This document shows positions 1-64,000 of a DNA stretch of 64,000 bases, one piece after another. The DNA comes from Pseudonocardia asaccharolytica DSM 44247 = NBRC 16224 (lineage in GTDB: Bacteria > Actinomycetota > Actinomycetes > Mycobacteriales > Pseudonocardiaceae). The position numbers and the translations under genes are program-made. The notes under the pieces were generated by a model. It was not told the origin of the DNA and searched no databases. It saw nothing but the letters and a program-made list of their open reading frames with translations. How positions within the stretch are numbered: the first letter of the stretch is position 1; every line of letters begins with the position of its first letter. The stretch is from contig NZ_AUII01000002.1 of NCBI RefSeq assembly GCF_000423625.1, positions 248,001 through 312,000 on the forward strand, given 5' to 3'.

Positions 1-42
1 TTCGGGTGTTGATTGTCTTGTTGGCACAATGCACAGTGAGGC

Positions 43-1587
43 ATGGAGACGCTGACGGTCGCGGCCGTGCTCACGGAACTGGAGCGGCGTCACCCCGGAC
101 TCGTCGAGCTCATGGCCGGGTCGCCCGACCGGGAGATCCGGGCCGTCTGGCTGGCCGAGGACCTCGCGGAGGTCGGTGACGCTCCCGAGCAGGCACTCGT
201 CCTCCTGGGCCGGGCCGCATCACGGCACGCCCAGGGGTACAAGCTCGACGTCGCCCTGCGCCGGCTCGGCAATGTCACCGGTCTCGTCCTGCAGACCGGC
301 GCGCCACGACCTTCGCTCAGCGCTCTCGCCCTGGCGCGGCGCGAGGAACTGGTACTGGTCCGGCTGACGAGGTCCTCGGACGTCACCGAGCTGCTCACCA
401 CCATCGTCCGGATGCTCGACGTCCAGCTCCCCACGTTGCTCGAGCGGGCGATCCGCGTCTGTCAGGAGGTCGACCGGATCGAGGCCGAGGGCTGCGGCGA
501 CGACGATCTGCTGCGGCGATCCGGAGCGGCCGATCTGTTCGGCCTGACGCTGGGCGACCGCGACCCCGGGCTGGTCGGCATCCCGGCCGTGATGACGGAC
601 GCGGACGGCCCGTGGCTGCAGCGGGTCCCGACCACCACCTCCGAGGACTCCCTCGCTCAGCTGTCCATGTGGCGGCTGTCGGCCGCGATGACGAAGCGCT
701 CCATCGAGACCGACCGGGCCGAGCAGCTGTCGATGCTGTCGGCAGGCGAGCTGGTGAACCAGCTGCTCGACAGCGGCGACGAGGACAGCGGCCCCCTGCT
801 GCGCCGGGCAGCGGACATCGGCATCCACGTCGAGGCGTGGAACCAGGTCGTCAACGTGGAGTTCACGAATCTCCTGGGCATGGTGCAGGGCGACGCGGTC
901 GCTGCCTACCACCACACCCAGACCCTCGGTCGCGTCGCCGCGCAGACGGCGGCGCGTCAGGAGGGGTGCTGGTCCATGGCACCCCGAGCCGGCGGTGTTC
1001 TCCTGCTCCGGACCGGGAACCACCCCGACGGGCCGACCGGGTTGCGGCGGCTGCGCTCGGGTGTGCAGACGGTGCTCGACCGGATCGCCGAGTCCGTTCC
1101 CGGCCTGCACGTCCTGTGCGGCATCGGTGGCTCGCACGAGGGCCTGCAGGGTCTGCGCGCCTCCAAGGCCGAGGCGGACTCGGCCCTGCAGAGCGCCCGG
1201 CTGCGCGGCGCCTTCAACCAGCCCATCCTGTTCGACGCGCCCGGCCTGAGCCGGCTCCTGGTGGAGTGGTATTCCTCCAGCTCGGTGCGCGAGAGCATCG
1301 AGGACCTGCTCTCCCCGCTGGCTGTCTTCGGGGCGAACAAGAAGCTGGAGTACACCGCCACGCTACGGGTCTATCTGGAGTCCAACCGCTCCGTAAGCCG
1401 AGCCGCGCAGCAACTCTATCTGCACCGCAACACGGTCGCGTACCGGATAAGGAAGGTGCTCGCTGTGCTCGAGGTCGACCTCGACGATCCCCACCAATTC
1501 CTCGCCCTCTACCTCGCCTGCTATGCGCAGTCGATGCCGCACAGCTCCAGAGGCTCCCAACATCGCGTCGCCCAGTCCCCGGCATAA
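43..1587 (+). CDS. PucR/CdaR-type transcriptional regulator
   Basis: A 514-residue cytoplasmic regulator. The C-terminal ~70 residues form a PucR/CdaR-type helix-turn-helix, with the characteristic LHRNTVAYRIRKV stretch beginning at L460. The central part (about 260-400) fits the GGDEF-like CdaR middle domain, and the N-terminal ~200 residues are probably a ligand-sensing region. Such proteins usually activate nearby catabolic genes. The next gene, a flavin oxidoreductase 61 bp downstream on the same strand, is the obvious candidate target or partner. The ATG lies only 42 bp from the window edge, so a slightly longer upstream start cannot be excluded. Family assignment is secure; the effector is unknown. 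Confidence 0.88.
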   Translation: METLTVAAVLTELERRHPGLVELMAGSPDREIRAVWLAEDLAEVGDAPEQALVLLGRAASRHAQGYKLDVALRRLGNVTGLVLQTGAPRPSLSALALARREELVLVRLTRSSDVTELLTTIVRMLDVQLPTLLERAIRVCQEVDRIEAEGCGDDDLLRRSGAADLFGLTLGDRDPGLVGIPAVMTDADGPWLQRVPTTTSEDSLAQLSMWRLSAAMTKRSIETDRAEQLSMLSAGELVNQLLDSGDEDSGPLLRRAADIGIHVEAWNQVVNVEFTNLLGMVQGDAVAAYHHTQTLGRVAAQTAARQEGCWSMAPRAGGVLLLRTGNHPDGPTGLRRLRSGVQTVLDRIAESVPGLHVLCGIGGSHEGLQGLRASKAEADSALQSARLRGAFNQPILFDAPGLSRLLVEWYSSSSVRESIEDLLSPLAVFGANKKLEYTATLRVYLESNRSVSRAAQQLYLHRNTVAYRIRKVLAVLEVDLDDPHQFLALYLACYAQSMPHSSRGSQHRVAQSPA

Positions 1588-1648
1588 ACCCCGGGCGGGC
1601 CACGTTGCACCAGCAACAGTTGAGAGTTGAACGACCGGAGGTGCAGGG

Positions 1649-2749
1649 ATGCAGTTCGGGATCTTCTCCGTCGGTGACGTCACGCCCGACCCGACAACCG
1701 GCCGCGCGCCGAGCGAGGCCGAGCGCATCCAGGCGATGGTCGCGATCGCGACGGCGGCCGAGGAGGTCGGGCTGGACGTGTTCGCGACCGGCGAGCACCA
1801 CAACCCGCCGTTCGTGCCGTCCTCGCCGACCACGCTGCTCGGCTACCTCGCCGCACGCACGGAACGGCTGCTGCTGTCCACGGCGACCACACTGATCACC
1901 ACCAACGACCCCGTGAAGATCGCCGAGGACTACGCGATGCTGCAGCACCTCGCCGACGGGCGCGTCGACCTGATGCTGGGCCGGGGCAACACCGGGCCGG
2001 TCTACCCGTGGTTCGGCCAGGACATCCGCGACGGGATCCCGCTGGCGGTGGAGAACTACGCGCTGCTGCGCCGGCTGTGGCGCGAGGACGTCGTGGACGC
2101 CGACGGCAGGTTCCGCACGCCGCTGCAGGGCTTCACGTCCACCCCACGGCCGCTGGACGGGGTGCCACCGTTCGTCTGGCACGGCTCGATCCGCAGCCCG
2201 GAGATCGCCGAGCAGGCGGCCTACTACGGCGACGGGTTCTTCCACAACCACATCTTCTGGCCGGCCGAGCACACCCGGCGGATGGTGCAGCTGTACCGGC
2301 GCCGGTTCGAGCACCACGGGCACGGCGCGGCCGACCAGGCGATCGTCGGGCTGGGCGGGCAGGTGTACATGCGTCCGCGCTCGCAGGACGCCGTCGCCGA
2401 GTTCCGCCCGTACTTCGACAACGCCCCGGTCTACGGCGGCGGGTCCTCGCTGGAGGACTACATGGAGCTGACCCCGCTGACCGTCGGGAGCCCGCAGCAG
2501 GTGATCGACCGCACCCTGGGCTTCCGCGACTACGTGGGCGACTACCAGCGGCAGCTGTTCCTCCTCGACCACGCCGGGCTGCCGCTGAAGGCGGTGCTGG
2601 AGCAGCTGGACCTGCTCGGCGGGCAGGTCGTGCCGGTGCTGCGCCGGGAGTTCGCCGCGCTCAAGCCGGCGCACGTCCCGGACGCGCCCACGCACGCGAG
2701 CCTGACGGCCGCGCGGGAGACCGACGAGGAGGAGCCGCGGGTGGCATGA
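1649..2749 (+). CDS. LLM-class flavin-dependent oxidoreductase
   Basis: A 366-residue luciferase-like monooxygenase-fold protein, a normal length for the class. The N-terminus (MQFGIFSVGDV) is the first TIM-barrel strand, and TGEHHNPPF near residue 50 is the usual active-site stretch of the bacterial luciferase superfamily. The enzyme should use reduced FMN or F420 to oxidise a small organic substrate in the cytoplasm. A good ribosome site (GGAGGTGCAGGG) precedes the ATG. It follows the PucR regulator closely and may be its target. The protein ends in a low-complexity acidic tail (TDEEEPRVA). The substrate cannot be told from sequence. Confidence 0.9.
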   Translation: MQFGIFSVGDVTPDPTTGRAPSEAERIQAMVAIATAAEEVGLDVFATGEHHNPPFVPSSPTTLLGYLAARTERLLLSTATTLITTNDPVKIAEDYAMLQHLADGRVDLMLGRGNTGPVYPWFGQDIRDGIPLAVENYALLRRLWREDVVDADGRFRTPLQGFTSTPRPLDGVPPFVWHGSIRSPEIAEQAAYYGDGFFHNHIFWPAEHTRRMVQLYRRRFEHHGHGAADQAIVGLGGQVYMRPRSQDAVAEFRPYFDNAPVYGGGSSLEDYMELTPLTVGSPQQVIDRTLGFRDYVGDYQRQLFLLDHAGLPLKAVLEQLDLLGGQVVPVLRREFAALKPAHVPDAPTHASLTAARETDEEEPRVA

Positions 2750-2816
2750 CGGCGATGAGCAATCTCGACCGAGCCCGGGTCTCGGACCCGATTCGGGCCG
2801 ATGTTCGGGTACGACG

Positions 2817-3488
2817 GTGACCCGCGGCCGGCAGGCCGTCGTCTTCGATCTCGACGGCGTGCTTCTCGAATCCGAGCAGCTCTGGGACCGGGTGCGACGC
2901 GAGCTGGCTGCCCGCGCGCATCGGCCCTGGCCGGCCGAGGCCACCGCCGCGATGCAGGGCATGAGTACCGCCGAGTGGTCCGGGTACCTCGTCGAGACCG
3001 TGGGTGTGCCCGGCTCCGCCGACGACGTGGCACACGCAGTGATCGAACGGATGGCCTCCCGCTACGCCGAGCACGTGCCGCTGCTGCCTGGCGCGGTCGC
3101 GGCGGTTCGCCGCCTGGCCGCGCATTGGCGGCTGGGGTTGGCGTCGTCCTCACCGCGGCGCTTGATCGACGCCGTGCTGGCGGCGGGCGGGATGCGGGGC
3201 GAGTTCTCGGTCACCATCTCGACCGAGGAGGTCGAGGCAGGAAAGCCGTCACCGGCCGTCTATCAGGCCGTCGTCGCCCGCCTCGGGGTGCCGGCACACG
3301 GGACGGTCGCGATCGAGGACTCCAGCAACGGGCTTCGATCGGCGGCCGCAGCCGGGCTCGTCGTCATCGCACTACCCAATCCCGACTTCCCACCGGTCGA
3401 CGACGCTCTCGACCTCGCCGCGGCCCGGGTCGACCGGCTGGACGATCTCACCCCGGAGCTCATCGAGGCCGTGCTGGCCGAGCGCTGA
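2817..3488 (+). CDS. HAD-family hydrolase, phosphoglycolate phosphatase-like
   Basis: A 223-residue haloacid dehalogenase-like phosphatase of subfamily IA. Motif I is FDLDG with nucleophile D11 and acid/base D13. Motif II is in SSSPR, motif III is the lysine of EAGKPSP, and motif IV is IEDSSNG. An alpha-helical cap follows motif I (residues ~15-85), as in beta-phosphoglucomutase or phosphoglycolate phosphatase relatives. It probably removes phosphate from a small cytosolic metabolite. The start is GTG; no strong ribosome site is visible. It lies 67 bp after the flavin oxidoreductase and may be co-transcribed. The substrate is unknown. Confidence 0.88.
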   Translation: MTRGRQAVVFDLDGVLLESEQLWDRVRRELAARAHRPWPAEATAAMQGMSTAEWSGYLVETVGVPGSADDVAHAVIERMASRYAEHVPLLPGAVAAVRRLAAHWRLGLASSSPRRLIDAVLAAGGMRGEFSVTISTEEVEAGKPSPAVYQAVVARLGVPAHGTVAIEDSSNGLRSAAAAGLVVIALPNPDFPPVDDALDLAAARVDRLDDLTPELIEAVLAER

Positions 3489-3590
3489 GCCTGCGCCTCA
3501 TGCTCGAACGCGGCGAACGCGCGATCGAACTCCGCGCTCGAGGTGTCCATCTTCTCCAGGCCGGCCAGGAGCCGGTCGGCCTCCTCTTCC
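3489..3590 (-). pseudogene. Fragment of a hemerythrin-domain protein
   Basis: On the minus strand, one frame reads EEEADRLLAGLEKMDTSSAE followed by FDRAFAAFEHEAQA. This closely resembles the middle of actinobacterial hemerythrin HHE-domain proteins. There is no start, no iron-binding HHE pairs and no proper end: the similarity runs into the antisense of the HAD gene stop. It is a decayed piece of about 35 codons. The match is judged from memory of the family pattern, so the exact limits are approximate. Confidence 0.5.
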
Positions 3591-3674
3591 TCTCGACCGG
3601 GTTACCACGGGGTCGGGCTCCAAAACCGCTCCGGGCGTCGACGCCGAGCCCGGCGACGGTGCGTGGTCGACGCA

Positions 3675-4871
3675 TCAGCCAATGGCGGCGTACCGGTGGG
3701 AGGCGGCGGCAATGCCGGCGACGATCTCCACCTCGACGGCATCGCGCGGCCCGGGGACCAGCACCATTCCGGGACTGAGGCGGAGCCCGGCGAGGGGATG
3801 GGCAATGGCCCAGCCCTTGGCCAGCGCGTCGTAGGCCAGCGCGTCGGGCAGCACGAGGTGCAGGCTGCCGTCGGGGTCCGGGTGCAGGTGGGCGAACTCG
3901 CCGAGGTCGGGGAGGATGAACGCCGCGTCGGGTCCCGCGGCGGTGTTGCGGTCGAGCAGCAGCGCGCGGGTGCCCGCCCCGCCCACCGTCGTCGGCGCCG
4001 TCGACACCGAGTCGAGCGCGGCGAGCCGCGACCACAGCTGCGCCTGCAGGTGCGCCGGCGCGTTCTGGGACTGCTGGTGCTGCGGGATTCGTGCGGTGAC
4101 CTCGGGCAGCTCTCCGGCCCGGACCGGAAGCCGACCACCCGGCAGGGTCGGCCACGGCGGCTCGTCGCCGTCGGGCACCGGGTTCTCGCCGTGCGCGCGC
4201 AGGTGGTCGAGCCGGTCGGCGAGCCAGGTGCCGACGTCGCCGACGACCTTGCCGGCCAACTGCTCGCCGCCGGGCGCGCGCTCGGCCCACAGCGGGGCGC
4301 CGCTCTGTTTGGCCAGCCAGTCCCAGGTGCGGCTGAGCAGGTGCGCCGGGGTGCGGGTGTCGTCGGCGCCGTGGGCGAGAAACACCGGCATCCCGGCGAG
4401 CCCGCCGCGGGTCATCGGCGCGGGGAAATCGGGCGACGGGGTATCGAACGGCAGCGCCCCGTAGAGCAGCACCCCACCCGAGAAGCGATGCGGCGCACCG
4501 AGCATCAGCGCTCCGGCGAATGTCACGCCACCGCGAAACCCCATCAGCAGGACCGGCCGGCCCGGATCACCCTCGGTGTCGAGCCAGCCGAGGAACCATC
4601 GGCACGTCGCGGCCAGGCTGGCGGGATCCGGGCGGCCGTCGCCCGCGTCGAGGAACCAGGAGAACCCGGTGCCCACGACGAGCGGGGCCCGCACGGCCAC
4701 GTACGCGACCGGCCCGTGCGGCAGCCACGGCGCGAGCTCGATCATGGAGTGCTCGCTCGTGCCGTTGCCGTGCAGGGCGACCACGAGCGGCGCCGACGGG
4801 TGCTCCGTGCCCCAGCGGGCGACCATCGGGGCATCGCCGGGGCCGGTTGATCGTCGGTCCTGCAACACCAT
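3675..4871 (-). CDS. Alpha/beta-hydrolase fused to a DUF5519-like domain
   Basis: A 398-residue two-domain protein. Residues ~15-240 resemble the phospholipase/carboxylesterase alpha/beta-hydrolase family (LVVALHGNGTS oxyanion region, HGADDTRTP near the acid residue). The C-terminal ~125 residues (FAHLHPDPDGSLHLVLP) resemble the luciferase-like DUF5519 domain. The nucleophile elbow reads GFRGG instead of the expected G-F-S-x-G, so the catalytic serine is replaced by arginine and ordinary esterase activity is doubtful. The start at 4871 is preferred because GGAGGGCG precedes this ATG; a start 22 codons upstream lacks a ribosome site. It may be a binding or regulatory protein. Confidence 0.78.
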   Translation of the reverse strand: MVLQDRRSTGPGDAPMVARWGTEHPSAPLVVALHGNGTSEHSMIELAPWLPHGPVAYVAVRAPLVVGTGFSWFLDAGDGRPDPASLAATCRWFLGWLDTEGDPGRPVLLMGFRGGVTFAGALMLGAPHRFSGGVLLYGALPFDTPSPDFPAPMTRGGLAGMPVFLAHGADDTRTPAHLLSRTWDWLAKQSGAPLWAERAPGGEQLAGKVVGDVGTWLADRLDHLRAHGENPVPDGDEPPWPTLPGGRLPVRAGELPEVTARIPQHQQSQNAPAHLQAQLWSRLAALDSVSTAPTTVGGAGTRALLLDRNTAAGPDAAFILPDLGEFAHLHPDPDGSLHLVLPDALAYDALAKGWAIAHPLAGLRLSPGMVLVPGPRDAVEVEIVAGIAAASHRYAAIG

Positions 4872-5145
4872 CGCCCTCCACCCGCCGGCGCCCGAGCTGC
4901 ACCGCACAGGCTCCCGCCGCGGGCCGGGAGCGGACAAGAGCCTCAGCTGGATGTCCGCGGGCCGTCGTCCCTCGCCTCACGGACATCGGCTCGCTCGCCG
5001 AGGCGGGTGACCAAGCCGCGCGCGAGCTCCCACGAACGAACGTCATGAGCGCGGCGGCGTTGACGGCGGGTGCGATGGACCGACAATGAACCATGGCGGA
5101 TTCCCCTGAGCTGGCCGTCCGCAGGCGGCGGCCGCGGCCGGCACC

Positions 5146-5634
5146 GTGCTGATGGCCGTCGGCCCGTCGGTGTTCGCCGGGGTGATCCCGTGGTTGCTGA
5201 CCCGATGGCGCGTCCGCCGCCCGGTGCCCGGCGGGACGCCCGCCCGCGCGCTCGGTGCCCTCCTGGTCGGGGGCGGTGCGGTGGTGCTGGCCTCCTCCTT
5301 CGTCCGCTTCGTCACCGAGGGGGTGGGCACGCCGGCGCCGATGGCGCCGCCGGAGAAGCTGGTCGTGGGCGGGATCTACCGGCACGTCCGCCACCCGATG
5401 TACGTGGCGATGGGGGCCGCGGTCGCCGGGCAGGCGCTGCTGCTCGGCCGTCCGAGGCTTCTGCTCTACCCGGTGATCGCGGCGGTACCGGTCGCGACCT
5501 TCGTGCGCCTGCACGAGGAACCGGTGCTGGTCCGGAGGTTCGGCGCCCAGTACGAGGAGTACCGCCGCAACGTGCCCGGGTGGCTGCCGCGGCTACGTCC
5601 CTGGCGCCCCGCCGCCCCGCCCGGTGGCCGATGA
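5146..5634 (+). CDS. Isoprenylcysteine methyltransferase-family membrane protein
   Basis: A 162-residue integral membrane methyltransferase of the ICMT/PEMT type. Hydrophobic segments near residues 3-20, 38-60 and 85-110 flank the diagnostic GGIYRHVRHPMYVAM motif (~80-95). The C-terminal EEPVLVRRFGAQYEEYR motif is the usual SAM-binding end of the family. The first codon is GTG. Upstream in frame the alanine-rich helix continues to a TGA at 5107-5109 without another start, so the N-terminus looks slightly clipped compared with relatives. The substrate in bacteria is usually unknown. Confidence 0.82.
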   Translation: MLMAVGPSVFAGVIPWLLTRWRVRRPVPGGTPARALGALLVGGGAVVLASSFVRFVTEGVGTPAPMAPPEKLVVGGIYRHVRHPMYVAMGAAVAGQALLLGRPRLLLYPVIAAVPVATFVRLHEEPVLVRRFGAQYEEYRRNVPGWLPRLRPWRPAAPPGGR

Positions 5635-5655
5635 GGGTTGCCTGCGCGGTGCCGG

Positions 5656-7302
5656 TCAGCGAGCCTCACCCCTGGCTTCCGACCGCGCCTTGCGGAGCAG
5701 GAACCGCTGGATCTTGCCGCTCGGCGTCTTCGGCAGCTGGTCGACGAAGTGCACCCGCCGCGGGTAGGCGTGGGCGGCGTACCGGGTGCGGACCAGCTCC
5801 TGCAGCTCGACGGCCAGTTCCCCGGTGTCCGGCGGATTCCCTTCGGGCGACGGGCGGGGCACGACGAACGCCTCGACGACCTCCCCCCGCACCGGGTCGG
5901 GGGCGCCGATGACGGCGCATTCGGCCACCCGAGGGTGGCTCGACAGCACGGACTCGATGTCGAACGGGCCGATCCGGTAGCCGGCCATGATGATGACGTC
6001 GTCGTCGCGCCCGCCGAAGAAGACATGGCCGCCGGCGTCCATGAAGGCGGCGTCGCCGGTCAGGTAGTAGGCGCGGTCCGCGGTGAAGCGTTCGGCGGTC
6101 CGCTCCGGGTCCCCTGCGTAGCCGGCGAACCAGAACAGGGGGCTGGCCGCGACGTCGACGGCGAGGCGGCCGGTCGTGCCGGACGCGGCGGGCACGTCCT
6201 TGTCCTGACCGAACATCGTCAGCCGGAACCCGGGCATGGCCCGGCCCATCGACCCGGGCTTGACCTCGGCCCGCACCGACTCGTGGTGGCCGTTGATCGC
6301 GGCCATGCCGAGCTCGGTCTGGCCGTAGTGGTCGAGCACCGGGACCCCGAGAGCGTCCTTGGCCCACTCGACGACGTCCGGGGTGAGGGGCTCGCCGGCG
6401 CTGGAGACGACCCGCAGCGCCACGCCGGGAGGGACCTGGAGCCCGGAGCCGCGCAGGGCGCGGAACACCGTGGGCGCCGCGGCGACGTTCGTGACGCCGA
6501 GCGACGTCAGCACCGTCCAGAAGCTCGCGGGGCTGAAGGTGCCGGTCGACAGCACGCTGCGACGGCCGGCGGCGAGCGGGGCGCAGAGCGCGTAGTACAG
6601 GCCGTAGGCCCAGCCGGGGTCGGCGGCGTTCCAGTAGACATCGTCCGGGCGGACGTCGAGACCGAGCTCGAGGTAGGCGACGAACGCGGCGAGCGCGCGG
6701 GCCGGGACCACGACGCCCTTGGGTCTGCCGGTCGTTCCCGAGGTGTAGAGCTGGATGAACCCGCCGTCGGGACCCTGGACGGCCGGGATGGAGATCCGGT
6801 TGTAGCCGTCGGCGAGGTCGGCGTAGCCGATGTCGCCGGCCGGCACCTGTTCGTCCACCGTGACGATCCGCCAGGGGGCGTCGGCGGGCATGTCGGGGCC
6901 GGGTTCGAGCTTGGACCGCTGATCGGACGAGCACACGACCACGGCGGTTGCGCTCGACTCGAGCCGCATCGCGATCGCCTGCGCGGCGAACGCGGTGAAC
7001 AGCGGCACGTACACGGCCCCGAGCCGCCAGATGGCGAGCAGCACGACGGGCAGCTCCTCGCCCTTGGGCAGCAGCGTGGCGACCCGGCTGCCGGGCGTGA
7101 CCCCCAGCGACGCCAGGCCGGCGGCGAGCCGCTCGGACCGGTCCCGCAGTTCGCCGTACGTCAGATCGGTCCGGCCGGTCTCGTGCGCGATCGTGACGGC
7201 CACGGCGTCGGTGGGATGGCGGTCGCACAGGACGGCGGCCACGGACAGGTCGGCCTCGCCGTATTCACTCAGCAACTGCTCGACACGTTGTTCTGCGGAC
7301 AT
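5656..7302 (-). CDS. AMP-forming acyl-CoA/acetyl-CoA synthetase
   Basis: A 548-residue ANL-superfamily ligase that would activate a carboxylic acid as an acyl-adenylate and transfer it to CoA. The P-loop is YTSGTTGRPKG. Later come the A5 motif GQTELG, the A7 motif YLTGD, the hinge region GYRIGPFDIES and the C-terminal lysine motif PKTPSGKIQR. The overall pattern is nearest to acetyl-CoA synthetase/medium-chain acyl-CoA synthetase proteins. The start at 7302 gives the typical MSAEQRVEQ N-terminus; the 44 upstream codons are arginine-rich and unlike protein. It is divergent from the aldehyde dehydrogenase relic. The acid substrate is not determined. Confidence 0.9.
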   Translation of the reverse strand: MSAEQRVEQLLSEYGEADLSVAAVLCDRHPTDAVAVTIAHETGRTDLTYGELRDRSERLAAGLASLGVTPGSRVATLLPKGEELPVVLLAIWRLGAVYVPLFTAFAAQAIAMRLESSATAVVVCSSDQRSKLEPGPDMPADAPWRIVTVDEQVPAGDIGYADLADGYNRISIPAVQGPDGGFIQLYTSGTTGRPKGVVVPARALAAFVAYLELGLDVRPDDVYWNAADPGWAYGLYYALCAPLAAGRRSVLSTGTFSPASFWTVLTSLGVTNVAAAPTVFRALRGSGLQVPPGVALRVVSSAGEPLTPDVVEWAKDALGVPVLDHYGQTELGMAAINGHHESVRAEVKPGSMGRAMPGFRLTMFGQDKDVPAASGTTGRLAVDVAASPLFWFAGYAGDPERTAERFTADRAYYLTGDAAFMDAGGHVFFGGRDDDVIIMAGYRIGPFDIESVLSSHPRVAECAVIGAPDPVRGEVVEAFVVPRPSPEGNPPDTGELAVELQELVRTRYAAHAYPRRVHFVDQLPKTPSGKIQRFLLRKARSEARGEAR

Positions 7303-7435
7303 CGTTGTCGGCACCTCGCAGTCGTCAGATCTACCTCGGGATCGCTGGGACCCCTCGCTATGCCTGCGGTTCACCACCGGATCAGCGAGAGTAGACCGCC
7401 TGCTCGCACTCCTCGACGGGTCTGGCCCGGGCATC

Positions 7436-7760
7436 GAGGTACCGCCGCTTTCTCGACTTCGGCGCCTACACGCTGCGCGAGCCGGTGGGTGTGTGCGGCC
7501 AGATCGTGCCGTGGAACTTCCCGCTGCTCATGGCGGCCTGGAAGATCGCGCCGGCGCTCGCGGCGGGCAACACCGTCGTGCCCAAGCCCGCGGAGAAGAC
7601 GCCGCTGACCGCGCTGCTGCTCGGTACCTTGTTCGAGGAGGCGGGCTTCCGCCGGGCGTGGTCAACATCGTGACCGGCTTCGGCGTCGCGGGCGCCGCGA
7701 TCGCCTCGGGCATCACCAGCCGCCCGACGAACCTCATGACCGGCTACCACGGCCGGGAGA
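7436..7760 (+). pseudogene. Aldehyde dehydrogenase fragment
   Basis: Internal piece of an NAD(P)-dependent aldehyde dehydrogenase. [20 protein letters not shown] is the classic cofactor-binding region, followed by [20 protein letters not shown]. The frame breaks near 7653: the reading EEAGFRRAW becomes [10 protein letters not shown] only if one base is restored, indicating a single-base deletion. The family then continues to GVAGAAIAS and stops. The N-terminal ~140 residues and the whole catalytic half (Cys and Glu) are missing. The fragment is joined directly to a ligase C-terminus (next entry). Confidence 0.8.
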
Positions 7761-7927
7761 ACCTGGCCCCCTACCTACGGGTGCGTCGCCTCGAGCTCTG
7801 GGACCTGCCGAAGACGATCTCGGGGAAGATCCGCCGGGTCGAGCTGCGGGCGCGTGAGCAGGACGATCCGGCCGCGGCGGCGCGGACCGAGTGGCGCGAC
7901 GACCAGTTCCCCGAACTCAGGGCGTGA
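7761..7927 (+). pseudogene. C-terminal fragment of an AMP-forming ligase
   Basis: The frame continues from the aldehyde dehydrogenase relic into LAPYLRVRRLELW and DLPKTISGKIRRVELR, the lysine-bearing C-terminal domain of an acyl-CoA synthetase, and ends at a normal stop. Nothing of the N-terminal adenylation domain precedes it. It therefore comes from a different gene than the aldehyde dehydrogenase piece and marks a deletion junction near 7750. It is on the opposite strand from the intact synthetase at 5656-7302 and is not simply its own tail. Confidence 0.75.
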
Positions 7928-8113
7928 ATCTGTTCTTGCGGCTCGCCCGCGCTCCGGACCATGAAGGACCGGAGCAGTGCCGGGATCGGCAACAGCAGTG
8001 CTCGGACGTCCAAGCCACACCCGGCGGTGGCGCCGATGCTGACAGCCAGGACACCCAACCACCACGCACCGCCCGCCGGCCGGGGTGTCCAGGCCGGTGG
8101 CGTAGGAGCCCCG

Positions 8114-10270
8114 ATGACGGCTGTCGCTGATTCCCCCGTGACCCCGGCCGAGAGGTCCACCGTTCGCGCCGCCTGTCCGCAGGACTGTCCCGACACCTGC
8201 GCCATGCTCGTGACCGTCGCCGAGGGCAAGGCGGTCGAGGTGAAGGGCGACCCGGACCACCCGTTCACCAACGGCGGCCTCTGCGTCAAGGTCAACAACT
8301 ATCTCGACAAGGTCTATGACCCGGGCCGGGTGCTGTTTCCGCTGCGCCGCACCGGTCCGAAGGGCAGCGGCCGGTTCGAGCGGATCACCTGGGACGCCGC
8401 GCTCGACGAGATCGCGGCGCGGTTCACCGCGATCGCCGAGGAACACGGCCCTGAGGCGATCATGCCGGTGAGCTACCTCGGCACCCAGGGCATCCTCAAC
8501 GGGCTCAACGTCGGCGACCCGTTCTTCGCGAAGCTGGGCGCGACGGTGGCCGAACGCACCTACTGCGACTCCGGTGCCTGCACCGCCTACGCGATGACCA
8601 TCGGCGACACCGCCGGGGTCGACCCCGAGAGCCTGGTGCACTCGAGGTTCATCCTCGTCTGGGCCTGCAACATCATGAGCACCAACCTGCACCTGTGGCC
8701 CTACATCGCCGAGGCACGCAGGGGCGGCGCGAAGGTCGTGGTGGTCGACCCGGTTCGGACCCGTACCGCCGCGGCCGCGGACCAACACATCGCCCTGCGC
8801 CCGGGCACCGACGGCGCGCTGGCGCTCGCCATGGCGAATGTGATCATCACCGAGGGCCTCACCGACGACGACTACATCGCGAACCACACCGTCGGCTACG
8901 ACGCGTTCGTGGAGCGGGTCGCGCAGTACACCCCGGAGTGGGCCGAGATCGAGACCGGCGTCCCCGCCGACACGATCCGCACGCTCGCCCGCGAGTACGC
9001 CGGCGCCCAGCCGTCGGTCATCCGCATCGGCGTCGCCATCGAGCGGCACGCCGGCGGCGGTCAGACCGTCCGCGCGCTGGCCTGCCTGCCCGGGTTGGTC
9101 GGTGCGTGGCGCAAACCCGGCGGCGGGATCCTGCAGCTGCCGCTGTGGGCGTTCCCGGTGAACTGGGGCGCGTTCATGCATCCCGAGATGCTGACGCCGG
9201 GCAAGCGCGTGGTGAACCAGTTCCAGCTCGGCGAGGCGCTCACCGGCGGGCTGGCCCTGGACCCGCCGATCACGGCGCTGATGGTCTACAACTCCAACCC
9301 GGTCGTGGTGTGCCCCGACCAGGACACGCTGATCGAGGGACTGAAACGCGACGACCTGTTCACCGTCGTCAGCGAGCAGTTCATGACCGACACCGCGGAA
9401 TACGCGGACATCGTGCTGCCGGCCACCACCCAGCTCGAGCAGGACGACATCATGTTCTCCTGGGGCCACCTGTACGTGACCTACAACCATCGCGCGATCG
9501 ACCCGATCGGTGAGGCCGTCCCCAACACCGAGCTGTTCCGTCGGCTGGCCGCGCGGATGGGCTACACCGAACCTGTCTTCCGGCGGACCGACCAGGAGAT
9601 GATCGCCGAGGCGTTCGACTGGTCCCACCCGCACATGGCGGGGATCACTGTCGAGTCGCTGAAGGAGAGGGGCTGGCAGCGGCTCAACGTCGCACCTCCG
9701 GAGTCCTACGCGCCGCACGCCGAGGGCAACTTCCCGACGGCGTCGGGCAAGGCCGAGTTCGTCGCCTCCGCCGCGGCGGGCGGCAACTTCGTGCTCCCGC
9801 TGTTCCGCCAGGGTTCCAACGACCACCAGCCCGGTCAGCCGGTCGACCCGCTCCCGCACTACATCCCGCCGCGCGAGTCGGTCCACACGGACCCCGAGCT
9901 GGCCGCGCGTTACCCCCTCAACCTGTTGACCCCGAAGGCACATGCCTACCTCAACTCCAGCTTCGGCAACCTCACCTTCCACCGCCAGGTGCAGAAGGAG
10001 CCGAACGTCCTGATCCATCCCGACGACGCCGCCGCGCGCGGCATCGGTGACGGCGACCCGGTGCGGATCTTCAACGACCGGGGTGAGTTCACCGTGCTCG
10101 CCAAGATCGACGACGCGGTGCTGCCCGGAGTGGTCGTGTCCAGCCTGGGTGGCTGGCGGAAGCACTCCAAGGCCAGCGCGACCCTCGCCGCGGTGACTCC
10201 GACCGCGTTCGCGGACCTCGGGAACGCCCCGACGTTCTCGGACACGCTGGTCGAGGTCGAGATCGCCTGA
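8114..10270 (+). CDS. Molybdopterin oxidoreductase, DMSO-reductase family
   Basis: A 718-residue bis-molybdopterin enzyme. The N-terminal CPQDCPDTC (C21, C25, C29) plus C57 in GGLCVK provides four ligands for a [4Fe-4S] cluster. The middle holds the usual Mo-cofactor domains (YCDSGACTAY region; VLPATTQLEQDD), and the C-terminal ~120 residues are the dinucleotide-binding barrel (LLTPKAHAYLNSSF). No twin-arginine signal is seen, so it should be cytoplasmic. TAGGAG lies 5 bp before the ATG. A ferredoxin, a ferredoxin reductase and MoeA follow on the same strand, implying NAD(P)H- or ferredoxin-linked electron transfer. The substrate is unknown; formate dehydrogenase-like and hydratase-like relatives are both possible. 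Confidence 0.88.
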   Translation: MTAVADSPVTPAERSTVRAACPQDCPDTCAMLVTVAEGKAVEVKGDPDHPFTNGGLCVKVNNYLDKVYDPGRVLFPLRRTGPKGSGRFERITWDAALDEIAARFTAIAEEHGPEAIMPVSYLGTQGILNGLNVGDPFFAKLGATVAERTYCDSGACTAYAMTIGDTAGVDPESLVHSRFILVWACNIMSTNLHLWPYIAEARRGGAKVVVVDPVRTRTAAAADQHIALRPGTDGALALAMANVIITEGLTDDDYIANHTVGYDAFVERVAQYTPEWAEIETGVPADTIRTLAREYAGAQPSVIRIGVAIERHAGGGQTVRALACLPGLVGAWRKPGGGILQLPLWAFPVNWGAFMHPEMLTPGKRVVNQFQLGEALTGGLALDPPITALMVYNSNPVVVCPDQDTLIEGLKRDDLFTVVSEQFMTDTAEYADIVLPATTQLEQDDIMFSWGHLYVTYNHRAIDPIGEAVPNTELFRRLAARMGYTEPVFRRTDQEMIAEAFDWSHPHMAGITVESLKERGWQRLNVAPPESYAPHAEGNFPTASGKAEFVASAAAGGNFVLPLFRQGSNDHQPGQPVDPLPHYIPPRESVHTDPELAARYPLNLLTPKAHAYLNSSFGNLTFHRQVQKEPNVLIHPDDAAARGIGDGDPVRIFNDRGEFTVLAKIDDAVLPGVVVSSLGGWRKHSKASATLAAVTPTAFADLGNAPTFSDTLVEVEIA

Positions 10271-10287
10271 CCGCTGTTCACCACGCT

Positions 10288-10319
10288 CCGCGGCCCGCAC
10301 CGATCCCGGCGGGCCGCGG
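10288..10319 (+). other. Intercistronic stem-loop
   Basis: A perfect 11-bp inverted repeat (CCGCGGCCCGC / GCGGGCCGCGG, loop 10 nt) lies in the 76-bp gap between the Mo-oxidoreductase stop and the ferredoxin start. There is no U-tract, so it is more likely an mRNA-processing or attenuation element than a complete terminator. Confidence 0.5.
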
Positions 10320-10346
10320 TTGCGCCAACCTTCAGGAAGGACCCCG

Positions 10347-10658
10347 ATGGCCTACGTCGTCACCGATGCGTGCGTCGACGTCCTCGACCGGTCGTGTGTC
10401 GAAGAATGCCCCGTCGACTGCATCTACCAGGGCGACCGGATGATGTACATCCACCCGGACGAGTGCGTGGACTGCGGCAAGTGCATGCCCGCCTGTCCGA
10501 GCGACGCGATCTACTGGGAACACAAGATCCCGGATGAGCTGGCCGTGTTCACCGCCGCCGCGGCCGAGTTCGTCCGGGCGCAGCAGCTGGGCGGCGGCGC
10601 GGCCGACACGAGCGTGGGTGTCGACCATCCGATCGTCGACGAGCGGAAGCCCCGCTGA
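10347..10658 (+). CDS. fdxA: Ferredoxin, 7Fe (3Fe-4S/4Fe-4S) type
   Basis: A 103-residue soluble electron carrier matching the FdxA group. The first half has C9, C17, C21 and C25 (CVEECPVDC), and the second has a classic ECVDCGKCMPACP cluster motif, as in 7Fe ferredoxins of mycobacteria and streptomycetes. AGGAAGGA precedes the ATG by about 6 bp. It is sandwiched between the Mo enzyme and a ferredoxin-NADP reductase, with the reductase ATG overlapping its stop (TGATG). It almost certainly shuttles electrons between the two. Confidence 0.92.
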   Translation: MAYVVTDACVDVLDRSCVEECPVDCIYQGDRMMYIHPDECVDCGKCMPACPSDAIYWEHKIPDELAVFTAAAAEFVRAQQLGGGAADTSVGVDHPIVDERKPR

Positions 10659-11644
10659 TGACGGGGCACGCGGACGCGCTCGATGCGGATCTGGTGATCG
10701 TCGGGGCCGGCCCGTGCGGGCTCTACGCCACCTACTACGCCGGTTTCCGTGGGCTGTCCGTCGTCGTGATCGACGCTCTCGAGCAGCCAGGCGGTCAGAT
10801 GGCGGCGCTCTACCCCGAGAAACCGGTGTTCGACGTCGCCGGGTTTCCCCGGATCAAGGCCCAGGATCTGGTGGACTCCCTGGTCGAGCAGGCGTCGCTC
10901 GGCAAGCCGCACTACCTGCTGGGGCACCGCGCCGTCGAACTCGACGAGACGCCCGAGGAGGTGGTGGTGACCACCGACCAGGGTGCCGTCGTCCGCGCCG
11001 GTGCGCTGCTGATCACCGGGGGGATCGGCGGCTTCCGACCCCGGCCGCTCCCGGTGGGTGGGGAGTTCGTCGGGCGGGGGGTGCGGTACTTCGTGCCGCG
11101 CCTGGCCGAGCTGGCGGGACACGACGTCCTGGTGGTCGGGGGCGGGGACTCGGCCGTCGACTGGGCACTGAGCCTGGAGCCGGTCGCCCGGAGCGTCGCC
11201 CTGGTGCACCGGCGCGAGGCGTTCCGGGCTCACGAGCACAGCGTCGCCCGGCTCCGTGCGTCCTCGGTCCGCGTCCTCACCCCGCTCCAGGTCGCGAAGA
11301 TCCGCGGCGGTGACCGGGTGGAGGAGGTCGACGTCGTCGACGCCGGCGGCACCGCCACGACGCTCGCCGTCACCGAGGTGGTCGCCGCGCTCGGGTTCCA
11401 CGCCGATCTCGGCGCGCTGGCCACCTGGGGGCTGGACCTGCGACGGCGGCACATCCTGGTGGACCGCTCCATGCGCACCAACCGGCCCCGCGTCTTCGCC
11501 GCCGGGGACATCACCGACTTCGACGGGAAGGTGAAGCTGATCTCGGTGGGCTTCGGCGAGGCCGCATTGGCGGTCAACAACCTCACGCCCCTGGTGCGGC
11601 CCGGCCTGTCGACGGTGCCCGGCCACTCCAGCGACGCGGCCTGA
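10658..11644 (+). CDS. Ferredoxin-NADP(+) reductase, thioredoxin-reductase-like type
   Basis: A 328-residue FAD/NAD(P)-binding flavoprotein. The FAD Rossmann motif VIVGAGPCGLYA is at ~13-24, and the NADPH-binding motif VVGGGDSAVDWA falls near 166. The family signature FAAGDITDFDGKVKLI is near the C-terminus. The thioredoxin-reductase CxxC is absent, which fits the YumC-type ferredoxin-NADP reductases. It would reduce, or take electrons from, the ferredoxin encoded just upstream. Translational coupling through a TGATG overlap points to balanced production of the pair. Confidence 0.9.
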   Translation: MTGHADALDADLVIVGAGPCGLYATYYAGFRGLSVVVIDALEQPGGQMAALYPEKPVFDVAGFPRIKAQDLVDSLVEQASLGKPHYLLGHRAVELDETPEEVVVTTDQGAVVRAGALLITGGIGGFRPRPLPVGGEFVGRGVRYFVPRLAELAGHDVLVVGGGDSAVDWALSLEPVARSVALVHRREAFRAHEHSVARLRASSVRVLTPLQVAKIRGGDRVEEVDVVDAGGTATTLAVTEVVAALGFHADLGALATWGLDLRRRHILVDRSMRTNRPRVFAAGDITDFDGKVKLISVGFGEAALAVNNLTPLVRPGLSTVPGHSSDAA

Positions 11645-11658
11645 CGAGGAGGGACGCG

Positions 11659-12999
11659 ATGGCTCGCTCCGTGGCCGAGCACGCGGCACTGGCCGCCGCA
11701 CTCGTCGGGCCGAGCGGGGTGGAGCGACGAGCGCTCGGATCGTGTGCGGGACGCGTGCTGGCCGAGCCGGTGCACGCCATGGACGACCTGCCCGCCTTCG
11801 ACAACTCAGCCATGAACGGCTATGCGCTGCGCGTCGCCGATATCGATACGGCCGGGATGCCGGTGGCCGCCGAGATCCCGGCAGGCCACGGCGTCCCGCC
11901 ACCCCTGGCGCCCGGCACCGCGCACCGGATCATGACCGGGGCCCCGCTGCCCCGCGGAGCGGACTCCGTCGTGCCCGTCGGGCTGACCGACGGCGGCCGG
12001 GACATCGTGCGCGTGACCGGGCCGGGCCGTTCACCGCGGGCCGGCACGTCCCGGCGGCGCGGTGAGGGCATCGCCGCGGGCGAGGTGGTCCTGCCTGCGG
12101 GCACCCGGATGGGGCCGGCGCAGCTGGCCGCCGCGGCGGCGGCCGATGCCACGGCGCTTGCGGTTCACCGGCGGCTGCGCGTCGGTGTGCTCTCCGCCGG
12201 ATCGGAGCTGGAGGCGGTCGGGCGCACCCGTCGGCACGGCCAGATTCACGACACCAACGGGATCCTGCTCGTCACGGCCCTGGCGGAAGCAGGAGCGCAG
12301 CCCGTCCAGCTGCCGCTCGTCGCCGACCGGCCGGGTGAGCTCGCCGCGTTACTCGCCCGGTACCTCGGGGAGCTCGACCTGCTGGTCACGTCCGGCGGGA
12401 TCAGCGCCGGTGACCATGAGGTCGTCAAGGACACCCTCGGTCCGCGCGGCGTCGGGTTCGGGCACCTCGCGCTCAAACCCGGTGGCGCACAGGGCCTCGG
12501 AATCCTCGACGGAACGCCGGTGATCGCCCTTCCGGGCAACCCGGTGGCCTGCTGGGTGTCGTTCGAGCTGTTCGTCCGGCCGGCCGTGCGCGCGGCGATG
12601 GGCCTGCCGGCGGGCCGCCCCCGGCGAAGCGTCCGGTCCGGGGTGGCGCTGCGCTCCCGGGCCGGACGGTGGGAGTATGTACCCACGGTCCTCGACGATG
12701 CCGTGGACGAAGCCCGCCCGGTCGATGCTCCCGGGCCGCACTCCTACCGGGCGCTGGCGGGAGTGAACTGTCTGCGCGAGTTCGACGCGAGCGGCCGCGG
12801 CGCGCGGGCGGGCGATCCGGTCGACGTCCTGCTCCTCGCCACCGGCGAGGAGGAACCGCTGGTCAGGGCGGGCGAACGACCATCCCCGAGTTCTGCAGCC
12901 GGTGCTCACTGGGTGAGATCCCGAAGCGCGCGCGGAACAGCCTGCTCAGATGGGCGGGATCGGGCAACCCCCACCGGGCCCCGATCGCGGTCACGGTGA
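11659..12999 (+). CDS. moeA: Molybdopterin molybdotransferase MoeA
   Basis: A 446-residue MoeA-family enzyme that inserts molybdate into adenylated molybdopterin. Diagnostic motifs are DNSAMNGYA near 50, MTGAPLPRGAD near 93, TSGGISAGDHEVVKD near 244 and ALPGNPVACW near 292, followed by the C-terminal beta-barrel. AGGAGGGACGCG precedes the ATG, 15 bp after the reductase stop. Family similarity ends near residue 400 (DVLLLATGEE). The last ~45 residues are read through antisense of the AraC gene, so the 3' ends overlap by 137 bp. The tail looks acquired after loss of the original stop. Placement next to a Mo enzyme suggests a dedicated copy. Confidence 0.92.
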   Translation: MARSVAEHAALAAALVGPSGVERRALGSCAGRVLAEPVHAMDDLPAFDNSAMNGYALRVADIDTAGMPVAAEIPAGHGVPPPLAPGTAHRIMTGAPLPRGADSVVPVGLTDGGRDIVRVTGPGRSPRAGTSRRRGEGIAAGEVVLPAGTRMGPAQLAAAAAADATALAVHRRLRVGVLSAGSELEAVGRTRRHGQIHDTNGILLVTALAEAGAQPVQLPLVADRPGELAALLARYLGELDLLVTSGGISAGDHEVVKDTLGPRGVGFGHLALKPGGAQGLGILDGTPVIALPGNPVACWVSFELFVRPAVRAAMGLPAGRPRRSVRSGVALRSRAGRWEYVPTVLDDAVDEARPVDAPGPHSYRALAGVNCLREFDASGRGARAGDPVDVLLLATGEEEPLVRAGERPSPSSAAGAHWVRSRSARGTACSDGRDRATPTGPRSRSR

Positions 13000-13822
13000 G
13001 CCCGGCGTACCGGGGCGCGCGCAGGTCCCGCCAGCACCCCTGGAGACGTTGCTCCCGGATATATGCGGTGACCGTCGTGCCCGACTCCCTGAACAGCTTG
13101 TGCAGGTAACTCGAGGAGATCGCGCACGCGGCAGCGACCGACTGCGGGCTGAGCCGACGGTCGGAAATGTGTTCGGCAATGTGCGCCTGGGCCCGCTCGA
13201 GATGCACGTTGTCCGGGGCCGCGGAGGGTATCTCGCTGGTCACCACGGCGACGAGCAGATCGCCCACGGTCTGCGTAATGGCGATCTCGGTGGCTTCGTT
13301 CAGATCGTCTCCGAGTCGACGCATGGCCGACAGGAGCGGAGGAATCATGGCGCCGATACCGTGCCGTCCATTGAACCGCACGGCTGTCGCCGCGGCCAGA
13401 TCGGCGGCCGGCAGCGGGATCAGGCGCTTCGGGAACAGGCAGACCACGTATTCGAAGTCGTCGTCGGTCACGAAGGTGAACGGACGGCTGCTGTCGTAGA
13501 GCACGAACTCGCCGGGCCGGATGATCGTCTCCCGGCCGTCCTGGGTGACGAGTGTGCTGCCGCGGCGGGCCAGTGCGATCTGGTAGTAGTCCTCGTCCGC
13601 GCCGCGGATCAGGCCGGGGGTGCGCTCGAAGCGGTGAGCGCTCGCACCGATCCCGCGAAGCCGGACGTCACCGACCGAACTGGCGACGACCTGCCCGTGC
13701 ATCCGATCACCGTCGGACGGCACGACGTCGAGGGTCACGAACTGGTCGCATACTGCGGAGCACCAGAAGTCCAGTCGTTCCCCACGAGCGACCGCCGAGA
13801 CGTCGATGGTGGTGGTTGCCAT
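12863..13822 (-). CDS. AraC-family transcriptional regulator
   Basis: A 319-residue regulator. The N-terminal ~190 residues fit the AraC_binding_2 (AraC/XylS N-terminal) sensor domain. The C-terminal ~100 residues contain two helix-turn-helices (ISSSYLHKLFRESG and VTAIGARWGLPDPAHLSRLF). Start 13822 (ATG) is chosen over a GTG four codons upstream because GGAGAG sits just before it. The gene converges on moeA with a 137-bp overlap. It may regulate the Mo module or a gene lost to the neighbouring insertion element. The effector is not predictable. Confidence 0.88.
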   Translation of the reverse strand: MATTTIDVSAVARGERLDFWCSAVCDQFVTLDVVPSDGDRMHGQVVASSVGDVRLRGIGASAHRFERTPGLIRGADEDYYQIALARRGSTLVTQDGRETIIRPGEFVLYDSSRPFTFVTDDDFEYVVCLFPKRLIPLPAADLAAATAVRFNGRHGIGAMIPPLLSAMRRLGDDLNEATEIAITQTVGDLLVAVVTSEIPSAAPDNVHLERAQAHIAEHISDRRLSPQSVAAACAISSSYLHKLFRESGTTVTAYIREQRLQGCWRDLRAPRYAGLTVTAIGARWGLPDPAHLSRLFRARFGISPSEHRLQNSGMVVRPP

Positions 13823-14042
13823 GGGACTCTCCACGTGTCATGTGGCGATGGCATTCAGCGCGAGAATCTAACATGAACAGTGGCGCATCCCGTCTTGATG
13901 AGCCGGTAAGTCCTCGTCGCGCACGGCTGCTTGGCTCCGTATCTGCGGAGAAATATTCCATGAATATCCACATACTCGGAGTTATTGGCATTGCGGAGCT
14001 GTCGGAAGTCGGCCGACCCGCGCCTTCGCGCGCGCCCGGCAA

Positions 14043-14060
14043 TGAGCCTTTGCCAACCTG
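14043..14060 (+). repeat. Left terminal inverted repeat of the IS
   Basis: TGAGCCTTTGCCAACCTG, perfectly complementary to 17149-17166. Confidence 0.85.
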
Positions 14061-14899
14061 GATCAAGCGCTCGCGATCATGAGGGTTTGGACGGCGGCGA
14101 CGAGCTCCGCGGCCCGGCCGGGGCTGGAGCGGATCTTGCGCAGGATCTTCCAGTGCTTCAGCTCGGCGTTGACCCGCTCGCCCGGGCCGCGTCGGTGAGC
14201 GTGCGCGGCGTTGACCTCGCGCTGGTTGCGCGACAGCGGCCGGTAGCGGCCGGTGTCGGGGGCGAGGCGACGTCGCCGCTGGGGCACGGCCACGGTGGGT
14301 CCGGCGCCCTGGTAGACGGTGTCGGCGACCGCCCGGACCCCGGCCTCGGCCAGCGCGTCGAGGATGCCGTGCTCGCGGGCGGCACCCATGTCGTGCCGGG
14401 CGCCGGGCAGCGGCGGGGAGATCCACACCGGCCGTCCGGCCGGGTCGGCGATGACCTGCACGTTCAGCCCGTGGCACGTGTGTTTGCCGCTGTGTGCGCC
14501 GTGAGGCGCTTGTTGTTCGAGTGGAGGTGAGAGACCGCCATCGTCGTCCTGTCGCAGCAGGGCGGTTGAAGCTGGGGGCAGCCCGCGCCGGGAGGTGCCG
14601 GGGTGGGTGGGAGCAGCCCTGACGAAGCCGGGACGTGCCAGCGCTGCCAGATGGCGCGGGTCCGGCGAGCGAGACGGAGAGGAGTACGCGAGGAACCGGC
14701 GTCTACGCCTCCTTAAGGCACGCCAGCTCGAACCTGGTGGATCTGGGCTGGATGCGGTGTGTCCCCGCCGAATATTCGGTCGGTGGGGACTTCCCCGGGC
14801 GGTCTACTGCGGTCGCGCGGGGAGGCCACGGTGAAGTGCTGCGGGGTAGCCGTGGCGAGGGCCGCGGGGGTATAGCCGGGCTCCTCCTTCGTCGATCGA

Positions 14900-14905
14900 A
14901 CAGCG
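14900..14905 (+). other. Candidate exon-binding site 1 (EBS1)
   Basis: ACAGCG pairs perfectly with the six bases preceding the intron (IBS1, CGCTGT, 14488-14493). Its place in a domain I loop, directly upstream of a conserved group II segment, supports the assignment. EBS2 was not identified. Confidence 0.65.
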
Positions 14906-15086
14906 AGTGAACACGGGAACCGTCCCGGATCTGCCCCGTTCCCCGCGTATCCGGCGCGGCGTGGGGCTGGGCCCACCGTCGGCCGATCGGTCCGGGGCGG
15001 GGCGGAGCCGCTGTAGTACTCCGAGTCGGGGAGAGCCCGGCACATGGGGAAGGGCGGCAGCGGTATCGAGAAGGGAGGAGGCTGCA

Positions 15087-16565
15087 ATGCCGAAAGACGC
15101 GCCGCTGAACAGCAGCGCCGCGCCGGCTGAGAATCTCGGTCCTCGCCGGCGGGTATCGGGGATGCAGGCCAAGCTTCACCATTGGGCGGCGGCCGACCCC
15201 GGCCGCAGGTTCGATGACTTGTTCAACCTCGTGTGCGACCCGGCGACGCTGCTCGTGGCGTTCGAGCGGGTCGCGGGCAACCGGGGAGCCCGAACCGCCG
15301 GAGTCGACGGCCTCACCGTCGCCGACGTCGAGCGGGAGATCGGCTTCCCGGGCTTCCTGGACGACGTGCGCCACGCGCTGAAAACGGGACAGTTCCGCCC
15401 GTTGCCGGGGCGCGAACGCGCGATCCCCAAGCCCGGCGGGAGCGGGAAGGTGCGCCGCCTCGGCATCCCGACCGTCACCGACCGGGTGGTCCAGGCAGCG
15501 CTCAAGCTGGTGCTGGAGCCGATCTTCGAGGCCGACTTCGAGCCGGTCTCCTACGGCTTCCGGCCCCTGCGGCGGGCCCACGACGCCATCGCCGAGATCC
15601 ACTACTACGGCACCCACGGCTACCGCTGGGTGCTGGACGCGGATATCGAGGCGTGCTTCGACTCCATCGACCACACGGCCCTGCTGGGCCGCGTGCGCGC
15701 CAGAGTCAAAGACAAGCGCGTGGTGGGGCTGGTCAAGGCGTTCTGCAAGGCCGGTGTCCTCACCGAGACCGGCCAGGACCAGACGACCATGACCGGCACC
15801 CCGCAGGGCGGCATCCTGTCCCCGCTGCTGGCCAACATCGCCCTATCAGCACTCGACGAGGCGCTGATGGAGCCGTGGAAGCCCGGCGGGACGATGTCGA
15901 CCAGAGGCAGACGGGCGCATCGACGCCGCTACCGTCGACCGAACTGGCGGATCGTGCGCTACGCGGACGACTTCGTCGTGCTGGTCGACAGCACCGGTGA
16001 CGGCGCCAGCGACGACGTCGCCCGGCTGCGCGAGGAAATCACCGACATCCTGCGCCCTCTGGGACTGCGGCTCTCACCGGCCAAGACCCAGATCGTGCAC
16101 ATGTCGGAGGGGTTCGACTTCCTCGGCTTCCACATCCAGTGGCGCCGCAAGCGAGGCTCGAACCGCTGGTACGTCTACACCTTCATCGCCCAGCGTCCGC
16201 TGCGGCAGCTGAAGGACAAGATCCGTGCCCTGACGAACAGGACATCGCAACAGGCCCCCAGGGCCGTGCTGGTCAGGCTCAACCAGATCATGCGCGGCTG
16301 GGTCGCCTACTTCCGGCACGCGGTATGCAAGACCACCCTGAAGGCCCTCGACCACTTCGTGTGGCGGCGGGTCTCCAGCTGGTGGATGGTGCTGCACCGC
16401 TGGAACTGGACCGACCTCCGGCGACGCTTCACCGACCGCGACGGCCGGTGGAGAAGACTCTCGGCGGACGGGATCGAGCTCTTCGCCACGGTGTCGATGC
16501 CGGTCACCCGGTACCGCTACCGCGGCAACACGATCCCCACCCCCTGGAGCCTCAACCACGCCTGA
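15087..16565 (+). CDS. ltrA: Group II intron reverse transcriptase/maturase
   Basis: A 492-residue intron-encoded protein needed for splicing and retrohoming. The reverse transcriptase fingers/palm include RRLGIPTVTDRVVQAALK, YGFRPLRRAHDA, TPQGGILSPLLANI and the catalytic YADD at 292-295. The maturase (X) domain follows with RGWVAYFRHA. No HNH endonuclease domain is present after it, so it is an endonuclease-less type that probably targets nascent or single-stranded DNA. GGGAGGAGG precedes the ATG; an upstream in-frame start lies inside structured intron RNA and is unlikely. The frame looks complete, so the element may still be mobile. Confidence 0.93.
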   Translation: MPKDAPLNSSAAPAENLGPRRRVSGMQAKLHHWAAADPGRRFDDLFNLVCDPATLLVAFERVAGNRGARTAGVDGLTVADVEREIGFPGFLDDVRHALKTGQFRPLPGRERAIPKPGGSGKVRRLGIPTVTDRVVQAALKLVLEPIFEADFEPVSYGFRPLRRAHDAIAEIHYYGTHGYRWVLDADIEACFDSIDHTALLGRVRARVKDKRVVGLVKAFCKAGVLTETGQDQTTMTGTPQGGILSPLLANIALSALDEALMEPWKPGGTMSTRGRRAHRRRYRRPNWRIVRYADDFVVLVDSTGDGASDDVARLREEITDILRPLGLRLSPAKTQIVHMSEGFDFLGFHIQWRRKRGSNRWYVYTFIAQRPLRQLKDKIRALTNRTSQQAPRAVLVRLNQIMRGWVAYFRHAVCKTTLKALDHFVWRRVSSWWMVLHRWNWTDLRRRFTDRDGRWRRLSADGIELFATVSMPVTRYRYRGNTIPTPWSLNHA

Positions 16566-16581
16566 AGGCAGAGACCGTGGA

Positions 16582-16673
16582 GAGCCCGGTGCGGTGAGAG
16601 TCGCACGCCGGGTTCGGCGAGCGGCACGGAGAAACGGACCGGTGGCAACACCGGCACCGCGCTCCGTGCCGAC
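16582..16673 (+). ncRNA. Group II intron domains V and VI
   Basis: Domain V is 16582-16615: GAGCCCGGTGCGGTGAGAG then TCGCACGCCGGGTTC. It is a hairpin with the usual catalytic AGC-like base, GTGAGAGT terminal region and conserved GGTTC end. Domain VI follows, with GGCACGGAG paired to CTCCGTGCC around a smaller hairpin; the branch-point adenosine should lie on its 3' side. Both lie directly downstream of the maturase stop. Confidence 0.82.
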
Positions 16674-17047
16674 TCAACAGAACGCCCGGTCGTACCCGCT
16701 GGCCATGCCGACCCGGTCGATGCGCAGCAGGGTGCCGTCGCCGATCATGAACGCCTTGCGCGAGGCGACCTCGATCGCCTGCTCCAGCGTGGGCGCCATC
16801 GCCGCGAGCAGCGCGAGGGCCTCGCGCACGTACCGGTACACCGTCGACGTGCCGACCCGGAATCCGCAGGCCAGATCGGCGTAGGTCTCGCCCTTGCCCA
16901 GGTAGGCCACCACCAGCAGGGCCTGGCGGCCGGGGTCCAGGCGTCGCCATCGGGTGCCGATCTGGGTGCGGCGCTGTCATAGCGCGTCGGTGAGCATGAT
17001 CAGCGCGCGGGTGGACACGCTCATCCCGGACGGGTAGGACAACACAT

Positions 17048-17102
17048 GAAGCTCCTGGCTGGACGAGTTGATCTAGGCAATCGCCCGTCTACCAGGAGCT
17101 TC
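17048..17102 (-). other. Inverted repeat upstream of the transposase start
   Basis: GAAGCTCCTGG (17048-17058) and CCAGGAGCTTC (17092-17102) form an 11-bp stem that includes the CAGGAG ribosome site of the transposase. Transcripts entering from outside would fold it and hide the site. Such structures often limit transposase translation. Function is inferred. Confidence 0.5.
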
Positions 17103-17148
17103 ACCCATTCAAGGTCACGCCACGCCGCACACTCCCGACCTGCTCAGG

Positions 17149-17166
17149 CAGGTTGGCAAAGGCTCA
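17149..17166 (-). repeat. Right terminal inverted repeat of the IS
   Basis: CAGGTTGGCAAAGGCTCA on the plus strand, the exact reverse complement of 14043-14060. The sigma-factor fragment begins immediately outside it. Confidence 0.85.
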
Positions 17167-17624
17167 GTGTCCCACCGGCCGCGGTCCTGCTCCGCGAGCG
17201 GCACCAGGCTGCCGTCGGGCGCGGTCCGGGTGGCGCGCCGGGCGTGGTGGAGCAGCATGAGGGCGAGCAGCCCCGCCACCTCGGGGTGGTCGATCGCGGC
17301 CGCGAGCTGCCGGGTGAGCCGGATGGCCTCGGCGGCGAGGTCGACGTCGCCGGAGTAGCCCTCGTTGAAAACCAGGTAGAGGACGCGCAGCACGGTGGCG
17401 ACGTCGCCGGGCCGGTCGAACCGCACGCCGGAGACGGTGCGCTTGGCCCGGCTGATGCGCTGCGCCATGGTCGCCTCGGGCACCAGGTAGGCCTGGGCGA
17501 TCTGGCGGGTGGTCAGCCCGCCGACGGCTCGCAGCGTGAGCGCGACCGCGGACGACGGCGTCAGCGTCAGGTGGGCGCACAGGAAGTAGAGCTGGAGCGT
17601 GTCGTCCACCGCAGGCCCGGTCAC
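17167..17624 (-). pseudogene. ECF sigma factor fragment (DUF6596/TPR type)
   Basis: The remnant reads DDTLQLYFLCAHLTLTPSSA, TLRAVGGLTTRQIAQAYLVPE and ATMAQRISRAKRTV (sigma region 4). A DUF6596/TPR part follows (YLVFNEGYSGDVDLAAEAIR; LALMLLHHARRATR) and stops at the IS end. Region 2 is missing: the GTG overlapping the YCII stop is followed after four codons by region 4, implying an in-frame deletion of about 100 or more residues. The C-terminal half is lost beyond the IS. In relatives this sigma follows a YCII gene exactly as here, so the pair was once a normal operon. Confidence 0.82.
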
Positions 17625-18028
17625 TCCGTGATGGTGGGCGGCGCGGCCAGGAACGGGCGCACCTCGAGCCACTCGTGGATCGGCTTCCCGCCCGCCCCCG
17701 GGGCGGCCGACAGCTCCCCGGCCAGCTCGATGGCGTGCTCGTAGCTGTCGACGTCGATCACCATCCAGCCGGCGATGAGGTCCTTGGTCTCGGCGAATGG
17801 GCCGTCGGTGACCGGCGGGCGTCCGTCGCCGTCGTACCGGACGAACGTCCCCTCAGGGGCGAGCGCCTGACTGTCGACGAACTCGCCGGTCCCCTCCAGC
17901 CGGGTCGCGAAGTCGTGCATGTACTGCACGTGCGCCGAGATCTCCTCCGGCGTCCACCGGTCCATGGGCACGTCGTTGACCGAAGCCGGAGCGCCGCGGT
18001 AGTGCTTGAGCAGCAAGTACTTGGCCAT
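17621..18028 (-). CDS. YCII-related (DGPF-domain) protein
   Basis: A 135-residue small cytosolic protein of the YCII/DGPF family. The name-giving motif VTDGPFAETKD is at ~73-83, and the typical start MAKYLLLKHYRG and end HEWLEVRPF are present. GAGGAGAAACACG precedes the ATG. These proteins usually form operons with ECF sigma factors, apparently as partners of unknown biochemical function. Here the sigma gene overlaps its stop codon but is a relic, leaving this gene orphaned. Confidence 0.88.
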   Translation of the reverse strand: MAKYLLLKHYRGAPASVNDVPMDRWTPEEISAHVQYMHDFATRLEGTGEFVDSQALAPEGTFVRYDGDGRPPVTDGPFAETKDLIAGWMVIDVDSYEHAIELAGELSAAPGAGGKPIHEWLEVRPFLAAPPTITE

Positions 18029-18370
18029 CGTGTTTCTCCTCGATGCTGGTGCGACCCATTTCGGTCACGTTCACCGCGGGGACGGAGCCAGACCCGGGTT
18101 CTCGACATCGCCGTCCGAAATTTTGGCTCTCGTAGATGAGCCTGGGTGAGCCGTCTCGCGATGTCCGGTCCATGGCGTGGCGCGACGGCGAGACGGAACG
18201 AGGCCTTCCAAGATCAGCAGCGACCGTCCAGGACGAGGTCGCCCCCTCGCGAGCCTCGTAACCGGCAACTCGGCACCGAGGATGCGGCTCCGTGCGGTGC
18301 GGACGATCTGTCCGGCCACGCGACGGAACGCGGACAGACAAAAATTGTCCATCAGCGTACAGTCTTGTAC
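18029..18370 (+). promoter_or_regulatory. Intergenic region with candidate toxin-antitoxin operators
   Basis: No gene is seen in this 342-bp stretch. Just before the antitoxin start are two small palindromes. GGACA-N9-TGTCC spans 18332-18350, and GTACA-GTCT-TGTAC spans 18357-18370 and abuts the ATG. Phd/YefM antitoxins normally repress their own operon by binding such sites. The assignment is inferred from position and symmetry. Confidence 0.5.
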
Positions 18371-18658
18371 ATGACGCGGCTGAGTGTGAGCGAGGCTCGG
18401 GCGATACTTCCCGAGGTTCTCGATCGGGTAGCCAGCGGTGAGGAGATCACGATCACCCGTCACGGCAGGCCGGTCGCGGTGCTGCTGCGTCCGGACTCGG
18501 TTCGCACCCGCCGGGCCGAGGAGACGATCGAGCGCGCGCGGGAGATCGGTGAGTTGCTCACGGCCGCGCGTGAGCAGCCGCTGGGGTCCGCCGGGGTCTC
18601 GCTGGAGCGGGCGGAGGAACTGGTCGACGCCGTCCGCGCCGATCGTGATCGGCCCTGA
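18371..18658 (+). CDS. Phd/YefM-type antitoxin
   Basis: A 95-residue antitoxin. The N-terminal half has the Phd/YefM fold (LSVSEARAILPEVLDRVASG, then ITITRHGRPVAVLL), which binds DNA as a dimer. The C-terminal half (RTRRAEETIERAREI onward) is charged and helical and should wrap the toxin. The ATG directly follows a palindromic operator. Its stop overlaps the toxin start (TGATG), the usual coupling of type II modules. It should neutralise the downstream PIN-domain RNase and repress the operon. Confidence 0.88.
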   Translation: MTRLSVSEARAILPEVLDRVASGEEITITRHGRPVAVLLRPDSVRTRRAEETIERAREIGELLTAAREQPLGSAGVSLERAEELVDAVRADRDRP

Positions 18659-19062
18659 TGGATGCGTTCGACGCCGATGTGTTGATCTATGCCGGCGCTG
18701 TCGGGCATCCGCTGGGCCGGCGGGTGCGATCCTTGTTCCCGGTGGAGGCCGGAGGTATCGCGGGAATCGGTTCGGTCCTGCTGTTGCCGGAGGTCCTCGC
18801 GAAGCCGATGCGGGAGGGCGCGACGGAGGAGGTTGCCGCGCTCGTCGGGCTGTTGAGCCGGCTCGAGCTGCGCGTGGTTGACTCGGTGACGGCCGAGGTG
18901 GCGACCTCGTTGGCCGTCGCCCATCGGCTTCGGGTGGTCGATGCGGTGCATCTGGGGACGGCGGTCGTGGGCGGGGCCGATCGGTTCGTCACGAACAACC
19001 GCCGGGACTTCCCGACTTCGATCTCCGAGATCGACATCACCTACCCGGAGGCGCTGGACTAA
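18658..19062 (+). CDS. vapC: PIN-domain toxin, VapC-like
   Basis: A 134-residue PIN-domain ribonuclease. The acidic residues expected to bind Mg2+ are D7 (FDADVLIYA), E45 (LLPEVLAKP), D95 (RVVDAVHLG) and an acid near D117 (TNNRRDF). Length and order fit VapC toxins, which cut tRNA or rRNA when free of antitoxin. It is translationally coupled to the Phd-type antitoxin. The Phd/PIN combination is common in actinobacteria. All catalytic acids are present, so the toxin is probably functional. Confidence 0.87.
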   Translation: MDAFDADVLIYAGAVGHPLGRRVRSLFPVEAGGIAGIGSVLLLPEVLAKPMREGATEEVAALVGLLSRLELRVVDSVTAEVATSLAVAHRLRVVDAVHLGTAVVGGADRFVTNNRRDFPTSISEIDITYPEALD

Positions 19063-19105
19063 CGGTGAACGGCGGGACGCAGGACGTGCCTGGGCCGCTG
19101 CCGTA

Positions 19106-20584
19106 TCAGGCCTTCCGGAGCCGAAGCGCGTTCCACGAGACCGGCGGCAGCTCCACAGCCGCGCCCGGCGGTGGCGAGAGCCTCCGCGGGCGGACGCGTT
19201 CGGGGGCGTCGCAGGTATTGGTGGCGGTCAGGTCGGCATCGGTCAGCACGATGTGCTCGGCGATGGCGTGCCCGGCCACGGCGGCGGGATCGACGGTCAG
19301 CTCGATCGGCTCGTGCCGGTGGCGGTTGACCGCGAAGACGACCGCCTCCCCGTCGGGCTGGTGCGTCACCGTGGCGCTGACGAGTGGGACGCGGCCGTAT
19401 CGCGCGGTGTCGTACTCCGGGGCCTCGAACTCGGTGCGCAGCACCGTCGCGCGGGCCAGCCGGGCCGTGAGGGCGAACGGGTGGAAGATCGTCTGGCGCC
19501 ACGCCGGCCCGTCGGGCTCGGTCCGGATCGGTGCGAGAACGTTCACCAGCTGGGCCTGGCAAGCCACCGCCACCCGATCGGCGTGGTTCAGCAACGTGAT
19601 CAGCAGGTCGCCGGCGACCACGGCGTCGGCGACGGTGAAGGTGTCCTCGCTGATCCGCGGCGCTCGGGTCCACTCGTCGGGCGGTTCGGACGGCTGGTGC
19701 CAGACGTTCCACTCGTCGAAGGCGACCGTGATCTTCCGACGGCTGCCGGCCCGGGCCGCGACGGCATCCGCGGTCGCGACCACCGACGAGATCATGCGAT
19801 CCATATCGGTGGCCGAGGCCAGGAAGCTGCCCAGATCGTCCGCGGGCGCGTAGTAGGCGTGGGCCGAGATGTGGTCGATCTGCTCGATTGCCCGCTCGAG
19901 GACCGTGGACTCCCAGGCGCCGAACGTCGACATCCGGGAATGCGAGCTGCCGCAGGCCACCAACTCCAGCCCGGGGTCGACCATCCGCATGGCGCGTGCA
20001 GTCTCGGCCGCGAGCCGGCCGTACTCGTCGGCGGTCTTGTGCCCGATCTGCCACGACCCGTCCATCTCGTTGCCCAGGCACCACAGGCGGATCCCGTGGG
20101 GCACCGGCGTGCCGTTCGCCGTCCGAAAGTCCGACAGCCGGGTGCCGGAGGGATGGTTGGCGTATTCCAGCAGGTCGAGAGCGTGCTGCACGCCTCGGGT
20201 GCCGAGGTTGAGCGCGAGCATCGGCTCCACCTCGGCCCGTCGCGTCCACCGGTTGAACTCGTCGAGGCCGACCTCGTTGGTCTCGACGCTGTGCCATGCC
20301 GGGTCCAGCCGCACCGGCCGGTTCGCCCGCGGGCCGATCCCATCCTCCCAGCGGTAGCCGGAGACGAAGTTGCCGCCCGGGTAGCGCACGACCGTGACGC
20401 CCAGCTCACGGACGAGCGCGAGCACGTCCCCGCGGAAGCCGTCGGCGCCGGCGCTGGGGTGGGCAGGATCGTAGATGCCGCCGTAGACACAACGACCCAT
20501 GTGCTCGACGAACCCGCCGAACAACCGCCTCCGGACCGGGGCGAGCGGAAACGCGGGGCTGAACGACAGGCGGGCGGTGAGCAC
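19106..20584 (-). CDS. abfA: Alpha-L-arabinofuranosidase, GH51
   Basis: A 492-residue glycoside hydrolase that releases terminal L-arabinofuranosyl groups from arabinan or arabinoxylan fragments. The acid/base is E173 in LWCLGNEMDG and the nucleophile is E291 in VAFDEWNVWHQ, both at expected TIM-barrel positions. The family signature FGGFVEHMGRCVYGGIYDP is at the N-terminus, and a C-terminal beta-sandwich follows. No signal peptide is seen, so it acts on imported oligosaccharides. No sugar transporter or other arabinose gene lies beside it, making it a lone gene. It is divergent from the LuxR-type regulator at 20713. Confidence 0.93.
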   Translation of the reverse strand: MLTARLSFSPAFPLAPVRRRLFGGFVEHMGRCVYGGIYDPAHPSAGADGFRGDVLALVRELGVTVVRYPGGNFVSGYRWEDGIGPRANRPVRLDPAWHSVETNEVGLDEFNRWTRRAEVEPMLALNLGTRGVQHALDLLEYANHPSGTRLSDFRTANGTPVPHGIRLWCLGNEMDGSWQIGHKTADEYGRLAAETARAMRMVDPGLELVACGSSHSRMSTFGAWESTVLERAIEQIDHISAHAYYAPADDLGSFLASATDMDRMISSVVATADAVAARAGSRRKITVAFDEWNVWHQPSEPPDEWTRAPRISEDTFTVADAVVAGDLLITLLNHADRVAVACQAQLVNVLAPIRTEPDGPAWRQTIFHPFALTARLARATVLRTEFEAPEYDTARYGRVPLVSATVTHQPDGEAVVFAVNRHRHEPIELTVDPAAVAGHAIAEHIVLTDADLTATNTCDAPERVRPRRLSPPPGAAVELPPVSWNALRLRKA

Positions 20585-20608
20585 GGTCAGGCCCTACCGC
20601 TGACACGT

Positions 20609-20647
20609 GAGCGGCGCAAGCGCCAACCAGCGACGCTTGCGCCGCTC
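20609..20647. promoter_or_regulatory. Perfect inverted repeat in the divergent abfA/luxR-type promoter region
   Basis: GAGCGGCGCAAGCG (20609-20622) and CGCTTGCGCCGCTC (20634-20647) form a perfect 14-bp inverted repeat with an 11-nt spacer. It lies between the divergent arabinofuranosidase and hydrolase-LuxR genes. It could be an operator for the adjacent regulator or an RNA hairpin. Confidence 0.45.
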
Positions 20648-20712
20648 AGGCGGCGGTGCCTCGCCTCGAAGGTGCTCAGGCCGGCGAGCCCGGGCGCGTT
20701 GATACTTGTCGT

Positions 20713-21759
20713 GTGGAGGCCGGTCCCGACCTGGACTACGCCCGCACCGGTGACGGCGTGACCATCGCCTACCAGGTGCTGGGCCGGGGACCGGCGGTGG
20801 TCTGGCTGCCGTCGTTGGGCAACCTGCGCGCCCAGTGGCGGGTCCCGGTGCTGCGGGCCGCCTACGAGCACCTCGCGCGGTCGGTGACGTTGGTCCTCTA
20901 CGACGGGCGCGGGATGGGCAGCTCCGACCGTCGGGTCGATCCGGGCGATCTGGGGCTTGCGGCGCATCTGCGCGATCTGGACGCGGTCCTCACCGCGGCC
21001 GGGCTGGAGTCCACCGCGCTGCTGGGCTACTACCACTCCACGGCAACGGCGATCGCGTTCGCCGCCGAGCGTCCGCAACAGGTCACAAGGATGATCTTGT
21101 TCGGCGGGTCGGCCCGGATTCGCGATGCGATGAGCCCGGCGCAGACCCAGGCGTTGCTGTCGCTGGTCGACCAGGACTGGGACCTGTTCGTCGATACCGC
21201 GGCGCACGCCTGGCTGGGCTGGGGCGCGGGCGAGTCCGGGCGGCTGGTTGCCGACGCGTTCCGCACCGCAGCGGCTCCGGCGGTGGCGAAGGCGTGGTTC
21301 GCGGCCGCCGCGGACATCGACGTCACCGACCGCCTGCCCGACGTTGTCGTGCCGACACTGGTCCTGCACCGCCAGGGGGAGCGGCAGATACCGGTGGAGG
21401 TATCACGCCGGCTCGCCGACGCCCTCCCGCGCGGCCGGCTGGTGGAGCTGGCCGGCTCGTCGCCGACGCTGTTCGTGGAGGACGCCCGCGCGGACCTGGA
21501 TCTGGTCACCCGATTCCTGACCAGCGGTGACGTCGTCCCACCCGCGACACCCGTCACCGCCTCGGCCGACGGGGTGACCGACCGTGAGCTGGACGTCCTG
21601 CGGTTGCTGGCCGCAGGGGACTCGAACGCCGAGATCGCCCGCAGTCTGGGCATCACCGTGCACACCGTCGAGCGGCATACCGCCAACCTGTATCGCAAGA
21701 TCGGAGCCCGGGGCCGGACCGATGCGACGGCCTACGCGGTGCGCCGCGGCATCGCCTGA
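20713..21759 (+). CDS. LuxR-family regulator with N-terminal alpha/beta-hydrolase domain
   Basis: About 348 residues. Residues ~1-270 form an alpha/beta-hydrolase fold (GVTIAYQVLGRGPAVVWLPS; YDGRGMGSSDRR). The C-terminal ~60 residues are a LuxR/NarL helix-turn-helix (LTPxE-like TDRELDVLRLLAAGDSNAEI, then HTVERHTANLYRKI). The nucleophile elbow reads GYYHS instead of G-x-S-x-G, so the hydrolase part is probably a ligand sensor, not an enzyme. The start is uncertain: GTG at 20713 fits the family N-terminus (LDYARTGDG), while another GTG at 20656 would add 19 residues. The controlled gene is unknown; divergent abfA is a candidate. Confidence 0.82.
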   Translation: MEAGPDLDYARTGDGVTIAYQVLGRGPAVVWLPSLGNLRAQWRVPVLRAAYEHLARSVTLVLYDGRGMGSSDRRVDPGDLGLAAHLRDLDAVLTAAGLESTALLGYYHSTATAIAFAAERPQQVTRMILFGGSARIRDAMSPAQTQALLSLVDQDWDLFVDTAAHAWLGWGAGESGRLVADAFRTAAAPAVAKAWFAAAADIDVTDRLPDVVVPTLVLHRQGERQIPVEVSRRLADALPRGRLVELAGSSPTLFVEDARADLDLVTRFLTSGDVVPPATPVTASADGVTDRELDVLRLLAAGDSNAEIARSLGITVHTVERHTANLYRKIGARGRTDATAYAVRRGIA

Positions 21760-21830
21760 CGGATTCCCGTCACCGGGTCTACCCGGTGACCTGGATGCAC
21801 GGGGCTCGTGGCGGCACGACGATGACGGGC

Positions 21831-22232
21831 ATGACGACAACGCAAGCCATCTCGCCCGCCACTCGCCCCTGGCGGGCGGCCCGGGTGACGGCCCCCGTGG
21901 CCCGCGTGCTCGCCGGCCGCCGCTTCTTCCCCCTCTGGGCGGTCGTGCACCACCGTGGTCGCAAGACCGGCCGGGCGCTGTCCGTGCCGGTGGCCGTACG
22001 GGCCAGGGCCGACACCTTCGTGATCACCCTGCCGGGGGGGCCGCGCACCAACTGGGCACAGAACGTGCTGGCGGCCGGTGACTGCGTCGTCCGGTGGAAG
22101 GGTGTCGATCACCTCGTCACCCAGCCCGAACTGATCGGGACGGCCGACGCGAAACCGTACTTCGGACCCGTCACCTGGGCCGTGGTCCAGCGGGTCATCC
22201 GGCCCGATACGTTCCTGCGGCTCCACCGGTAG
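21831..22232 (+). CDS. Deazaflavin (F420)-dependent nitroreductase-family protein
   Basis: A 133-residue split beta-barrel protein of the DDN/F420H2-dependent reductase family. Characteristic stretches are HHRGRKTGRALSVPVAV (cofactor-phosphate binding) and TNWAQNVLAAGDCVVRWKG. Members reduce quinones, nitro compounds or other low-potential acceptors with F420H2. The preferred ATG is 21831; an ATG three codons earlier (21822) is possible, and neither has a strong ribosome site. The 3' end almost touches the stop of the convergent flippase-like gene. Confidence 0.83.
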   Translation: MTTTQAISPATRPWRAARVTAPVARVLAGRRFFPLWAVVHHRGRKTGRALSVPVAVRARADTFVITLPGGPRTNWAQNVLAAGDCVVRWKGVDHLVTQPELIGTADAKPYFGPVTWAVVQRVIRPDTFLRLHR

Positions 22233-22233
22233 T

Positions 22234-23331
22234 TCACGACGCGTGCGGGGCGGTCTCGGGCGCATGGCGATGACGGTGGGGTGGCGCCAGGTGGATCTCC
22301 GCGGCATAGACCACCCAGCCGATCAACGAGAGACCGAGCCAGCTGATGGCGCGGTAGATGAGCACGGTGGCCGCGGCGGGCGCGACGGCGACGCCGGAGG
22401 CGACGAGGACGCCGAGCAAACCGGCCTCGGCCAGGCCCGCACCGCCGGGCAGGACCTGCAGGGCGATGCTGGCCTGGACGGCGAGGAAGCCCAGCGCAAG
22501 AACGGTCCAGGACGCGGGGACGCCCACGGCGGCGGCGCTGGCGTGCAGGGCCAGGAAGTCCAGCGTCCAGGTGAGGACCGAGACGACGATCAGTGCCACC
22601 CACTGGCCGGGGGTGGGCCGCAGCAGGCCGATGCGGGTCGCCAGCCGGGCCGAGATGCCGTCGGGGTCGACCGTCCAGACGCGGCGGCAGTGGTGGCAGA
22701 GCCAGGGAAGCCGCCGACCGACGTGCACCAGTAGCACCAGAAGCCGTCGCAGCACGGCGCGGTGGGTCAGCACTTCCCAGAAGGCCACGGCCACCGTGAC
22801 GGTCAACGCGATGAGCGGGACGGCGACCGCGACGGGGAGCGAGCCTCCCACGGCCGTCACGATCATACCGAGGACCACCAGGGTGAGCATCGACATCACC
22901 CCCGGCAGGAACACCGACCAGGACGCCAGGGCGGCGTCGACGCCGCGGCGGCGCAGCCGCGTGATCGCATACGCGATGGAACCTGCTCCGCCCACCACGG
23001 GCACCGTGTTCGATATGGCGTTCTCGGCGAACGTGATGGCCTGCACGGTGCTGACCGGCACGGACGCGGCACCGATGACCAGCAGCCGCCGGTGCAGCTC
23101 CCCGTACAGCATCAGCGCGCCAACGCCGAGCCCTACGGCCGCGGCCACCCACACCCAGTCCAGGTGTTCGAGCGGCGTGCCTGCCTCGACCGCGGAGCGG
23201 CGCAGCTCCGGCAGCTGCCATACGAGGTAGCCCATGGCGGCCAGCACGACGGCCCAGTGCGCGAGGGACTTCCAGTGGTGCGCCAACCAGCCGGCGGCCG
23301 CGTCTCGGACGACGATCCAGCGATCTGCCAT
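22234..23331 (-). CDS. Lysylphosphatidylglycerol synthetase-like membrane protein (UPF0104)
   Basis: A 365-residue polytopic membrane protein with about eight hydrophobic segments, matching the flippase-like UPF0104/AglD family. Signature stretches include FAENAISNTVPVVGGAGSIA near 105 and LQVLPGGAGLAEAGLLGVLV near 290. It lacks the cytosolic lysyl-transferase domain of MprF, so it may move a lipid or polyprenyl-linked substrate across the membrane. The ATG at 23331 has GGGGAGGACCTGAC before it; longer upstream readings are arginine-rich non-protein. The substrate is unknown. Confidence 0.87.
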   Translation of the reverse strand: MADRWIVVRDAAAGWLAHHWKSLAHWAVVLAAMGYLVWQLPELRRSAVEAGTPLEHLDWVWVAAAVGLGVGALMLYGELHRRLLVIGAASVPVSTVQAITFAENAISNTVPVVGGAGSIAYAITRLRRRGVDAALASWSVFLPGVMSMLTLVVLGMIVTAVGGSLPVAVAVPLIALTVTVAVAFWEVLTHRAVLRRLLVLLVHVGRRLPWLCHHCRRVWTVDPDGISARLATRIGLLRPTPGQWVALIVVSVLTWTLDFLALHASAAAVGVPASWTVLALGFLAVQASIALQVLPGGAGLAEAGLLGVLVASGVAVAPAAATVLIYRAISWLGLSLIGWVVYAAEIHLAPPHRHRHAPETAPHAS

Positions 23332-23497
23332 GTCAGGTCCTCCCCGGAGGCGCCGCAATCGTGGCGCGGCGGGAACCTCCAACGGCCCTGTCCGACGGGC
23401 CGGTGCTGGCGGCATGGAAGCAGGAGCATGGTAGCCCTCGCTGTCGCCGCTCCGGGGTTCGTGGGTCGCTCGCCACGCACGGCTCGGCGAGCCGATT

Positions 23498-23545
23498 TTG
23501 TCATTGACAAGATGGCACCTCACGGGCCATCTTGTCAGTGTCAAG
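23498..23545 (+). promoter_or_regulatory. Tandem palindromes and promoter upstream of doxX
   Basis: TTGTCA-T-TGACAA (23498-23510) is a perfect palindrome. CTTGTCA-G-TGTCAAG (23531-23545) repeats it with one mismatch. In addition, GACAAGATGGC (23506-23516) and GCCATCTTGTC (23526-23536) form an 11-bp inverted repeat. TTGACA at 23504-23509 could serve as a -35 box. This looks like a repressor-controlled promoter (TetR/MarR style), but no such regulator is adjacent. Confidence 0.55.
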
Positions 23546-23572
23546 TTACGGGGTTCGGAGAAGGGAACCGAC

Positions 23573-24076
23573 ATGGAACCGCTGATCACGCTCGTCGTCG
23601 TCACACTGGCGGTGCTGGCCGCCGGACGCGCCGGAGTGAAGAAGCTGAGGGGATGGCCGGTCGCCCTCCGCGGCGGGCTCGCGGCGATGTTCGTGCTGAC
23701 CGGCGTGGCGCACTTCGTGGGGATGCGCGCCGAACTGATCAGCATGGTCCCGCCGGGCATACCGGCGCCGGACCTGATGGTCACGGTCACGGGTGTGCTG
23801 GAGCTGGCGGGTGCGGTGGGGCTGCTACTGGGGCCGACCGCGCCGATCGCCGCCGCGGGCCTCAGCGCGCTGCTCGTCGCAGTGTTCCCGGCGAACGTGT
23901 ACGCCGCGGTCTCGGGCGTGCTGGCAGGGACGTTCGACCAGCTCGCGCCGCGCACTGCGATGCAGGTGGTCTTCCTGGCCGCGACGCTCGCCGTCGTGGC
24001 GCACTACGTGCGGGGCCGGCAGGACCGCCGTACGGCCGTCGAGACCACACCGGCCCGCACTGTCCAGCGGATCTGA
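23573..24076 (+). CDS. DoxX-family membrane protein
   Basis: A 167-residue small membrane protein with four hydrophobic helices (about 4-22, 37-55, 70-90 and 100-150). The DoxX-type signature LRGGLAAMFVLTGVAHFVGM and the ELAGAVGLLLG helix are present. Homologues take part in quinone-linked thiosulfate oxidation or redox stress complexes, but most actinobacterial copies are uncharacterised. GGAGAAGGGAACCGAC precedes the ATG. Tandem palindromes just upstream suggest tight repression. Confidence 0.82.
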   Translation: MEPLITLVVVTLAVLAAGRAGVKKLRGWPVALRGGLAAMFVLTGVAHFVGMRAELISMVPPGIPAPDLMVTVTGVLELAGAVGLLLGPTAPIAAAGLSALLVAVFPANVYAAVSGVLAGTFDQLAPRTAMQVVFLAATLAVVAHYVRGRQDRRTAVETTPARTVQRI

Positions 24077-24097
24077 GGAATGTGCCCATCTTTCGTC

Positions 24098-24200
24098 TCA
24101 GATCACTTCGAAATTGGCCGTCATCATGTCCTCGTGTCCGAGGTTGCGGCGGTGGAAGACGTACTTGCCGCGGTAGCCGTCGAAACGTATGAGCAACTCG
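24098..24200 (-). pseudogene. C-terminal fragment of a multicopper oxidase
   Basis: The minus strand reads LLIRFDGYRGKYVFHRRNL then GHEDMMTANFEVI and a stop. This is the end of a CueO/CotA-like multicopper oxidase, where YVFHCHNLEHEDM carries the type 1 and type 3 copper ligands. Here the conserved HCH has become HRR, so even this piece has lost the copper cysteine. All upstream domains are missing and replaced by a transposon-like hairpin end. It is a degraded relic. Confidence 0.7.
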
Positions 24201-24216
24201 GCTGGTCGAACCCGGT

Positions 24217-24255
24217 GAGCTCGCGCGCGAGCTCCGTCCCCCACCAGGTGGGGGA
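24217..24255. repeat. Two adjacent palindromes, possible TnpB-element end
   Basis: GAGCTCGCGCGCGAGCTC (24217-24234) is a perfect palindrome. TCCCCCACC-A-GGTGGGGGA (24237-24255) is a 9-bp perfect stem right after it. On the minus strand the second hairpin, preceded by GAAG, resembles the right-end hairpins of TnpB elements at 50501-50520 and 36805-36828. It abuts the multicopper oxidase fragment. Likely a residual transposon end, with moderate uncertainty. Confidence 0.45.
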
Positions 24256-24419
24256 CTTCGTGCTTGACCCGGCTCCCGCCCGGCACCGGAAGGGCGCGGT
24301 GTGCGTGGCGGCTCGACATGGCACCGTTGCCGGGGGATCGTCGCGGGTGCCGCCCGCGCGGCATCCGGGTGGGCAGCACAGTTGGGCGGCAGGATGCAGC
24401 GACGGCGAGGAGGCGTCCG

Positions 24420-25592
24420 GTGCCGAGGACGAGCGACAAGGCGGACCGGTTCACCGAGTCGGTGATCCGGGAGACGTTCCGGCTCGCCGCCCGGTACGGC
24501 GCCATCAACCTCGGCCAGGGCTTCCCCGACCATCCCTGTCCGCCGGAGCTGAAGGCGGCGGCGTGCGCGGCGATCGAGGCCGACGACAACCAGTACCCGA
24601 TGACGTTCGGGACGCCGCAGCTGCGCGCCGCGATCGCGGTGAAGACCGCCCGGACCTACCCGGGGTGGGAGATCGACCCGGACACCGAGCTCTGCGTGAC
24701 CTGCGGGGCGACCGAGGCGCTGGTCGCGGTGACGTTCGCGCTGCTGGATCCCGGCGACGAGGTCGTGTTGTTCGAGCCGTGGTACGAGAACTACCGGCCG
24801 AACGCGATCCTGGCCGGTGCCGTGCCCCGGCTGGTGCGGATGCACCGGCCCGACTGGTCGTTCGACGAGGCGGAGCTGCGGGCGGCGTTCGGTCCGCGGA
24901 CGAGGGCGGTCTTCCTCTGCCACCCGAACAACCCGACCGGGAAGATCTACCGGGCCGAGGAGCTCGCCGTCCTGGCCGAGCTGTGCCGGCGCTGGGACGC
25001 GGTCCTCGTCGTCGACTCGATCTACGAGCACATCCACTACCTCGGCCCCGGCGAGTATCGGCCGCCCGCGCTCGTTCCGGGCCTCGAGGACCGGACCGTG
25101 ACCGTCAACGCGCTCTCCAAGACCTACGCCGTCACCGGGTGGCGGGTCGGCTGGACGGTTGCGCCGCCACGGCTCACCACCGCGATCCGGAAGGTGCACG
25201 ACTTCCTCACGATCGCGGCCCCCGCCCCGTTGCAGGCCGCGGGTGTCGCGGCGATGGGGCTGCCCGCGTCCTACTACACGCAACTGGCGGCCGACTATCT
25301 CGAGCGGCGCGATCTGTTGTGCGACGCGCTGGAGCGCATCGGGTTCGACCTGCGCCACCCGGACGGGTCCTACTACGTCCTGTGCGACACGCGCCCGCTC
25401 GACCCGTCTGGCGACGGGGTGGTGTTCGCCCGGAGACTGATCACCGAGATCGGGGTGTCCTGCGTTCCCGCGGCGTCCTTCTGGTGCCCGGAGCACGCCG
25501 CGTCCGGCCGAAGCATGGTCCGCTTCGCGTTCCCCAAACGTCTGGAGACGCTGCGCGCCGCGATCGAGCGGCTCGAAAAACTGCGGATCTGA
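24420..25592 (+). CDS. Class I/II PLP-dependent aminotransferase
   Basis: A 390-residue fold-type I aminotransferase. Conserved elements are AINLGQGFPD near 25, VTCGATEALVAV, FLCHPNNPTG, VVDSIYEH (PLP aspartate) and the PLP lysine in NALSKTYAVTGWRVGW. The C-terminal arginine MVRFAFPK binds the substrate carboxylate. Closest in pattern to kynurenine/methionine aminotransferases. The GTG at 24420 follows GAGGAGG by 6 bp and starts VPRTSDKADRF; upstream codons are not protein-like. A paralogue lies at 55551-56717. The amino donor and acceptor are not defined. Confidence 0.9.
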   Translation: MPRTSDKADRFTESVIRETFRLAARYGAINLGQGFPDHPCPPELKAAACAAIEADDNQYPMTFGTPQLRAAIAVKTARTYPGWEIDPDTELCVTCGATEALVAVTFALLDPGDEVVLFEPWYENYRPNAILAGAVPRLVRMHRPDWSFDEAELRAAFGPRTRAVFLCHPNNPTGKIYRAEELAVLAELCRRWDAVLVVDSIYEHIHYLGPGEYRPPALVPGLEDRTVTVNALSKTYAVTGWRVGWTVAPPRLTTAIRKVHDFLTIAAPAPLQAAGVAAMGLPASYYTQLAADYLERRDLLCDALERIGFDLRHPDGSYYVLCDTRPLDPSGDGVVFARRLITEIGVSCVPAASFWCPEHAASGRSMVRFAFPKRLETLRAAIERLEKLRI

Positions 25593-25621
25593 GGTGGCGC
25601 TGCGGCGCCTCGTTGATCAAC

Positions 25622-26377
25622 TCAACCGTGATCGTCGCCTCGGCGGATCCGGCCGCGGGCGATGAGCTCGACGGTCACGAGGACGGCGAGGGTCTCGGCG
25701 GCGAGCAGGCCGACGAGGACCAGCACCTGGGCGGATCCGGCTTGGAGCGGCTCGCCGCCGCCCAGCAGCACTCCCACGAATGCGCCGGGCAGGGTGACGA
25801 GCCCGACCGTGCGGGTCTGGTCGAGGGCCGGGACGAGGGCGTCGCGCGCCGAGGGCCGGATCAGGAGGAGGGTGGCGTCGCGTGGGAGAAGGCCGAGCGA
25901 CAGCGCGGCCTCGTACTCTCCGCGCCGGTGATGGAGTTCGTCGAGCGCTCGGCGCCCGGCGAGGGAGGTCGCGGTCATGGCTCCGCCGATCACGATCCCC
26001 GCGATGGGGACGACGGCGATGCCGACGAGCGGGACGGCTCCGGTGGCGAGGATGATGGCGATCACCGGGACGGCCCCGGTGAGGATGGCGAGCCCGGCGT
26101 GCAGGCCGCTGCGGGCGGGGGTGATCCTCCGCCCGGAGGTCCAGGTCGCCACGGCGAACATGACGAGGACGAACAGTCCGGTCGCCCACCACGCGCGCAC
26201 CACGGCGAGGATGAGCGTGGCGACGACGGCGAGCTGGACGACCGCGCGAACGGCTGCGACGACGGACGCGGTGGAGGTCCGCAGACCGCCGAGTGCACTG
26301 GTCAGTGCCGCCAGCGCGACCAGTGCGACCAGCGCGACCGCGAGCTGCCATCCGACGATCACGCCCGGTTCGCCCAT
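25622..26377 (-). CDS. FetB/UPF0014-family ABC permease
   Basis: A 251-residue membrane protein with seven or so hydrophobic helices, matching the UPF0014 (FetB/YbbM/STAR2) family implicated in iron export or metal tolerance. Signature regions are GAMTATSLAGRRALDEL near 125 and LPGAFVGVLLGGGEPL near 195. An ATP-binding partner (FetA-type) would be expected, but none lies beside it; the downstream gene is a convergent aminotransferase. The ATG at 26377 is preceded by AGGAGGTGGGC. It may work with an ATPase encoded elsewhere. Confidence 0.86.
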   Translation of the reverse strand: MGEPGVIVGWQLAVALVALVALAALTSALGGLRTSTASVVAAVRAVVQLAVVATLILAVVRAWWATGLFVLVMFAVATWTSGRRITPARSGLHAGLAILTGAVPVIAIILATGAVPLVGIAVVPIAGIVIGGAMTATSLAGRRALDELHHRRGEYEAALSLGLLPRDATLLLIRPSARDALVPALDQTRTVGLVTLPGAFVGVLLGGGEPLQAGSAQVLVLVGLLAAETLAVLVTVELIARGRIRRGDDHG

Positions 26378-26728
26378 GCCCACCTCCTGGTCGGGCAAGG
26401 CTGCCGGACGCGCCCGAACGGAGTAACACCACCCCCTCGACGTGGTGGCGGCGGTCGTCGGCGTCAAGCGCGGCCACCGGTCGACCAGCCAGGCCATGGC
26501 TTCCGGTCGGCTCGCCCGAGTGCGGCCAGCGTCAGGCGCTTGCATACCTGCAATGACGGTGCACGTAGTGGGCGACCATCTGGGCCAGCTCGGCGGATGC
26601 TGCGGCGCCGAGTGGACATTCAGGCCGGAAACGTCCGCACCTACCTCGGCACGGCCCTGGCGGCTCACCAGACCGCGGAAGAGGCTGCCCGCCGCTACAG
26701 CGCGCTGCTCTGCCCGGAGCTGTACCAC
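26378..26728 (+). other. Gap with a possible degraded regulator fragment
   Basis: No intact gene. On the plus strand from about 26620, one frame reads RTYLGTALAAHQTAEEAARR and YSALLCPELYHLLTTE, then a TGA at 26744. The composition resembles the C-terminal end of a TetR-type regulator, but I cannot confirm the family. The rest of the interval shows nothing recognisable. Confidence 0.3.
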
Positions 26729-26902
26729 CTACTCACCACCGAATGAGGCTGGTCCCCCGAGCTGTGCCTGGACGTCGTCCAGCCTCCAGCGGTGATGGCC
26801 GCCCGCGGTCGTGTAGGTCGGAGTGATCTTGCCGTCCCGATAGTAGCGCTGGATCGACTTCACCGAGAGGCGCAACTCCCTGGCCAGCCGGATGCACGAC
26901 AA
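26729..26902 (-). CDS. Small MerR/excisionase-like helix-turn-helix protein
   Basis: A ~57-residue protein reading LARELRLSVKSIQRYYRDGK then ITPTYTTAGGHHRWRLDD and ending VQAQLGG. This is the winged helix of MerR/BldC/excisionase-type DNA-binding proteins, complete on its own at this size. The only plausible start in frame is TTG at 26902, with no clear ribosome site; the N-terminus may be truncated by the facing LuxR-type relic. It could bind DNA as a small regulator or be the remaining part of a phage or plasmid excisionase. Confidence 0.55.
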   Translation of the reverse strand: MSCIRLARELRLSVKSIQRYYRDGKITPTYTTAGGHHRWRLDDVQAQLGGPASFGGE

Positions 26903-26913
26903 TGTCGGGCGTG

Positions 26914-27540
26914 GCCACGGTCCAGCCAGGGCACGAGCCCCCGGACGAAGCCCACGCCCTGCTCGGTGGCGGCGGATCGGTGGACGTCGACGATCTCGAA
27001 CGTCTCGCGCTCGCGGCCCATCTCACGGGCCGCGACGACGAGAGCACGCAGGCATGGAGGCGCGCCTACCTCGAGTGTGTCCGCCTCGGTGAGCCGGAGC
27101 GCGCGATCCGGTGTGCGTTCTGGCTGGGCCTCACGCTGCTGCTGCGGGGTGAGATGACCCAGGGGGGCAGTTGGCTGGCGCGCGCCGAGCGGCTCGTCGA
27201 GCCGCTCGGCGGCGAATGCGCGGCTTCGTGCTCGTCCCGGCATTCCTCCAGACGTTGGAGGACGGCGATCACGCGACGGCGTCCGCGATGGCCAGGCAGA
27301 TCGTCGAGATCGCGCAGCGGTTCGGCGACAACGACCTCCTGGCGTTCGGGCTGCTCTGTCGGGGCCAGGCGTCGCTCGCGCTGGGTGAGACCAGCAGCGG
27401 CAGGAAACTGCTCGACGAGGTCATGGTGTCGGTGACCACGGCCGAGGTCTCTCCGATCACCACCGGGATCGTGTACTGCGCGGTGATCGAGGCGTGCATC
27501 GACGGATGCGACCTGCGCCGCGCGGCGGAATGGACCGACG
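26914..27540 (+). pseudogene. TPR-containing LuxR-type regulator fragment, frameshifted
   Basis: The first frame reads VDVDDLERLALAAHLTGRDD, AYLECVRLGEPERAIRCAFW and LGLTLLLRGEMTQGGSWLAR. This is the repeat region of large actinobacterial LuxR regulators. Near 27225 the homology moves into another frame (GFVLVPAFLQTLEDGDHATA, then IVEIAQRFGDNDLLAFGLLC) and continues to ACIDGCDLRRAAEWTDA. No C-terminal DNA-binding domain follows; the frame runs instead into an acyl-CoA dehydrogenase end. It is a frameshifted and truncated relic. Confidence 0.7.
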
Positions 27541-27695
27541 CGGGCGGCGGCCGTTCCCTCTACGCTGACTGCGCCCTGCAGCGCCGTCTCCGCGACGTCC
27601 ACGTCATCACGCAGCACTTCCTCGTCAAACCCGACACGCTCACCACGGCGGGCGCCATTCTCGCTGGCCAGGACGTCGATGTCATGGTCTTCTGA
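27541..27695 (+). pseudogene. C-terminal fragment of an acyl-CoA dehydrogenase-like hydroxylase
   Basis: Continuing in frame from the regulator relic, the sequence reads LQRRLRDVHVITQHFLVKPD then TLTTAGAILAGQDVDVMVF and stops. This is the final helix of acyl-CoA dehydrogenase/HsaA-type flavin monooxygenases, whose last residues are typically DVPVF. Everything upstream of the last ~45 residues is missing. The junction with the TPR region near 27540 marks a deletion. Confidence 0.6.
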
Positions 27696-27751
27696 CACGG
27701 CCCAGGCTTGGCGGAGCACGCGGGCGCCGGTGGCTGACGGGAGGCGACCCG

Positions 27752-28552
27752 ATGACGGACCGGCCCACCGAGGCATGGACCAGCGAGGATGCCTACGAAC
27801 GCTACGTCGGGCGGTGGAGCCGGTTGGTCGCGCCGCGGTTCCTGACGTGGCTGCCGGGCGAGTCATCGGCGGTGTGGTGCGACGTCGGCTGCGGGACCGG
27901 CGCGCTGGCGCACGCGATCCTGGCCACGCAGAACCCGGTGAGGGTGCTCGGGGTCGACCGCGCCGAGCCCTACCTCGCCGCCGCCCGGCGGGCCGCCACG
28001 GACCTCCGCTTCGACACGGCGGCGAGCGGCGCCACGGCGATCCCGGCCCGCGACGGCGAGTTCGACCGAGTGGTCTCGGCGCTGCTGCTCAACTTCGTGC
28101 CGCAACCCGCCGAGGCACTCGCCGAGATGCGCCGGATCACCCGGCCCGGCGGCCTGATCGGCGGCTACGTCTGGGACTACGCCGAGGGGATGCGGCTGAT
28201 CCGTCTGTTCTGGGACGCCGCGACAGCGCTGGATACGGATGCGGCCGAGCTCGACGAGGGACGCCGCTTCCCGATCTGCCGCCCGGACCCGCTGCGTGCG
28301 CTGTTCGTCGCGGCCGGGCTGGTCGAGGTGGACGTCGGAGAGGTCACGGTTCCCACGGTGTTTGCCGATTTCGACGATCTGTGGGAGCCGTTCCTCGGCG
28401 GCCAGGGCCCGGCACCGGGCTACTGCGCCGGGCTGTCCGGGGACCGCCGGGACGCCCTGCGGGAACGGCTGCGGGCGATGCTGCCGCGGCGGCCCGACGG
28501 CGCGATCCCGCTCGAAGCCCGGGCCTGGACGGTCCGGGGTCGCGTCCGGTGA
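27752..28552 (+). CDS. Class I SAM-dependent methyltransferase
   Basis: A 266-residue methyltransferase. Motif I is VWCDVGCGTGALAHA near 42, the acidic end of strand 2 is GVDRAEPYLAA, motif II is FDRVVSALLLNFVP near 104, and motif III is ITRPGGLIGGYVWDY. The pattern is that of UbiE/MenG-like Methyltransf_11 proteins, acting on small molecules in the cytosol. The ATG follows GGGAGGCGACCCG. No biosynthetic cluster is next to it, so the substrate is unknown. Confidence 0.87.
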   Translation: MTDRPTEAWTSEDAYERYVGRWSRLVAPRFLTWLPGESSAVWCDVGCGTGALAHAILATQNPVRVLGVDRAEPYLAAARRAATDLRFDTAASGATAIPARDGEFDRVVSALLLNFVPQPAEALAEMRRITRPGGLIGGYVWDYAEGMRLIRLFWDAATALDTDAAELDEGRRFPICRPDPLRALFVAAGLVEVDVGEVTVPTVFADFDDLWEPFLGGQGPAPGYCAGLSGDRRDALRERLRAMLPRRPDGAIPLEARAWTVRGRVR

Positions 28553-28594
28553 GAACGGGCCGGTAGGACTGCCACCTGAGCGCGCTCGGTGCAC

Positions 28595-28652
28595 GTTATG
28601 GCTCTATAACACGCGGGGGGAGCCACCTTCGACGATGTTATGGCTCCATAAT
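28595..28652. repeat. Pair of TTATGG-type palindromes
   Basis: GTTATGGCTCTATAAC (28595-28610) and GTTATGGCTCCATAA (28637-28651) sit 26 bp apart in the gap between the methyltransferase and the iron permease genes. Both are followed by CGCG-type bases. A matching pair occurs at 45154-45210. They look like members of a dispersed palindromic repeat that prefers 3' gene flanks. Confidence 0.7.
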
Positions 28653-28702
28653 GCGCGGAGAAATGCGCGGAGCGGTCGCCTTCCCCTCCGACGGCTGTCT
28701 TG

Positions 28703-28716
28703 TTAGCCTTCGCTAA
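28703..28716 (+). promoter_or_regulatory. Candidate IdeR/DtxR iron box
   Basis: TTAGC-CTTC-GCTAA, a palindrome similar to half-sites of the IdeR/DtxR consensus (TTAGGTTAGGCTAACCTAA), lies 40 bp upstream of the first iron-permease start. It would allow iron-dependent repression of the operon. Confidence 0.5.
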
Positions 28717-28755
28717 GTCTAGGGCAGCCACAGTTGAGTAAGGGAACGGCGGACG

Positions 28756-29826
28756 GTGACCACAGCGACGGCGACGCCCGCCGGTGCAGGGCTGCCGGGG
28801 GCACCGGCCGGGCAGCGTGGGGCGGTCGCGCTGCGTCGTCGACGCAGGCTCGTCATCCTCGGGCTGCTCGCCCTGCTCGCCGTCGCGGCGCTGGCGAGCC
28901 TCGCCGTCGGGGCGAAGCCGATTCCGCTGCCCGTCGTGTGGGATGCGATCTTCTTCCCGACCGGTACCGAGGACGGCATCGTGGTCCGCTCCCTGCGGAT
29001 GCCGCGCACCGTCCTCGGGATCGGCGTCGGCATCGCGCTCGGGGTGGCCGGCGCGCTGATGCAGGGACATACCCGCAACCCCCTCGCCGATCCCGGCCTG
29101 CTCGGGGTCAGCGCCGGCGCGGCGTTCCTCGTGGTGATCGGGATCTATGCGCTGGGCGTGACCTCCCTGTTCGGCTACGTCTGGTTCGCCTTCGCCGGGG
29201 CGTTGGCGGCCAGCGTGCTGGTGTTCGTGCTCGGCTCCCTGGGCCGGGGCGGGCCGACGCCGGTGACGCTGGCGCTCGCCGGGGTCGCGGTCAGCGCCCT
29301 GCTGACCGCGCTGACCTCGGCGCTGGTGCTGGCCGACACCAACACGCTCGACGCGTTCCGGTTCTGGGCGGTCGGATCGGTCGCCGGGCGCGACGCCGGA
29401 ACCGTCGTACAGGTCGCCCCGTTCCTGGGCCTCGGACTGCTGCTGGCGGCCGTCAACGCCCCCGGGCTGAACCTGCTCGCGCTCGGTGAGGACATCGCGC
29501 GCGGTCTCGGCCAGCCGGTGCAACTCACCCGCTGGGTCGGGCTGATCGCGATCACGTTGCTGACCGGGGCCGCGGTGGCGGCGTGCGGGCCGATCGGGTT
29601 CGTCGGCCTCGTCGTGCCGCACGTCGCCCGGTCGCTCACCGGCCCGGACCATCGGTGGCTGCTTCCCGCGTCCGGGCTTGCCGGCGCGGTGCTGCTGCTG
29701 GCCGCCGACGTCATCGGCCGCGTGCTCGTGCGGCCGGCCGAACTGCAGGTGGGCATCGTGCTGGCCCTGGTCGGAGCGCCGTTCTTCATCGCGCTGGTCC
29801 GCCGTCGCAGGCCGGCCTCGCTGTGA
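28756..29826 (+). CDS. Iron-siderophore ABC permease (FecCD family), first subunit
   Basis: A 356-residue FecCD/BtuC-family permease with about ten membrane helices. Diagnostic segments are LRMPRTVLGIGVGIALGVAG near 75, MQGHTRNPLADPGLLGVSAG near 97, and GPIGFVGLVVPHVARSLTG, the cytoplasmic ATPase-contact loop, near 280. The start is GTG at 28756. It forms the inner-membrane channel with the next subunit, to which it is translationally coupled (TGA overlaps GTG). An iron box upstream supports import of ferric siderophore or heme-like ligands. Exact substrate unknown. Confidence 0.92.
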   Translation: MTTATATPAGAGLPGAPAGQRGAVALRRRRRLVILGLLALLAVAALASLAVGAKPIPLPVVWDAIFFPTGTEDGIVVRSLRMPRTVLGIGVGIALGVAGALMQGHTRNPLADPGLLGVSAGAAFLVVIGIYALGVTSLFGYVWFAFAGALAASVLVFVLGSLGRGGPTPVTLALAGVAVSALLTALTSALVLADTNTLDAFRFWAVGSVAGRDAGTVVQVAPFLGLGLLLAAVNAPGLNLLALGEDIARGLGQPVQLTRWVGLIAITLLTGAAVAACGPIGFVGLVVPHVARSLTGPDHRWLLPASGLAGAVLLLAADVIGRVLVRPAELQVGIVLALVGAPFFIALVRRRRPASL

Positions 29827-30911
29827 CCGGCCTGCTGGAGCGGCCACCGGGTCGGCTGGCCGGTCGGACGCCGGTCCGGTTGGGTCCGTTCTCCGGGGTG
29901 TGGCGTCCGCGCGTGATCGCGGTGACGCTCACCGGCCTCGCCCTGCTGGTGCTGGTCGCGGCCGTCAACATCGGCCGCGGTGACTTCCCCATCTCGCTCG
30001 CCGAGGTACTCGCCGTGCTCGTCGGTGGCGGTGACGAGGCCCAGCAGTTCATCGTGCTGGAGCTTCGGCTGCCGCGGACGCTGACCGGGATCCTCGTCGG
30101 TGCGGCACTGGGCCTCTCAGGTGCGATCACCCAGGCCATCGCGCGCAACCCGCTTGCCAGCCCCGACATTCTCGGCGTCACCGCGGGCGCCAGTGCTACC
30201 GCGGCGGCGGTGATCGTGCTCGGCGGCGGCAACGGGGTGATCACCGGCCTGCTGTCCGCGGCCGGTCTGCCGGTCGCCGCGCTGCTCGGCGGCCTGTTCA
30301 CCGCGGCGCTGGTCTACGCGCTGTCCTTCCGGCGCGGCATCGAGGGTTACCGGCTGGTGCTGGTCGGGGTCGGGGTCGGCGCGGTCGCGATGGCGATCAC
30401 CTCCTGGCTGCTGGTGGTGGCCGAGGTGTACCAGGCGGCGCAGGCCACGGTGTGGCTCACCGGATCGCTGAACGCCCGCGGCTGGGAGCATGTCGTGCCG
30501 GTGGGGTTCGCGCTGGTGGTCCTCGTTCCGGTCGCGTTGCTGCTGGCCTTCGTGCTCGGCGGCCTCCAGTTCGGCGACGACACCGCGCGCGGCCTCGGGC
30601 TGAACCTGAACCGATCCCGCGGCGCGCTGATCCTGGTGGCGGTCGCCCTCGCCGCGGTCGCGACGGCGAGCGCGGGCCCCATCGCGTTCGTCGCGCTGGT
30701 GGTGCCGCAGATCTGCCAGCGCCTGGTCGGCTCGTCCCGTCCCCCGCTGCTGGCCTCCGCGGTCCACGGGGCGCTGCTCACGGTCGGTGCCGACCTGATC
30801 GCCCGCACCGCGCTGGGCACCGAACTGCCGGTCGGCATCGTCACCGCCGTTCTCGGCGCGCCCTATCTGCTCCACCTGCTCGCCCGCCGCAACCGAGGAG
30901 TCACAGCATGA
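29823..30911 (+). CDS. Iron-siderophore ABC permease (FecCD family), second subunit
   Basis: A 362-residue FecCD-family permease, partner of the preceding gene. It shows [20 protein letters not shown] near 82, [20 protein letters not shown] near 105 and [19 protein letters not shown] near 280, with about ten helices. The GTG start at 29823 overlaps the previous stop (GTGA), and its own stop overlaps the ATPase start (ATGA). The three membrane-complex genes therefore form one coupled unit. Two non-identical permeases are usual for Fec/Fep-type importers. Confidence 0.92.
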
Positions 30912-31732
30912 CAACCCCCCGGCTCGAGGCCCGCGACCTGCAGCTCGGCTATGGCGACCACGTCATCGTCGACGGGCTGAACCTCGACGTTCTCGACGGC
31001 ACCGTCACCGCGGTGATCGGCCCGAACGGGTGCGGCAAGTCCACGCTGCTGCGCGCGCTGGCCCGGCTCATGCCGACTCGGCGCGGCCACGTCCTGCTCG
31101 ACGGGCGGCGGATCGACCGGACGCCCACCCGCGAGGTGGCGAAGGTGCTCGGGGTGCTCCCGCAGAACCCGATCGCGCCGGAGGGGCTCACGGTCGCCGA
31201 CCTGGTCGCCCGCGGCCGCCATCCGCATCAGGCCTGGTACCGGCAGTGGTCCTCCGACGACGAGGACGTCGTCGCCGAGGCGCTGAGCTGGACCGGCATG
31301 GACCAGTTCGCCGAACGCACCGTCGACGCGCTGTCCGGCGGGCAGCGCCAGCGGGTGTGGATCTCGATGGCGCTCGCCCAGGGCACCGACGTGCTGCTGC
31401 TCGACGAGCCCACCACGTTCCTCGACCTCGCCCACCAGGTCGAGGTGCTCGACCTGGTGGAGCGGCTGCACACCGAGGCGGGGCGCACCGTGGTGATGGT
31501 CCTGCACGACCTCAACCTCGCCGCGCGCTACGCGAAGCGCCTGGTGGCGATGCGCGGCGGCAAGGTCGTCGCCGACGGCCCACCCGACCAGGTACTCACC
31601 GAGGACATGCTCCGCACGGTCTTCGATCTCGACGCCCAGATCGTCCTCGATCCGGTCGCGGGCACTCCGCTCGTCGTCCCGATCGGGCGGCGGCACCGCG
31701 CGCTGGAGGTCGTCGCCGCGGACGCGGGCTGA
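30908..31732 (+). CDS. Iron-siderophore ABC transporter ATP-binding protein
   Basis: A 274-residue ATPase powering the two upstream permeases. The Walker A motif is [10 protein letters not shown] near 37, the Q-loop is [11 protein letters not shown], the ABC signature is [12 protein letters not shown] near 137, Walker B is [16 protein letters not shown] and the switch histidine is in MVLHDLNLA. It belongs to the FecE/FepC subgroup ([16 protein letters not shown]). The ATG overlaps the previous stop. The matching binding protein is encoded convergently just downstream. Confidence 0.93.
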
Positions 31733-31742
31733 TCGCCGCGGG

Positions 31743-32702
31743 TCAGGAGCCGAGCAGGTGCTCGATGTCGTCGAGCACCAGATTGGCGCCGGTCAGTCCG
31801 ATGGCCAGCATCCACGTGTCATCGGACACCTCGAAGACCTTGCCGGCCCGCACCGCGGCGAGGGTGCCCCACAGCTCGGTGGCCTGCGCCCTGCCGGTGT
31901 CCTCGGCCGGCCCGTAGACCGACGTGAAGATCACGTCGGCGTCGGCGGAGCCGATCTCCTCGGGGCTGATCTTGACGAAGGTCCGCTCGGCGTTGCGCAC
32001 GATGTCCGGACGGGCGAACCCGGCGTCGGCGAGGACCGTGCCGATGAACGACCGCGGGCTGTAGAGGCGGATCTCCCCGGGATTGAAACGCACGATACCG
32101 ACCGAGGTGTCCACGGCGCCGACCCGCTCGCCGATGGCTTTCGCCCGGCTCTCGTAGGCGGCCAGCTGCTGCTCGGCCTGCGCCTTACGGCCGAGGGCCT
32201 CGGCGAAGAGCAGCAGGTTGTCCTTCCAGGCGTCGCCGGTGCGTTCGGCGAACACCGTGGGGGCGATCGCGGACAGCTGCGGATAGATGTCCTCGTGGCG
32301 CAGCTTGCTCGACAGAATCAGGTCCGGTTTCAGCGCCGCGATGGCCTCCAGGTTCGGGCTCTGGATGGTGCCGACGTTTTCGATCTTCTCGGCCGGGGCC
32401 TTGCCCTGCAGGAACGCCGGGAGCTTCTCGTCGACAGCGGTGCTCACCGCCCCCACCGGGACCACCCCGAGGGACAACGCGGCGTCGAGCTCCTGGGTGT
32501 CGAGCACGACCACCCGCTTCGGGTCGGCGGGGACGACGCTGCTGCCCATCGCATGGGTGATGGTGCGGCCGGCCTGCGCGGCCGCCTCGCCATCGTCGCC
32601 CGTGCCGCCTGCGCAGGCGGTCGCGACAAGCGCGACGGCCACGGCGGTGACCGTCAACCGGATGCGGCGCAGCCACGCCGGGCCCGAAGCCGGTCGTCTC
32701 AT
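31743..32702 (-). CDS. Iron-siderophore-binding lipoprotein
   Basis: A 319-residue substrate-binding protein of the FepB/FhuD type. A signal peptide (LTVTAVAVALVATAC) ends at a lipobox with C30, so it is anchored outside the membrane. The mature part has the two-lobe pattern PKRVVVLDTQELDAALSLGV and LKPDLILSSKLRHEDIYPQL, with the C-terminal lobe starting near SVGIVRFNPGEIRLYS. It delivers ferric siderophore to the permease/ATPase genes at 28756-31732, on which it converges. Its own promoter carries a candidate iron box. Confidence 0.92.
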   Translation of the reverse strand: MRRPASGPAWLRRIRLTVTAVAVALVATACAGGTGDDGEAAAQAGRTITHAMGSSVVPADPKRVVVLDTQELDAALSLGVVPVGAVSTAVDEKLPAFLQGKAPAEKIENVGTIQSPNLEAIAALKPDLILSSKLRHEDIYPQLSAIAPTVFAERTGDAWKDNLLLFAEALGRKAQAEQQLAAYESRAKAIGERVGAVDTSVGIVRFNPGEIRLYSPRSFIGTVLADAGFARPDIVRNAERTFVKISPEEIGSADADVIFTSVYGPAEDTGRAQATELWGTLAAVRAGKVFEVSDDTWMLAIGLTGANLVLDDIEHLLGS

Positions 32703-32758
32703 GCGGGTGGACCTCCTCGACGGACGCCCTCAGCGTCAAGTTTGGTAAACCTCTAGAA

Positions 32759-32778
32759 AAGTTAGGCTATCTAAACTT
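32759..32778 (-). promoter_or_regulatory. Candidate IdeR/DtxR iron box upstream of the binding protein
   Basis: AAGTTAGGCTATCTAAACTT (plus strand) is an imperfect palindrome with the TTAGGCTA core of the IdeR/DtxR consensus. It lies about 57 bp before the binding-protein start. Together with 28703-28716 it would put both halves of the transporter under iron control. Confidence 0.6.
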
Positions 32779-32815
32779 CCGGAGGCGCCGTCGTCAAGTC
32801 GGGCCGTCGACCGGC

Positions 32816-34846
<2,031 letters not shown>

Positions 34847-35096
34847 GTCGACCTCCCCGGCGGTACGGCTACCTCGATCCTCCTCCACCGCAACGCCGTG
34901 CGCCGGTGTTCGGACGACGCGATTGCGGCGGCGCACCACCGGAAAGGACAGCTCGCCCGCAAAGCGAGGGAGAGCCACGGGCTGCGGGCCGCGCGACACC
35001 CGCCGAGCGATCGGGATCAGTTCCCGCGCCGAGCCGGCCAGGCTGTCGCTCGACCGACGCTGCCCCGTGCGACCACGGATCCATACCCTGAGGAGG

Positions 35097-35651
35097 ATGC
35101 GGTTGTTCGTTGCGCTGACTCCGCCACCGGAGGTGGTCGGGGAGCTCTGGGCCGCGATGGCCGTGTTGCGCGCGAACCAGCCCGGCCTGCGCTGGACCAC
35201 TCCCGAGCAGTGGCATCTGACTCTGGTGTTCCTCGGCGAGGTAGAGGACAGCGCCCGGCCCGAGCTCATCGAGCGAGTCGGGCGCGTGGCCACCCGGAAC
35301 CCACCGCTCACCCTCTCGTTCGGCGCCGGCGGCCGGTTCGGCAACCGGGTGCTGTGGACGCGTGTGGAGGGCGAGACCGACCGGCTGCGGCGGCTGGCGA
35401 CGTCGGCGCGGGCGGCGTGCCGGCGCTGCGGGCTGCCGGTTGAAGACCGGCCGTACCGGCCGCACCTGACGCTGGCTCGCACCCGCGGCGACACCGAGGA
35501 CCTGCGGACCGCCGTTGCCCAGCTGGACCGGTTCGCGGGCCGGCCGTGGACCGCCGACCGGCTCCACCTCGTGCGCAGCCTGCTCGGTGCCGGGCCGGGG
35601 CACACCGCCCGCCACGAGCGGATCATCTCCTGGCCGCTCGGGACCGGCTGA
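35097..35651 (+). CDS. thpR: RNA 2',3'-cyclic phosphodiesterase ThpR
   Basis: A 184-residue 2H phosphoesterase that opens 2',3'-cyclic phosphates on RNA ends. The two catalytic HxTx motifs are both HLTL: QWHLTLVFLGEV near 40 and RPHLTLARTRG near 123. The N-terminus MRLFVALTPP is the family start. The ribosome site AGGAGG directly abuts the ATG, unusually close, so initiation may be inefficient or the transcript may be leaderless. The gene is transcribed away from the Clp-like gene and converges on the Mut7-C gene. Confidence 0.92.
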   Translation: MRLFVALTPPPEVVGELWAAMAVLRANQPGLRWTTPEQWHLTLVFLGEVEDSARPELIERVGRVATRNPPLTLSFGAGGRFGNRVLWTRVEGETDRLRRLATSARAACRRCGLPVEDRPYRPHLTLARTRGDTEDLRTAVAQLDRFAGRPWTADRLHLVRSLLGAGPGHTARHERIISWPLGTG

Positions 35652-35654
35652 GAG

Positions 35655-36371
35655 CTACCTCCGGCGCGGGCACACCGCCGAGCGGGCGGCGGCGACGATC
35701 GGGTCGAGGCGGCGCGAATGCGCCCCGTGCCAGTACACCCGCCCGCAGCACCGGCACCGCGCGAACTCGTCGTAGCGCCGCCGGATGCCCGGTTCGAGCC
35801 GGTCGGCGATCTCGGCCTTGCCGACGGCGGCCAGCGGGCCGTTGCACGCGGTGCATCGCGTCCACGGGTGCAGCGGTGGTGTGAACCGGTCCAGCACGTC
35901 GGCCAGCTGATCGTCGGGGCGGTGGCCGCGGACGTACGCGCCGGCCCAGACCGCGCGCCGCATCAGCAGGCCACGGTCCTGCGTGAGCAGCACCCGCCGC
36001 TGCTCGGACGCCTGCCGAGCCAGCGCATCGTCGTCGGCGTCATTGCGGTAGGCGGCGTCGATGCCCAGCACCCGAAGCCGCCGTGCGAGGGTCCCCAGGT
36101 GCACGTCGAGCACGAACCCGTCCGCCCCGGGTACCCGCTGCGGTCGCGGCACCGGGTTGATCTCCACGGTGGCCTGGTCGGGCGGCCGGTGGCCGGTGCC
36201 GACCGGCACGTCGTCGACGACGAGGGGGTCCACCTCGGTCAGCGGGATGCCCAGCGCCTGCACGACGTGCCCGAGTGACGCCGCCCCGTCGTAGGGCGCG
36301 GTGAACTGCTCGCGCCGGCGCCGCGGCGGCAGGAACAGCCACAGCTCACGGGCCGCGCGCACGACAAGCAC
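35655..36371 (-). CDS. Mut7-C RNase-domain protein with ubiquitin-like N-terminus
   Basis: About 238 residues. The N-terminal ~75 residues resemble the Mut7-C ubiquitin-like domain (LGHVVQALGIPLTEVDPLVV). Residues ~85-235 are the Mut7-C PIN-like RNase domain: FVLDVHLGTLARRLRVLGID, RRVLLTQDRGLL, and a zinc ribbon with CTAC near the middle and CRCC-GRVYWHGAH near the end. The acidic residues of the PIN-like core are retained. The GTG at 36371 (VLVVRAAREL) is preferred; an upstream ATG at 36425 lies inside a perfect palindrome. An RNA-processing role is inferred from the fold. Confidence 0.82.
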   Translation of the reverse strand: MLVVRAARELWLFLPPRRRREQFTAPYDGAASLGHVVQALGIPLTEVDPLVVDDVPVGTGHRPPDQATVEINPVPRPQRVPGADGFVLDVHLGTLARRLRVLGIDAAYRNDADDDALARQASEQRRVLLTQDRGLLMRRAVWAGAYVRGHRPDDQLADVLDRFTPPLHPWTRCTACNGPLAAVGKAEIADRLEPGIRRRYDEFARCRCCGRVYWHGAHSRRLDPIVAAARSAVCPRRR

Positions 36372-36386
36372 CGCCGGTAGATTACC

Positions 36387-36432
36387 CCTGTGAGTGCATA
36401 ACAGTGTTAGAACACTGTTATGCACTCACAGG
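36387..36432. repeat. Perfect 46-bp palindrome
   Basis: Two 22-nt arms (starting CCTGTGAGTGCATAACAG and ending CTGTTATGCACTCACAGG) are exact complements around a 2-nt centre. It lies between the Mut7-C start and the TnpB relic. The inner TAACAGTGTT/AACACTGTTA and TTATGCA parts recall the TTATGG repeats elsewhere in the window. It could be a bidirectional terminator-like hairpin, an operator or a mobile repeat. Confidence 0.8.
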
Positions 36433-36544
36433 CGGGTTTTGACCGGGTCGTTCCTCTGCGCCAGGAGACCGCCCGCTGGAGCGGGTGGGAAACGGCGCGT
36501 CCTCCCTTCGCGGCTTTGTCAGTGGGTCGTGGGACGGTGCGCGC

Positions 36545-36834
36545 GTGAGGTTCTGGCTGTACCCCACCCCGCGCAGGAGCAGGGTCTGCTCGCGCACTGC
36601 GGGCACGCCCGGTTCGTGTGGAACCTCGCGGTCGAACAGCTCGGCTACCGCACCCGCGGGCAGATGAGCAACGCCGATCTGAACACAGCCCGGAACATCG
36701 CGGCCGGACGGGCCGTGACCGCGCGGGGAGCGGCGGGGTTGCCCGCCGCGGTGAACCGCGAACCTCAGCACCGCGGACCTTCCTCGGTTGCGTGGGAGCT
36801 GAAATCCTCCGCCGTCAGGCGGGGGAGGACGTCA
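36545..36834 (+). pseudogene. TnpB (IS605 OrfB) relic with internal deletion
   Basis: The start reads VRFWLYPTP from a GTG at 36545. After a frameshift it continues [20 protein letters not shown], the N-terminal domain of TnpB. It then jumps to [20 protein letters not shown], the DxNAAxN end of the RuvC domain, so about 300 residues including the nuclease core and zinc ribbon are gone. The right-end hairpin follows in place. An inactive element, but the end structure that makes the guide RNA 3' part is still visible. Confidence 0.8.
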
Positions 36835-36835
36835 A
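36801..36835 (+). repeat. Right-end hairpin of the TnpB relic
   Basis: CCTCCGCC-GTCA-GGCGGGGG forms an 8-bp stem with one wobble pair, ending GGAGGACGTCAA. The intact TnpB element ends the same way (hairpin, then CGTCAA). The flanking SDR sequence begins right after the CAA. Confidence 0.65.
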
Positions 36836-36837
36836 CA

Positions 36838-37175
36838 ACAACGGATCGATCTCCGCGCATGTCCCGCGCCCGGGCAGCGCGGCCTACACGGCGACCAAGC
36901 ACGCGATCACCGGACTGACGAAGTCGATCTCGCTCGACGGACGCCCCTGCGGAATCGCCTGCGGGCAGGTCGACATCGGCAACGCGGCCACCGACATGGC
37001 CGCAGGGATCGCCGCAGGCGCCCGGCAGGCCGACGGGGCCATCCGCCCGGAGCCGACCTTCGACGTCGCGCACGTGGCCGACGCGGTGCTGCTCATGGCC
37101 CGGTTGCCGCTGGAGGTCAACGTCCAGTTCCTGATGATCACCGCGACGGCCATGCCGTTCATCGGCCGCGGATGA
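36838..37175 (+). pseudogene. C-terminal fragment of a short-chain dehydrogenase
   Basis: Right after the TnpB end the sequence reads [20 protein letters not shown] then [16 protein letters not shown]. This contains the catalytic Ser and the YxxxK motif (YTATK) of an SDR oxidoreductase, and continues to a normal C-terminus with [20 protein letters not shown]. The NAD-binding first half is missing, removed with the transposon insertion. Its stop abuts the stop of the convergent enol-lactonase. Function of the parent enzyme is unknown. Confidence 0.82.
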
Positions 37176-37937
37176 TCACCGCCCGAGGTGCGAGCGCAGC
37201 GCGTCGTTGACGGCCGCGGGCTGCTCGGCGTTGAGCAGGTGCGCCGCGTCCGGCACCACCTGGAACGTCGCGCCCGGAATGCCCTCGGCGATCGCGCGCA
37301 CCATCCCCACCGGGGTGGCCGGATCCTCGGCGCCGGCGATCACCAGGGTCCGGGTGGCGATCCGGCCGAGCTCGGCGCGGACGTCGAAGGTCGCGATGGC
37401 CTCGCAGCAGCCCGCGTAGCCCTCCCGGGTGGTCTGACCTAGCATGGTGAGCAGCCGCTGCGCCTCATCGGGCCGCTCGGCGGCGAACCGCTCGGTGAAC
37501 CACGTGCCGGTGCGGGAGGCGAGGATCGCCTCGGTCCCCTCGGCGCGGACGGTCGCGGCCCGGACCGGCCAGGAGGGCGGGTCGGCGAACTGCGCGGCGG
37601 AGGCGAGGACGGTCAGGCTCGCCAGCCGGTCGCCGTGGCGGATGCCCAGCCACTGACCGATGGCGCCACCGATGGAGACGCCCGCGTAGTGGAACCGCCC
37701 GACCCCGAGCCGATCGGCCAGCTCCAGCACGTCGCCGGCCAGCTCCGCCATCGTGTACGGACCGTCGGGCGCGGGGGAGGAGCCGTGCCCCCGCAGGTCG
37801 AAGCGGATGATCCGGAAGTGGTCGGCCAGCGCGGCGACCTGGGCGTCGAACAGCCCCAGGTCGGTGCCGAGCGAGGGGCCGAGCACCAGGACGGGGGCGT
37901 GGTCCGGTCCGTCGATCACATGGTGCAGCTCGGTCAT
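37176..37937 (-). CDS. pcaD: 3-oxoadipate enol-lactonase (alpha/beta-hydrolase)
   Basis: A 253-residue alpha/beta-hydrolase that should open 3-oxoadipate enol-lactone to 3-oxoadipate. Features are GPSLGTDLGLFDAQVAALAD near 18, the nucleophile elbow GVSIGGAIGQWLG (Ser near 92), the acid in VIAGAEDPATPVG and the histidine in PDAAHLLNAEQP. Length and pattern match PcaD. It ends the catechol operon, directly after the SnoaL-like, CatC and CatB genes on the same strand, which supplies the substrate logic. The pcaIJ/pcaF genes that finish the pathway are not in the window. Confidence 0.9.
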   Translation of the reverse strand: MTELHHVIDGPDHAPVLVLGPSLGTDLGLFDAQVAALADHFRIIRFDLRGHGSSPAPDGPYTMAELAGDVLELADRLGVGRFHYAGVSIGGAIGQWLGIRHGDRLASLTVLASAAQFADPPSWPVRAATVRAEGTEAILASRTGTWFTERFAAERPDEAQRLLTMLGQTTREGYAGCCEAIATFDVRAELGRIATRTLVIAGAEDPATPVGMVRAIAEGIPGATFQVVPDAAHLLNAEQPAAVNDALRSHLGR

Positions 37938-37941
37938 GTCG

Positions 37942-38427
37942 TCATCTCATTTCGGATCGGGTCGCCCGCGCGGCGTCGAGGCTGAACCGGCCGCGGTCCC
38001 AGCCCGCGGCCAGCGGCGTGAAGTAGTCGAACCGGATGCGCTTGCGCCGGTAGCGCCAGCGCCCGTCCACCCGGACGACGGTGTCGAGGTAGCGCCCGGC
38101 GGCCACCTGCGGCTCGCCGTCCTGGACGCAGGGCTGCCACAGGAACGACCGCACCGTCGCGGTGTCGCCGGCGAGCTCGATCTCGATATTGGTGACGTGA
38201 TGCCAGAACGCGGTCAACCCGCTGTCGGCGAGCCCGGAGAAGAACGCGAGCAGCTCCGCACGCCCGCGGGGGTGGTTCAACCCGATGAACTCGCCGTCGG
38301 AGGTGAACAGCGCGACGAGGGCGGGCCAGTCGCCGTCGTCGAGGACGCGGCAGTACTGCGCGTCCAGCGCGCGGATCGCCTCCAGGTCCTCCAGCCGTTG
38401 CAACCGGCGCTCGATGGATCCGGTCAT
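37942..38427 (-). CDS. SnoaL-like (NTF2-fold) protein
   Basis: A 161-residue NTF2/SnoaL-fold protein. The start MTGSIERRLQRLEDLEAIR leads into CRVLDDGDWPALVALFTSDG and later GRYLDTVVRVDGRWRYRRKR, the standard cone-shaped fold. Its ATG overlaps the catC stop (ATGA), and pcaD follows within a few bases, so it belongs to the catechol operon. Such proteins can be dehydratases, isomerases or small subunits of ring-hydroxylating enzymes. Its role in this pathway is not evident. Confidence 0.83.
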   Translation of the reverse strand: MTGSIERRLQRLEDLEAIRALDAQYCRVLDDGDWPALVALFTSDGEFIGLNHPRGRAELLAFFSGLADSGLTAFWHHVTNIEIELAGDTATVRSFLWQPCVQDGEPQVAAGRYLDTVVRVDGRWRYRRKRIRFDYFTPLAAGWDRGRFSLDAARATRSEMR

Positions 38428-38711
38428 GGTTGGGCGGCCAGTGCGGACGGATGCTGGGCCAGCGGGGTGACCTGGACGGTCATGAACGGGAACAGCGGCA
38501 GCGTCCAGAGGATCTGGTGGAGCTGGTCGGTGGACTCGACGTCGAAGACGCTGACGTTGCTGTACTGGCCGACGATGCGCCACAGGTGCACCCAGACCCC
38601 GGCGCGCTGCAGTTCCAGCGCGCGGGCCTTCTCGGTGGCCAGCAGCGTGTCGCGTTCGGCCGGGTCGAGGTCGCGGGGGATCGCGACGTCCATCTTGACG
38701 TGGAACAGCAT
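38424..38711 (-). CDS. catC: Muconolactone delta-isomerase
   Basis: A 95-residue enzyme, the normal CatC size, converting muconolactone to 3-oxoadipate enol-lactone. It starts MLFHVKMDVAIPRDLDP, and the conserved catalytic region includes ARALELQRAGVWVHLWRIVG and TLPLFPFMTVQVTPLAQHPS. CatC works as a decamer in the cytosol. It lies 13 bp after catB and overlaps the next start, forming the canonical catABC order. Confidence 0.95.
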   Translation of the reverse strand: MLFHVKMDVAIPRDLDPAERDTLLATEKARALELQRAGVWVHLWRIVGQYSNVSVFDVESTDQLHQILWTLPLFPFMTVQVTPLAQHPSALAAQP

Positions 38712-38724
38712 CGGTGTACTCCCT

Positions 38725-39846
38725 CTACTTCCTGGTCCAGGCGCGCACGGCGTCGGGGTCGAGCTCCACGCCGAGGCCGGGGCCGTCGGGCAGGTGCAGC
38801 TCGCCGTCGGCGTAGCGCAGCGGGCGGGTGAGCATCTCCTCGCGCATCAGCAGCGGGCCGAACAGCTCGCTGCCCCAGGTGACCGCGGGGGAGGCGCAGG
38901 CCAGCTGCAGCGAGGCAGCGGTGCCGATCGGGGACTCGATCGAGGTGCCGCCGTGGCACGGGATCCCGGCCGCGGCCGCGATCTCGGCGATGGCGCGGGT
39001 GGCGCGCAACCCGCCGGACTTGGTGGTCTTGAGCGAGTAGACGTCCGCGGCCCGGCAGGTGGCCAGTCGCAGCGCGTCGGCCGGGGTGCGCAGGCTCTCG
39101 TCGGCCATCACCGGGATCGGCAGCGCGGCGTTGATCTCGGCCAGCGCGTCCACCTCGGCGCCGGGGACGGGCTGTTCGACCAGCTCCACCCCGGCCTCGG
39201 CCAGCCGCGGCAGGTGGGTGAGCGAGGTGAGCCGGTCCCAGCGTGCGTTGAGGTCGACCCGGACCCCGGCCACCCCGGCCAGCTTCTCGGCGACCGCGCA
39301 GATCCGGGCCACGTCCGCGGCCGGGTCCAGGGCACCCATCTTGAGCTTGAAGCTGCGGTGCAGCCCGGCCTCGAGCTTGCCGTGGGCCTCCTCGACCACG
39401 GCCGGTGCGGGTTCGGTGCCCAGCGCCCAGGTGACCGGGACCGAGCGGCGGGCCAGCCCGCCGAGCAGGGTGTGCACCGGCACGTCCAGGCAGCGCGCCC
39501 AGGCGTCGTGCAGCGCCACCTCGATCGCGGCCTTGGCGTACAGGTTGGCCGCGACCACGTCGTGCATCGCCCGGCCGATCCCGGCGATGTCGTCGACGGC
39601 GCGGCCGACCAGCAGCGGGGCCAGGTAGCGCTCGATGACCACCTGCATGGTCTCCACCGATTCGCCGCCCCACCACGGTCCGCCGGGCACCACCCCCTCC
39701 CCGACCCCGGTGATCCCGCCGGCGGTGCGCACGAACACGTACAGCACCGGCTGAGCCTCCATCCCGGTGCGGGCGAAGCGGTGTGCCCGCCGCAGCGGGA
39801 TGTCGACCAGCACGGTCTCGACCCGGTCGATCCTCAGATCGCTCAT
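38725..39846 (-). CDS. catB: Muconate cycloisomerase
   Basis: A 373-residue enolase-superfamily enzyme turning cis,cis-muconate into muconolactone. The base pair motif is K167-x-K169 (SFKLKMG), the metal ligands are D198, E224 and D249 (VDLNARWD, LVEQPVP, MADES), and the opposite general acid/base is K273 (LKTTKSGG). The ATG at 39846 follows GAGGAGAACGAAACG. It is separated from catA by an 84-bp gap containing a strong hairpin. All catalytic residues are intact. Confidence 0.95.
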   Translation of the reverse strand: MSDLRIDRVETVLVDIPLRRAHRFARTGMEAQPVLYVFVRTAGGITGVGEGVVPGGPWWGGESVETMQVVIERYLAPLLVGRAVDDIAGIGRAMHDVVAANLYAKAAIEVALHDAWARCLDVPVHTLLGGLARRSVPVTWALGTEPAPAVVEEAHGKLEAGLHRSFKLKMGALDPAADVARICAVAEKLAGVAGVRVDLNARWDRLTSLTHLPRLAEAGVELVEQPVPGAEVDALAEINAALPIPVMADESLRTPADALRLATCRAADVYSLKTTKSGGLRATRAIAEIAAAAGIPCHGGTSIESPIGTAASLQLACASPAVTWGSELFGPLLMREEMLTRPLRYADGELHLPDGPGLGVELDPDAVRAWTRK

Positions 39847-39868
39847 CGTTTCGTTCTCCTCACGGCCC

Positions 39869-39907
39869 GGCCCGGTCCGCCCGCATCCGTCGCGGGCGGA
39901 CCGGGCC
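39869..39907 (-). other. Intercistronic hairpin between catA and catB
   Basis: A perfect 16-bp inverted repeat (GGCCCGGTCCGCCCGC and GCGGGCGGACCGGGCC, loop 7 nt) lies in the 84-bp catA-catB gap. No U-tract follows on the minus strand. It may reduce downstream expression, protect the upstream catA message, or mark an RNA-processing site. Confidence 0.6.
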
Positions 39908-39930
39908 GGACCCGGCATCTGGGGTGGAGC

Positions 39931-42370
<2,440 letters not shown>

Positions 42371-42424
42371 CGCTGACTCCTCTCGTAGAGGCTCGGATGT
42401 CGGTGGTGCCGCCGGGCTCACGCC

Positions 42425-43003
42425 TCAGCGCCGAGAGCCGGGACGTGGTGCGGGCCGGTCGACGAAGACGTCGGAGAACCAGCTCGTCCCGAAGGGAGCG
42501 TCGGCCGATCCCTCCCAGGGCACCGGGTCGAAATCGTCGCCGAGGTGATGGAACTTGCCGGTGTGGAACAGCAACGGCCGGCCCGGATGGATCCGGAACT
42601 CCTGGACCTCGCCGAGGTAGAGGATGTGGTCGCCACCGTCGTAGTGCTGCCACGGGGTGCAGGACACGTGGGCCAGGCAGCCCGCCAGCCGAGGCGCCCC
42701 GCAGCCGCTGTCGGCATCCCACGGCACCTCGTCGAGGCACGGACGCCCAGCGAAATGCAGCGCGATGTCGTGCTGGGTGGATTCGAGGACGTTCACCGTG
42801 AACGGCTCCGCCTCGAGCATCGCGCAGACCTTCGAGCGCCGGTCGAGGGAGACCAGGACCAGGGGCGGATCCAGCGACACGGCGGTGAACGAGTTGACCG
42901 TCGCGCCGTGCGGGCCGCCGTCGGCGCCGCGACACGTGACCACTGTGACCCCGGTGGCGAAGTGCCCAAGGCAGCGGCGGAGCTCGCGCGGGTCGATCGC
43001 CAT
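42425..43003 (-). CDS. pheA2: Flavin reductase, phenol hydroxylase small component
   Basis: A 192-residue NAD(P)H:flavin reductase of the HpaC/PheA2 type, giving reduced FAD to the adjacent hydroxylase. Family motifs are HFATGVTVVTCRGADGGPHG and ATVNSFTAVSLDPPLVLVSL (flavin binding), and later GDHILYLGEVQEF. The ATG at 43003 follows CCAGGAGGTCACGAGCG. It is the first gene of the phenol-catechol operon and divergent from the IclR regulator, with a perfect palindrome between them. Confidence 0.93.
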   Translation of the reverse strand: MAIDPRELRRCLGHFATGVTVVTCRGADGGPHGATVNSFTAVSLDPPLVLVSLDRRSKVCAMLEAEPFTVNVLESTQHDIALHFAGRPCLDEVPWDADSGCGAPRLAGCLAHVSCTPWQHYDGGDHILYLGEVQEFRIHPGRPLLFHTGKFHHLGDDFDPVPWEGSADAPFGTSWFSDVFVDRPAPRPGSRR

Positions 43004-43046
43004 CGCTCGTGACCTCCTGGTACGGCCCATGCATTATGTACGCTAT

Positions 43047-43063
43047 GCGTTCAAATTGAACGC
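43047..43063. promoter_or_regulatory. Palindromic operator for the phenol/catechol operon
   Basis: GCGTTCAA-A-TTGAACGC is a perfect 8-bp inverted repeat lying 44 bp from the pheA2 start and 75 bp from the IclR start. A further GCGTTCA half-site follows at 43068. IclR-family regulators typically bind such short palindromes in divergent promoters. Confidence 0.7.
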
Positions 43064-43137
43064 TTTGCGTTCACGAGGCACTGTGCCGGGCACCACAGAG
43101 GGATGTCAAGCCCGCCCTCTCCATCTGGGGAGGGACG

Positions 43138-44025
43138 ATGGGCACGACGAAGAGCGTGTCGTCCCCGCGAGCCGCCTCAAAGGCCTTGACGAAGAGGAGC
43201 ACGATGACTCCGAGGACCGGGACCGATCGCGACCGCATTCAGAGCATCGAGCGCGGCTTCGCGGTCCTGCTCGCCTTCAACGACGAGCACCCCAACCCCA
43301 CGCTGGCGGAGCTGGCCTCGGTCACCGGGCTGTCCCGGCCCGCGGTGCGCCGGATCCTGTTGACGCTACAAGGGCTGGGCTATGTCGAGGGTGGTAGTGG
43401 GCGATGGCGGCTCACCCCGCGCGTGCTGAGCATCGGCCAGCACTATGCGGCGTCGAACGCACTGATCGAGGTCGCGCAGCCGCATCTGCTCCGGCTGGCC
43501 GAACAGACCCACGAGTCGGCCTCGCTCGCCGCGCTGGACGACACCGAGGTCGTCTACATCGCGCGGGTCCCGGTTCGCCGGATCATGAGCATCAACGTCG
43601 CCGTCGGCACCCGGGTCCCCGCGTACGCGACGTCCATGGGCCGGGTCATGCTCGCCTGGGCCCCCCCGGAACAGGTCGAACGGGTGATCAACACGTCCGA
43701 TATGCGGGCCTGCACCCCGAAGACGGTCATCGATCCGACCCGGTTTCGAGCGGTCCTGCGCACGGTCCGGGACCAGGGCTGGGCGCTGGTCGCCGAGGAG
43801 CTCGAAGAGGGGCTGATCTCGGCCTCCGCGCCGGTCCGCGACCAGTCCGGTGCGGTGATCGCCGCGCTCGCGTCATCGACGTCGACGGGGCGGTCCAACG
43901 CGGACCGGGTCGAGGCGGAGGTCGTGCCGCTGCTGCTGCGCACCGCGGAGCAGATCAGCGCCGACCTCGGTCACCGGACCGCCGCGTCCCCTCCGATCAT
44001 CCAGGGGCGCGACGGCTTCTTCTGA
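43138..44025 (+). CDS. IclR-family regulator of the phenol/catechol operon
   Basis: A 295-residue regulator. The N-terminal winged helix ([20 protein letters not shown], then [20 protein letters not shown]) is followed by the IclR effector domain ([40 protein letters not shown]). It resembles PcaR/CatR-type regulators, which sense pathway intermediates such as muconate or 3-oxoadipate. Two starts are plausible: 43138 (GGGGAGGGACG) or 43204 (AAGAGGAGCACG). It is divergent from pheA2 with a palindromic operator between, so it almost certainly controls the operon and itself. Sign of regulation not known. Confidence 0.9.
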
Positions 44026-44036
44026 TGGTCGGGCAC

Positions 44037-44250
44037 GGCGACGCCCATCGAACGGGCCGTGCCCGCGACGAGGCGCATCGCTGCCTCGACGTCGAGGGAG
44101 TTGAGGTCGGGGAGCTTGCGCTCGGCGACCGCGCGCAGCTGGGCCGAGGTGAGGGCGCGGCCGTTCTCATGGCCGGGCCGGGAGGCGCCCTTCGCGCCCG
44201 AGGGCTTGGCGGATCAGGAACGCCGTGGGCGGGGTCCTGACCGGAAAACA
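44037..44250 (-). pseudogene. rplK: Ribosomal protein L11 (rplK) relic
   Basis: The minus strand encodes [16 protein letters not shown] and, after a frameshift, [20 protein letters not shown] then [20 protein letters not shown] and MGVAV. This is the C-terminal RNA-binding half of L11, where GTARSMGI/V is diagnostic. The N-terminal domain is not seen and the two pieces are in different frames. It must be a decayed second copy, since functional rplK normally sits in the nusG-rplKA cluster, absent here. It may derive from an old duplication. Confidence 0.75.
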
Positions 44251-44354
44251 CAGCCGGGGACGGGCAAACGGGATCACCGGCTGAGCGGGCTGGGGATGCT
44301 GAGTCGGGAACGGGTAGACGGGACCGCCGGGAGGTGACCCGGAGAGGACGTGGG

Positions 44355-44463
44355 TCAGGCGGCCGCGGTGGGGGTGAGCTGGACCTGGTAGCCCAAGGCC
44401 TGGAGCTGGCGCATCAGGTGGTTGGTGCGGCGGGCGAGGTCGATCTTCACCCGGTATGCGGTC
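44355..44463 (-). pseudogene. Possible transposase C-terminal tail
   Basis: The minus strand reads TAYRVKIDLARRTNHLMRQL then QALGYQVQLTPTAAA and a stop. The charged helix followed by LGYxVxLTP resembles the last residues of some IS-element transposases, but I cannot assign a family with confidence. Nothing upstream continues it. The rest of 44250-44615 holds nothing recognisable. Confidence 0.3.
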
Positions 44464-44615
44464 GTCCGTGCCCTTCGGTGGCATCCCGTTCCACTCCTCC
44501 GGTTCCGGTCGGTTGCGGCGCGGGACGCTATGGCTTCCAGCGGCTGGAGGGTCAACACGCGATCATTGGGGGTGTCGGCTGGGGCCGGATGCCGCCGGTG
44601 CCCGACACTGGTGGG

Positions 44616-45104
44616 ATGCGTGCGATGCGGGTGCTGCGGCTGGTCGTCCACACGCGGACCCGGGAACCGGTGCTGCTGCTCGGCGAGATCGACGGCGATC
44701 GCTGCCTGCCGGTGTTCCTGCGCCGTCCGCAGGCCGAGGTGATCGCCGTCGGGCCGCGCGGGGACCGGGACCAGCCGTTGACCCAGGATCTGATCGGCCC
44801 GATCGTCGCGGGGCTCGGCAGGCGGCTGGAGGGCGCCGAGATCACCGAGCTGCGCGACGGGACGTTCTCGGCCGAGCTCGTCTTCGATCAGGGCACCCGC
44901 ATCGCGGCCTTGCCCAGCGACGCGCTGGCCGTCGCCGTCCGCGACCAGCTGCCGATCGGGGTGGCCGACGAGATCCTCGACGAGGTTGGGCAGTCGATCG
45001 CCGAGCTGTTCCCCGCGGGCGGCGCGGCCCCACCCGATCAGCAGCTGCGCGAGTTCCGGGAGTTCATCGAGGACGTCTCGCCCGAGGACTTCCGCGACCG
45101 CTGA
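44616..45104 (+). CDS. Bifunctional nuclease-family (DUF151) protein
   Basis: A 162-residue protein of the DUF151/BFN family. Typical stretches are VVHTRTREPVLLLGEIDGDR near 10, RLEGAEITELRDGTFSAELV near 70 and IAALPSDALAVAVRDQLPIG near 95, followed by an acidic C-terminus ending DVSPEDFRDR. In other organisms members have been described as nucleases or are linked to stress resistance; in actinobacteria the role is unclear. ATG 44616 is chosen; an ATG nine codons upstream (44589) is possible. It stands alone. Confidence 0.85.
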   Translation: MRAMRVLRLVVHTRTREPVLLLGEIDGDRCLPVFLRRPQAEVIAVGPRGDRDQPLTQDLIGPIVAGLGRRLEGAEITELRDGTFSAELVFDQGTRIAALPSDALAVAVRDQLPIGVADEILDEVGQSIAELFPAGGAAPPDQQLREFREFIEDVSPEDFRDR

Positions 45105-45153
45105 GGGCGTCCGCCGGGGCCCCCGCCCCCACCCTCCGTCCGCCACCAGCGCA

Positions 45154-45210
45154 CTATGGCTCCATAACGCGCAGGGTCCCCAGCCTCGAACGACGTTATG
45201 GAGCCATAAC
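45154..45210. repeat. Second pair of TTATGG-type palindromes
   Basis: CTATGGCTCCATAACGCGC (from 45154) and GTTATGGAGCCATAAC followed by GCGC (45195-45214) flank a 23-bp spacer in the convergent gap between the DUF151 and ABC exporter genes. They match the pair at 28595-28652 in core and spacing, so this is a dispersed repeat family in this genome. Confidence 0.72.
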
Positions 45211-45252
45211 GCGCTCTGGTAGCGGGCTGGTGGGGCGGGGACGGGCCGGGAG

Positions 45253-47136
45253 CTACGCGGCAGCGGTGGCGGGTGCCGGCTCGGCGAACTGCGTGGCGTG
45301 CAGTTCGGCGTAGCGCCCGCCGGCCGCGAGCAACTCCTCGTGGGTTCCGCGCTCGACGATCCGACCCTCCTCGACGACGAGGATGAGGTCGGCCTCGCGC
45401 ACGGTGGACAACCGGTGCGCGATGACGAGCGCCGTCCGGCCTGCGAGGGCCTCACCGAGCGCGGCCTGCACGGCTGCCTCCGAGGTCGAGTCCAGATGCG
45501 CGGTGGCCTCGTCGAGGACCACCACCCGCGGCTGGGCCAGCAGCAGCCGGGCGATCGTCAACCGCTGCCGTTCGCCGCCGGACAGCCGGTACCCGCGCTC
45601 GCCGACGACCGTGTCCAGCCCGTCGGGCAGGTCCGCGACCAGCGCGTCAAGCCGGGCCCGCCGCAGCGCCTCCCACAGCTCATCCGCGGTCGCCTCGGGG
45701 CGGGCCAGCAGGAGGTTCGCGCGGATCGTGTCGTGGAACAGATGTCCGTCCTGGGTGACCATCCCGATCGTCGCGCGCACCGACTCGGCGGTGAGCTCGC
45801 GGATGTCGATCCCGGACAGCCGCACCGCGCCCGCGTCGACGTCGTAGAGCCGCGGCAGCAGCTGCCCGATCGTCGACTTGCCCGCCCCCGAGGAGCCCAC
45901 CATCGCGACGAGCTGCCCGGGCTCGGCCCGGAACGACACGTCATGCAGGACCTCAACCCCACCGCGGGTGTCGAGCGCGGCGACCTCCTCGAGCGAGGCC
46001 AGCGAGACCGCCGAGGCCGCGGGGTAGGCGAACCGGACACCGTCGAACTCGACCGCGACCGGGCCGTCGGGCACCGGGCGGGCATCGGGCGCGTCGGTGA
46101 TCAGCGGGGGCAGGTCGAGTACCTCGAAGACCCGCTCGAAGCTGACCAGCGCGCTCATCACCTCGACCCGCGCCCCGGCGAGCGCGGTCAGCGGGGCGTA
46201 GAGCCGGGTCAGCAGCAGCGCCAGCGAGACGACGGCGCCGGGGTCGAGCGCCCCCCGCAGCGCCAGGGTGCCGCCGAGGCCGTAGACCAGCGCGAGCGCC
46301 AGCGCCGAGACCAGGGTCAGCGCGGTGATGAACACCCACTGCACCATCGCCGTGCGCACCCCGATATCGCGGACCCGCCGGGCCCGGCGGGCGAACTCCG
46401 CGGACTCCTCGGCAGGCCTGCCGAACAGCTTGACGAGGGTGGCGCCCGGCGCGGAGAACCGCTCGGTCATCTGCGCGGTCATGGCGGCGTTGTGGTCGGC
46501 GCCCTCGCGCTGCAGCCGGGCCAGCCGGGTGCCCATCCGCCGCGCGGGTACCACGAACACCGGCAGCAGCACCAGAGCCAGCAGCGTGACCTGCCAGGAG
46601 ATGCTGAGCATCACGACCAGGGTGAGCACGAGCGTCACGAGGTTGCCGACGACCCCGGACAGTGTGTCGCTGAACGCCCGCTGCGCCCCGATGACGTCGT
46701 TGTTGAGCCTGCTGACCAGTGCGCCGGTGCGGGTCCGGGTGAAGAACGCGATCGGCATCCGCTGCACGTGGTCGAACACCGCGGTGCGCAGCTGCAGGAT
46801 CAGCCCCTCTCCGATGCCCGCCGAGAGCCGGCGGGTGAGCAGCCCGATCCCGGCCTCGGCCACCGCGATCGCGGCGATGAGCCCGGCCAGCCCGACGACG
46901 GTCGAGACCGGCGCGGCCGAGACGATCCCGTCCACGACCCGACCGGCGAGCAACGGGGCCGCGACGGCGAGCATCGCCGCGACCACGCTGAGCGCGAGGA
47001 ACAACGCGAGCCGGCGACGGTGCGGCCGGGCGAAGGCGGCGATCCGGCGCAGCGTCGCGCCCGCGGGGGCTCGGCTGGCCTGCCGGGTCGTCGACGCGCT
47101 GCGCAGCGCCATCCAGGCGTTCATGTCCATGCTCAT
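45253..47136 (-). CDS. ABC exporter, fused permease and ATPase
   Basis: A 627-residue half-transporter that works as a dimer. Six membrane helices occupy residues ~40-320 (RTRTGALVSRLNNDVIGAQR is the first coupling region). The ATPase follows, with Walker A MVGSSGAGKST near 428, Q-loop GMVTQDGHLF, signature LSGGERQRLTIA and Walker B RVVVLDEATAHLD. It belongs to the MsbA/multidrug or lipid exporter type. The ATG at 47136 has only a weak ribosome site; an ATG two codons later is equivalent. No cognate regulator is adjacent and the substrate is unknown. Confidence 0.92.
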   Translation of the reverse strand: MSMDMNAWMALRSASTTRQASRAPAGATLRRIAAFARPHRRRLALFLALSVVAAMLAVAAPLLAGRVVDGIVSAAPVSTVVGLAGLIAAIAVAEAGIGLLTRRLSAGIGEGLILQLRTAVFDHVQRMPIAFFTRTRTGALVSRLNNDVIGAQRAFSDTLSGVVGNLVTLVLTLVVMLSISWQVTLLALVLLPVFVVPARRMGTRLARLQREGADHNAAMTAQMTERFSAPGATLVKLFGRPAEESAEFARRARRVRDIGVRTAMVQWVFITALTLVSALALALVYGLGGTLALRGALDPGAVVSLALLLTRLYAPLTALAGARVEVMSALVSFERVFEVLDLPPLITDAPDARPVPDGPVAVEFDGVRFAYPAASAVSLASLEEVAALDTRGGVEVLHDVSFRAEPGQLVAMVGSSGAGKSTIGQLLPRLYDVDAGAVRLSGIDIRELTAESVRATIGMVTQDGHLFHDTIRANLLLARPEATADELWEALRRARLDALVADLPDGLDTVVGERGYRLSGGERQRLTIARLLLAQPRVVVLDEATAHLDSTSEAAVQAALGEALAGRTALVIAHRLSTVREADLILVVEEGRIVERGTHEELLAAGGRYAELHATQFAEPAPATAAA

Positions 47137-47208
47137 GGCGCCGACCGTAGGAGCTAGACCTTCCTTTAGGTCAAGACTCGGGCCCGGACGATGCCCGCGT
47201 CCGACGAC

Positions 47209-48576
47209 TCAGCCCCCGATCTCCGAGTCGTCGATCCAGGAACCGTGGAAGCCCGACGGCACCCCGCGGGGCAGCGTCACGGCCGCCACCGGCGGGCCGG
47301 CCACGTCGGTCGCGTCGAGCACCAGCAGCCGCGAGGCGCTGCCGTCGCGGCGGGTGGCGATGCTGAGCAACCAGCCGTCGTCCTCGGCGCGGCCGGGCGC
47401 GACGGACGGGACGAACACCGCCTCGCCCGCCACGGTGTCGGCGCCCAGCACGTGCTCGGTGGCGGTACCGCGCGCGGCGTCGAACCTGACGATCGCGGCC
47501 CGGCCGCGGGCGTCGGAGACGGCGTAGCGGTAGCGCGCCTCGCGACCGACCCGCTCGTCGTCGACGGTGGGGAACTCGACGACCCGGTCGTCGAGAGCGG
47601 TCTCGGTCGCGGTGCCGGTGGCCGGGTCGAGCGTCCAGCGGTGGAACCGGGCGGCGCCGGTCGCGGCGGCGTCGGCGGCGAGCCCGGCCGGGTCGTGGCC
47701 GAGCGCCTCCCACATCACCCGCGCGTCGGCGGCGGCGTAGCGGGCGCCGTCGAGGACCACCCGGCCCGCGGAATCGGTGTGCGCGTTGCCGACGTGGAAG
47801 ACGTAGCTCGGCTCGACGTCGAACCAGGCCACCTCGCCGGGTGTCTCGAACGACATGATCCCCAGCCGGGCGTCGTAGCGATCGTCCCAGCCGTACGGCA
47901 TCCCGGAGGCCAGCCGCTCGATCTGGAAGGTCATCGGCAGGTCGAGGAACACCGCATGCCGGTCGGTGATCGCGAAGTCGTGCATCATCGTCGGGCCGGG
48001 GACGTCGATCTCCGCGCTGGCCACGAGTTCGCCGTCGGCCGAGAGCCGGTGGTAGGTGAGATACGGCGGCCGGAAGTCGTAGCCGAAGAAATGCAGATCG
48101 CCGGTGACTGGATCGGTCTTGGGGTGGGCGGTCATGGCGGTGGTGAGCCTGCCGTCGAAGTCGCAGGGGCCCATGGTGCCCAGATCCGGCGTCATCACCT
48201 GCGGGAAGCTGCTCTCGACCAGCGCGAGGATCCGCCCGGCATGCGCGATGACGTGGGTGTTGGCCACGCCGACGGAGCGGTCGATCGTGCCGTCGGGACG
48301 CAGCATCTGCTCGCCCTCCAGCGCGCTGGTCCGGACCCAGCGGTTGCGGTACCACTCGGCCCGGCCCGCGCGCAGCCTGATGCCGTGGATCATCCCGTGG
48401 CCGGTGAACCAGTGCGCCGGTTGCTCGCCGGGCAGCGGGTTCGGGCCGTTGCGCAGGTAGCGGCCGGTGAGCTCGGGCGGCAGGGTGCCCTCGACGGGCA
48501 GGTCGGTGGCGTCGATCTCGTCGGCAACCGGGGCGAGGTGGCCCGAAAGGCGCAGCGACGGGCTGGTCGTGCTCAT
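47209..48576 (-). CDS. Carotenoid oxygenase
   Basis: A 455-residue non-heme iron dioxygenase cleaving a carotenoid, apocarotenoid or stilbene-like double bond. The four iron-binding histidines lie in TAHPKTDP, MMHDFAIT, YVFHVGNAH and the C-terminal GFHGSW, in family order. The N-terminus shows GRYLRNGPNPLPGEQPAHWF and TGHGMIHG. The ATG at 48576 follows AGAAGGGGAAACCGCC. It is divergent from a PadR regulator with a PadR box between them, so it is probably induced by a PadR ligand such as a phenolic acid. Substrate not certain. Confidence 0.93.
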   Translation of the reverse strand: MSTTSPSLRLSGHLAPVADEIDATDLPVEGTLPPELTGRYLRNGPNPLPGEQPAHWFTGHGMIHGIRLRAGRAEWYRNRWVRTSALEGEQMLRPDGTIDRSVGVANTHVIAHAGRILALVESSFPQVMTPDLGTMGPCDFDGRLTTAMTAHPKTDPVTGDLHFFGYDFRPPYLTYHRLSADGELVASAEIDVPGPTMMHDFAITDRHAVFLDLPMTFQIERLASGMPYGWDDRYDARLGIMSFETPGEVAWFDVEPSYVFHVGNAHTDSAGRVVLDGARYAAADARVMWEALGHDPAGLAADAAATGAARFHRWTLDPATGTATETALDDRVVEFPTVDDERVGREARYRYAVSDARGRAAIVRFDAARGTATEHVLGADTVAGEAVFVPSVAPGRAEDDGWLLSIATRRDGSASRLLVLDATDVAGPPVAAVTLPRGVPSGFHGSWIDDSEIGG

Positions 48577-48625
48577 GGCGGTTTCCCCTTCTCTCGGTGT
48601 CGCTCGGCGTCGCGAACAGCGTGCA

Positions 48626-48671
48626 CCTGTCGTCTCTGACATGTCAACATTTACATGTCAGCGACGACAGG
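48626..48671. promoter_or_regulatory. PadR box between carotenoid oxygenase and padR-type genes
   Basis: The core is ATGT-N8-ACAT, exactly the known PadR operator form. It sits inside a larger inverted repeat: CCTGTCGTCTCTGACATGT and ACATGTCAGCGACGACAGG, 19-nt arms with one mismatch and an 8-nt spacer. It ends 13 bp before the PadR start and lies 50 bp from the oxygenase start, so it can repress both. Confidence 0.85.
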
Positions 48672-48683
48672 TAGGGTGCAGGA

Positions 48684-49226
48684 ATGTCGCTTCCGCATGC
48701 GTTGCTCGGCCTGCTCGCGGTCCGGCCGAGTAGCGGGTACGAGCTCGCCAAGGCGTTCGAGGGCGATCTCGGCCGCTACGCCTGGCAGGCCGGGCATACG
48801 AGCATCTATCCCGAGCTGGGCAAGCTGGCCGAGCGCGGGCTGGTCGAGGTGACGCACGAGGGCCCGCGCGGCAGCCGCACCTACGCGGTGACCCCGGAGG
48901 GGCGCGACGAGCTGCGGACCTGGCTGCTCACGCCGCCCCGGCAGGCCGCGAAGGTGCGCAACGAGCGGGTGCTGCGGATGTTCCTGCTGTCCGTGCTCGA
49001 TCCCGCCGACGCGCTGGAGGTGCTGCGCCGGATCACCGAGCACACCGCGGCCGAGGCCGCCGAGCTGCGCCGGATCCGCTCCGATGCCGGTCCGGTGGTC
49101 GCGCCCGGTGCCGAGGGGTTCGGGCAGCTGGCCGCGGAGTACGGGTTGCGCCAGTACGAGGCCGTGCACTCCTGGGCGCTGTGGGCCATCGAGCAGCTCG
49201 AATCGCGGGCTGCGGCTGCGAGCTGA
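48684..49226 (+). CDS. PadR-family transcriptional regulator
   Basis: A 180-residue PadR regulator. The N-terminal winged helix (HALLGLLAVRPSSGYELAKA; IYPELGKLAERGLVEV; RTYAVTPEGRDEL) is followed by a helical dimerisation domain of about 90 residues, the PadR-s2 (Vir_act_alpha) type. It is divergent from the carotenoid oxygenase gene, with a canonical operator between, so control of that gene and of itself is likely. The ligand is unknown; PadR proteins often respond to phenolic acids. Confidence 0.92.
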   Translation: MSLPHALLGLLAVRPSSGYELAKAFEGDLGRYAWQAGHTSIYPELGKLAERGLVEVTHEGPRGSRTYAVTPEGRDELRTWLLTPPRQAAKVRNERVLRMFLLSVLDPADALEVLRRITEHTAAEAAELRRIRSDAGPVVAPGAEGFGQLAAEYGLRQYEAVHSWALWAIEQLESRAAAAS

Positions 49227-49240
49227 CCGGCCTCGGGCCG

Positions 49241-50533
49241 TCACGCGACCGCTGGCACCGGGCTCTCCTCCGGCTCGGTCAGCCGCCACGGACGTACGAC
49301 CGTGACCAGCACGAACAGCGCCAACAGCAGCGCGGCCCCGACGACCACCCCCATCGCGGTGGCATCGTTGCCGAGGATGCCGACCACCGGCGAAACGGCC
49401 GCGCCGACGCCGAACTGCACCGCGCCGAGCAGCGCCGCGGCCGTGCCGGCCGCCTCGCCGTGCCGGGAAAGCGCCAGCGCGGGAGCGTTGGGCAGGGCGA
49501 GCCCGCCGGCGGCGAGCACGGCCCACAGCGGCACGAGCACCCCGACCAGCCCGCCGATGCCGCTCGCCGCGACGCCGACGAGCACCAGTCCGGAGAACGT
49601 CCCGGCAACGATCGCGGCGAGCAGGATCTGCCGTGGGGCGAACCGGCGCAGCAGCACCGGGTTGAACTGGGTGCCGGCGATCAGCCAGAACGCGCCCGCG
49701 CCGAACAGCAGCCCGAACTGCTGCTGGTCGAGCCCGAACTGCTGCTGGTAGACGAAGGGTGAGCCGGAGACGTAGCCGAACAGCGCTGCCATCACCAGCC
49801 CGGCAACCAGCACGAGACCGACGAACGTCCGGTCGCGCAGGAGCCGGCCGTAGGTGCGCAGCGTGCGTCCGACCCGGGCGCTGCGGCGCCGCTCCGGCGG
49901 CAGCGTCTCCCTCAGGCCCCAGACGGCCAGTGGGATCAGTAGCAGGCCATAGATGGCCAGCGCGCCGAACACCCCCCGCCAGTTGGTGAATCTCAGCACC
50001 TCGCTGCCGATCGTCGGGGCGAGGATCGGCGCGGCGCCCATGACCAGCATGAGCCGGGAGATCAGGGTCGCCGCGCCGCGGCCGGTGTAGAGGTCGCGGA
50101 CGATCGCCAGCGCCACGACCGCACCGGCCGCGGCGCCCACCCCCTGCACGACGCGCAACGCGCCGAGCACCTCGGCGCTCGGCGCCACCATGATCAGCAG
50201 GGAGGCCAGGACGTGCAGCGAGACCCCCATGACCAGCGGCCGGCGGCGACCCACCGCGTCGGAGACCGGTCCGATGAGCAACTGTCCGAACGCCAGGCCG
50301 ATGAGGGTGCCGGTGAGCGTGAGCTGGATGGTGCTCGACGAGGTCCGCAGGTCGGTGGTGATGGTCGGCAGCGCCGGCAGGTACATGTCGATCGTCAGCG
50401 GTCCGAGCGCGACGAAGACACCCAGCGTCAGCGCCAGTCTGGCCCGGCCCTGGACCGGTGCCGATCGGCCGGTGGTTACCGGTTCGGTCGTGTTGACGCT
50501 CCCCCGCCTGAAGGTGGGGGATTCCTGGTTCAT
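49241..50533 (-). CDS. Bcr/CflA-type MFS drug efflux transporter
   Basis: A 430-residue proton antiporter with 12 predicted helices. Motifs include the DHA1 helix LTIDMYLPALPTITTDLRTS, LIGPVSDAVGRRRPLVMGVS between helices 2 and 3, and RALYTGRGA-like loop DLYTGRGAATLISRLMLVMG. It should export a small hydrophobic drug. The first ~12 codons (MNQESPTFRRGSV) are the right end of the adjacent TnpB element read as protein; genuine family sequence starts near VNTTEPVT. The present start codon and ribosome site are thus transposon-derived and the native start has been displaced. The body of the gene is intact. Confidence 0.87.
   Translation of the reverse strand: MNQESPTFRRGSVNTTEPVTTGRSAPVQGRARLALTLGVFVALGPLTIDMYLPALPTITTDLRTSSSTIQLTLTGTLIGLAFGQLLIGPVSDAVGRRRPLVMGVSLHVLASLLIMVAPSAEVLGALRVVQGVGAAAGAVVALAIVRDLYTGRGAATLISRLMLVMGAAPILAPTIGSEVLRFTNWRGVFGALAIYGLLLIPLAVWGLRETLPPERRRSARVGRTLRTYGRLLRDRTFVGLVLVAGLVMAALFGYVSGSPFVYQQQFGLDQQQFGLLFGAGAFWLIAGTQFNPVLLRRFAPRQILLAAIVAGTFSGLVLVGVAASGIGGLVGVLVPLWAVLAAGGLALPNAPALALSRHGEAAGTAAALLGAVQFGVGAAVSPVVGILGNDATAMGVVVGAALLLALFVLVTVVRPWRLTEPEESPVPAVA
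50493..50522 (-). repeat. Right-end hairpin of the TnpB element
   Basis: On the minus strand CCCCCACCTTCAGGCGGGGG forms a 9-bp stem with one wobble pair, then ends GAGCGTCAA at about 50493. In TnpB elements this end forms the 3' part of the omega-RNA, with the guide lying in the flanking host DNA. Here that flank is the MFS coding sequence. Confidence 0.7.
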
Positions 50534-50552
50534 CAACGGACGCCTCCCTGCA

Positions 50553-51695
50553 CTACGTGCGGGGCGGTCTCACTCCGTCTCCGCAGGCTGCAACGGCCCG
50601 TCCGGCCGCCAGAATGACCTTGGCTGCGTTCACGTCCCGGTCGTGGACCGCCCCGCAGCGGCAGGTCCACTCGGGGACACCCGGCGGCAGCGTGTCGACG
50701 ATCCGCCCGCACGCCGAGCAGGTCTTGCCCGACGGAGAGAAACGGTCGATCGTGATGACGTCCCGGCCGTACCAGGCGGCCTTGTACTCCAGCATCCGGC
50801 GCAGTTCCGCCCACGACGCGTCGGAGATGGCCCGCGCCAGCGAGTGGTTGCGCACCATGTTGCGGACCGATAGGTCCTCGATGACCACCGTTTGGTTCTC
50901 GTGGATGATCCTCGTGGACAGCTCGTGCAACAGGTCCCGCCTGCGGTCGGCGATGCGGCCGTACACCTTCGCCACCCGGGCCCGCGCCTTCGCCCGGTTC
51001 TTCGAACTCCGCTGCGGGCGGGCCAGCGCCCGCAGCGCCCGGGCCAGTTTCACTCGGTCGCGGCGTTCGTGCCGAGGATTGACGATCTTCTCCCCGGTCG
51101 AGAGCGTGACCAGCGAGGTGATCCCCGCGTCGATCCCGACCGCAGCATCGGTCCGGGGACCGTCGTGCACCGTGGTCTCGACCAGGGTCGAGACGTGGTA
51201 CTGGCCCCGCGCGTTGCGGGACACCGTCACCTGCGACGGCACCGCCCCCTCCGGCAGCGGGCGGGACCACCCGATCCGCAGCGGCCGGTCCTGCTTGGCG
51301 AGGGTGAGCTTCCCATCGCGGTAGGTGAAGCGGCCCCGGAAGTAGGTGGCCGAGTCGGTGGTCGTGCCCTTCTTCTTGAACCTCGGGTACCCCGCCCGTT
51401 TGGTCCAGAAGTTGACGTACGCGGCCTGCAGGTGCCGCAGCGCCGCCTGCAGGGGCCCCTTGGGCGGCTCGGTGAGCCAGGCGGTGTCCGGGTCGCGTTT
51501 CCCGGCGGTGAGCCACTTGTCGGTCTGGGCGTAGGTGACGCGGCGCTGCTCCTGGGTCCACGCCCTCGACCGTTCCGCCAGGGCCCGGTTGTCGACATAC
51601 CGGACGCACCCGAACGTGCGCGCCAGCTGCTCGGCCTGCTCCGGGGTCGGGTAGAAGCGGTAGCGGTACGCCCGCCGCGCCACCCTCGAACCCAT
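50553..51695 (-). CDS. tnpB: TnpB RNA-guided nuclease (IS605 OrfB family)
   Basis: A 380-residue TnpB, full length. The N-terminal wedge/REC part starts RRAYRYRFYPTPEQAEQLAR. The RuvC acidic residues are D189 (VGIDAGI), E273 (VVIEDLSVRNM) and the aspartates of HDRDVNAA near 352-354. A zinc ribbon (CSAC, C326/C329, and CRC, C345/C347) lies between the second and third motifs. It should cut DNA matching the omega-RNA guide made from the element's right end. All catalytic residues are present, so it is a true nuclease, not a TldR-type dead repressor. Confidence 0.93.
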   Translation of the reverse strand: MGSRVARRAYRYRFYPTPEQAEQLARTFGCVRYVDNRALAERSRAWTQEQRRVTYAQTDKWLTAGKRDPDTAWLTEPPKGPLQAALRHLQAAYVNFWTKRAGYPRFKKKGTTTDSATYFRGRFTYRDGKLTLAKQDRPLRIGWSRPLPEGAVPSQVTVSRNARGQYHVSTLVETTVHDGPRTDAAVGIDAGITSLVTLSTGEKIVNPRHERRDRVKLARALRALARPQRSSKNRAKARARVAKVYGRIADRRRDLLHELSTRIIHENQTVVIEDLSVRNMVRNHSLARAISDASWAELRRMLEYKAAWYGRDVITIDRFSPSGKTCSACGRIVDTLPPGVPEWTCRCGAVHDRDVNAAKVILAAGRAVAACGDGVRPPRT

Positions 51696-51874
51696 GTTCG
51701 AGAGGATGGCGCATGGCTCCGCCCTCCGTTCCTCGACGCGCTGCCACCGGCCTGACGGCCAGAGCCTGCGCGCTACGTCCCACGGTCACGGATCCCCCCT
51801 CGTCCGTCCAACACACCCGATCAGGGGGTGTTCCCCCGCCCCAACGGATGTGATGCGGAGCACTGCGGCCCGCC

Positions 51875-52318
51875 GTGCGGCTGGGGATCGGGCTGGCGGG
51901 GTTCACGATCCTGTCCGAACCGGGTGGCCGGAGCGACGAGGTCGACTGGATGGCGGTGCTCGCGGTGGTGCACCGCCTCTCCGGCGACGCCAGCTGCTGG
52001 CGGCCCGGTACCCGGCACCGGATCCGGTGCCATGGCCCGGGGTCACCGCGCGGGTGCGCGACGCGGCACGCGAGGTCGCGGCCGGCTACCGGAAGGCTGC
52101 GGAGGCGGTGGCCGCGCACCGCCCGCCGGGCGGCGACGCCACGGCGTTGGAGGCGCGGCTACGTGGGCATCCACCGGCGGTGCGGTGGGCCGCGGATCCG
52201 CCCGCCGCGTTGCGCGTGCTCGACACCTGGGGCTGGCTGCACATGCTGGCGCACGACCTGGTCCGGGTCGAGCACGCCGCCGGCGCCGGCCGGGGCAGCA
52301 CGGCGACCGACCTACCTA
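51875..52318 (+). pseudogene. Possible frameshifted unknown coding region
   Basis: I do not recognise a family. One frame begins MRLGIGLAGFTILSEPGGRS and continues WMAVLAVVHRLSGDASCW. Protein-like sequence then appears in another frame: VRDAAREVAAGYRKAAEAVA, followed by RVLDTWGWLHMLAHDLVRVE. Both have the local codon bias, suggesting one gene broken by a frameshift near 52000. The interval 51696-51870 shows only the TnpB left flank. Confidence 0.3.
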
Positions 52319-52328
52319 CCATGAGGCC

Positions 52329-54038
52329 ATGTCTCGCCCGCTGCCCGTCGCGACCCCTGACGGGCAGCGGCTCGCGGTCTACGAGCACGGCGATCCGGCG
52401 GCGCCCACCGTGGTCGCCGTGCACGGCTATCCCGACGACCACACGGTCTGGGACGGCGTGGTCGCGGCGCTGCGCGAGACCCACCACGTGGTCACCTACG
52501 ACGTCCGCGGCGCGGGTGCCTCCGCGACGCCGCCGACCCCGGCCGGCTACCGGCTCGACCGGCTCGTGGCCGATCTCGTCGCCGTCCTCGACGCTGTGAG
52601 CCCCGACCGGCCGGTGCACCTGCTCGGGCACGACTGGGGCGCCATCCAGGCCTGGCATGCGGTCACCGAGCCACGACTGCGCGCCCGGATCGCGTCCTAC
52701 ACCTCGATCTCCGGGCCCTGCCTCGACCACGTGGCCCACTGGTTGCGCCGGGCCCGGCGGCGCGACCGGATCCGGCAGACGGCCGCATCCTGGTACATCG
52801 GGTTCTTCCGGGTTCCGGTGCTCGCCGAGCTGGCCTGGCGCTCGGGGGTGCTCGGCGCCGTGCTGGCCCGCCGGGCGGGCGGCCCGCGACCCTCGGCACG
52901 CGACGGGATCAACGGCCTGTGGCTGTACCGGGAGAACATCCCGGCCCGGCTCGCCACCCCCGAGCAGCGCCGGACCTCGGTCCCGGTGCAGGTGCTGGCC
53001 CCGACCGCCGACCGGTACGTCACGGTGCCGATGCAGACGCAGATCGAGCCGTTCGTCGCGGACCTGCGGGTGCGCCGGATCCCCGGCGGGCACTGGCTGC
53101 CCCGTACCCATCCGGACGTCGTCGCGCGCTGCGTCCGGGAGCTCGCCGCGCATGCCGAGGGCGGGCCGGAGGCCCCGGCGCTGCGCCGGGCCCGGGCGGG
53201 CCGGGGTCGCTGGGCCGACCGGCTCGTCGTCGTCACGGGGGCCGGCAGCGGCATCGGCAGGGCCACCGCGCTGGCCTTCGCCCAGCGTGGCGCCCTGGTC
53301 GTCGTCGCGGACCGCGACCGGGCGTCGGCGCAGGACACGGCCGAGCGCGCGGGCGGCGTCGCCTACCAGGTCGACGTGTCCGACGGCCCGGCCATGGCGG
53401 GGTTCGCGAAACACGTCGCGACCGAGCACGGGGTGCCGGACGTCGTGGTCAACAACGCGGGCATCGGGATGGCCGGACCGTTCGCCGAGACGACCGCCGA
53501 CGAGTGGCAGCGGATCATCGACGTCAACCTGTGGGGCGTCATCCACGGCTGCCGGGAGTTCGGCGCGCAGCTGCGCGCGCACGGCGAGGGCGGCCATCTC
53601 GTCAACGTCGCCTCGGCAGCCGCGTACCTGCCGCTGCCGGCGCTCCCGGCCTACGCGACCACGAAGTCGGCGGTGCTGACCCTCTCGCAGTGCCTGCGTG
53701 CCGAGCTCGCGCCCCACGGCATCGGCGTGACCGCGGTGTGCCCGGGCTTCGTGCACACCAACATCACCGCGACCACCCGGTTCGTCGGAGTCGACGAGGT
53801 CACCGAACGCCGGTTGCAGCGGTCCGCGACCGCGGCCTACCGGCGGCGCAACTACCGGCCCGAACGGGTCGCCGCGCATCTCGTGCGGGCCGTCGAACGC
53901 GATATCGCGCTCGCCCCGGTGACGGCCGAGGCGCACATCGGGCTGGTGGCGTCGCGGCTGACTCCGGGGCTGCTGCGTTCGCTGGCCCGCCGCACGGTCC
54001 GCCCGGACCGGGACGGTTCGCCGCGTCGGGGTCAGTAG
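52329..54038 (+). CDS. Alpha/beta-hydrolase fused to a short-chain dehydrogenase
   Basis: A 569-residue fusion. Residues ~1-290 are an epoxide-hydrolase-like alpha/beta-hydrolase: VAVHGYPDDHTVWD, YDVRGAGASATPP, and the nucleophile elbow GHDWGAIQAW where aspartate is the nucleophile, typical of epoxide hydrolases. Residues ~300-560 are an SDR: VVVTGAGSGIGRATALAFAQ, NNAGIGMAG, a Ser in VASAAAYLP and YATTK. The same fusion occurs in other actinobacteria. Coupling hydrolysis and oxidoreduction of one lipid-like substrate is a reasonable inference. The 3' end overlaps the convergent glutamine synthetase-like gene by 7 bp. Confidence 0.88.
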   Translation: MSRPLPVATPDGQRLAVYEHGDPAAPTVVAVHGYPDDHTVWDGVVAALRETHHVVTYDVRGAGASATPPTPAGYRLDRLVADLVAVLDAVSPDRPVHLLGHDWGAIQAWHAVTEPRLRARIASYTSISGPCLDHVAHWLRRARRRDRIRQTAASWYIGFFRVPVLAELAWRSGVLGAVLARRAGGPRPSARDGINGLWLYRENIPARLATPEQRRTSVPVQVLAPTADRYVTVPMQTQIEPFVADLRVRRIPGGHWLPRTHPDVVARCVRELAAHAEGGPEAPALRRARAGRGRWADRLVVVTGAGSGIGRATALAFAQRGALVVVADRDRASAQDTAERAGGVAYQVDVSDGPAMAGFAKHVATEHGVPDVVVNNAGIGMAGPFAETTADEWQRIIDVNLWGVIHGCREFGAQLRAHGEGGHLVNVASAAAYLPLPALPAYATTKSAVLTLSQCLRAELAPHGIGVTAVCPGFVHTNITATTRFVGVDEVTERRLQRSATAAYRRRNYRPERVAAHLVRAVERDIALAPVTAEAHIGLVASRLTPGLLRSLARRTVRPDRDGSPRRGQ

Positions 54039-55405
54039 CGCCAGCGCAATCCCGCGAGGACGTCGTCGAGATCGCGGCCCTCGGCCGCGGCGGCATCCGA
54101 ACGGCGCACCGCGAGAAACGCACCGAGCAGCTCCTTGCCCAGCACCTCGGCCAACCGGGGGTTCCCGCTGAGCGCGGCCTCGTGTTCGGTGGGTGTGCTC
54201 GGCAGCGAGGCGATCCCGCGTTCGGCCCGCTGCTCGACGGTCCATGTGCCGGGATCGGACTGGACCGGCGGTTCCAGTGTCAACCCCTCGGTCACCCCGG
54301 CGGCACCGGCGGCGAGGATCGCGGCCACCGCCAGATAGGGATTGGCCGACGCATCGGACGTCTTGAACTCCACGTTCGCGTGATCGGCGCCCAGCAGCGT
54401 CGACCCCGGGACGTAGCGCAGCGGCGCCTCCCGGTTCTCCACGCCCCAGAAGGCGTAGGCCCCGGCGAAGAACCCGGGCCGCAACCGGGCCAGCGAGCCG
54501 AGCGTCGGCGCGCTGATGGCGGCGACCGCGGGAAGGTCCCGCAGCAGGCCCGCGATGTACGCGGCGCCCTCGGTGCCCGGTCCCTCCGGCCCGCCGGTCA
54601 GCAGGTTCGCCCCGTTGCGCCACAGCGAGCTGTGCACGTGCCAGCCGTTGCCCGCCGCGGTCGTGGCAGGCAACGGGGCGAAGCTGAGCCGCAGCCCGTG
54701 CGCGCGCGCTGCGGCGCGCAACGTCTGCCGGGCGAGCAGTTGCTGATCGGCCGCGGTGAGCGGGTCGGTCGCGACCAGGGACAGTTCGACCTGGGCCGGT
54801 CCGTACTCGGCGTGCAGCTGGCTGATCCGCAGCCCGTTACCGGCGAAGTCGCGCAGCACCGCGGCGATGAACTCGTCGATCGCGATCAGCGCGTGCGGGC
54901 TGTAGGCCGGACCGGAATGGGCGGGCACCGGCGGGTCGGCGCGGTCGCCGAGGTAGACGCCGAACTCCAGTTCATAGCCCACCAGCGCGCTGAGCCCGGT
55001 GTCGGCGAGCCGGTCGACCTGCCGTTCCAGGACGCTGCGCTGGTCGTAGGGCCATGGGCCGCCGTCGGCGTCGACCTGCCGCCCGGGCGCCCAGGCCAGC
55101 GCGGGCTGTCCGATCAGCCGGACCAGACCGTCGAGCACGGGTAGCAGACGGACGTCGCCGGAGGGGGTGGCCAGCCCCTCATGGGCGTAGGTGATCACAT
55201 CGGCGCTGTCGAACACCGCGAACAGCGAGGTCACCCCCACGCCCTGCACCGCGACGTCGGGCAGCGCGGCCGCTGGCACCGTGCGCGAGCGGGGGATACC
55301 GTTGTTGTCCGCCCAGCTGATCGTCACCCCGGTAACGCCCGCGGCGGTCAGATCGCGTGCCAGCGATTCTGCCTTGCGCCGCAGTTCCTGCGTGTTCGAT
55401 GCCAT
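54032..55405 (-). CDS. Glutamine synthetase-like enzyme
   Basis: A 457-residue glutamine synthetase-fold ligase. The catalytic barrel shows ALVGYELEFGVYLGD (metal glutamates), HAEYGPAQVELSL near 195, GNGWHVHSSLWRNGANLL near 265 and LGSLARLRPGFFAGAYAFWG. The adenylylation-loop tyrosine of GlnA type I is not evident. The divergent pattern suggests gamma-glutamyl-polyamine or gamma-glutamyl-amine synthetase activity, as in actinobacterial GlnA2-4 homologues. It stands alone between the fusion enzyme and the aminotransferase; the amine substrate is unknown. Confidence 0.87.
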   Translation of the reverse strand: MASNTQELRRKAESLARDLTAAGVTGVTISWADNNGIPRSRTVPAAALPDVAVQGVGVTSLFAVFDSADVITYAHEGLATPSGDVRLLPVLDGLVRLIGQPALAWAPGRQVDADGGPWPYDQRSVLERQVDRLADTGLSALVGYELEFGVYLGDRADPPVPAHSGPAYSPHALIAIDEFIAAVLRDFAGNGLRISQLHAEYGPAQVELSLVATDPLTAADQQLLARQTLRAAARAHGLRLSFAPLPATTAAGNGWHVHSSLWRNGANLLTGGPEGPGTEGAAYIAGLLRDLPAVAAISAPTLGSLARLRPGFFAGAYAFWGVENREAPLRYVPGSTLLGADHANVEFKTSDASANPYLAVAAILAAGAAGVTEGLTLEPPVQSDPGTWTVEQRAERGIASLPSTPTEHEAALSGNPRLAEVLGKELLGAFLAVRRSDAAAAEGRDLDDVLAGLRWRY

Positions 55406-55550
55406 GGCTGCCTCCGTCTACTCCGGAGTTTTCGGTCGTGGTCCAGCATGGAACGGCACCGGGCCGGCCGGAAGGCCCCGTGAGCGCGCAGTACCGCTGG
55501 AACGAGCATCCCCGCTCACGGGCGCGGAAGCGCGCAGATAACGTCAGCCC

Positions 55551-56717
55551 ATGCTGGTCGAGCGCATGGGCGCCTTCACCTCGACGATCTTTGCTGAGAT
55601 CACTCAGCTCGCGGTGCGCACCGGGGCGATCAACCTGGGCCAGGGCTTTCCCGACACTGACGGCCCGCCGTCGCTGCTGGCCGACGCCGCCGCGGCGATC
55701 GCGGCCGGGGCGAACCAGTACCCGCCAGGACCGGGCACGCCGGAGCTGCGCTCCGCGGTCGCCGAGCACCAGCGCCGGTTCTACGGCCTCGAGGTCGACC
55801 CGGACGACGTGCTCGTGACCGTGGGTGCCACCGAGGCCATCGCCTCCGCGGTGTTGGCGCTGTGCGAGCCCGGCGACGAGGTCGTCACCTTCGAGCCCTA
55901 CTACGACTCCTACGCCGCGGTGATCGCGCTGGCCGGGGCCGCGCGCCGGACCGTGCCGCTACGCGCCCCGGCCTTCGGGTTCGACGACGACGAGCTGCGC
56001 GCGGCGTTCTCCGCCCGTACCCGGATGGTGCTGCTCAACAGTCCACACAACCCCACCGGCGCGGTGTTCTCCCGGCCGCAGCTCGCGCGGATCGGGGAGC
56101 TGGCGGCCGAGCACGGCGCCGTCGTCGTCGCCGACGAGGTGTACGAGCACATGGTCTTCGACGGCAAGGCGCACCTGCCGATGGCGACCCTGCCCGGAAT
56201 GGCCGAACGCACCCTGACCGTCTCCTCGGCGGGCAAGACGTTCTCGGTGACCGGGTGGAAGATCGGCTGGGTGCACGGGCCGGCCCAGCTGGTGGCGGCG
56301 GTGCGGGCGGTCAAACAGTTCCTCACGTTCACCGCCGGGGCGCCGTTCCAGCCCGCGGTCGCCGGCGCGCTCGCGCTGCCGAATGCCTTCTACGCGGGTC
56401 TCACCGCGTCGTTGCAGGCCAAGCGTGACCTCCTCGTCGAGGGCCTGCGCGCCGCGGGGTTCACGGTGTTCCGGCCGTCGGGCACCTACTTCATCGTCGC
56501 CGACGGTGCCCCGCTCGGTTTCGATGACGGGGCCAAGCTCGCCCGGGCGCTCCCCGAGCTGTGCGGGGTGGCGGCCGTCCCGGTGTCGGTGTTCGCCGAC
56601 TCACCCGCGGGTCTCGAGGCGACCCGCTCGCTCGTGCGGTTCGCGTTCTGCAAGCGCGACGCGGTGCTGGCCGCGGCGGCCGAGCGGCTCGCGGGCCTGC
56701 GGCTGAGGGCCGGCTGA
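55551..56717 (+). CDS. PLP-dependent aminotransferase, DapC/KAT-like
   Basis: A 388-residue fold-type I aminotransferase. Motifs are AINLGQGFPDTDGPPSLL near 27, VTVGATEAIASAVLALCEPG, LLNSPHNPTGAVFSRPQL, VADEVYEHMVFDG, and the PLP lysine in SSAGKTFSVTGWKIGW. The C-terminal arginine is in SLVRFAFCKRD. The length and the SSAGKTFSVTGWK pattern resemble actinobacterial N-succinyldiaminopimelate aminotransferase DapC or methionine aminotransferases. It is a distant paralogue of the gene at 24420. The ATG at 55551 directly opens the conserved N-terminus. Confidence 0.9.
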   Translation: MLVERMGAFTSTIFAEITQLAVRTGAINLGQGFPDTDGPPSLLADAAAAIAAGANQYPPGPGTPELRSAVAEHQRRFYGLEVDPDDVLVTVGATEAIASAVLALCEPGDEVVTFEPYYDSYAAVIALAGAARRTVPLRAPAFGFDDDELRAAFSARTRMVLLNSPHNPTGAVFSRPQLARIGELAAEHGAVVVADEVYEHMVFDGKAHLPMATLPGMAERTLTVSSAGKTFSVTGWKIGWVHGPAQLVAAVRAVKQFLTFTAGAPFQPAVAGALALPNAFYAGLTASLQAKRDLLVEGLRAAGFTVFRPSGTYFIVADGAPLGFDDGAKLARALPELCGVAAVPVSVFADSPAGLEATRSLVRFAFCKRDAVLAAAAERLAGLRLRAG

Positions 56718-56795
56718 GAGCCAGGTCCACCGCTCATCCGGTACCAGCCGCTCGGCGGCTGGCGCCGACGCCGCGACAGCGGTAGGAGGAGCGGA

Positions 56796-57512
56796 ATGAG
56801 GCCTGTCTTCGACGGTCATCACCACCATCATCACCACCACGGCTTCGACGGTCCCGTCTTTGGTGACGGTTCCGGACTGCACCAGCTGTTCGGCTGGCTG
56901 CCGGTGCTGCCCGGAGCGCTGCTGGCCCTGGCGGTCGTGCTGTTACTGCTGCGCGGTCTCGCGGCCGCCCCGGGAGGGTCCGCCGATGGGCCGCGGCAGG
57001 CACTCGACCCGATCCGGACACGCTGGCGTGCCGCGGCCCGAGCCTATGCGGCCACCGCCCGCGAGTTCGCCGCCTACGAGTGCGACCCCGGCGCGGTGCT
57101 GCGCCGTCCGGAGCTCGCTGATGTCAGCCGTCCGGCCACTGGCCGGTTCGTGGATGCGTTCGCCGAGGCCGGTGCCCTGGCCACCGACGACTATCCCGGC
57201 GCGGGACATGCGCAGCGGTTCATCGACGCGGCGGAGCGGGCGCAGCGGGCGTGGCAGGCCGCCCAGGAGGCCGCCGAGCGGGCCCGGACCGCGCGCTTCG
57301 CGCCGGGCGAGCGCGCGCTGCTCGACCAGGTCACGGCGCTGCTCGCGGTGGCGGGCGACACCGAGCACGAGGACGAGCGGCGCAGCGCCTACCAGCGTGC
57401 CCGCCACAGGCTCGTCGAACTGGAGCGCAGGACCGGCTGGCGGTTGCCGCGGCAGGCATCCGGCGTGCTCGAACGGGGGGCCCGCGGGATGCTCACCCAG
57501 CGCCCTGCGTAG
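56796..57512 (+). CDS. Membrane protein with a natural eight-histidine run
   Basis: A 238-residue protein of unknown function. After MRPVFDG come eight consecutive histidines (H8-H15), then GFDGPVFGDG, and one transmembrane helix about 34-55 (LPVLPGALLALAVVLLLL). The remaining ~180 residues are helical and rich in alanine, arginine and glutamate (ARAYAATAREFAAYECD; RFIDAAERAQRAWQAAQEA), probably cytosolic. The histidine codons mix CAT and CAC, so this is a native feature. The tract could bind Ni, Zn or Cu. GGAGGAG precedes the ATG. I cannot name a family. Confidence 0.7.
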   Translation: MRPVFDGHHHHHHHHGFDGPVFGDGSGLHQLFGWLPVLPGALLALAVVLLLLRGLAAAPGGSADGPRQALDPIRTRWRAAARAYAATAREFAAYECDPGAVLRRPELADVSRPATGRFVDAFAEAGALATDDYPGAGHAQRFIDAAERAQRAWQAAQEAAERARTARFAPGERALLDQVTALLAVAGDTEHEDERRSAYQRARHRLVELERRTGWRLPRQASGVLERGARGMLTQRPA

Positions 57513-57532
57513 TCCCGGCGCCCTGCGAGGTC

Positions 57533-57640
57533 TCAGCGCCCTTCGAACGCGGCGGGCCGTTTCTCGACGAACGCCGCCCGCCCCTCGGCGCAGTCGCGCG
57601 TCGAACCGTGCCGTTGCTGCAGGGTGCCCGAGGTGGTCCA
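57533..57640 (-). pseudogene. C-terminal fragment of an enoyl-CoA hydratase
   Basis: The minus strand ends DCAEGRAAFVEKRPAAFEGR and a stop, the standard C-terminal end of enoyl-CoA hydratase/isomerase proteins (EG..AFxEKRxPxF.G). Only about 30 residues are recognisable; the body of the enzyme is replaced by the glycosyltransferase gene on the other strand. Another small relic in this window. Confidence 0.6.
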
Positions 57641-57678
57641 CAGCGTCCTCACAGCCGCCGCCACGCAGAGTGACGGGC

Positions 57679-58968
57679 ATGTCCGCTCCCACTCTCACAT
57701 CTGGTCCGTGCCGGCCCTCGGGGTCTTCGGCCGCGGCGGTCTTGCCGGCGCCGATCTGGGTGGGCCAGATCGACGGCCGGGGCCCGATCTCGGCACTGTG
57801 TGTCGATGCGCGGTTCTCGGCCGCGCGGCTGCTGGTCACCATCGACGGGGTTCCGGTCGGTCAGGTCATCGTGCCCCTTTCCGGAGGCCGGGCGGCCACC
57901 GACGTCGTACGGGCCGCGATCCGCGACCAGCTCGGGCGCGCGCTCGACGTGGGCGTGCCCCCGCTTCCGGCGGTGACCGGCCCGCTCACCGTGGTCATCG
58001 CGACGCGCGGCCGGCCGGACAGCCTGGTCCGGTGCGTGCGCAGCGTGCTGCGCAGTGACCATGCGCGGCTGCGGGTGCTGGTCGTGGACAACGATCCGGA
58101 GGACGACCGGACCGCCGCCGCGGTGCGGCGGCTGGCCGATCCGCGGGTGGAGTACGTGCGCGAGACCCGCCGGGGAACGTCGGTCGGGCGCAACCGTGGG
58201 CTGCGGGAGGCGAGGGTGCGCGGCGAGAAGTGCGTCGCGTTCATCGACGACGACGTGGAGGTGGATCCGGCGTGGGCGGGCCGCATGGTGGCGGCGTTGT
58301 CCGAGCCCGGGGTGGCCGGCGTGGGCGGGCCGGTGCTGGCGGCTCGGCTCGACACCGTGGCGCAGCTGCGCGCCGAGGAGGCGCTCGGCTGGCAGAAGGG
58401 GTTCTCGCGGCGCCGGTTCTCGCTGGCGGAACCCCCGCCGGACTCGGCGGTGTTCCCGTTCTCGCCGGGTCTGTTCGGGGTGGGCGCGAACCTGGCGGTG
58501 AACGCGGTGGTGGCCGGCGAGCTCGGCGGGTTCGACGCCGCGCTGGGCCCGGGAACGGGAACGTGCGGCGGCGAGGACTGTGAGTTCATGATCCGCCTGG
58601 TGCTGGCAGGGCACGTGCTGCGCTACGAACCGTCGGCCTATGTGTGGCATCACCACCGGCCCTCGCTGGAGGAGCTGGACGATCAGCTGCACGGGTATGC
58701 CGTCGGGCTCGGCGGGCTGCTCACGAAGATCATGGTGGATCCGGTGGGCCGGTCCGCGGCGCTGCGCCGGATCCCGGCCGCGCTGCGCAGGCTGCGTCAG
58801 ATCCAGTCCCGGGAGGTCGCCGCCGAGGTGCCCCGGGCGTCCCGCCTGCGCAGGCTGCGGGCCCTGGTCTCCGGACCGGTCGCCTATCTGCGCGCCCGGC
58901 GCGCCGTCCGGCGCGCGGGCGGGGCGGTCCCGCAGCTACTCGAGCCCACCGACCGTTCGACGGACTGA
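57679..58968 (+). CDS. Family 2 glycosyltransferase
   Basis: A 429-residue GT2-type glycosyltransferase. The GT-A core begins near residue 97 with LTVVIATRGRPDSLVRCVRS. It includes VLVVDNDPEDDRTAAAVRRL, the nucleotide-metal motif VAFIDDDVEVDPAW, and the acceptor region CGGEDCEFMIRLVLAG with ED, then VWHHHRP. The N-terminal ~95 residues (CVDARFSAARLLVTIDGVPV) are a separate small beta-rich domain. Transfer of a sugar to a cell-surface or glycolipid acceptor is expected. No other envelope genes are next to it; donor and acceptor are unknown. Confidence 0.88.
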   Translation: MSAPTLTSGPCRPSGSSAAAVLPAPIWVGQIDGRGPISALCVDARFSAARLLVTIDGVPVGQVIVPLSGGRAATDVVRAAIRDQLGRALDVGVPPLPAVTGPLTVVIATRGRPDSLVRCVRSVLRSDHARLRVLVVDNDPEDDRTAAAVRRLADPRVEYVRETRRGTSVGRNRGLREARVRGEKCVAFIDDDVEVDPAWAGRMVAALSEPGVAGVGGPVLAARLDTVAQLRAEEALGWQKGFSRRRFSLAEPPPDSAVFPFSPGLFGVGANLAVNAVVAGELGGFDAALGPGTGTCGGEDCEFMIRLVLAGHVLRYEPSAYVWHHHRPSLEELDDQLHGYAVGLGGLLTKIMVDPVGRSAALRRIPAALRRLRQIQSREVAAEVPRASRLRRLRALVSGPVAYLRARRAVRRAGGAVPQLLEPTDRSTD

Positions 58969-59000
58969 GCCGGACGATCGAGCGTTTGGGGTGGTGCGAG

Positions 59001-60494
59001 TCAGTGCGCTGCGGTCAGGTGACCGGCGAGGGCGGCGTGCCGGGCGGCGCTGGGCTCGTTCATGCCGGTGATCGTGACGGTGGTGCCGCGGGCCCGGTAT
59101 TTCGTGGTGACCGCGTCGAGGGCGGCGACGGTGGAGGCGTCCCAGATGTGTGCGGCGGACAGGTCGATGATGACCTCGGCGGGGTCGCCCGCGTAGTCGA
59201 AGGCGAAGACGAGGTCGTTGCTGGAGGCGAAGAACAACTGGCCGCTGACCCGGTAGATCTTCGTGCCGCCGTCCGGGTCGAGCACCCCGGTGACCTCGAC
59301 GAGGTGCGCGACCCGGCGGGCGAACAGCACGATCGCGACCAGCACCCCGACGCCCACCCCGTAGGCGAGGTTGTGCGTGGCGACGGTGACCGCGACGGTG
59401 CTGACCATCACCGCGGTCTCGCTGCGCGGCATCCGCCGCAGCGTGGCTGGCCGGACGCTGTGCCAGTCGAACGTGCCGGCCGCCACCATGATCATGACAC
59501 CGACCAGCGCGGCCATCGGGATCAGCGCCACCACCGGCCCGAGCGCGACGACCAGCACGAGCAGGAACACCCCGGCCAGGAAGGTCGAGAGCCGGGTGCG
59601 GGCGCCACCCACCTTCACGTTGATCATGGTTTGGCCGATCATCGCGCAGCCGCCCATCCCGCCGAACAGGCCGGTGACGATGTTGGCGACGCCTTGGCCC
59701 CAGGACTCCCGGGTCTTGTCGGAGTGGGTGTCGGTGATGTCGTCGACGAGCTTCGCGGTCATCAGCGACTCGAGCAGCCCGACCAACGCCAACGCGAGCG
59801 CGTAGGGCGCGATGATCCGCAGCGTCTCCAGGGTGAGCGGAACGGCCGGCAGGCCGAGCACCGGGAGGCTGTCGGGCAGGGCGCCCTGGTCCCCGACGGT
59901 CGGCACCGCCACGCCGGCGAGGATGGTGAACGCGGTCAGCGCGACGATTGCCACCAGCGGGGCCGGTACCACGCGGGTCAACCGGGGCAGCCCGACGATG
60001 ATCGCGAGAGCGGCTGCGAGCAGTGCGTAGACCGTCCACGGCACGCCGATCAGATGCGGAAGCTGGGACGCGAAGATCAGAATCGCCAGTGCGTTGACGA
60101 ATCCGATCATCACGCTACGCGGCAGGAACCGCATCAGTCGGGCCACCCCGCCCGCGGCGAGCACGATCTGCAGCACCCCGCCCAGGATCACCGCGGCGAT
60201 CAGGTACTCCACCCCGTGCTCGCGGGCCAGCGGCGCGACCACGAGCGCGATCGCCCCGGTGGCGGCGGAGATCATCGCCTTGCGCCCGCCGGTGACCGCG
60301 ATCGTCAGGGCCATCGTGAACGACGCGAACAGCCCGATCCGGGGATCGACTCCGGCGATGATGGAGAACGCCACCGCCTCGGGGATCAGCGCGAGCGCCA
60401 CCATGAGGCCGGCCAGCACCTCCGTGCGCAGAACCCGCGGGGCGAACCAGGCCGGACGGGCCCGCCGGACCGTCAGAACGTCAGGAAGAGACAT
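59001..60494 (-). CDS. SulP-family anion transporter with STAS domain
   Basis: A 497-residue SLC26/SulP transporter. About ten to twelve membrane helices occupy residues 20-390, with LIPEAVAFSIIAGVDPRIGL near 40 and MGGCAMIGQTMINVKVGGAR near 265. The C-terminal ~85 residues are a STAS domain (EVIIDLSAAHIWDASTVAAL). It may import sulfate, bicarbonate or a dicarboxylate. The ATG at 60494 has only a weak ribosome site. No carbonic anhydrase or sulfate gene is adjacent, so the anion is not defined. Confidence 0.92.
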   Translation of the reverse strand: MSLPDVLTVRRARPAWFAPRVLRTEVLAGLMVALALIPEAVAFSIIAGVDPRIGLFASFTMALTIAVTGGRKAMISAATGAIALVVAPLAREHGVEYLIAAVILGGVLQIVLAAGGVARLMRFLPRSVMIGFVNALAILIFASQLPHLIGVPWTVYALLAAALAIIVGLPRLTRVVPAPLVAIVALTAFTILAGVAVPTVGDQGALPDSLPVLGLPAVPLTLETLRIIAPYALALALVGLLESLMTAKLVDDITDTHSDKTRESWGQGVANIVTGLFGGMGGCAMIGQTMINVKVGGARTRLSTFLAGVFLLVLVVALGPVVALIPMAALVGVMIMVAAGTFDWHSVRPATLRRMPRSETAVMVSTVAVTVATHNLAYGVGVGVLVAIVLFARRVAHLVEVTGVLDPDGGTKIYRVSGQLFFASSNDLVFAFDYAGDPAEVIIDLSAAHIWDASTVAALDAVTTKYRARGTTVTITGMNEPSAARHAALAGHLTAAH

Positions 60495-60709
60495 TGCTTT
60501 CTTTCGCCGAGGGACACGAGGAGCCACACGCGCTGGGGGCTCCGGGCCTCAGGAAACCTAGCCTCACGAGAGGAGAGGTTTGGCGGAGGTGTGATCTTCC
60601 GAACAGGATTGCTGGCCTGCGCTCGGGTGAACCGCCCGGGATACCGACCGGCTGTGCCAGTTGGTCCAGCAGCACATGCGACCCTTACGTGAGAGTAGGA
60701 TTTGGTTCT

Positions 60710-60955
60710 GTGGCAGTGACCAATGACCCCGGAGCCGTTCCGGTGACCCGGATCGAGGTCCTCGATTTCGTCGCCGAGGCCTTCGACACTGTCCCCGCAC
60801 GGCCGCACACCCTCGTCGAGGTTGCCGTTCGGAATGGCGCCCGCGACGCGGTGATCGCCGTGCTGGGGCGGTTACCCGATGTCGAACTGCGGGAGCCGCA
60901 GCAGTTGTGGGACTACCTGAGCGAGGTTCCGGAATCGCTACCGCAGCGCCGCTGA
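60710..60955 (+). CDS. DUF2795 protein
   Basis: An 81-residue small protein of the actinobacterial DUF2795 family. The core reads LVEVAVRNGARDAVIAVLGR then LPDVELREPQQLWDYLSEVP. The function is unknown. The start is GTG at 60710, with another GTG two codons on; AGGA lies about 9 bp upstream. The 3' end overlaps the antisense MerR relic by 18 bp. Confidence 0.78.
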   Translation: MAVTNDPGAVPVTRIEVLDFVAEAFDTVPARPHTLVEVAVRNGARDAVIAVLGRLPDVELREPQQLWDYLSEVPESLPQRR

Positions 60956-61270
60956 GCCGGTTCCGTCCTCGCTGCGCCGCCTGGACGATCGTCGCTTGCT
61001 GCTTGCGGCCAGCGACTTCAGCTCCTGCGACAGCGTCTCCGAACCCTGGATCTGCGCCCGCAGCGCCTCGATGCGGCTGTCTGCCGCGGCACGGAACATC
61101 GCCAGCTTGCCCAGCAGGTCCCCCGTCCGCTCCGGATCCTCATGGTCGTTGCGCACCGCGTCCACCGTGGCCAGCAGTTCGCGCATCTGCTCGAGCGTGA
61201 AGTCGAGGGGCTTGAGCGTCTTGATCAGGGCGAGCCGCTCCACGTCGGCCTCGGTGTAGAGCCGGAACCC
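60938..61270 (-). pseudogene. N-terminally truncated MerR-family regulator
   Basis: The remaining part reads GFRLYTEADVERLALIKTLK then PLDFTLEQMRELLATVDAVR and a long charged helix (RIEALRAQIQGSETLSQELK), which is the second half of a MerR DNA-binding domain plus dimerisation helix. The first helix-turn-helix and wing are missing; the frame begins abruptly just after the XRE gene stop. A GTG at 61243 could start a shortened protein but it could not bind DNA normally. Confidence 0.7.
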
Positions 61271-61299
61271 CTGCCCGGAGCAGCGGAACGCTATCCGGC

Positions 61300-61629
61300 T
61301 CAGGGGTCCTCCCGGCGAGGCAGGTGCGACAGCTTACGCAGGGTGGCCGGGGTGCGCTCCGGTGAGTCCAGGCGGTGGGAGTTGCTCGCCTGCTCGGTGG
61401 CGGTCACGAGCACGTCGAGCGAGAGGCCGAGCACGTCGGCCAGCGACGAGACGGTGAAGAACGCCGGGGTGGGGATCCGTCCGGTCTCGATCTTGCGCAG
61501 GGTTTCGGCGGAGATCCCGGCCGCGCCTGCGACGTCGAGCAGGCTGCGTCCGGCCCGCGCCTGGCGCAGCAGCCTGCCGAGGCGTTCGCCCCGCGCGCGG
61601 TCAGCGGGGGTCAGCGGTTCACGCACCAT
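61300..61629 (-). CDS. XRE-family regulator
   Basis: A 109-residue helix-turn-helix regulator. The HTH spans ~15-70 (LGRLLRQARAGRSLLDVAGA, then AGISAETLRKIETGRIPTPA, FFTVSSLADVLGLSLDVL). The ATG at 61629 is chosen, with the stretch further upstream lying in the operator. It is divergent from a type I methionine aminopeptidase, with a 24-bp perfect palindrome between the two starts. This pairing suggests the regulator controls the aminopeptidase and itself. Confidence 0.88.
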   Translation of the reverse strand: MVREPLTPADRARGERLGRLLRQARAGRSLLDVAGAAGISAETLRKIETGRIPTPAFFTVSSLADVLGLSLDVLVTATEQASNSHRLDSPERTPATLRKLSHLPRREDP

Positions 61630-61635
61630 AGGAGT

Positions 61636-61659
61636 GATAATAATACCGGTATTATTATC
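61636..61659. promoter_or_regulatory. 24-bp perfect palindrome between XRE and map genes
   Basis: The left half is GATAATAATACC and the right half is its exact complement, centred on CCGG. It lies 7 bp from the XRE start and 36 bp from the map start, and is an AT-rich island in very GC-rich DNA. It is probably the XRE operator, overlapping both promoters' -10 regions (TAATAAT-like). Confidence 0.8.
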
Positions 61660-61694
61660 GGGAAGCTGTGCATGATCCATCGGGGAAGGTGCGC

Positions 61695-62471
61695 ATGATC
61701 GAGTTGAAGACACCGGGCGAACTGGACGCCATGGCCGCGGCCGGGAGGGTCGTCGCCCGGACCCTCGCGGCGCTGCGCGACCACGCCCGGCACGGAATGC
61801 GCCTGCGCGAGCTCAACGAACTGGCGGCCGGCCTGATTCGCGAGGCCGGCGCGAAACCGACGTTCCTCGGATACCATCCCCGTTTCGCGCCGACCCCGTA
61901 TCCCGCGGTGATCTGCGCGAGCCGCAATGACGCCGTTGTGCACGGCATCCCCGGCCGGGAACGGCTGGGCCTGGGTGACCTGCTCAGCATCGACCTTGCC
62001 GTGCACCTCGACGGCTGGTGCGCCGACTCGGCGATCAGCTTCGTCGTCGGCGGCAACGGCGACGCCGCCAAGGTTGACCTCGCCCTCATCGACGCGACCG
62101 AGCGGGCGCTGCAGGCAGGTATCGATGCCGCCCGTCCCGGGCGGCGGCTCGGCGACGTCGGAGCCGCGATCTCCGCCGTCGCGCGAGGTGCCGGGTTCGG
62201 CATGCTGGCCGGTCACGGTGGGCACGGCATCGGCCGGGCCATGCACGAGGCGCCTCACGTACCCAACGAGGGCTGCCCGGGACACGGCCTGCTGCTGCGT
62301 CCGGGCCTGACCTTCGCCATCGAGCCGATGCTCATCGCCGGCGGTGTCGACGACTATCGGCACGACCCCGACGGCTGGACGCTGCGGACCGCGGACGGCA
62401 GCCGGGCCGCGCACGCCGAGCACACGATCGGGATCGCCGAGGACGGGCCGCGGGTCCTGACCGCGCCCTGA
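61695..62471 (+). CDS. map: Type I methionine aminopeptidase
   Basis: A 258-residue metalloprotease removing the initiator methionine from nascent proteins. H83 (AVVHGIPG) is the substrate-binding histidine. Metal ligands are D100 (LLSIDLAVHL), D111 (GWCADSAISF), the His in GHGGHGIGRAMHE, the Glu in FAIEPM and the Glu in AEHTIGI. The ATG at 61695 follows GGGGAAGGTGCGC. An SH3-zinc N-terminal extension is absent. It is likely a secondary map, since it is controlled by its own XRE regulator and is away from the secY-adk-map locus. Confidence 0.94.
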   Translation: MIELKTPGELDAMAAAGRVVARTLAALRDHARHGMRLRELNELAAGLIREAGAKPTFLGYHPRFAPTPYPAVICASRNDAVVHGIPGRERLGLGDLLSIDLAVHLDGWCADSAISFVVGGNGDAAKVDLALIDATERALQAGIDAARPGRRLGDVGAAISAVARGAGFGMLAGHGGHGIGRAMHEAPHVPNEGCPGHGLLLRPGLTFAIEPMLIAGGVDDYRHDPDGWTLRTADGSRAAHAEHTIGIAEDGPRVLTAP

Positions 62472-62472
62472 G

Positions 62473-62775
62473 CCGCAGGTCCTTGTCCTGGACGCGGCCA
62501 AGGTCCGCGCCCTCTACGAGACCACCCTGTATCTGGACCCGGCCGAGGCCACCGCGGTCGCCGAACGCGTGCTGCACCGCGCGGGCGGGCAGAGCCTGGC
62601 CCAGCTGCGCGCCGCGCTGCGCCGGGCGATCATCGCGGTCGACCCGGACGGGGCCGCGAACCGCCACCGCCGCGCCCGGCGTGACCGGCGGGTCGCCGTG
62701 TCCCCCCGCGAGGACGGCATGGCCTCGCTGTGGGTGCTGCTGTCCGCCCCGGACGCAGACGACGGCCCACCCCGC
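62473..62775 (+). pseudogene. DUF222 (13E12 repeat) fragment
   Basis: The plus strand reads AKVRALYETTLYLDPAEATA then VAERVLHRAGGQSLAQLRAA and NRHRRARRDRRVAVSPREDG, ending MASLWVLLSA. This is the central part of DUF222/13E12 HNH-endonuclease-type proteins, common in actinobacteria as mobile or repeat families. The N-terminal domain and the C-terminal HNH nuclease are both absent. It follows the map stop without a start. Confidence 0.78.
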
Positions 62776-62926
62776 TTTCTGACCACCGAAAGGGGCACGA
62801 CGGGAGCGGCGGGGCCGGGAAGGCGCGACGCCCCGGGGGAGTCGCACAACCCAGTGCCGCCTTGCGCGGCTCCCGAGGGCCTACTGGCCCTCGAACCGGG
62901 ACGCTCCGTCCGGCAGGATGCGGAGC

Positions 62927-64000
62927 ATGTCGGACGTCATCCCGTTCAGCAGCCACACCGCCGAGGCGATCGCCACGGCCCGCCAGCATTCGGTGGGCGA
63001 TCTGTTGCGCCGTACCGCGCTGCGCTATCCGGACAAGCTGGCGGTGGTGGCTGGCGAGCGGCGGATGAGCTTCGCCGAGTTCGACGCCGCGGTCAACCGG
63101 GCCGCGCACGCGCTGAGCGCGCGCGGGCTGGGCAAGGGCGACCGGCTGGCGCTGCTGAGCCACAACAGCTGGCAGTTCGCGGTGCTGGCCTTCGCCACGG
63201 CCAAGCTGGGTGTGGTGCTGGTGCCGGTGAACTTCATGCTGGGCGCCGAGGAGATCGCCTACATCCTGACCCACTCCGGGGCCTCGGGAATCGTCACCGA
63301 GGACGCGCTGGCCCCGACCGCGGCCAAGGCGCTGGCCTCGGCCGGGCTGGCCGGCGGGGTGCGGGGCTGGATCGGGCTGTCCGGATCGGCGACGCCGGCC
63401 GCGGGCTGGGAGGACGTGGATGACTGGATCGACGGCCCCGGCGAGGCCGGCGAGCCGGGGGTGGCGGTCGGCGACGACGATCCGCTGCGACTGATGTACA
63501 CCTCCGGCACCGAGTCGCGGCCCAAGGGGGTGATGCTGTCCAGTCGCTCGCTCATCGGCCAGTACGTGAGCTGCACGATCGACGGCGGGATGAGCGGCGA
63601 CGACGTCGAGGTGCATTCGCTGCCGATGTATCACTGCGCGCAGCTGGACTGCTTCTTCTCCGTCGACGTCTACCTGGGCGCGACCAGCGTCATCCTGCCC
63701 GGACCCGACCCGGCCACGCTGCTGGCGACCATCGAGCGCGAGCAGGTCACCAAGCTGTTCTGCCCGCCGACGGTGTGGATCTCGCTGCTGCGTCACCCCG
63801 ACTTCGACCGCCGCGACCTGTCCAGCCTGCGCAAGGGCTACTACGGGGCCTCGCCGATGCCGGTGGAGGTGCTGCGCGAGATGCGGCAGCGGCTGCCGGA
63901 GGTGGCGCTGTGGAACTTCTACGGGCAGACCGAGATGGCACCGCTGGCCACGATCCTGCGCCCGCACGAGCAGCTGTCGTACGCCGGGTCAGCGGGCCGG
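62927..64000 (+). CDS. AMP-forming acyl-CoA synthetase, 3' end beyond the window
   Basis: The first ~358 residues of an ANL-superfamily ligase. It starts MSDVIPFSSHTAEAIATARQ, and the P-loop is LMYTSGTESRPKGVML, where the usual TSGTTG has become TSGTES. Later motifs are HSLPMYHCAQLDCFFSVDVY and WNFYGQTEMAPLATIL (A5). It resembles fatty-acid or aromatic acyl-CoA ligases. The ATG at 62927 follows AGGATGCGGAGC. The hinge and C-terminal lysine domain lie past the window edge. Substrate unknown; it is distinct from the synthetase at 5656-7302. Confidence 0.88.
   Translation, partial: MSDVIPFSSHTAEAIATARQHSVGDLLRRTALRYPDKLAVVAGERRMSFAEFDAAVNRAAHALSARGLGKGDRLALLSHNSWQFAVLAFATAKLGVVLVPVNFMLGAEEIAYILTHSGASGIVTEDALAPTAAKALASAGLAGGVRGWIGLSGSATPAAGWEDVDDWIDGPGEAGEPGVAVGDDDPLRLMYTSGTESRPKGVMLSSRSLIGQYVSCTIDGGMSGDDVEVHSLPMYHCAQLDCFFSVDVYLGATSVILPGPDPATLLATIEREQVTKLFCPPTVWISLLRHPDFDRRDLSSLRKGYYGASPMPVEVLREMRQRLPEVALWNFYGQTEMAPLATILRPHEQLSYAGSAGR

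Follow-up and report, generated by a model that had tools for sequence, protein, structure and literature searches.

A group II intron inserted antisense in an IS5-family transposase gene of Pseudonocardia asaccharolytica as a probable one-way inactivation of an insertion sequence copy

How does a group II intron come to lie within a transposase gene on the strand opposite to that gene, and what does the arrangement mean for the two elements? The question is raised by a 64,000-nt stretch of the Pseudonocardia asaccharolytica genome (contig NZ_AUII01000002.1, positions 248,001 to 312,000; hereafter the window). In the explanation that we favour, to which we assign a probability of close to 0.9, a probably active, IIB-like retroelement of the RmInt1 type that lacks an endonuclease domain (En-less) hit a target on the non-coding strand of the transposase gene, inactivating this insertion sequence (IS) copy one-way.

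The intron occupies positions 14494-16678 of the forward strand (2185 nt; GTGCG...CTCAAC), as delimited by its ends, an Rfam match, related introns and unoccupied copies of the IS. Its 5’ end, GTGCGCCGTGAGGC, is common to the relatives, in which the distance to the start of the reverse transcriptase (RT) is also alike, and the GTGCG...AC ends, which fit the GUGYG/AY rule, are the same in 54 of the 66 introns delimited at both ends (window counted). The Rfam covariance model RF00029 matches positions 16580-16678 over its complete length (53.7 bits as compared with a gathering score of 40) and ends exactly at 16678, and the same segment folds as a group II D5/D6 region (z = -6.5), with a 34-nt domain V hairpin at 16582-16615 (fold and Rfam) and a domain VI at 16619-16675 (fold). 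The bulged A at 16672, 7 nt before the 3’ end, is the likely branch point. The span, the GTGCG start and the AC end behind domains V and VI had all been proposed in an initial annotation of this DNA, and each of them withstood these comparisons.

The intron encodes a 492-aa reverse transcriptase/maturase on the same strand (15087-16565; RVT_1 and GIIM in profile searches), which exceeds the curated cut-off of TIGR04416 (361 vs 300 bits) and in which profile searches found no endonuclease domain. A defence-RT identity was considered and rejected: the protein matched 62 PADLOC families (best RT 230 bits), and these matches look generic, the defence-model profiles staying below their cut-offs while TIGR04416 scored above its own. 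The closest sequence match in the PDB is the IIC enzyme GsI-IIC (193 bits). Introns of class IIC lack the EBS2-IBS2 pairing, while this pairing together with a single EBS3-IBS3 base pair marks IIB-like introns. Since the covariation tests described below found an EBS2-IBS2 pairing, the class C reading was set aside; the single EBS3-IBS3 pair was found as well. Judged by its sequence, the intron is complete, IIB-like and En-less, belongs to an actinobacterial RT family and is probably active.

The host element is an IS of the IS5 family on the reverse strand (14044-17165; 937 bp without the intron), delimited by its inverted repeats and by unoccupied copies. The terminal inverted repeats (14044-14060 and 17149-17165) pair at 17 of 17 positions, and longer arms at 20 of 21. 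Both transposase parts, the C-terminal one at 14063-14491 and the N-terminal one at 16680-17045, lie on the reverse strand; the transposase matches DDE_Tnp_4 as an IS5-type DDE enzyme (9.5e-20), and NF033581 gave 48 bits against the C-terminal fragment, under its cut-off of 140. Frame and profile searches placed the intron and the transposase on opposite strands, as the initial annotation had stated, and splicing of the antisense intron therefore cannot restore the transposase mRNA. When the flanks are joined without the intron, ...RAF-Y-SGKH... reads in frame across the junction.

When 200 genomes from the family were sampled and 3 candidates scored in each, DNA like the left part of the IS (E <= 1e-20) was detected in 26 of them, including that of the strain itself, and 14 loci (L093-L106) were fetched. 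The initial annotation had named an empty IS copy that disagrees with the junction as the observation that would speak against it; 13 of the 14 loci run through the predicted junction without a gap, at 72-84% identity, and the remaining one (L106) ends short of it. The SGKH frame is readable in 11 loci, nine of which carry FYSGKH, the others SYSGKH (L095) and FFSGKH (L104). Because the unoccupied copies are gapless at this position, the intron boundaries and the interrupted Tyr codon of FYSGKH can be taken as right.

The N-terminal part carries, in addition, an in-frame TGA at 16977-16979 that the initial annotation had overlooked. This stop is independent of the intron and breaks the frame, leaving the window transposase open for 99 codons ahead of the junction; it is absent from the 11 readable unoccupied copies, which are open for 104-163 residues before the site and for 135-144 after it. 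The IS could accordingly have been dead before the intron arrived, and the intron would then be a stranded copy in a neutral relic, a reading with which the single occurrence of both IS and intron in the genome also agrees. The order of the TGA and the intron insertion cannot be told from the sequence. However, the RT and D5/D6 of the intron are intact and its exon pairing is still good, and the decay of the transposase looks recent, because both fragments keep a strong codon bias (GC3 of 0.93 and 0.96). We consider the relic reading unlikely, though worth keeping in mind.

How the site might have been recognised was examined by covariation in 70 introns (window counted), aligned from the 5’ end to the RT start, in which intron columns were paired with exon positions. 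Pairing tests left out six introns without a confident 5’ end (L022, L044, L046, L051, L052 and L085), two without a 5’ end (L027, L047) and two whose contig starts at the intron (L014, L035); L043 was additionally left out of the shuffle test, and the 3’ ends of L015, L028, L045, L054 and L062 (removed by hand) and of L022, L041 and L047 (not found) were unused. EBS3 emerged as column 380, which forms a Watson-Crick pair with exon position +1 in 56 of 64 introns, with all four pair types represented. Column-by-column pairing located EBS2 at columns 224-228 (against -14 to -9) and EBS1 at columns of about 314-319 (against -1 to -6). Across 69 introns, the pairing scores were 4.70 for EBS1 and 4.86 for EBS2, compared with 3.47 (sd 0.09) and 3.39 (sd 0.09), respectively, when exons were shuffled.

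In the window, all on the forward strand, EBS1 corresponds to 14806-14813 and pairs with -1 to -8 (six Watson-Crick pairs, one G-U and a T-T mismatch at -3), EBS2 to 14717-14721, pairing with -10 to -14 (three Watson-Crick pairs and two G-U), and EBS3 to 14873, which pairs with +1. The matching exon elements are IBS2 and IBS1 at 14480-14493, preceded by a conserved T(-15) at base 14479, and IBS3, the A at 16679 that is the first base of the 3’ exon. The initial annotation had assigned EBS1 to the hexamer ACAGCG at 14900-14905, and this assignment had to be given up as a chance match: over the 69 introns its segment scored 3.13 as compared with 3.00 (sd 0.08) for shuffled exons, and its bases stay much alike whatever the exon. 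The hexamer is present once in the intron and, for the window alone, pairs at 6.0/6 positions vs 5.0/6 for the site found by covariation. Perfect hexamer matches within some 590 nt are not rare.

The best EBS1 register for the window is intron 313-320, with one mismatch. Scored by EBS1, EBS2, EBS3 and T-15 together, the real site ranks first among 1838 in the IS, both strands counted, a result that depends on a register picked with the site known and lying one base from the alignment optimum. Outside the IS the window has 121,720 sites, 2 of which reach the same score. In the alignment-favoured register, 20 of the 1838 IS sites outscore the real one, and with EBS2, EBS3 and T-15 only it shares first place with two others. 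T-15 is the most conserved exon base, occurring in 27 of 28 non-redundant exons of the window clade, in 80% of 56 exons overall and in 64% of the 28 outside the clade. The RmInt1 protein has been drawn contacting G-16, T-15 and G+4 (PMC8914252); the window exons carry G-16 and T-15, but an A at +4.

These pairings are consistent with a ribonucleoprotein that would have recognised T-15, IBS2, IBS1 and IBS3 in DNA, a target that would have fallen by chance on the non-coding strand of the conserved FYSGKH stretch. The intron RNA would have reverse-spliced into it and then been copied into DNA, as RmInt1 does, possibly by way of the replication fork as in En-less introns, to go by RmInt1. The A at +4, where RmInt1 contacts a G, the EBS1-IBS1 mismatch at -3, the EBS1 register picked with the site known and the single copy of the intron stand against this account. 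For this IS copy the insertion is a one-way inactivation and a dead end. The intron itself, of which a single copy was found in the strain, would spread through its own retromobility, and nothing seen in its own genome or in 62 genomes of the genus (up to 4 candidates each) pointed to spread by way of the IS.

The initial annotation had suggested such a second route of spread, in which transposase supplied by other IS copies would move the IS together with its antisense intron as a composite mobile element. The fully paired terminal repeats (17/17) speak for this proposal, as do genomes G050 and G082 of the same genus, which hold at least three IS copies each (3 candidates scored per genome). 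In the 5.05-Mb draft genome of the strain (71 contigs), however, the search for an empty IS or further intron copies that the initial annotation had recommended found neither a second intron nor a second IS among the best 40 of 237-560 first-look candidates scored, the other IS matches spanning 31-85 query bases. Intron-like DNA (E <= 1e-50) was detected in 11 of 62 genus genomes, including that of the strain (up to 4 candidates scored per genome). Among the 20 further intron matches in the genus (66-93% identity across varying lengths), the window’s 5’ exon was absent beside all 7 with a recognised 5’ end (plus-strand matches), and no second composite was found in the strain’s genome and the 62 genus genomes at the same depth.

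The surroundings of the IS likewise argue against its having been moved as a composite. No target duplication was seen by eye in the flanks printed around the IS. To its right, the first 446-458 bases are 95-97% conserved in five congeners from the IS end onward; the left flank is without a match in the same five loci, i.e., non-syntenic, and the IS therefore sits at a breakpoint. Spread as a composite is thus left unsupported, and we hold it to be very unlikely.

The insertions of related introns were examined as well. The best 80 matches of at least 579 encoding stretches in genome contigs gave 79 loci chosen by RT similarity, and many sites in the counts below are shared by descent; 76 of the 79 come from Actinomycetota (exceptions: L052, L067 and L092). 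Clades were taken from a quick tree, in which L038 and L055, whose RTs translate with 12 and 21 stops and whose branches are long, were assigned by hand to clade I, the clade of the window. The exon of L055 resembles that of L048. Frames of at least 50 codons touching the intron ends were scanned against Pfam, as 70 sense (A1) and 74 antisense pieces (A2; 2 from the window) of the window clade and 127 sense (A3) and 115 antisense pieces (A4) of the other relatives. Codon bias alone chose wrong frames in some relatives (e.g., L058), and frame pairs were used instead; by these, L081 and L087 are phase 0 and L090 is antisense, all three reading as phase 2 at the boundary.

Transposase families dominate group A3 (ISL3, 8 pieces; DDE_Tnp_1, 6; Mutator, 4; rve, 4; Tn3, 3; and others), with the reservation, which holds for all four groups, that one protein can match several families. 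The antisense group A4 gave transposase hints only from DDE_3 and helix-turn-helix families, one member each, the latter being L069. In the window clade, A1 contained DDE_Tnp_1_4 (3 pieces) and one piece each of Mutator, DDE_Tnp_4, rve, Transposase_20 and DDE_Tnp_1, and A2 contained phage integrase (4) and one each of Mutator, DUF4096, DDE_Tnp_4 (the window itself) and HTH_Tnp_4.

Thirty chosen pieces from outside the clade (29 sense, 1 antisense; twelve further loci lay outside these scans) were also scanned singly. A transposase or recombinase occurred on the sense strand in 22 of them, counting L090 by HTH_21 alone, L068 by two ISL3 side domains and L092 by a DDE_3 match under the curated cut-off. 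Single Pfam scans gave no transposase or recombinase in seven sense pieces (L046, L054, L062, L075, L079, L078 and L082), L078 matching a chitinase and L082 reaching the cut-off with neither of its two matches, a helix-turn-helix and a metal-resistance domain. Helix-turn-helix domains were found in the antisense piece, L069, which reads CMD/KTSIQ across the intron (slashes mark insertion points). Among 20 pieces of the window clade, antisense placement was found in L014 (DUF4096, IS4/5), L033, L034 and L035 (phage integrase) and L051 (Mutator), and sense placement in L040 (rve), L041 (Mutator) and, weakly, L049 (HTH_Tnp_4); the other 12 matched no Pfam family or an unrelated one. L014 and L049, close relatives of the window intron, occupy two sites in a single genome and their RTs are identical; in an IS4/5 transposase, L014 follows the DST motif in antisense orientation, an arrangement close to that of the window.

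The antisense placement could itself have been selected, if transcripts from the intron side silenced related IS copies and the intron acted as a transposon repressor. Its recurrence in transposase and recombinase frames, in L014 (IS4/5), L033-L035 (tyrosine recombinase), L051 (Mutator, near its end) and, outside the clade, L069, would fit such a role. Yet the genome search described above gave no further IS copy that could be silenced, and sense placement prevails in the relatives outside the clade and occurs within it too, which makes this the most improbable of the readings weighed here. Counting sites collapsed by hand, clade I has 4 antisense and 3 sense insertions and the others 1 and 16, for a rough Fisher p = 0.0145, which becomes 0.06 or 0.13 if the sense sites of clade I are raised to 7 or 8; the A1 matches to DDE_Tnp_1_4 (3) and to DDE_Tnp_4, Transposase_20 and DDE_Tnp_1 (1 each) were not tied to loci and stand outside this table.

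Among the sense hosts that Pfam supports, 21 have a readable 5’ boundary; by our reading the intron falls between codons in 17 of these and in phase 2 in the other 4, and 12 of 14 distinct sites (collapsed by hand) are phase 0 as compared with one third expected (binomial, 8e-5). Outside the clade, 7 of 27 non-redundant exons have a GAY (Asp) codon starting at -9, other offsets from -40 to -3 giving 0-3, vs 1 of 24 exons in the window clade. The insertion motifs, whose protein families are supported by Pfam and whose IS-family names are partly our reading, are VDEHV/WRHT and ADRFHLWR/N (ISL3), YDVT/TLYFE (IS1634/IS4-like), WLDAT/Y and WSNNP/QERLN (IS256), VDEK/TSIQ (IS630), YFDET/V (IS66), RWVVER/ (IS5/IS4), NKVE/H (ISAzo13) and HDMR/H (tyrosine recombinase), which we take to be catalytic parts of these enzymes. 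The ISL3 position is apparently common to L048 and L091, on different branches; the IS630 motif is occupied in sense in L092 and antisense in L069, and the tyrosine-recombinase motif in sense in L089 and antisense in L033 and L034.

As far as sequences can tell, insertion at conserved motifs is frequent among the relatives and extends over many transposase families, for the most part in sense orientation and without splitting a codon. A bolder proposal is that the family homes to codons of catalytic residues in unrelated transposases and tyrosine recombinases, and that orientation may have come to matter less in the window lineage, turning it from a guest that can splice out into a one-way transposon killer. 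We offer this tentatively, at less than even odds, because the excess of Asp codons is absent from the window clade (1/24); its orientation half is further weakened because sense matches in the window clade were not tied to loci. Such a pattern would differ from the result of a survey, mainly of organellar genes, in which group II introns showed no preference for conserved sites (PMC2814812). If true, homing by way of conserved active-site DNA would resemble that of inteins and group I introns, and transposons would be held in check naturally by group II introns, through a stretch of the transposase gene that cannot readily mutate away. In open-licence literature, searched mostly at title level, we found no report of catalytic-codon homing by group II introns, nor of an antisense group II intron in an IS5 transposase. 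An antisense insertion is documented at this locus together with its unoccupied sites, and, should the family pattern hold, the covarying EBS/IBS sets and T-15 would offer ready rules for targeting by a family of actinobacterial introns.

Three known kinds of element invite comparison. Group IIC introns sit behind terminators or in attC sites (cf. PMC8919778); like theirs, the RT of the window intron has no endonuclease domain, and unlike them it has an EBS2-IBS2 pairing. Class G intron-encoded proteins (IEPs; variety g1) are described as corresponding to Actinobacteriota (PMC8919778), a likeness that for the window intron is one of taxonomic agreement alone (76/79 relatives in Actinomycetota). 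In IStrons, a group I intron and an IS form a chimera that is one mobile unit (PMC4227781). The window also combines a self-splicing intron with an IS; however, it is a group II intron that lies antisense inside the transposase and gives no sign of joint movement, intron and IS having been found together at no more than one place in the genomes searched.

The closest parallel is RmInt1 of Sinorhizobium meliloti (class D / IIB3), which lives in ISRm2011-2. The window intron is like it in its IIB type, its IEP without an endonuclease domain, its position within an IS transposase, its EBS1, EBS2 and EBS3 pairing, its T-15 and the blocked spread of the IS (PMC4238363, PMC5894124 and PMC8914252), a likeness of features rather than of a common RT tree. 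RmInt1 can leave the transposase message by splicing, though inefficiently (PMC4238363), and must therefore be in sense, whereas the window intron is antisense and cannot splice from that message; the host IS belongs to IS5 here and to IS630 for RmInt1. Group II introns that block their host IS from within transposase genes are well described, RmInt1 being an example (PMC4238363, PMC5894124), and the window case departs from them by its orientation and its host IS family.

The region immediately to the right of the insertion sequence (IS; 14044..17165, minus strand) hosting the window intron (14494..16678, plus strand) was 95-97% conserved in five congeners (window 17163-18200), with the conservation beginning at the IS end, while the left flank found no match in the five congener loci; because of this pattern, the flanking sequences suggest a rearrangement at the IS. 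As compared with the window, the Pseudonocardia genome G202 carried 267 extra bases at about window position 17620.

Three relatives of the intron (loci L081, L087 and L090) seem to occupy the 3' end of an IS3-type orfA, directly ahead of the stop; the orfA assignment is our own reading, and orfB domains occurred downstream. The intron at L078 appears to lie in sense orientation within the frame of a GH19 chitinase, a non-mobile gene (WNFNY|KAAG, bar marking the insertion point), and the L075 insertion reads DWNVKH|DGAG, for which a Pfam scan gave no match. In P. kunmingensis, introns L063, L064 and L139 shared an identical 16-base 5' exon, atcgcgagtatcggtt, with the 3' exon of L064 differing from that of L063 and L139. 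These sites, with no obvious gene around them, are perhaps a second target type. The genome behind L063 held three full-length and one partial match to the window intron (at most four candidates scored per genome).

The first and penultimate intron bases, which contact each other in group II introns, covaried among the 66 introns with both ends delimited, including the window intron: 54 had GTGCG...AC ends and nine had TTGCG...GC (L016, L018, L019, L020, L024, L030, L031, L032 and L060), the remaining three being L017 (GTGCG...GC), L078 (GCGCG...AC) and L082 (GAGCG...AC). The U1/G introns, several of which have a GGTTCTGGC-like 5' exon in common, were dispersed in a quick RT tree. This natural U-G form of the first-penultimate contact looks unusual.
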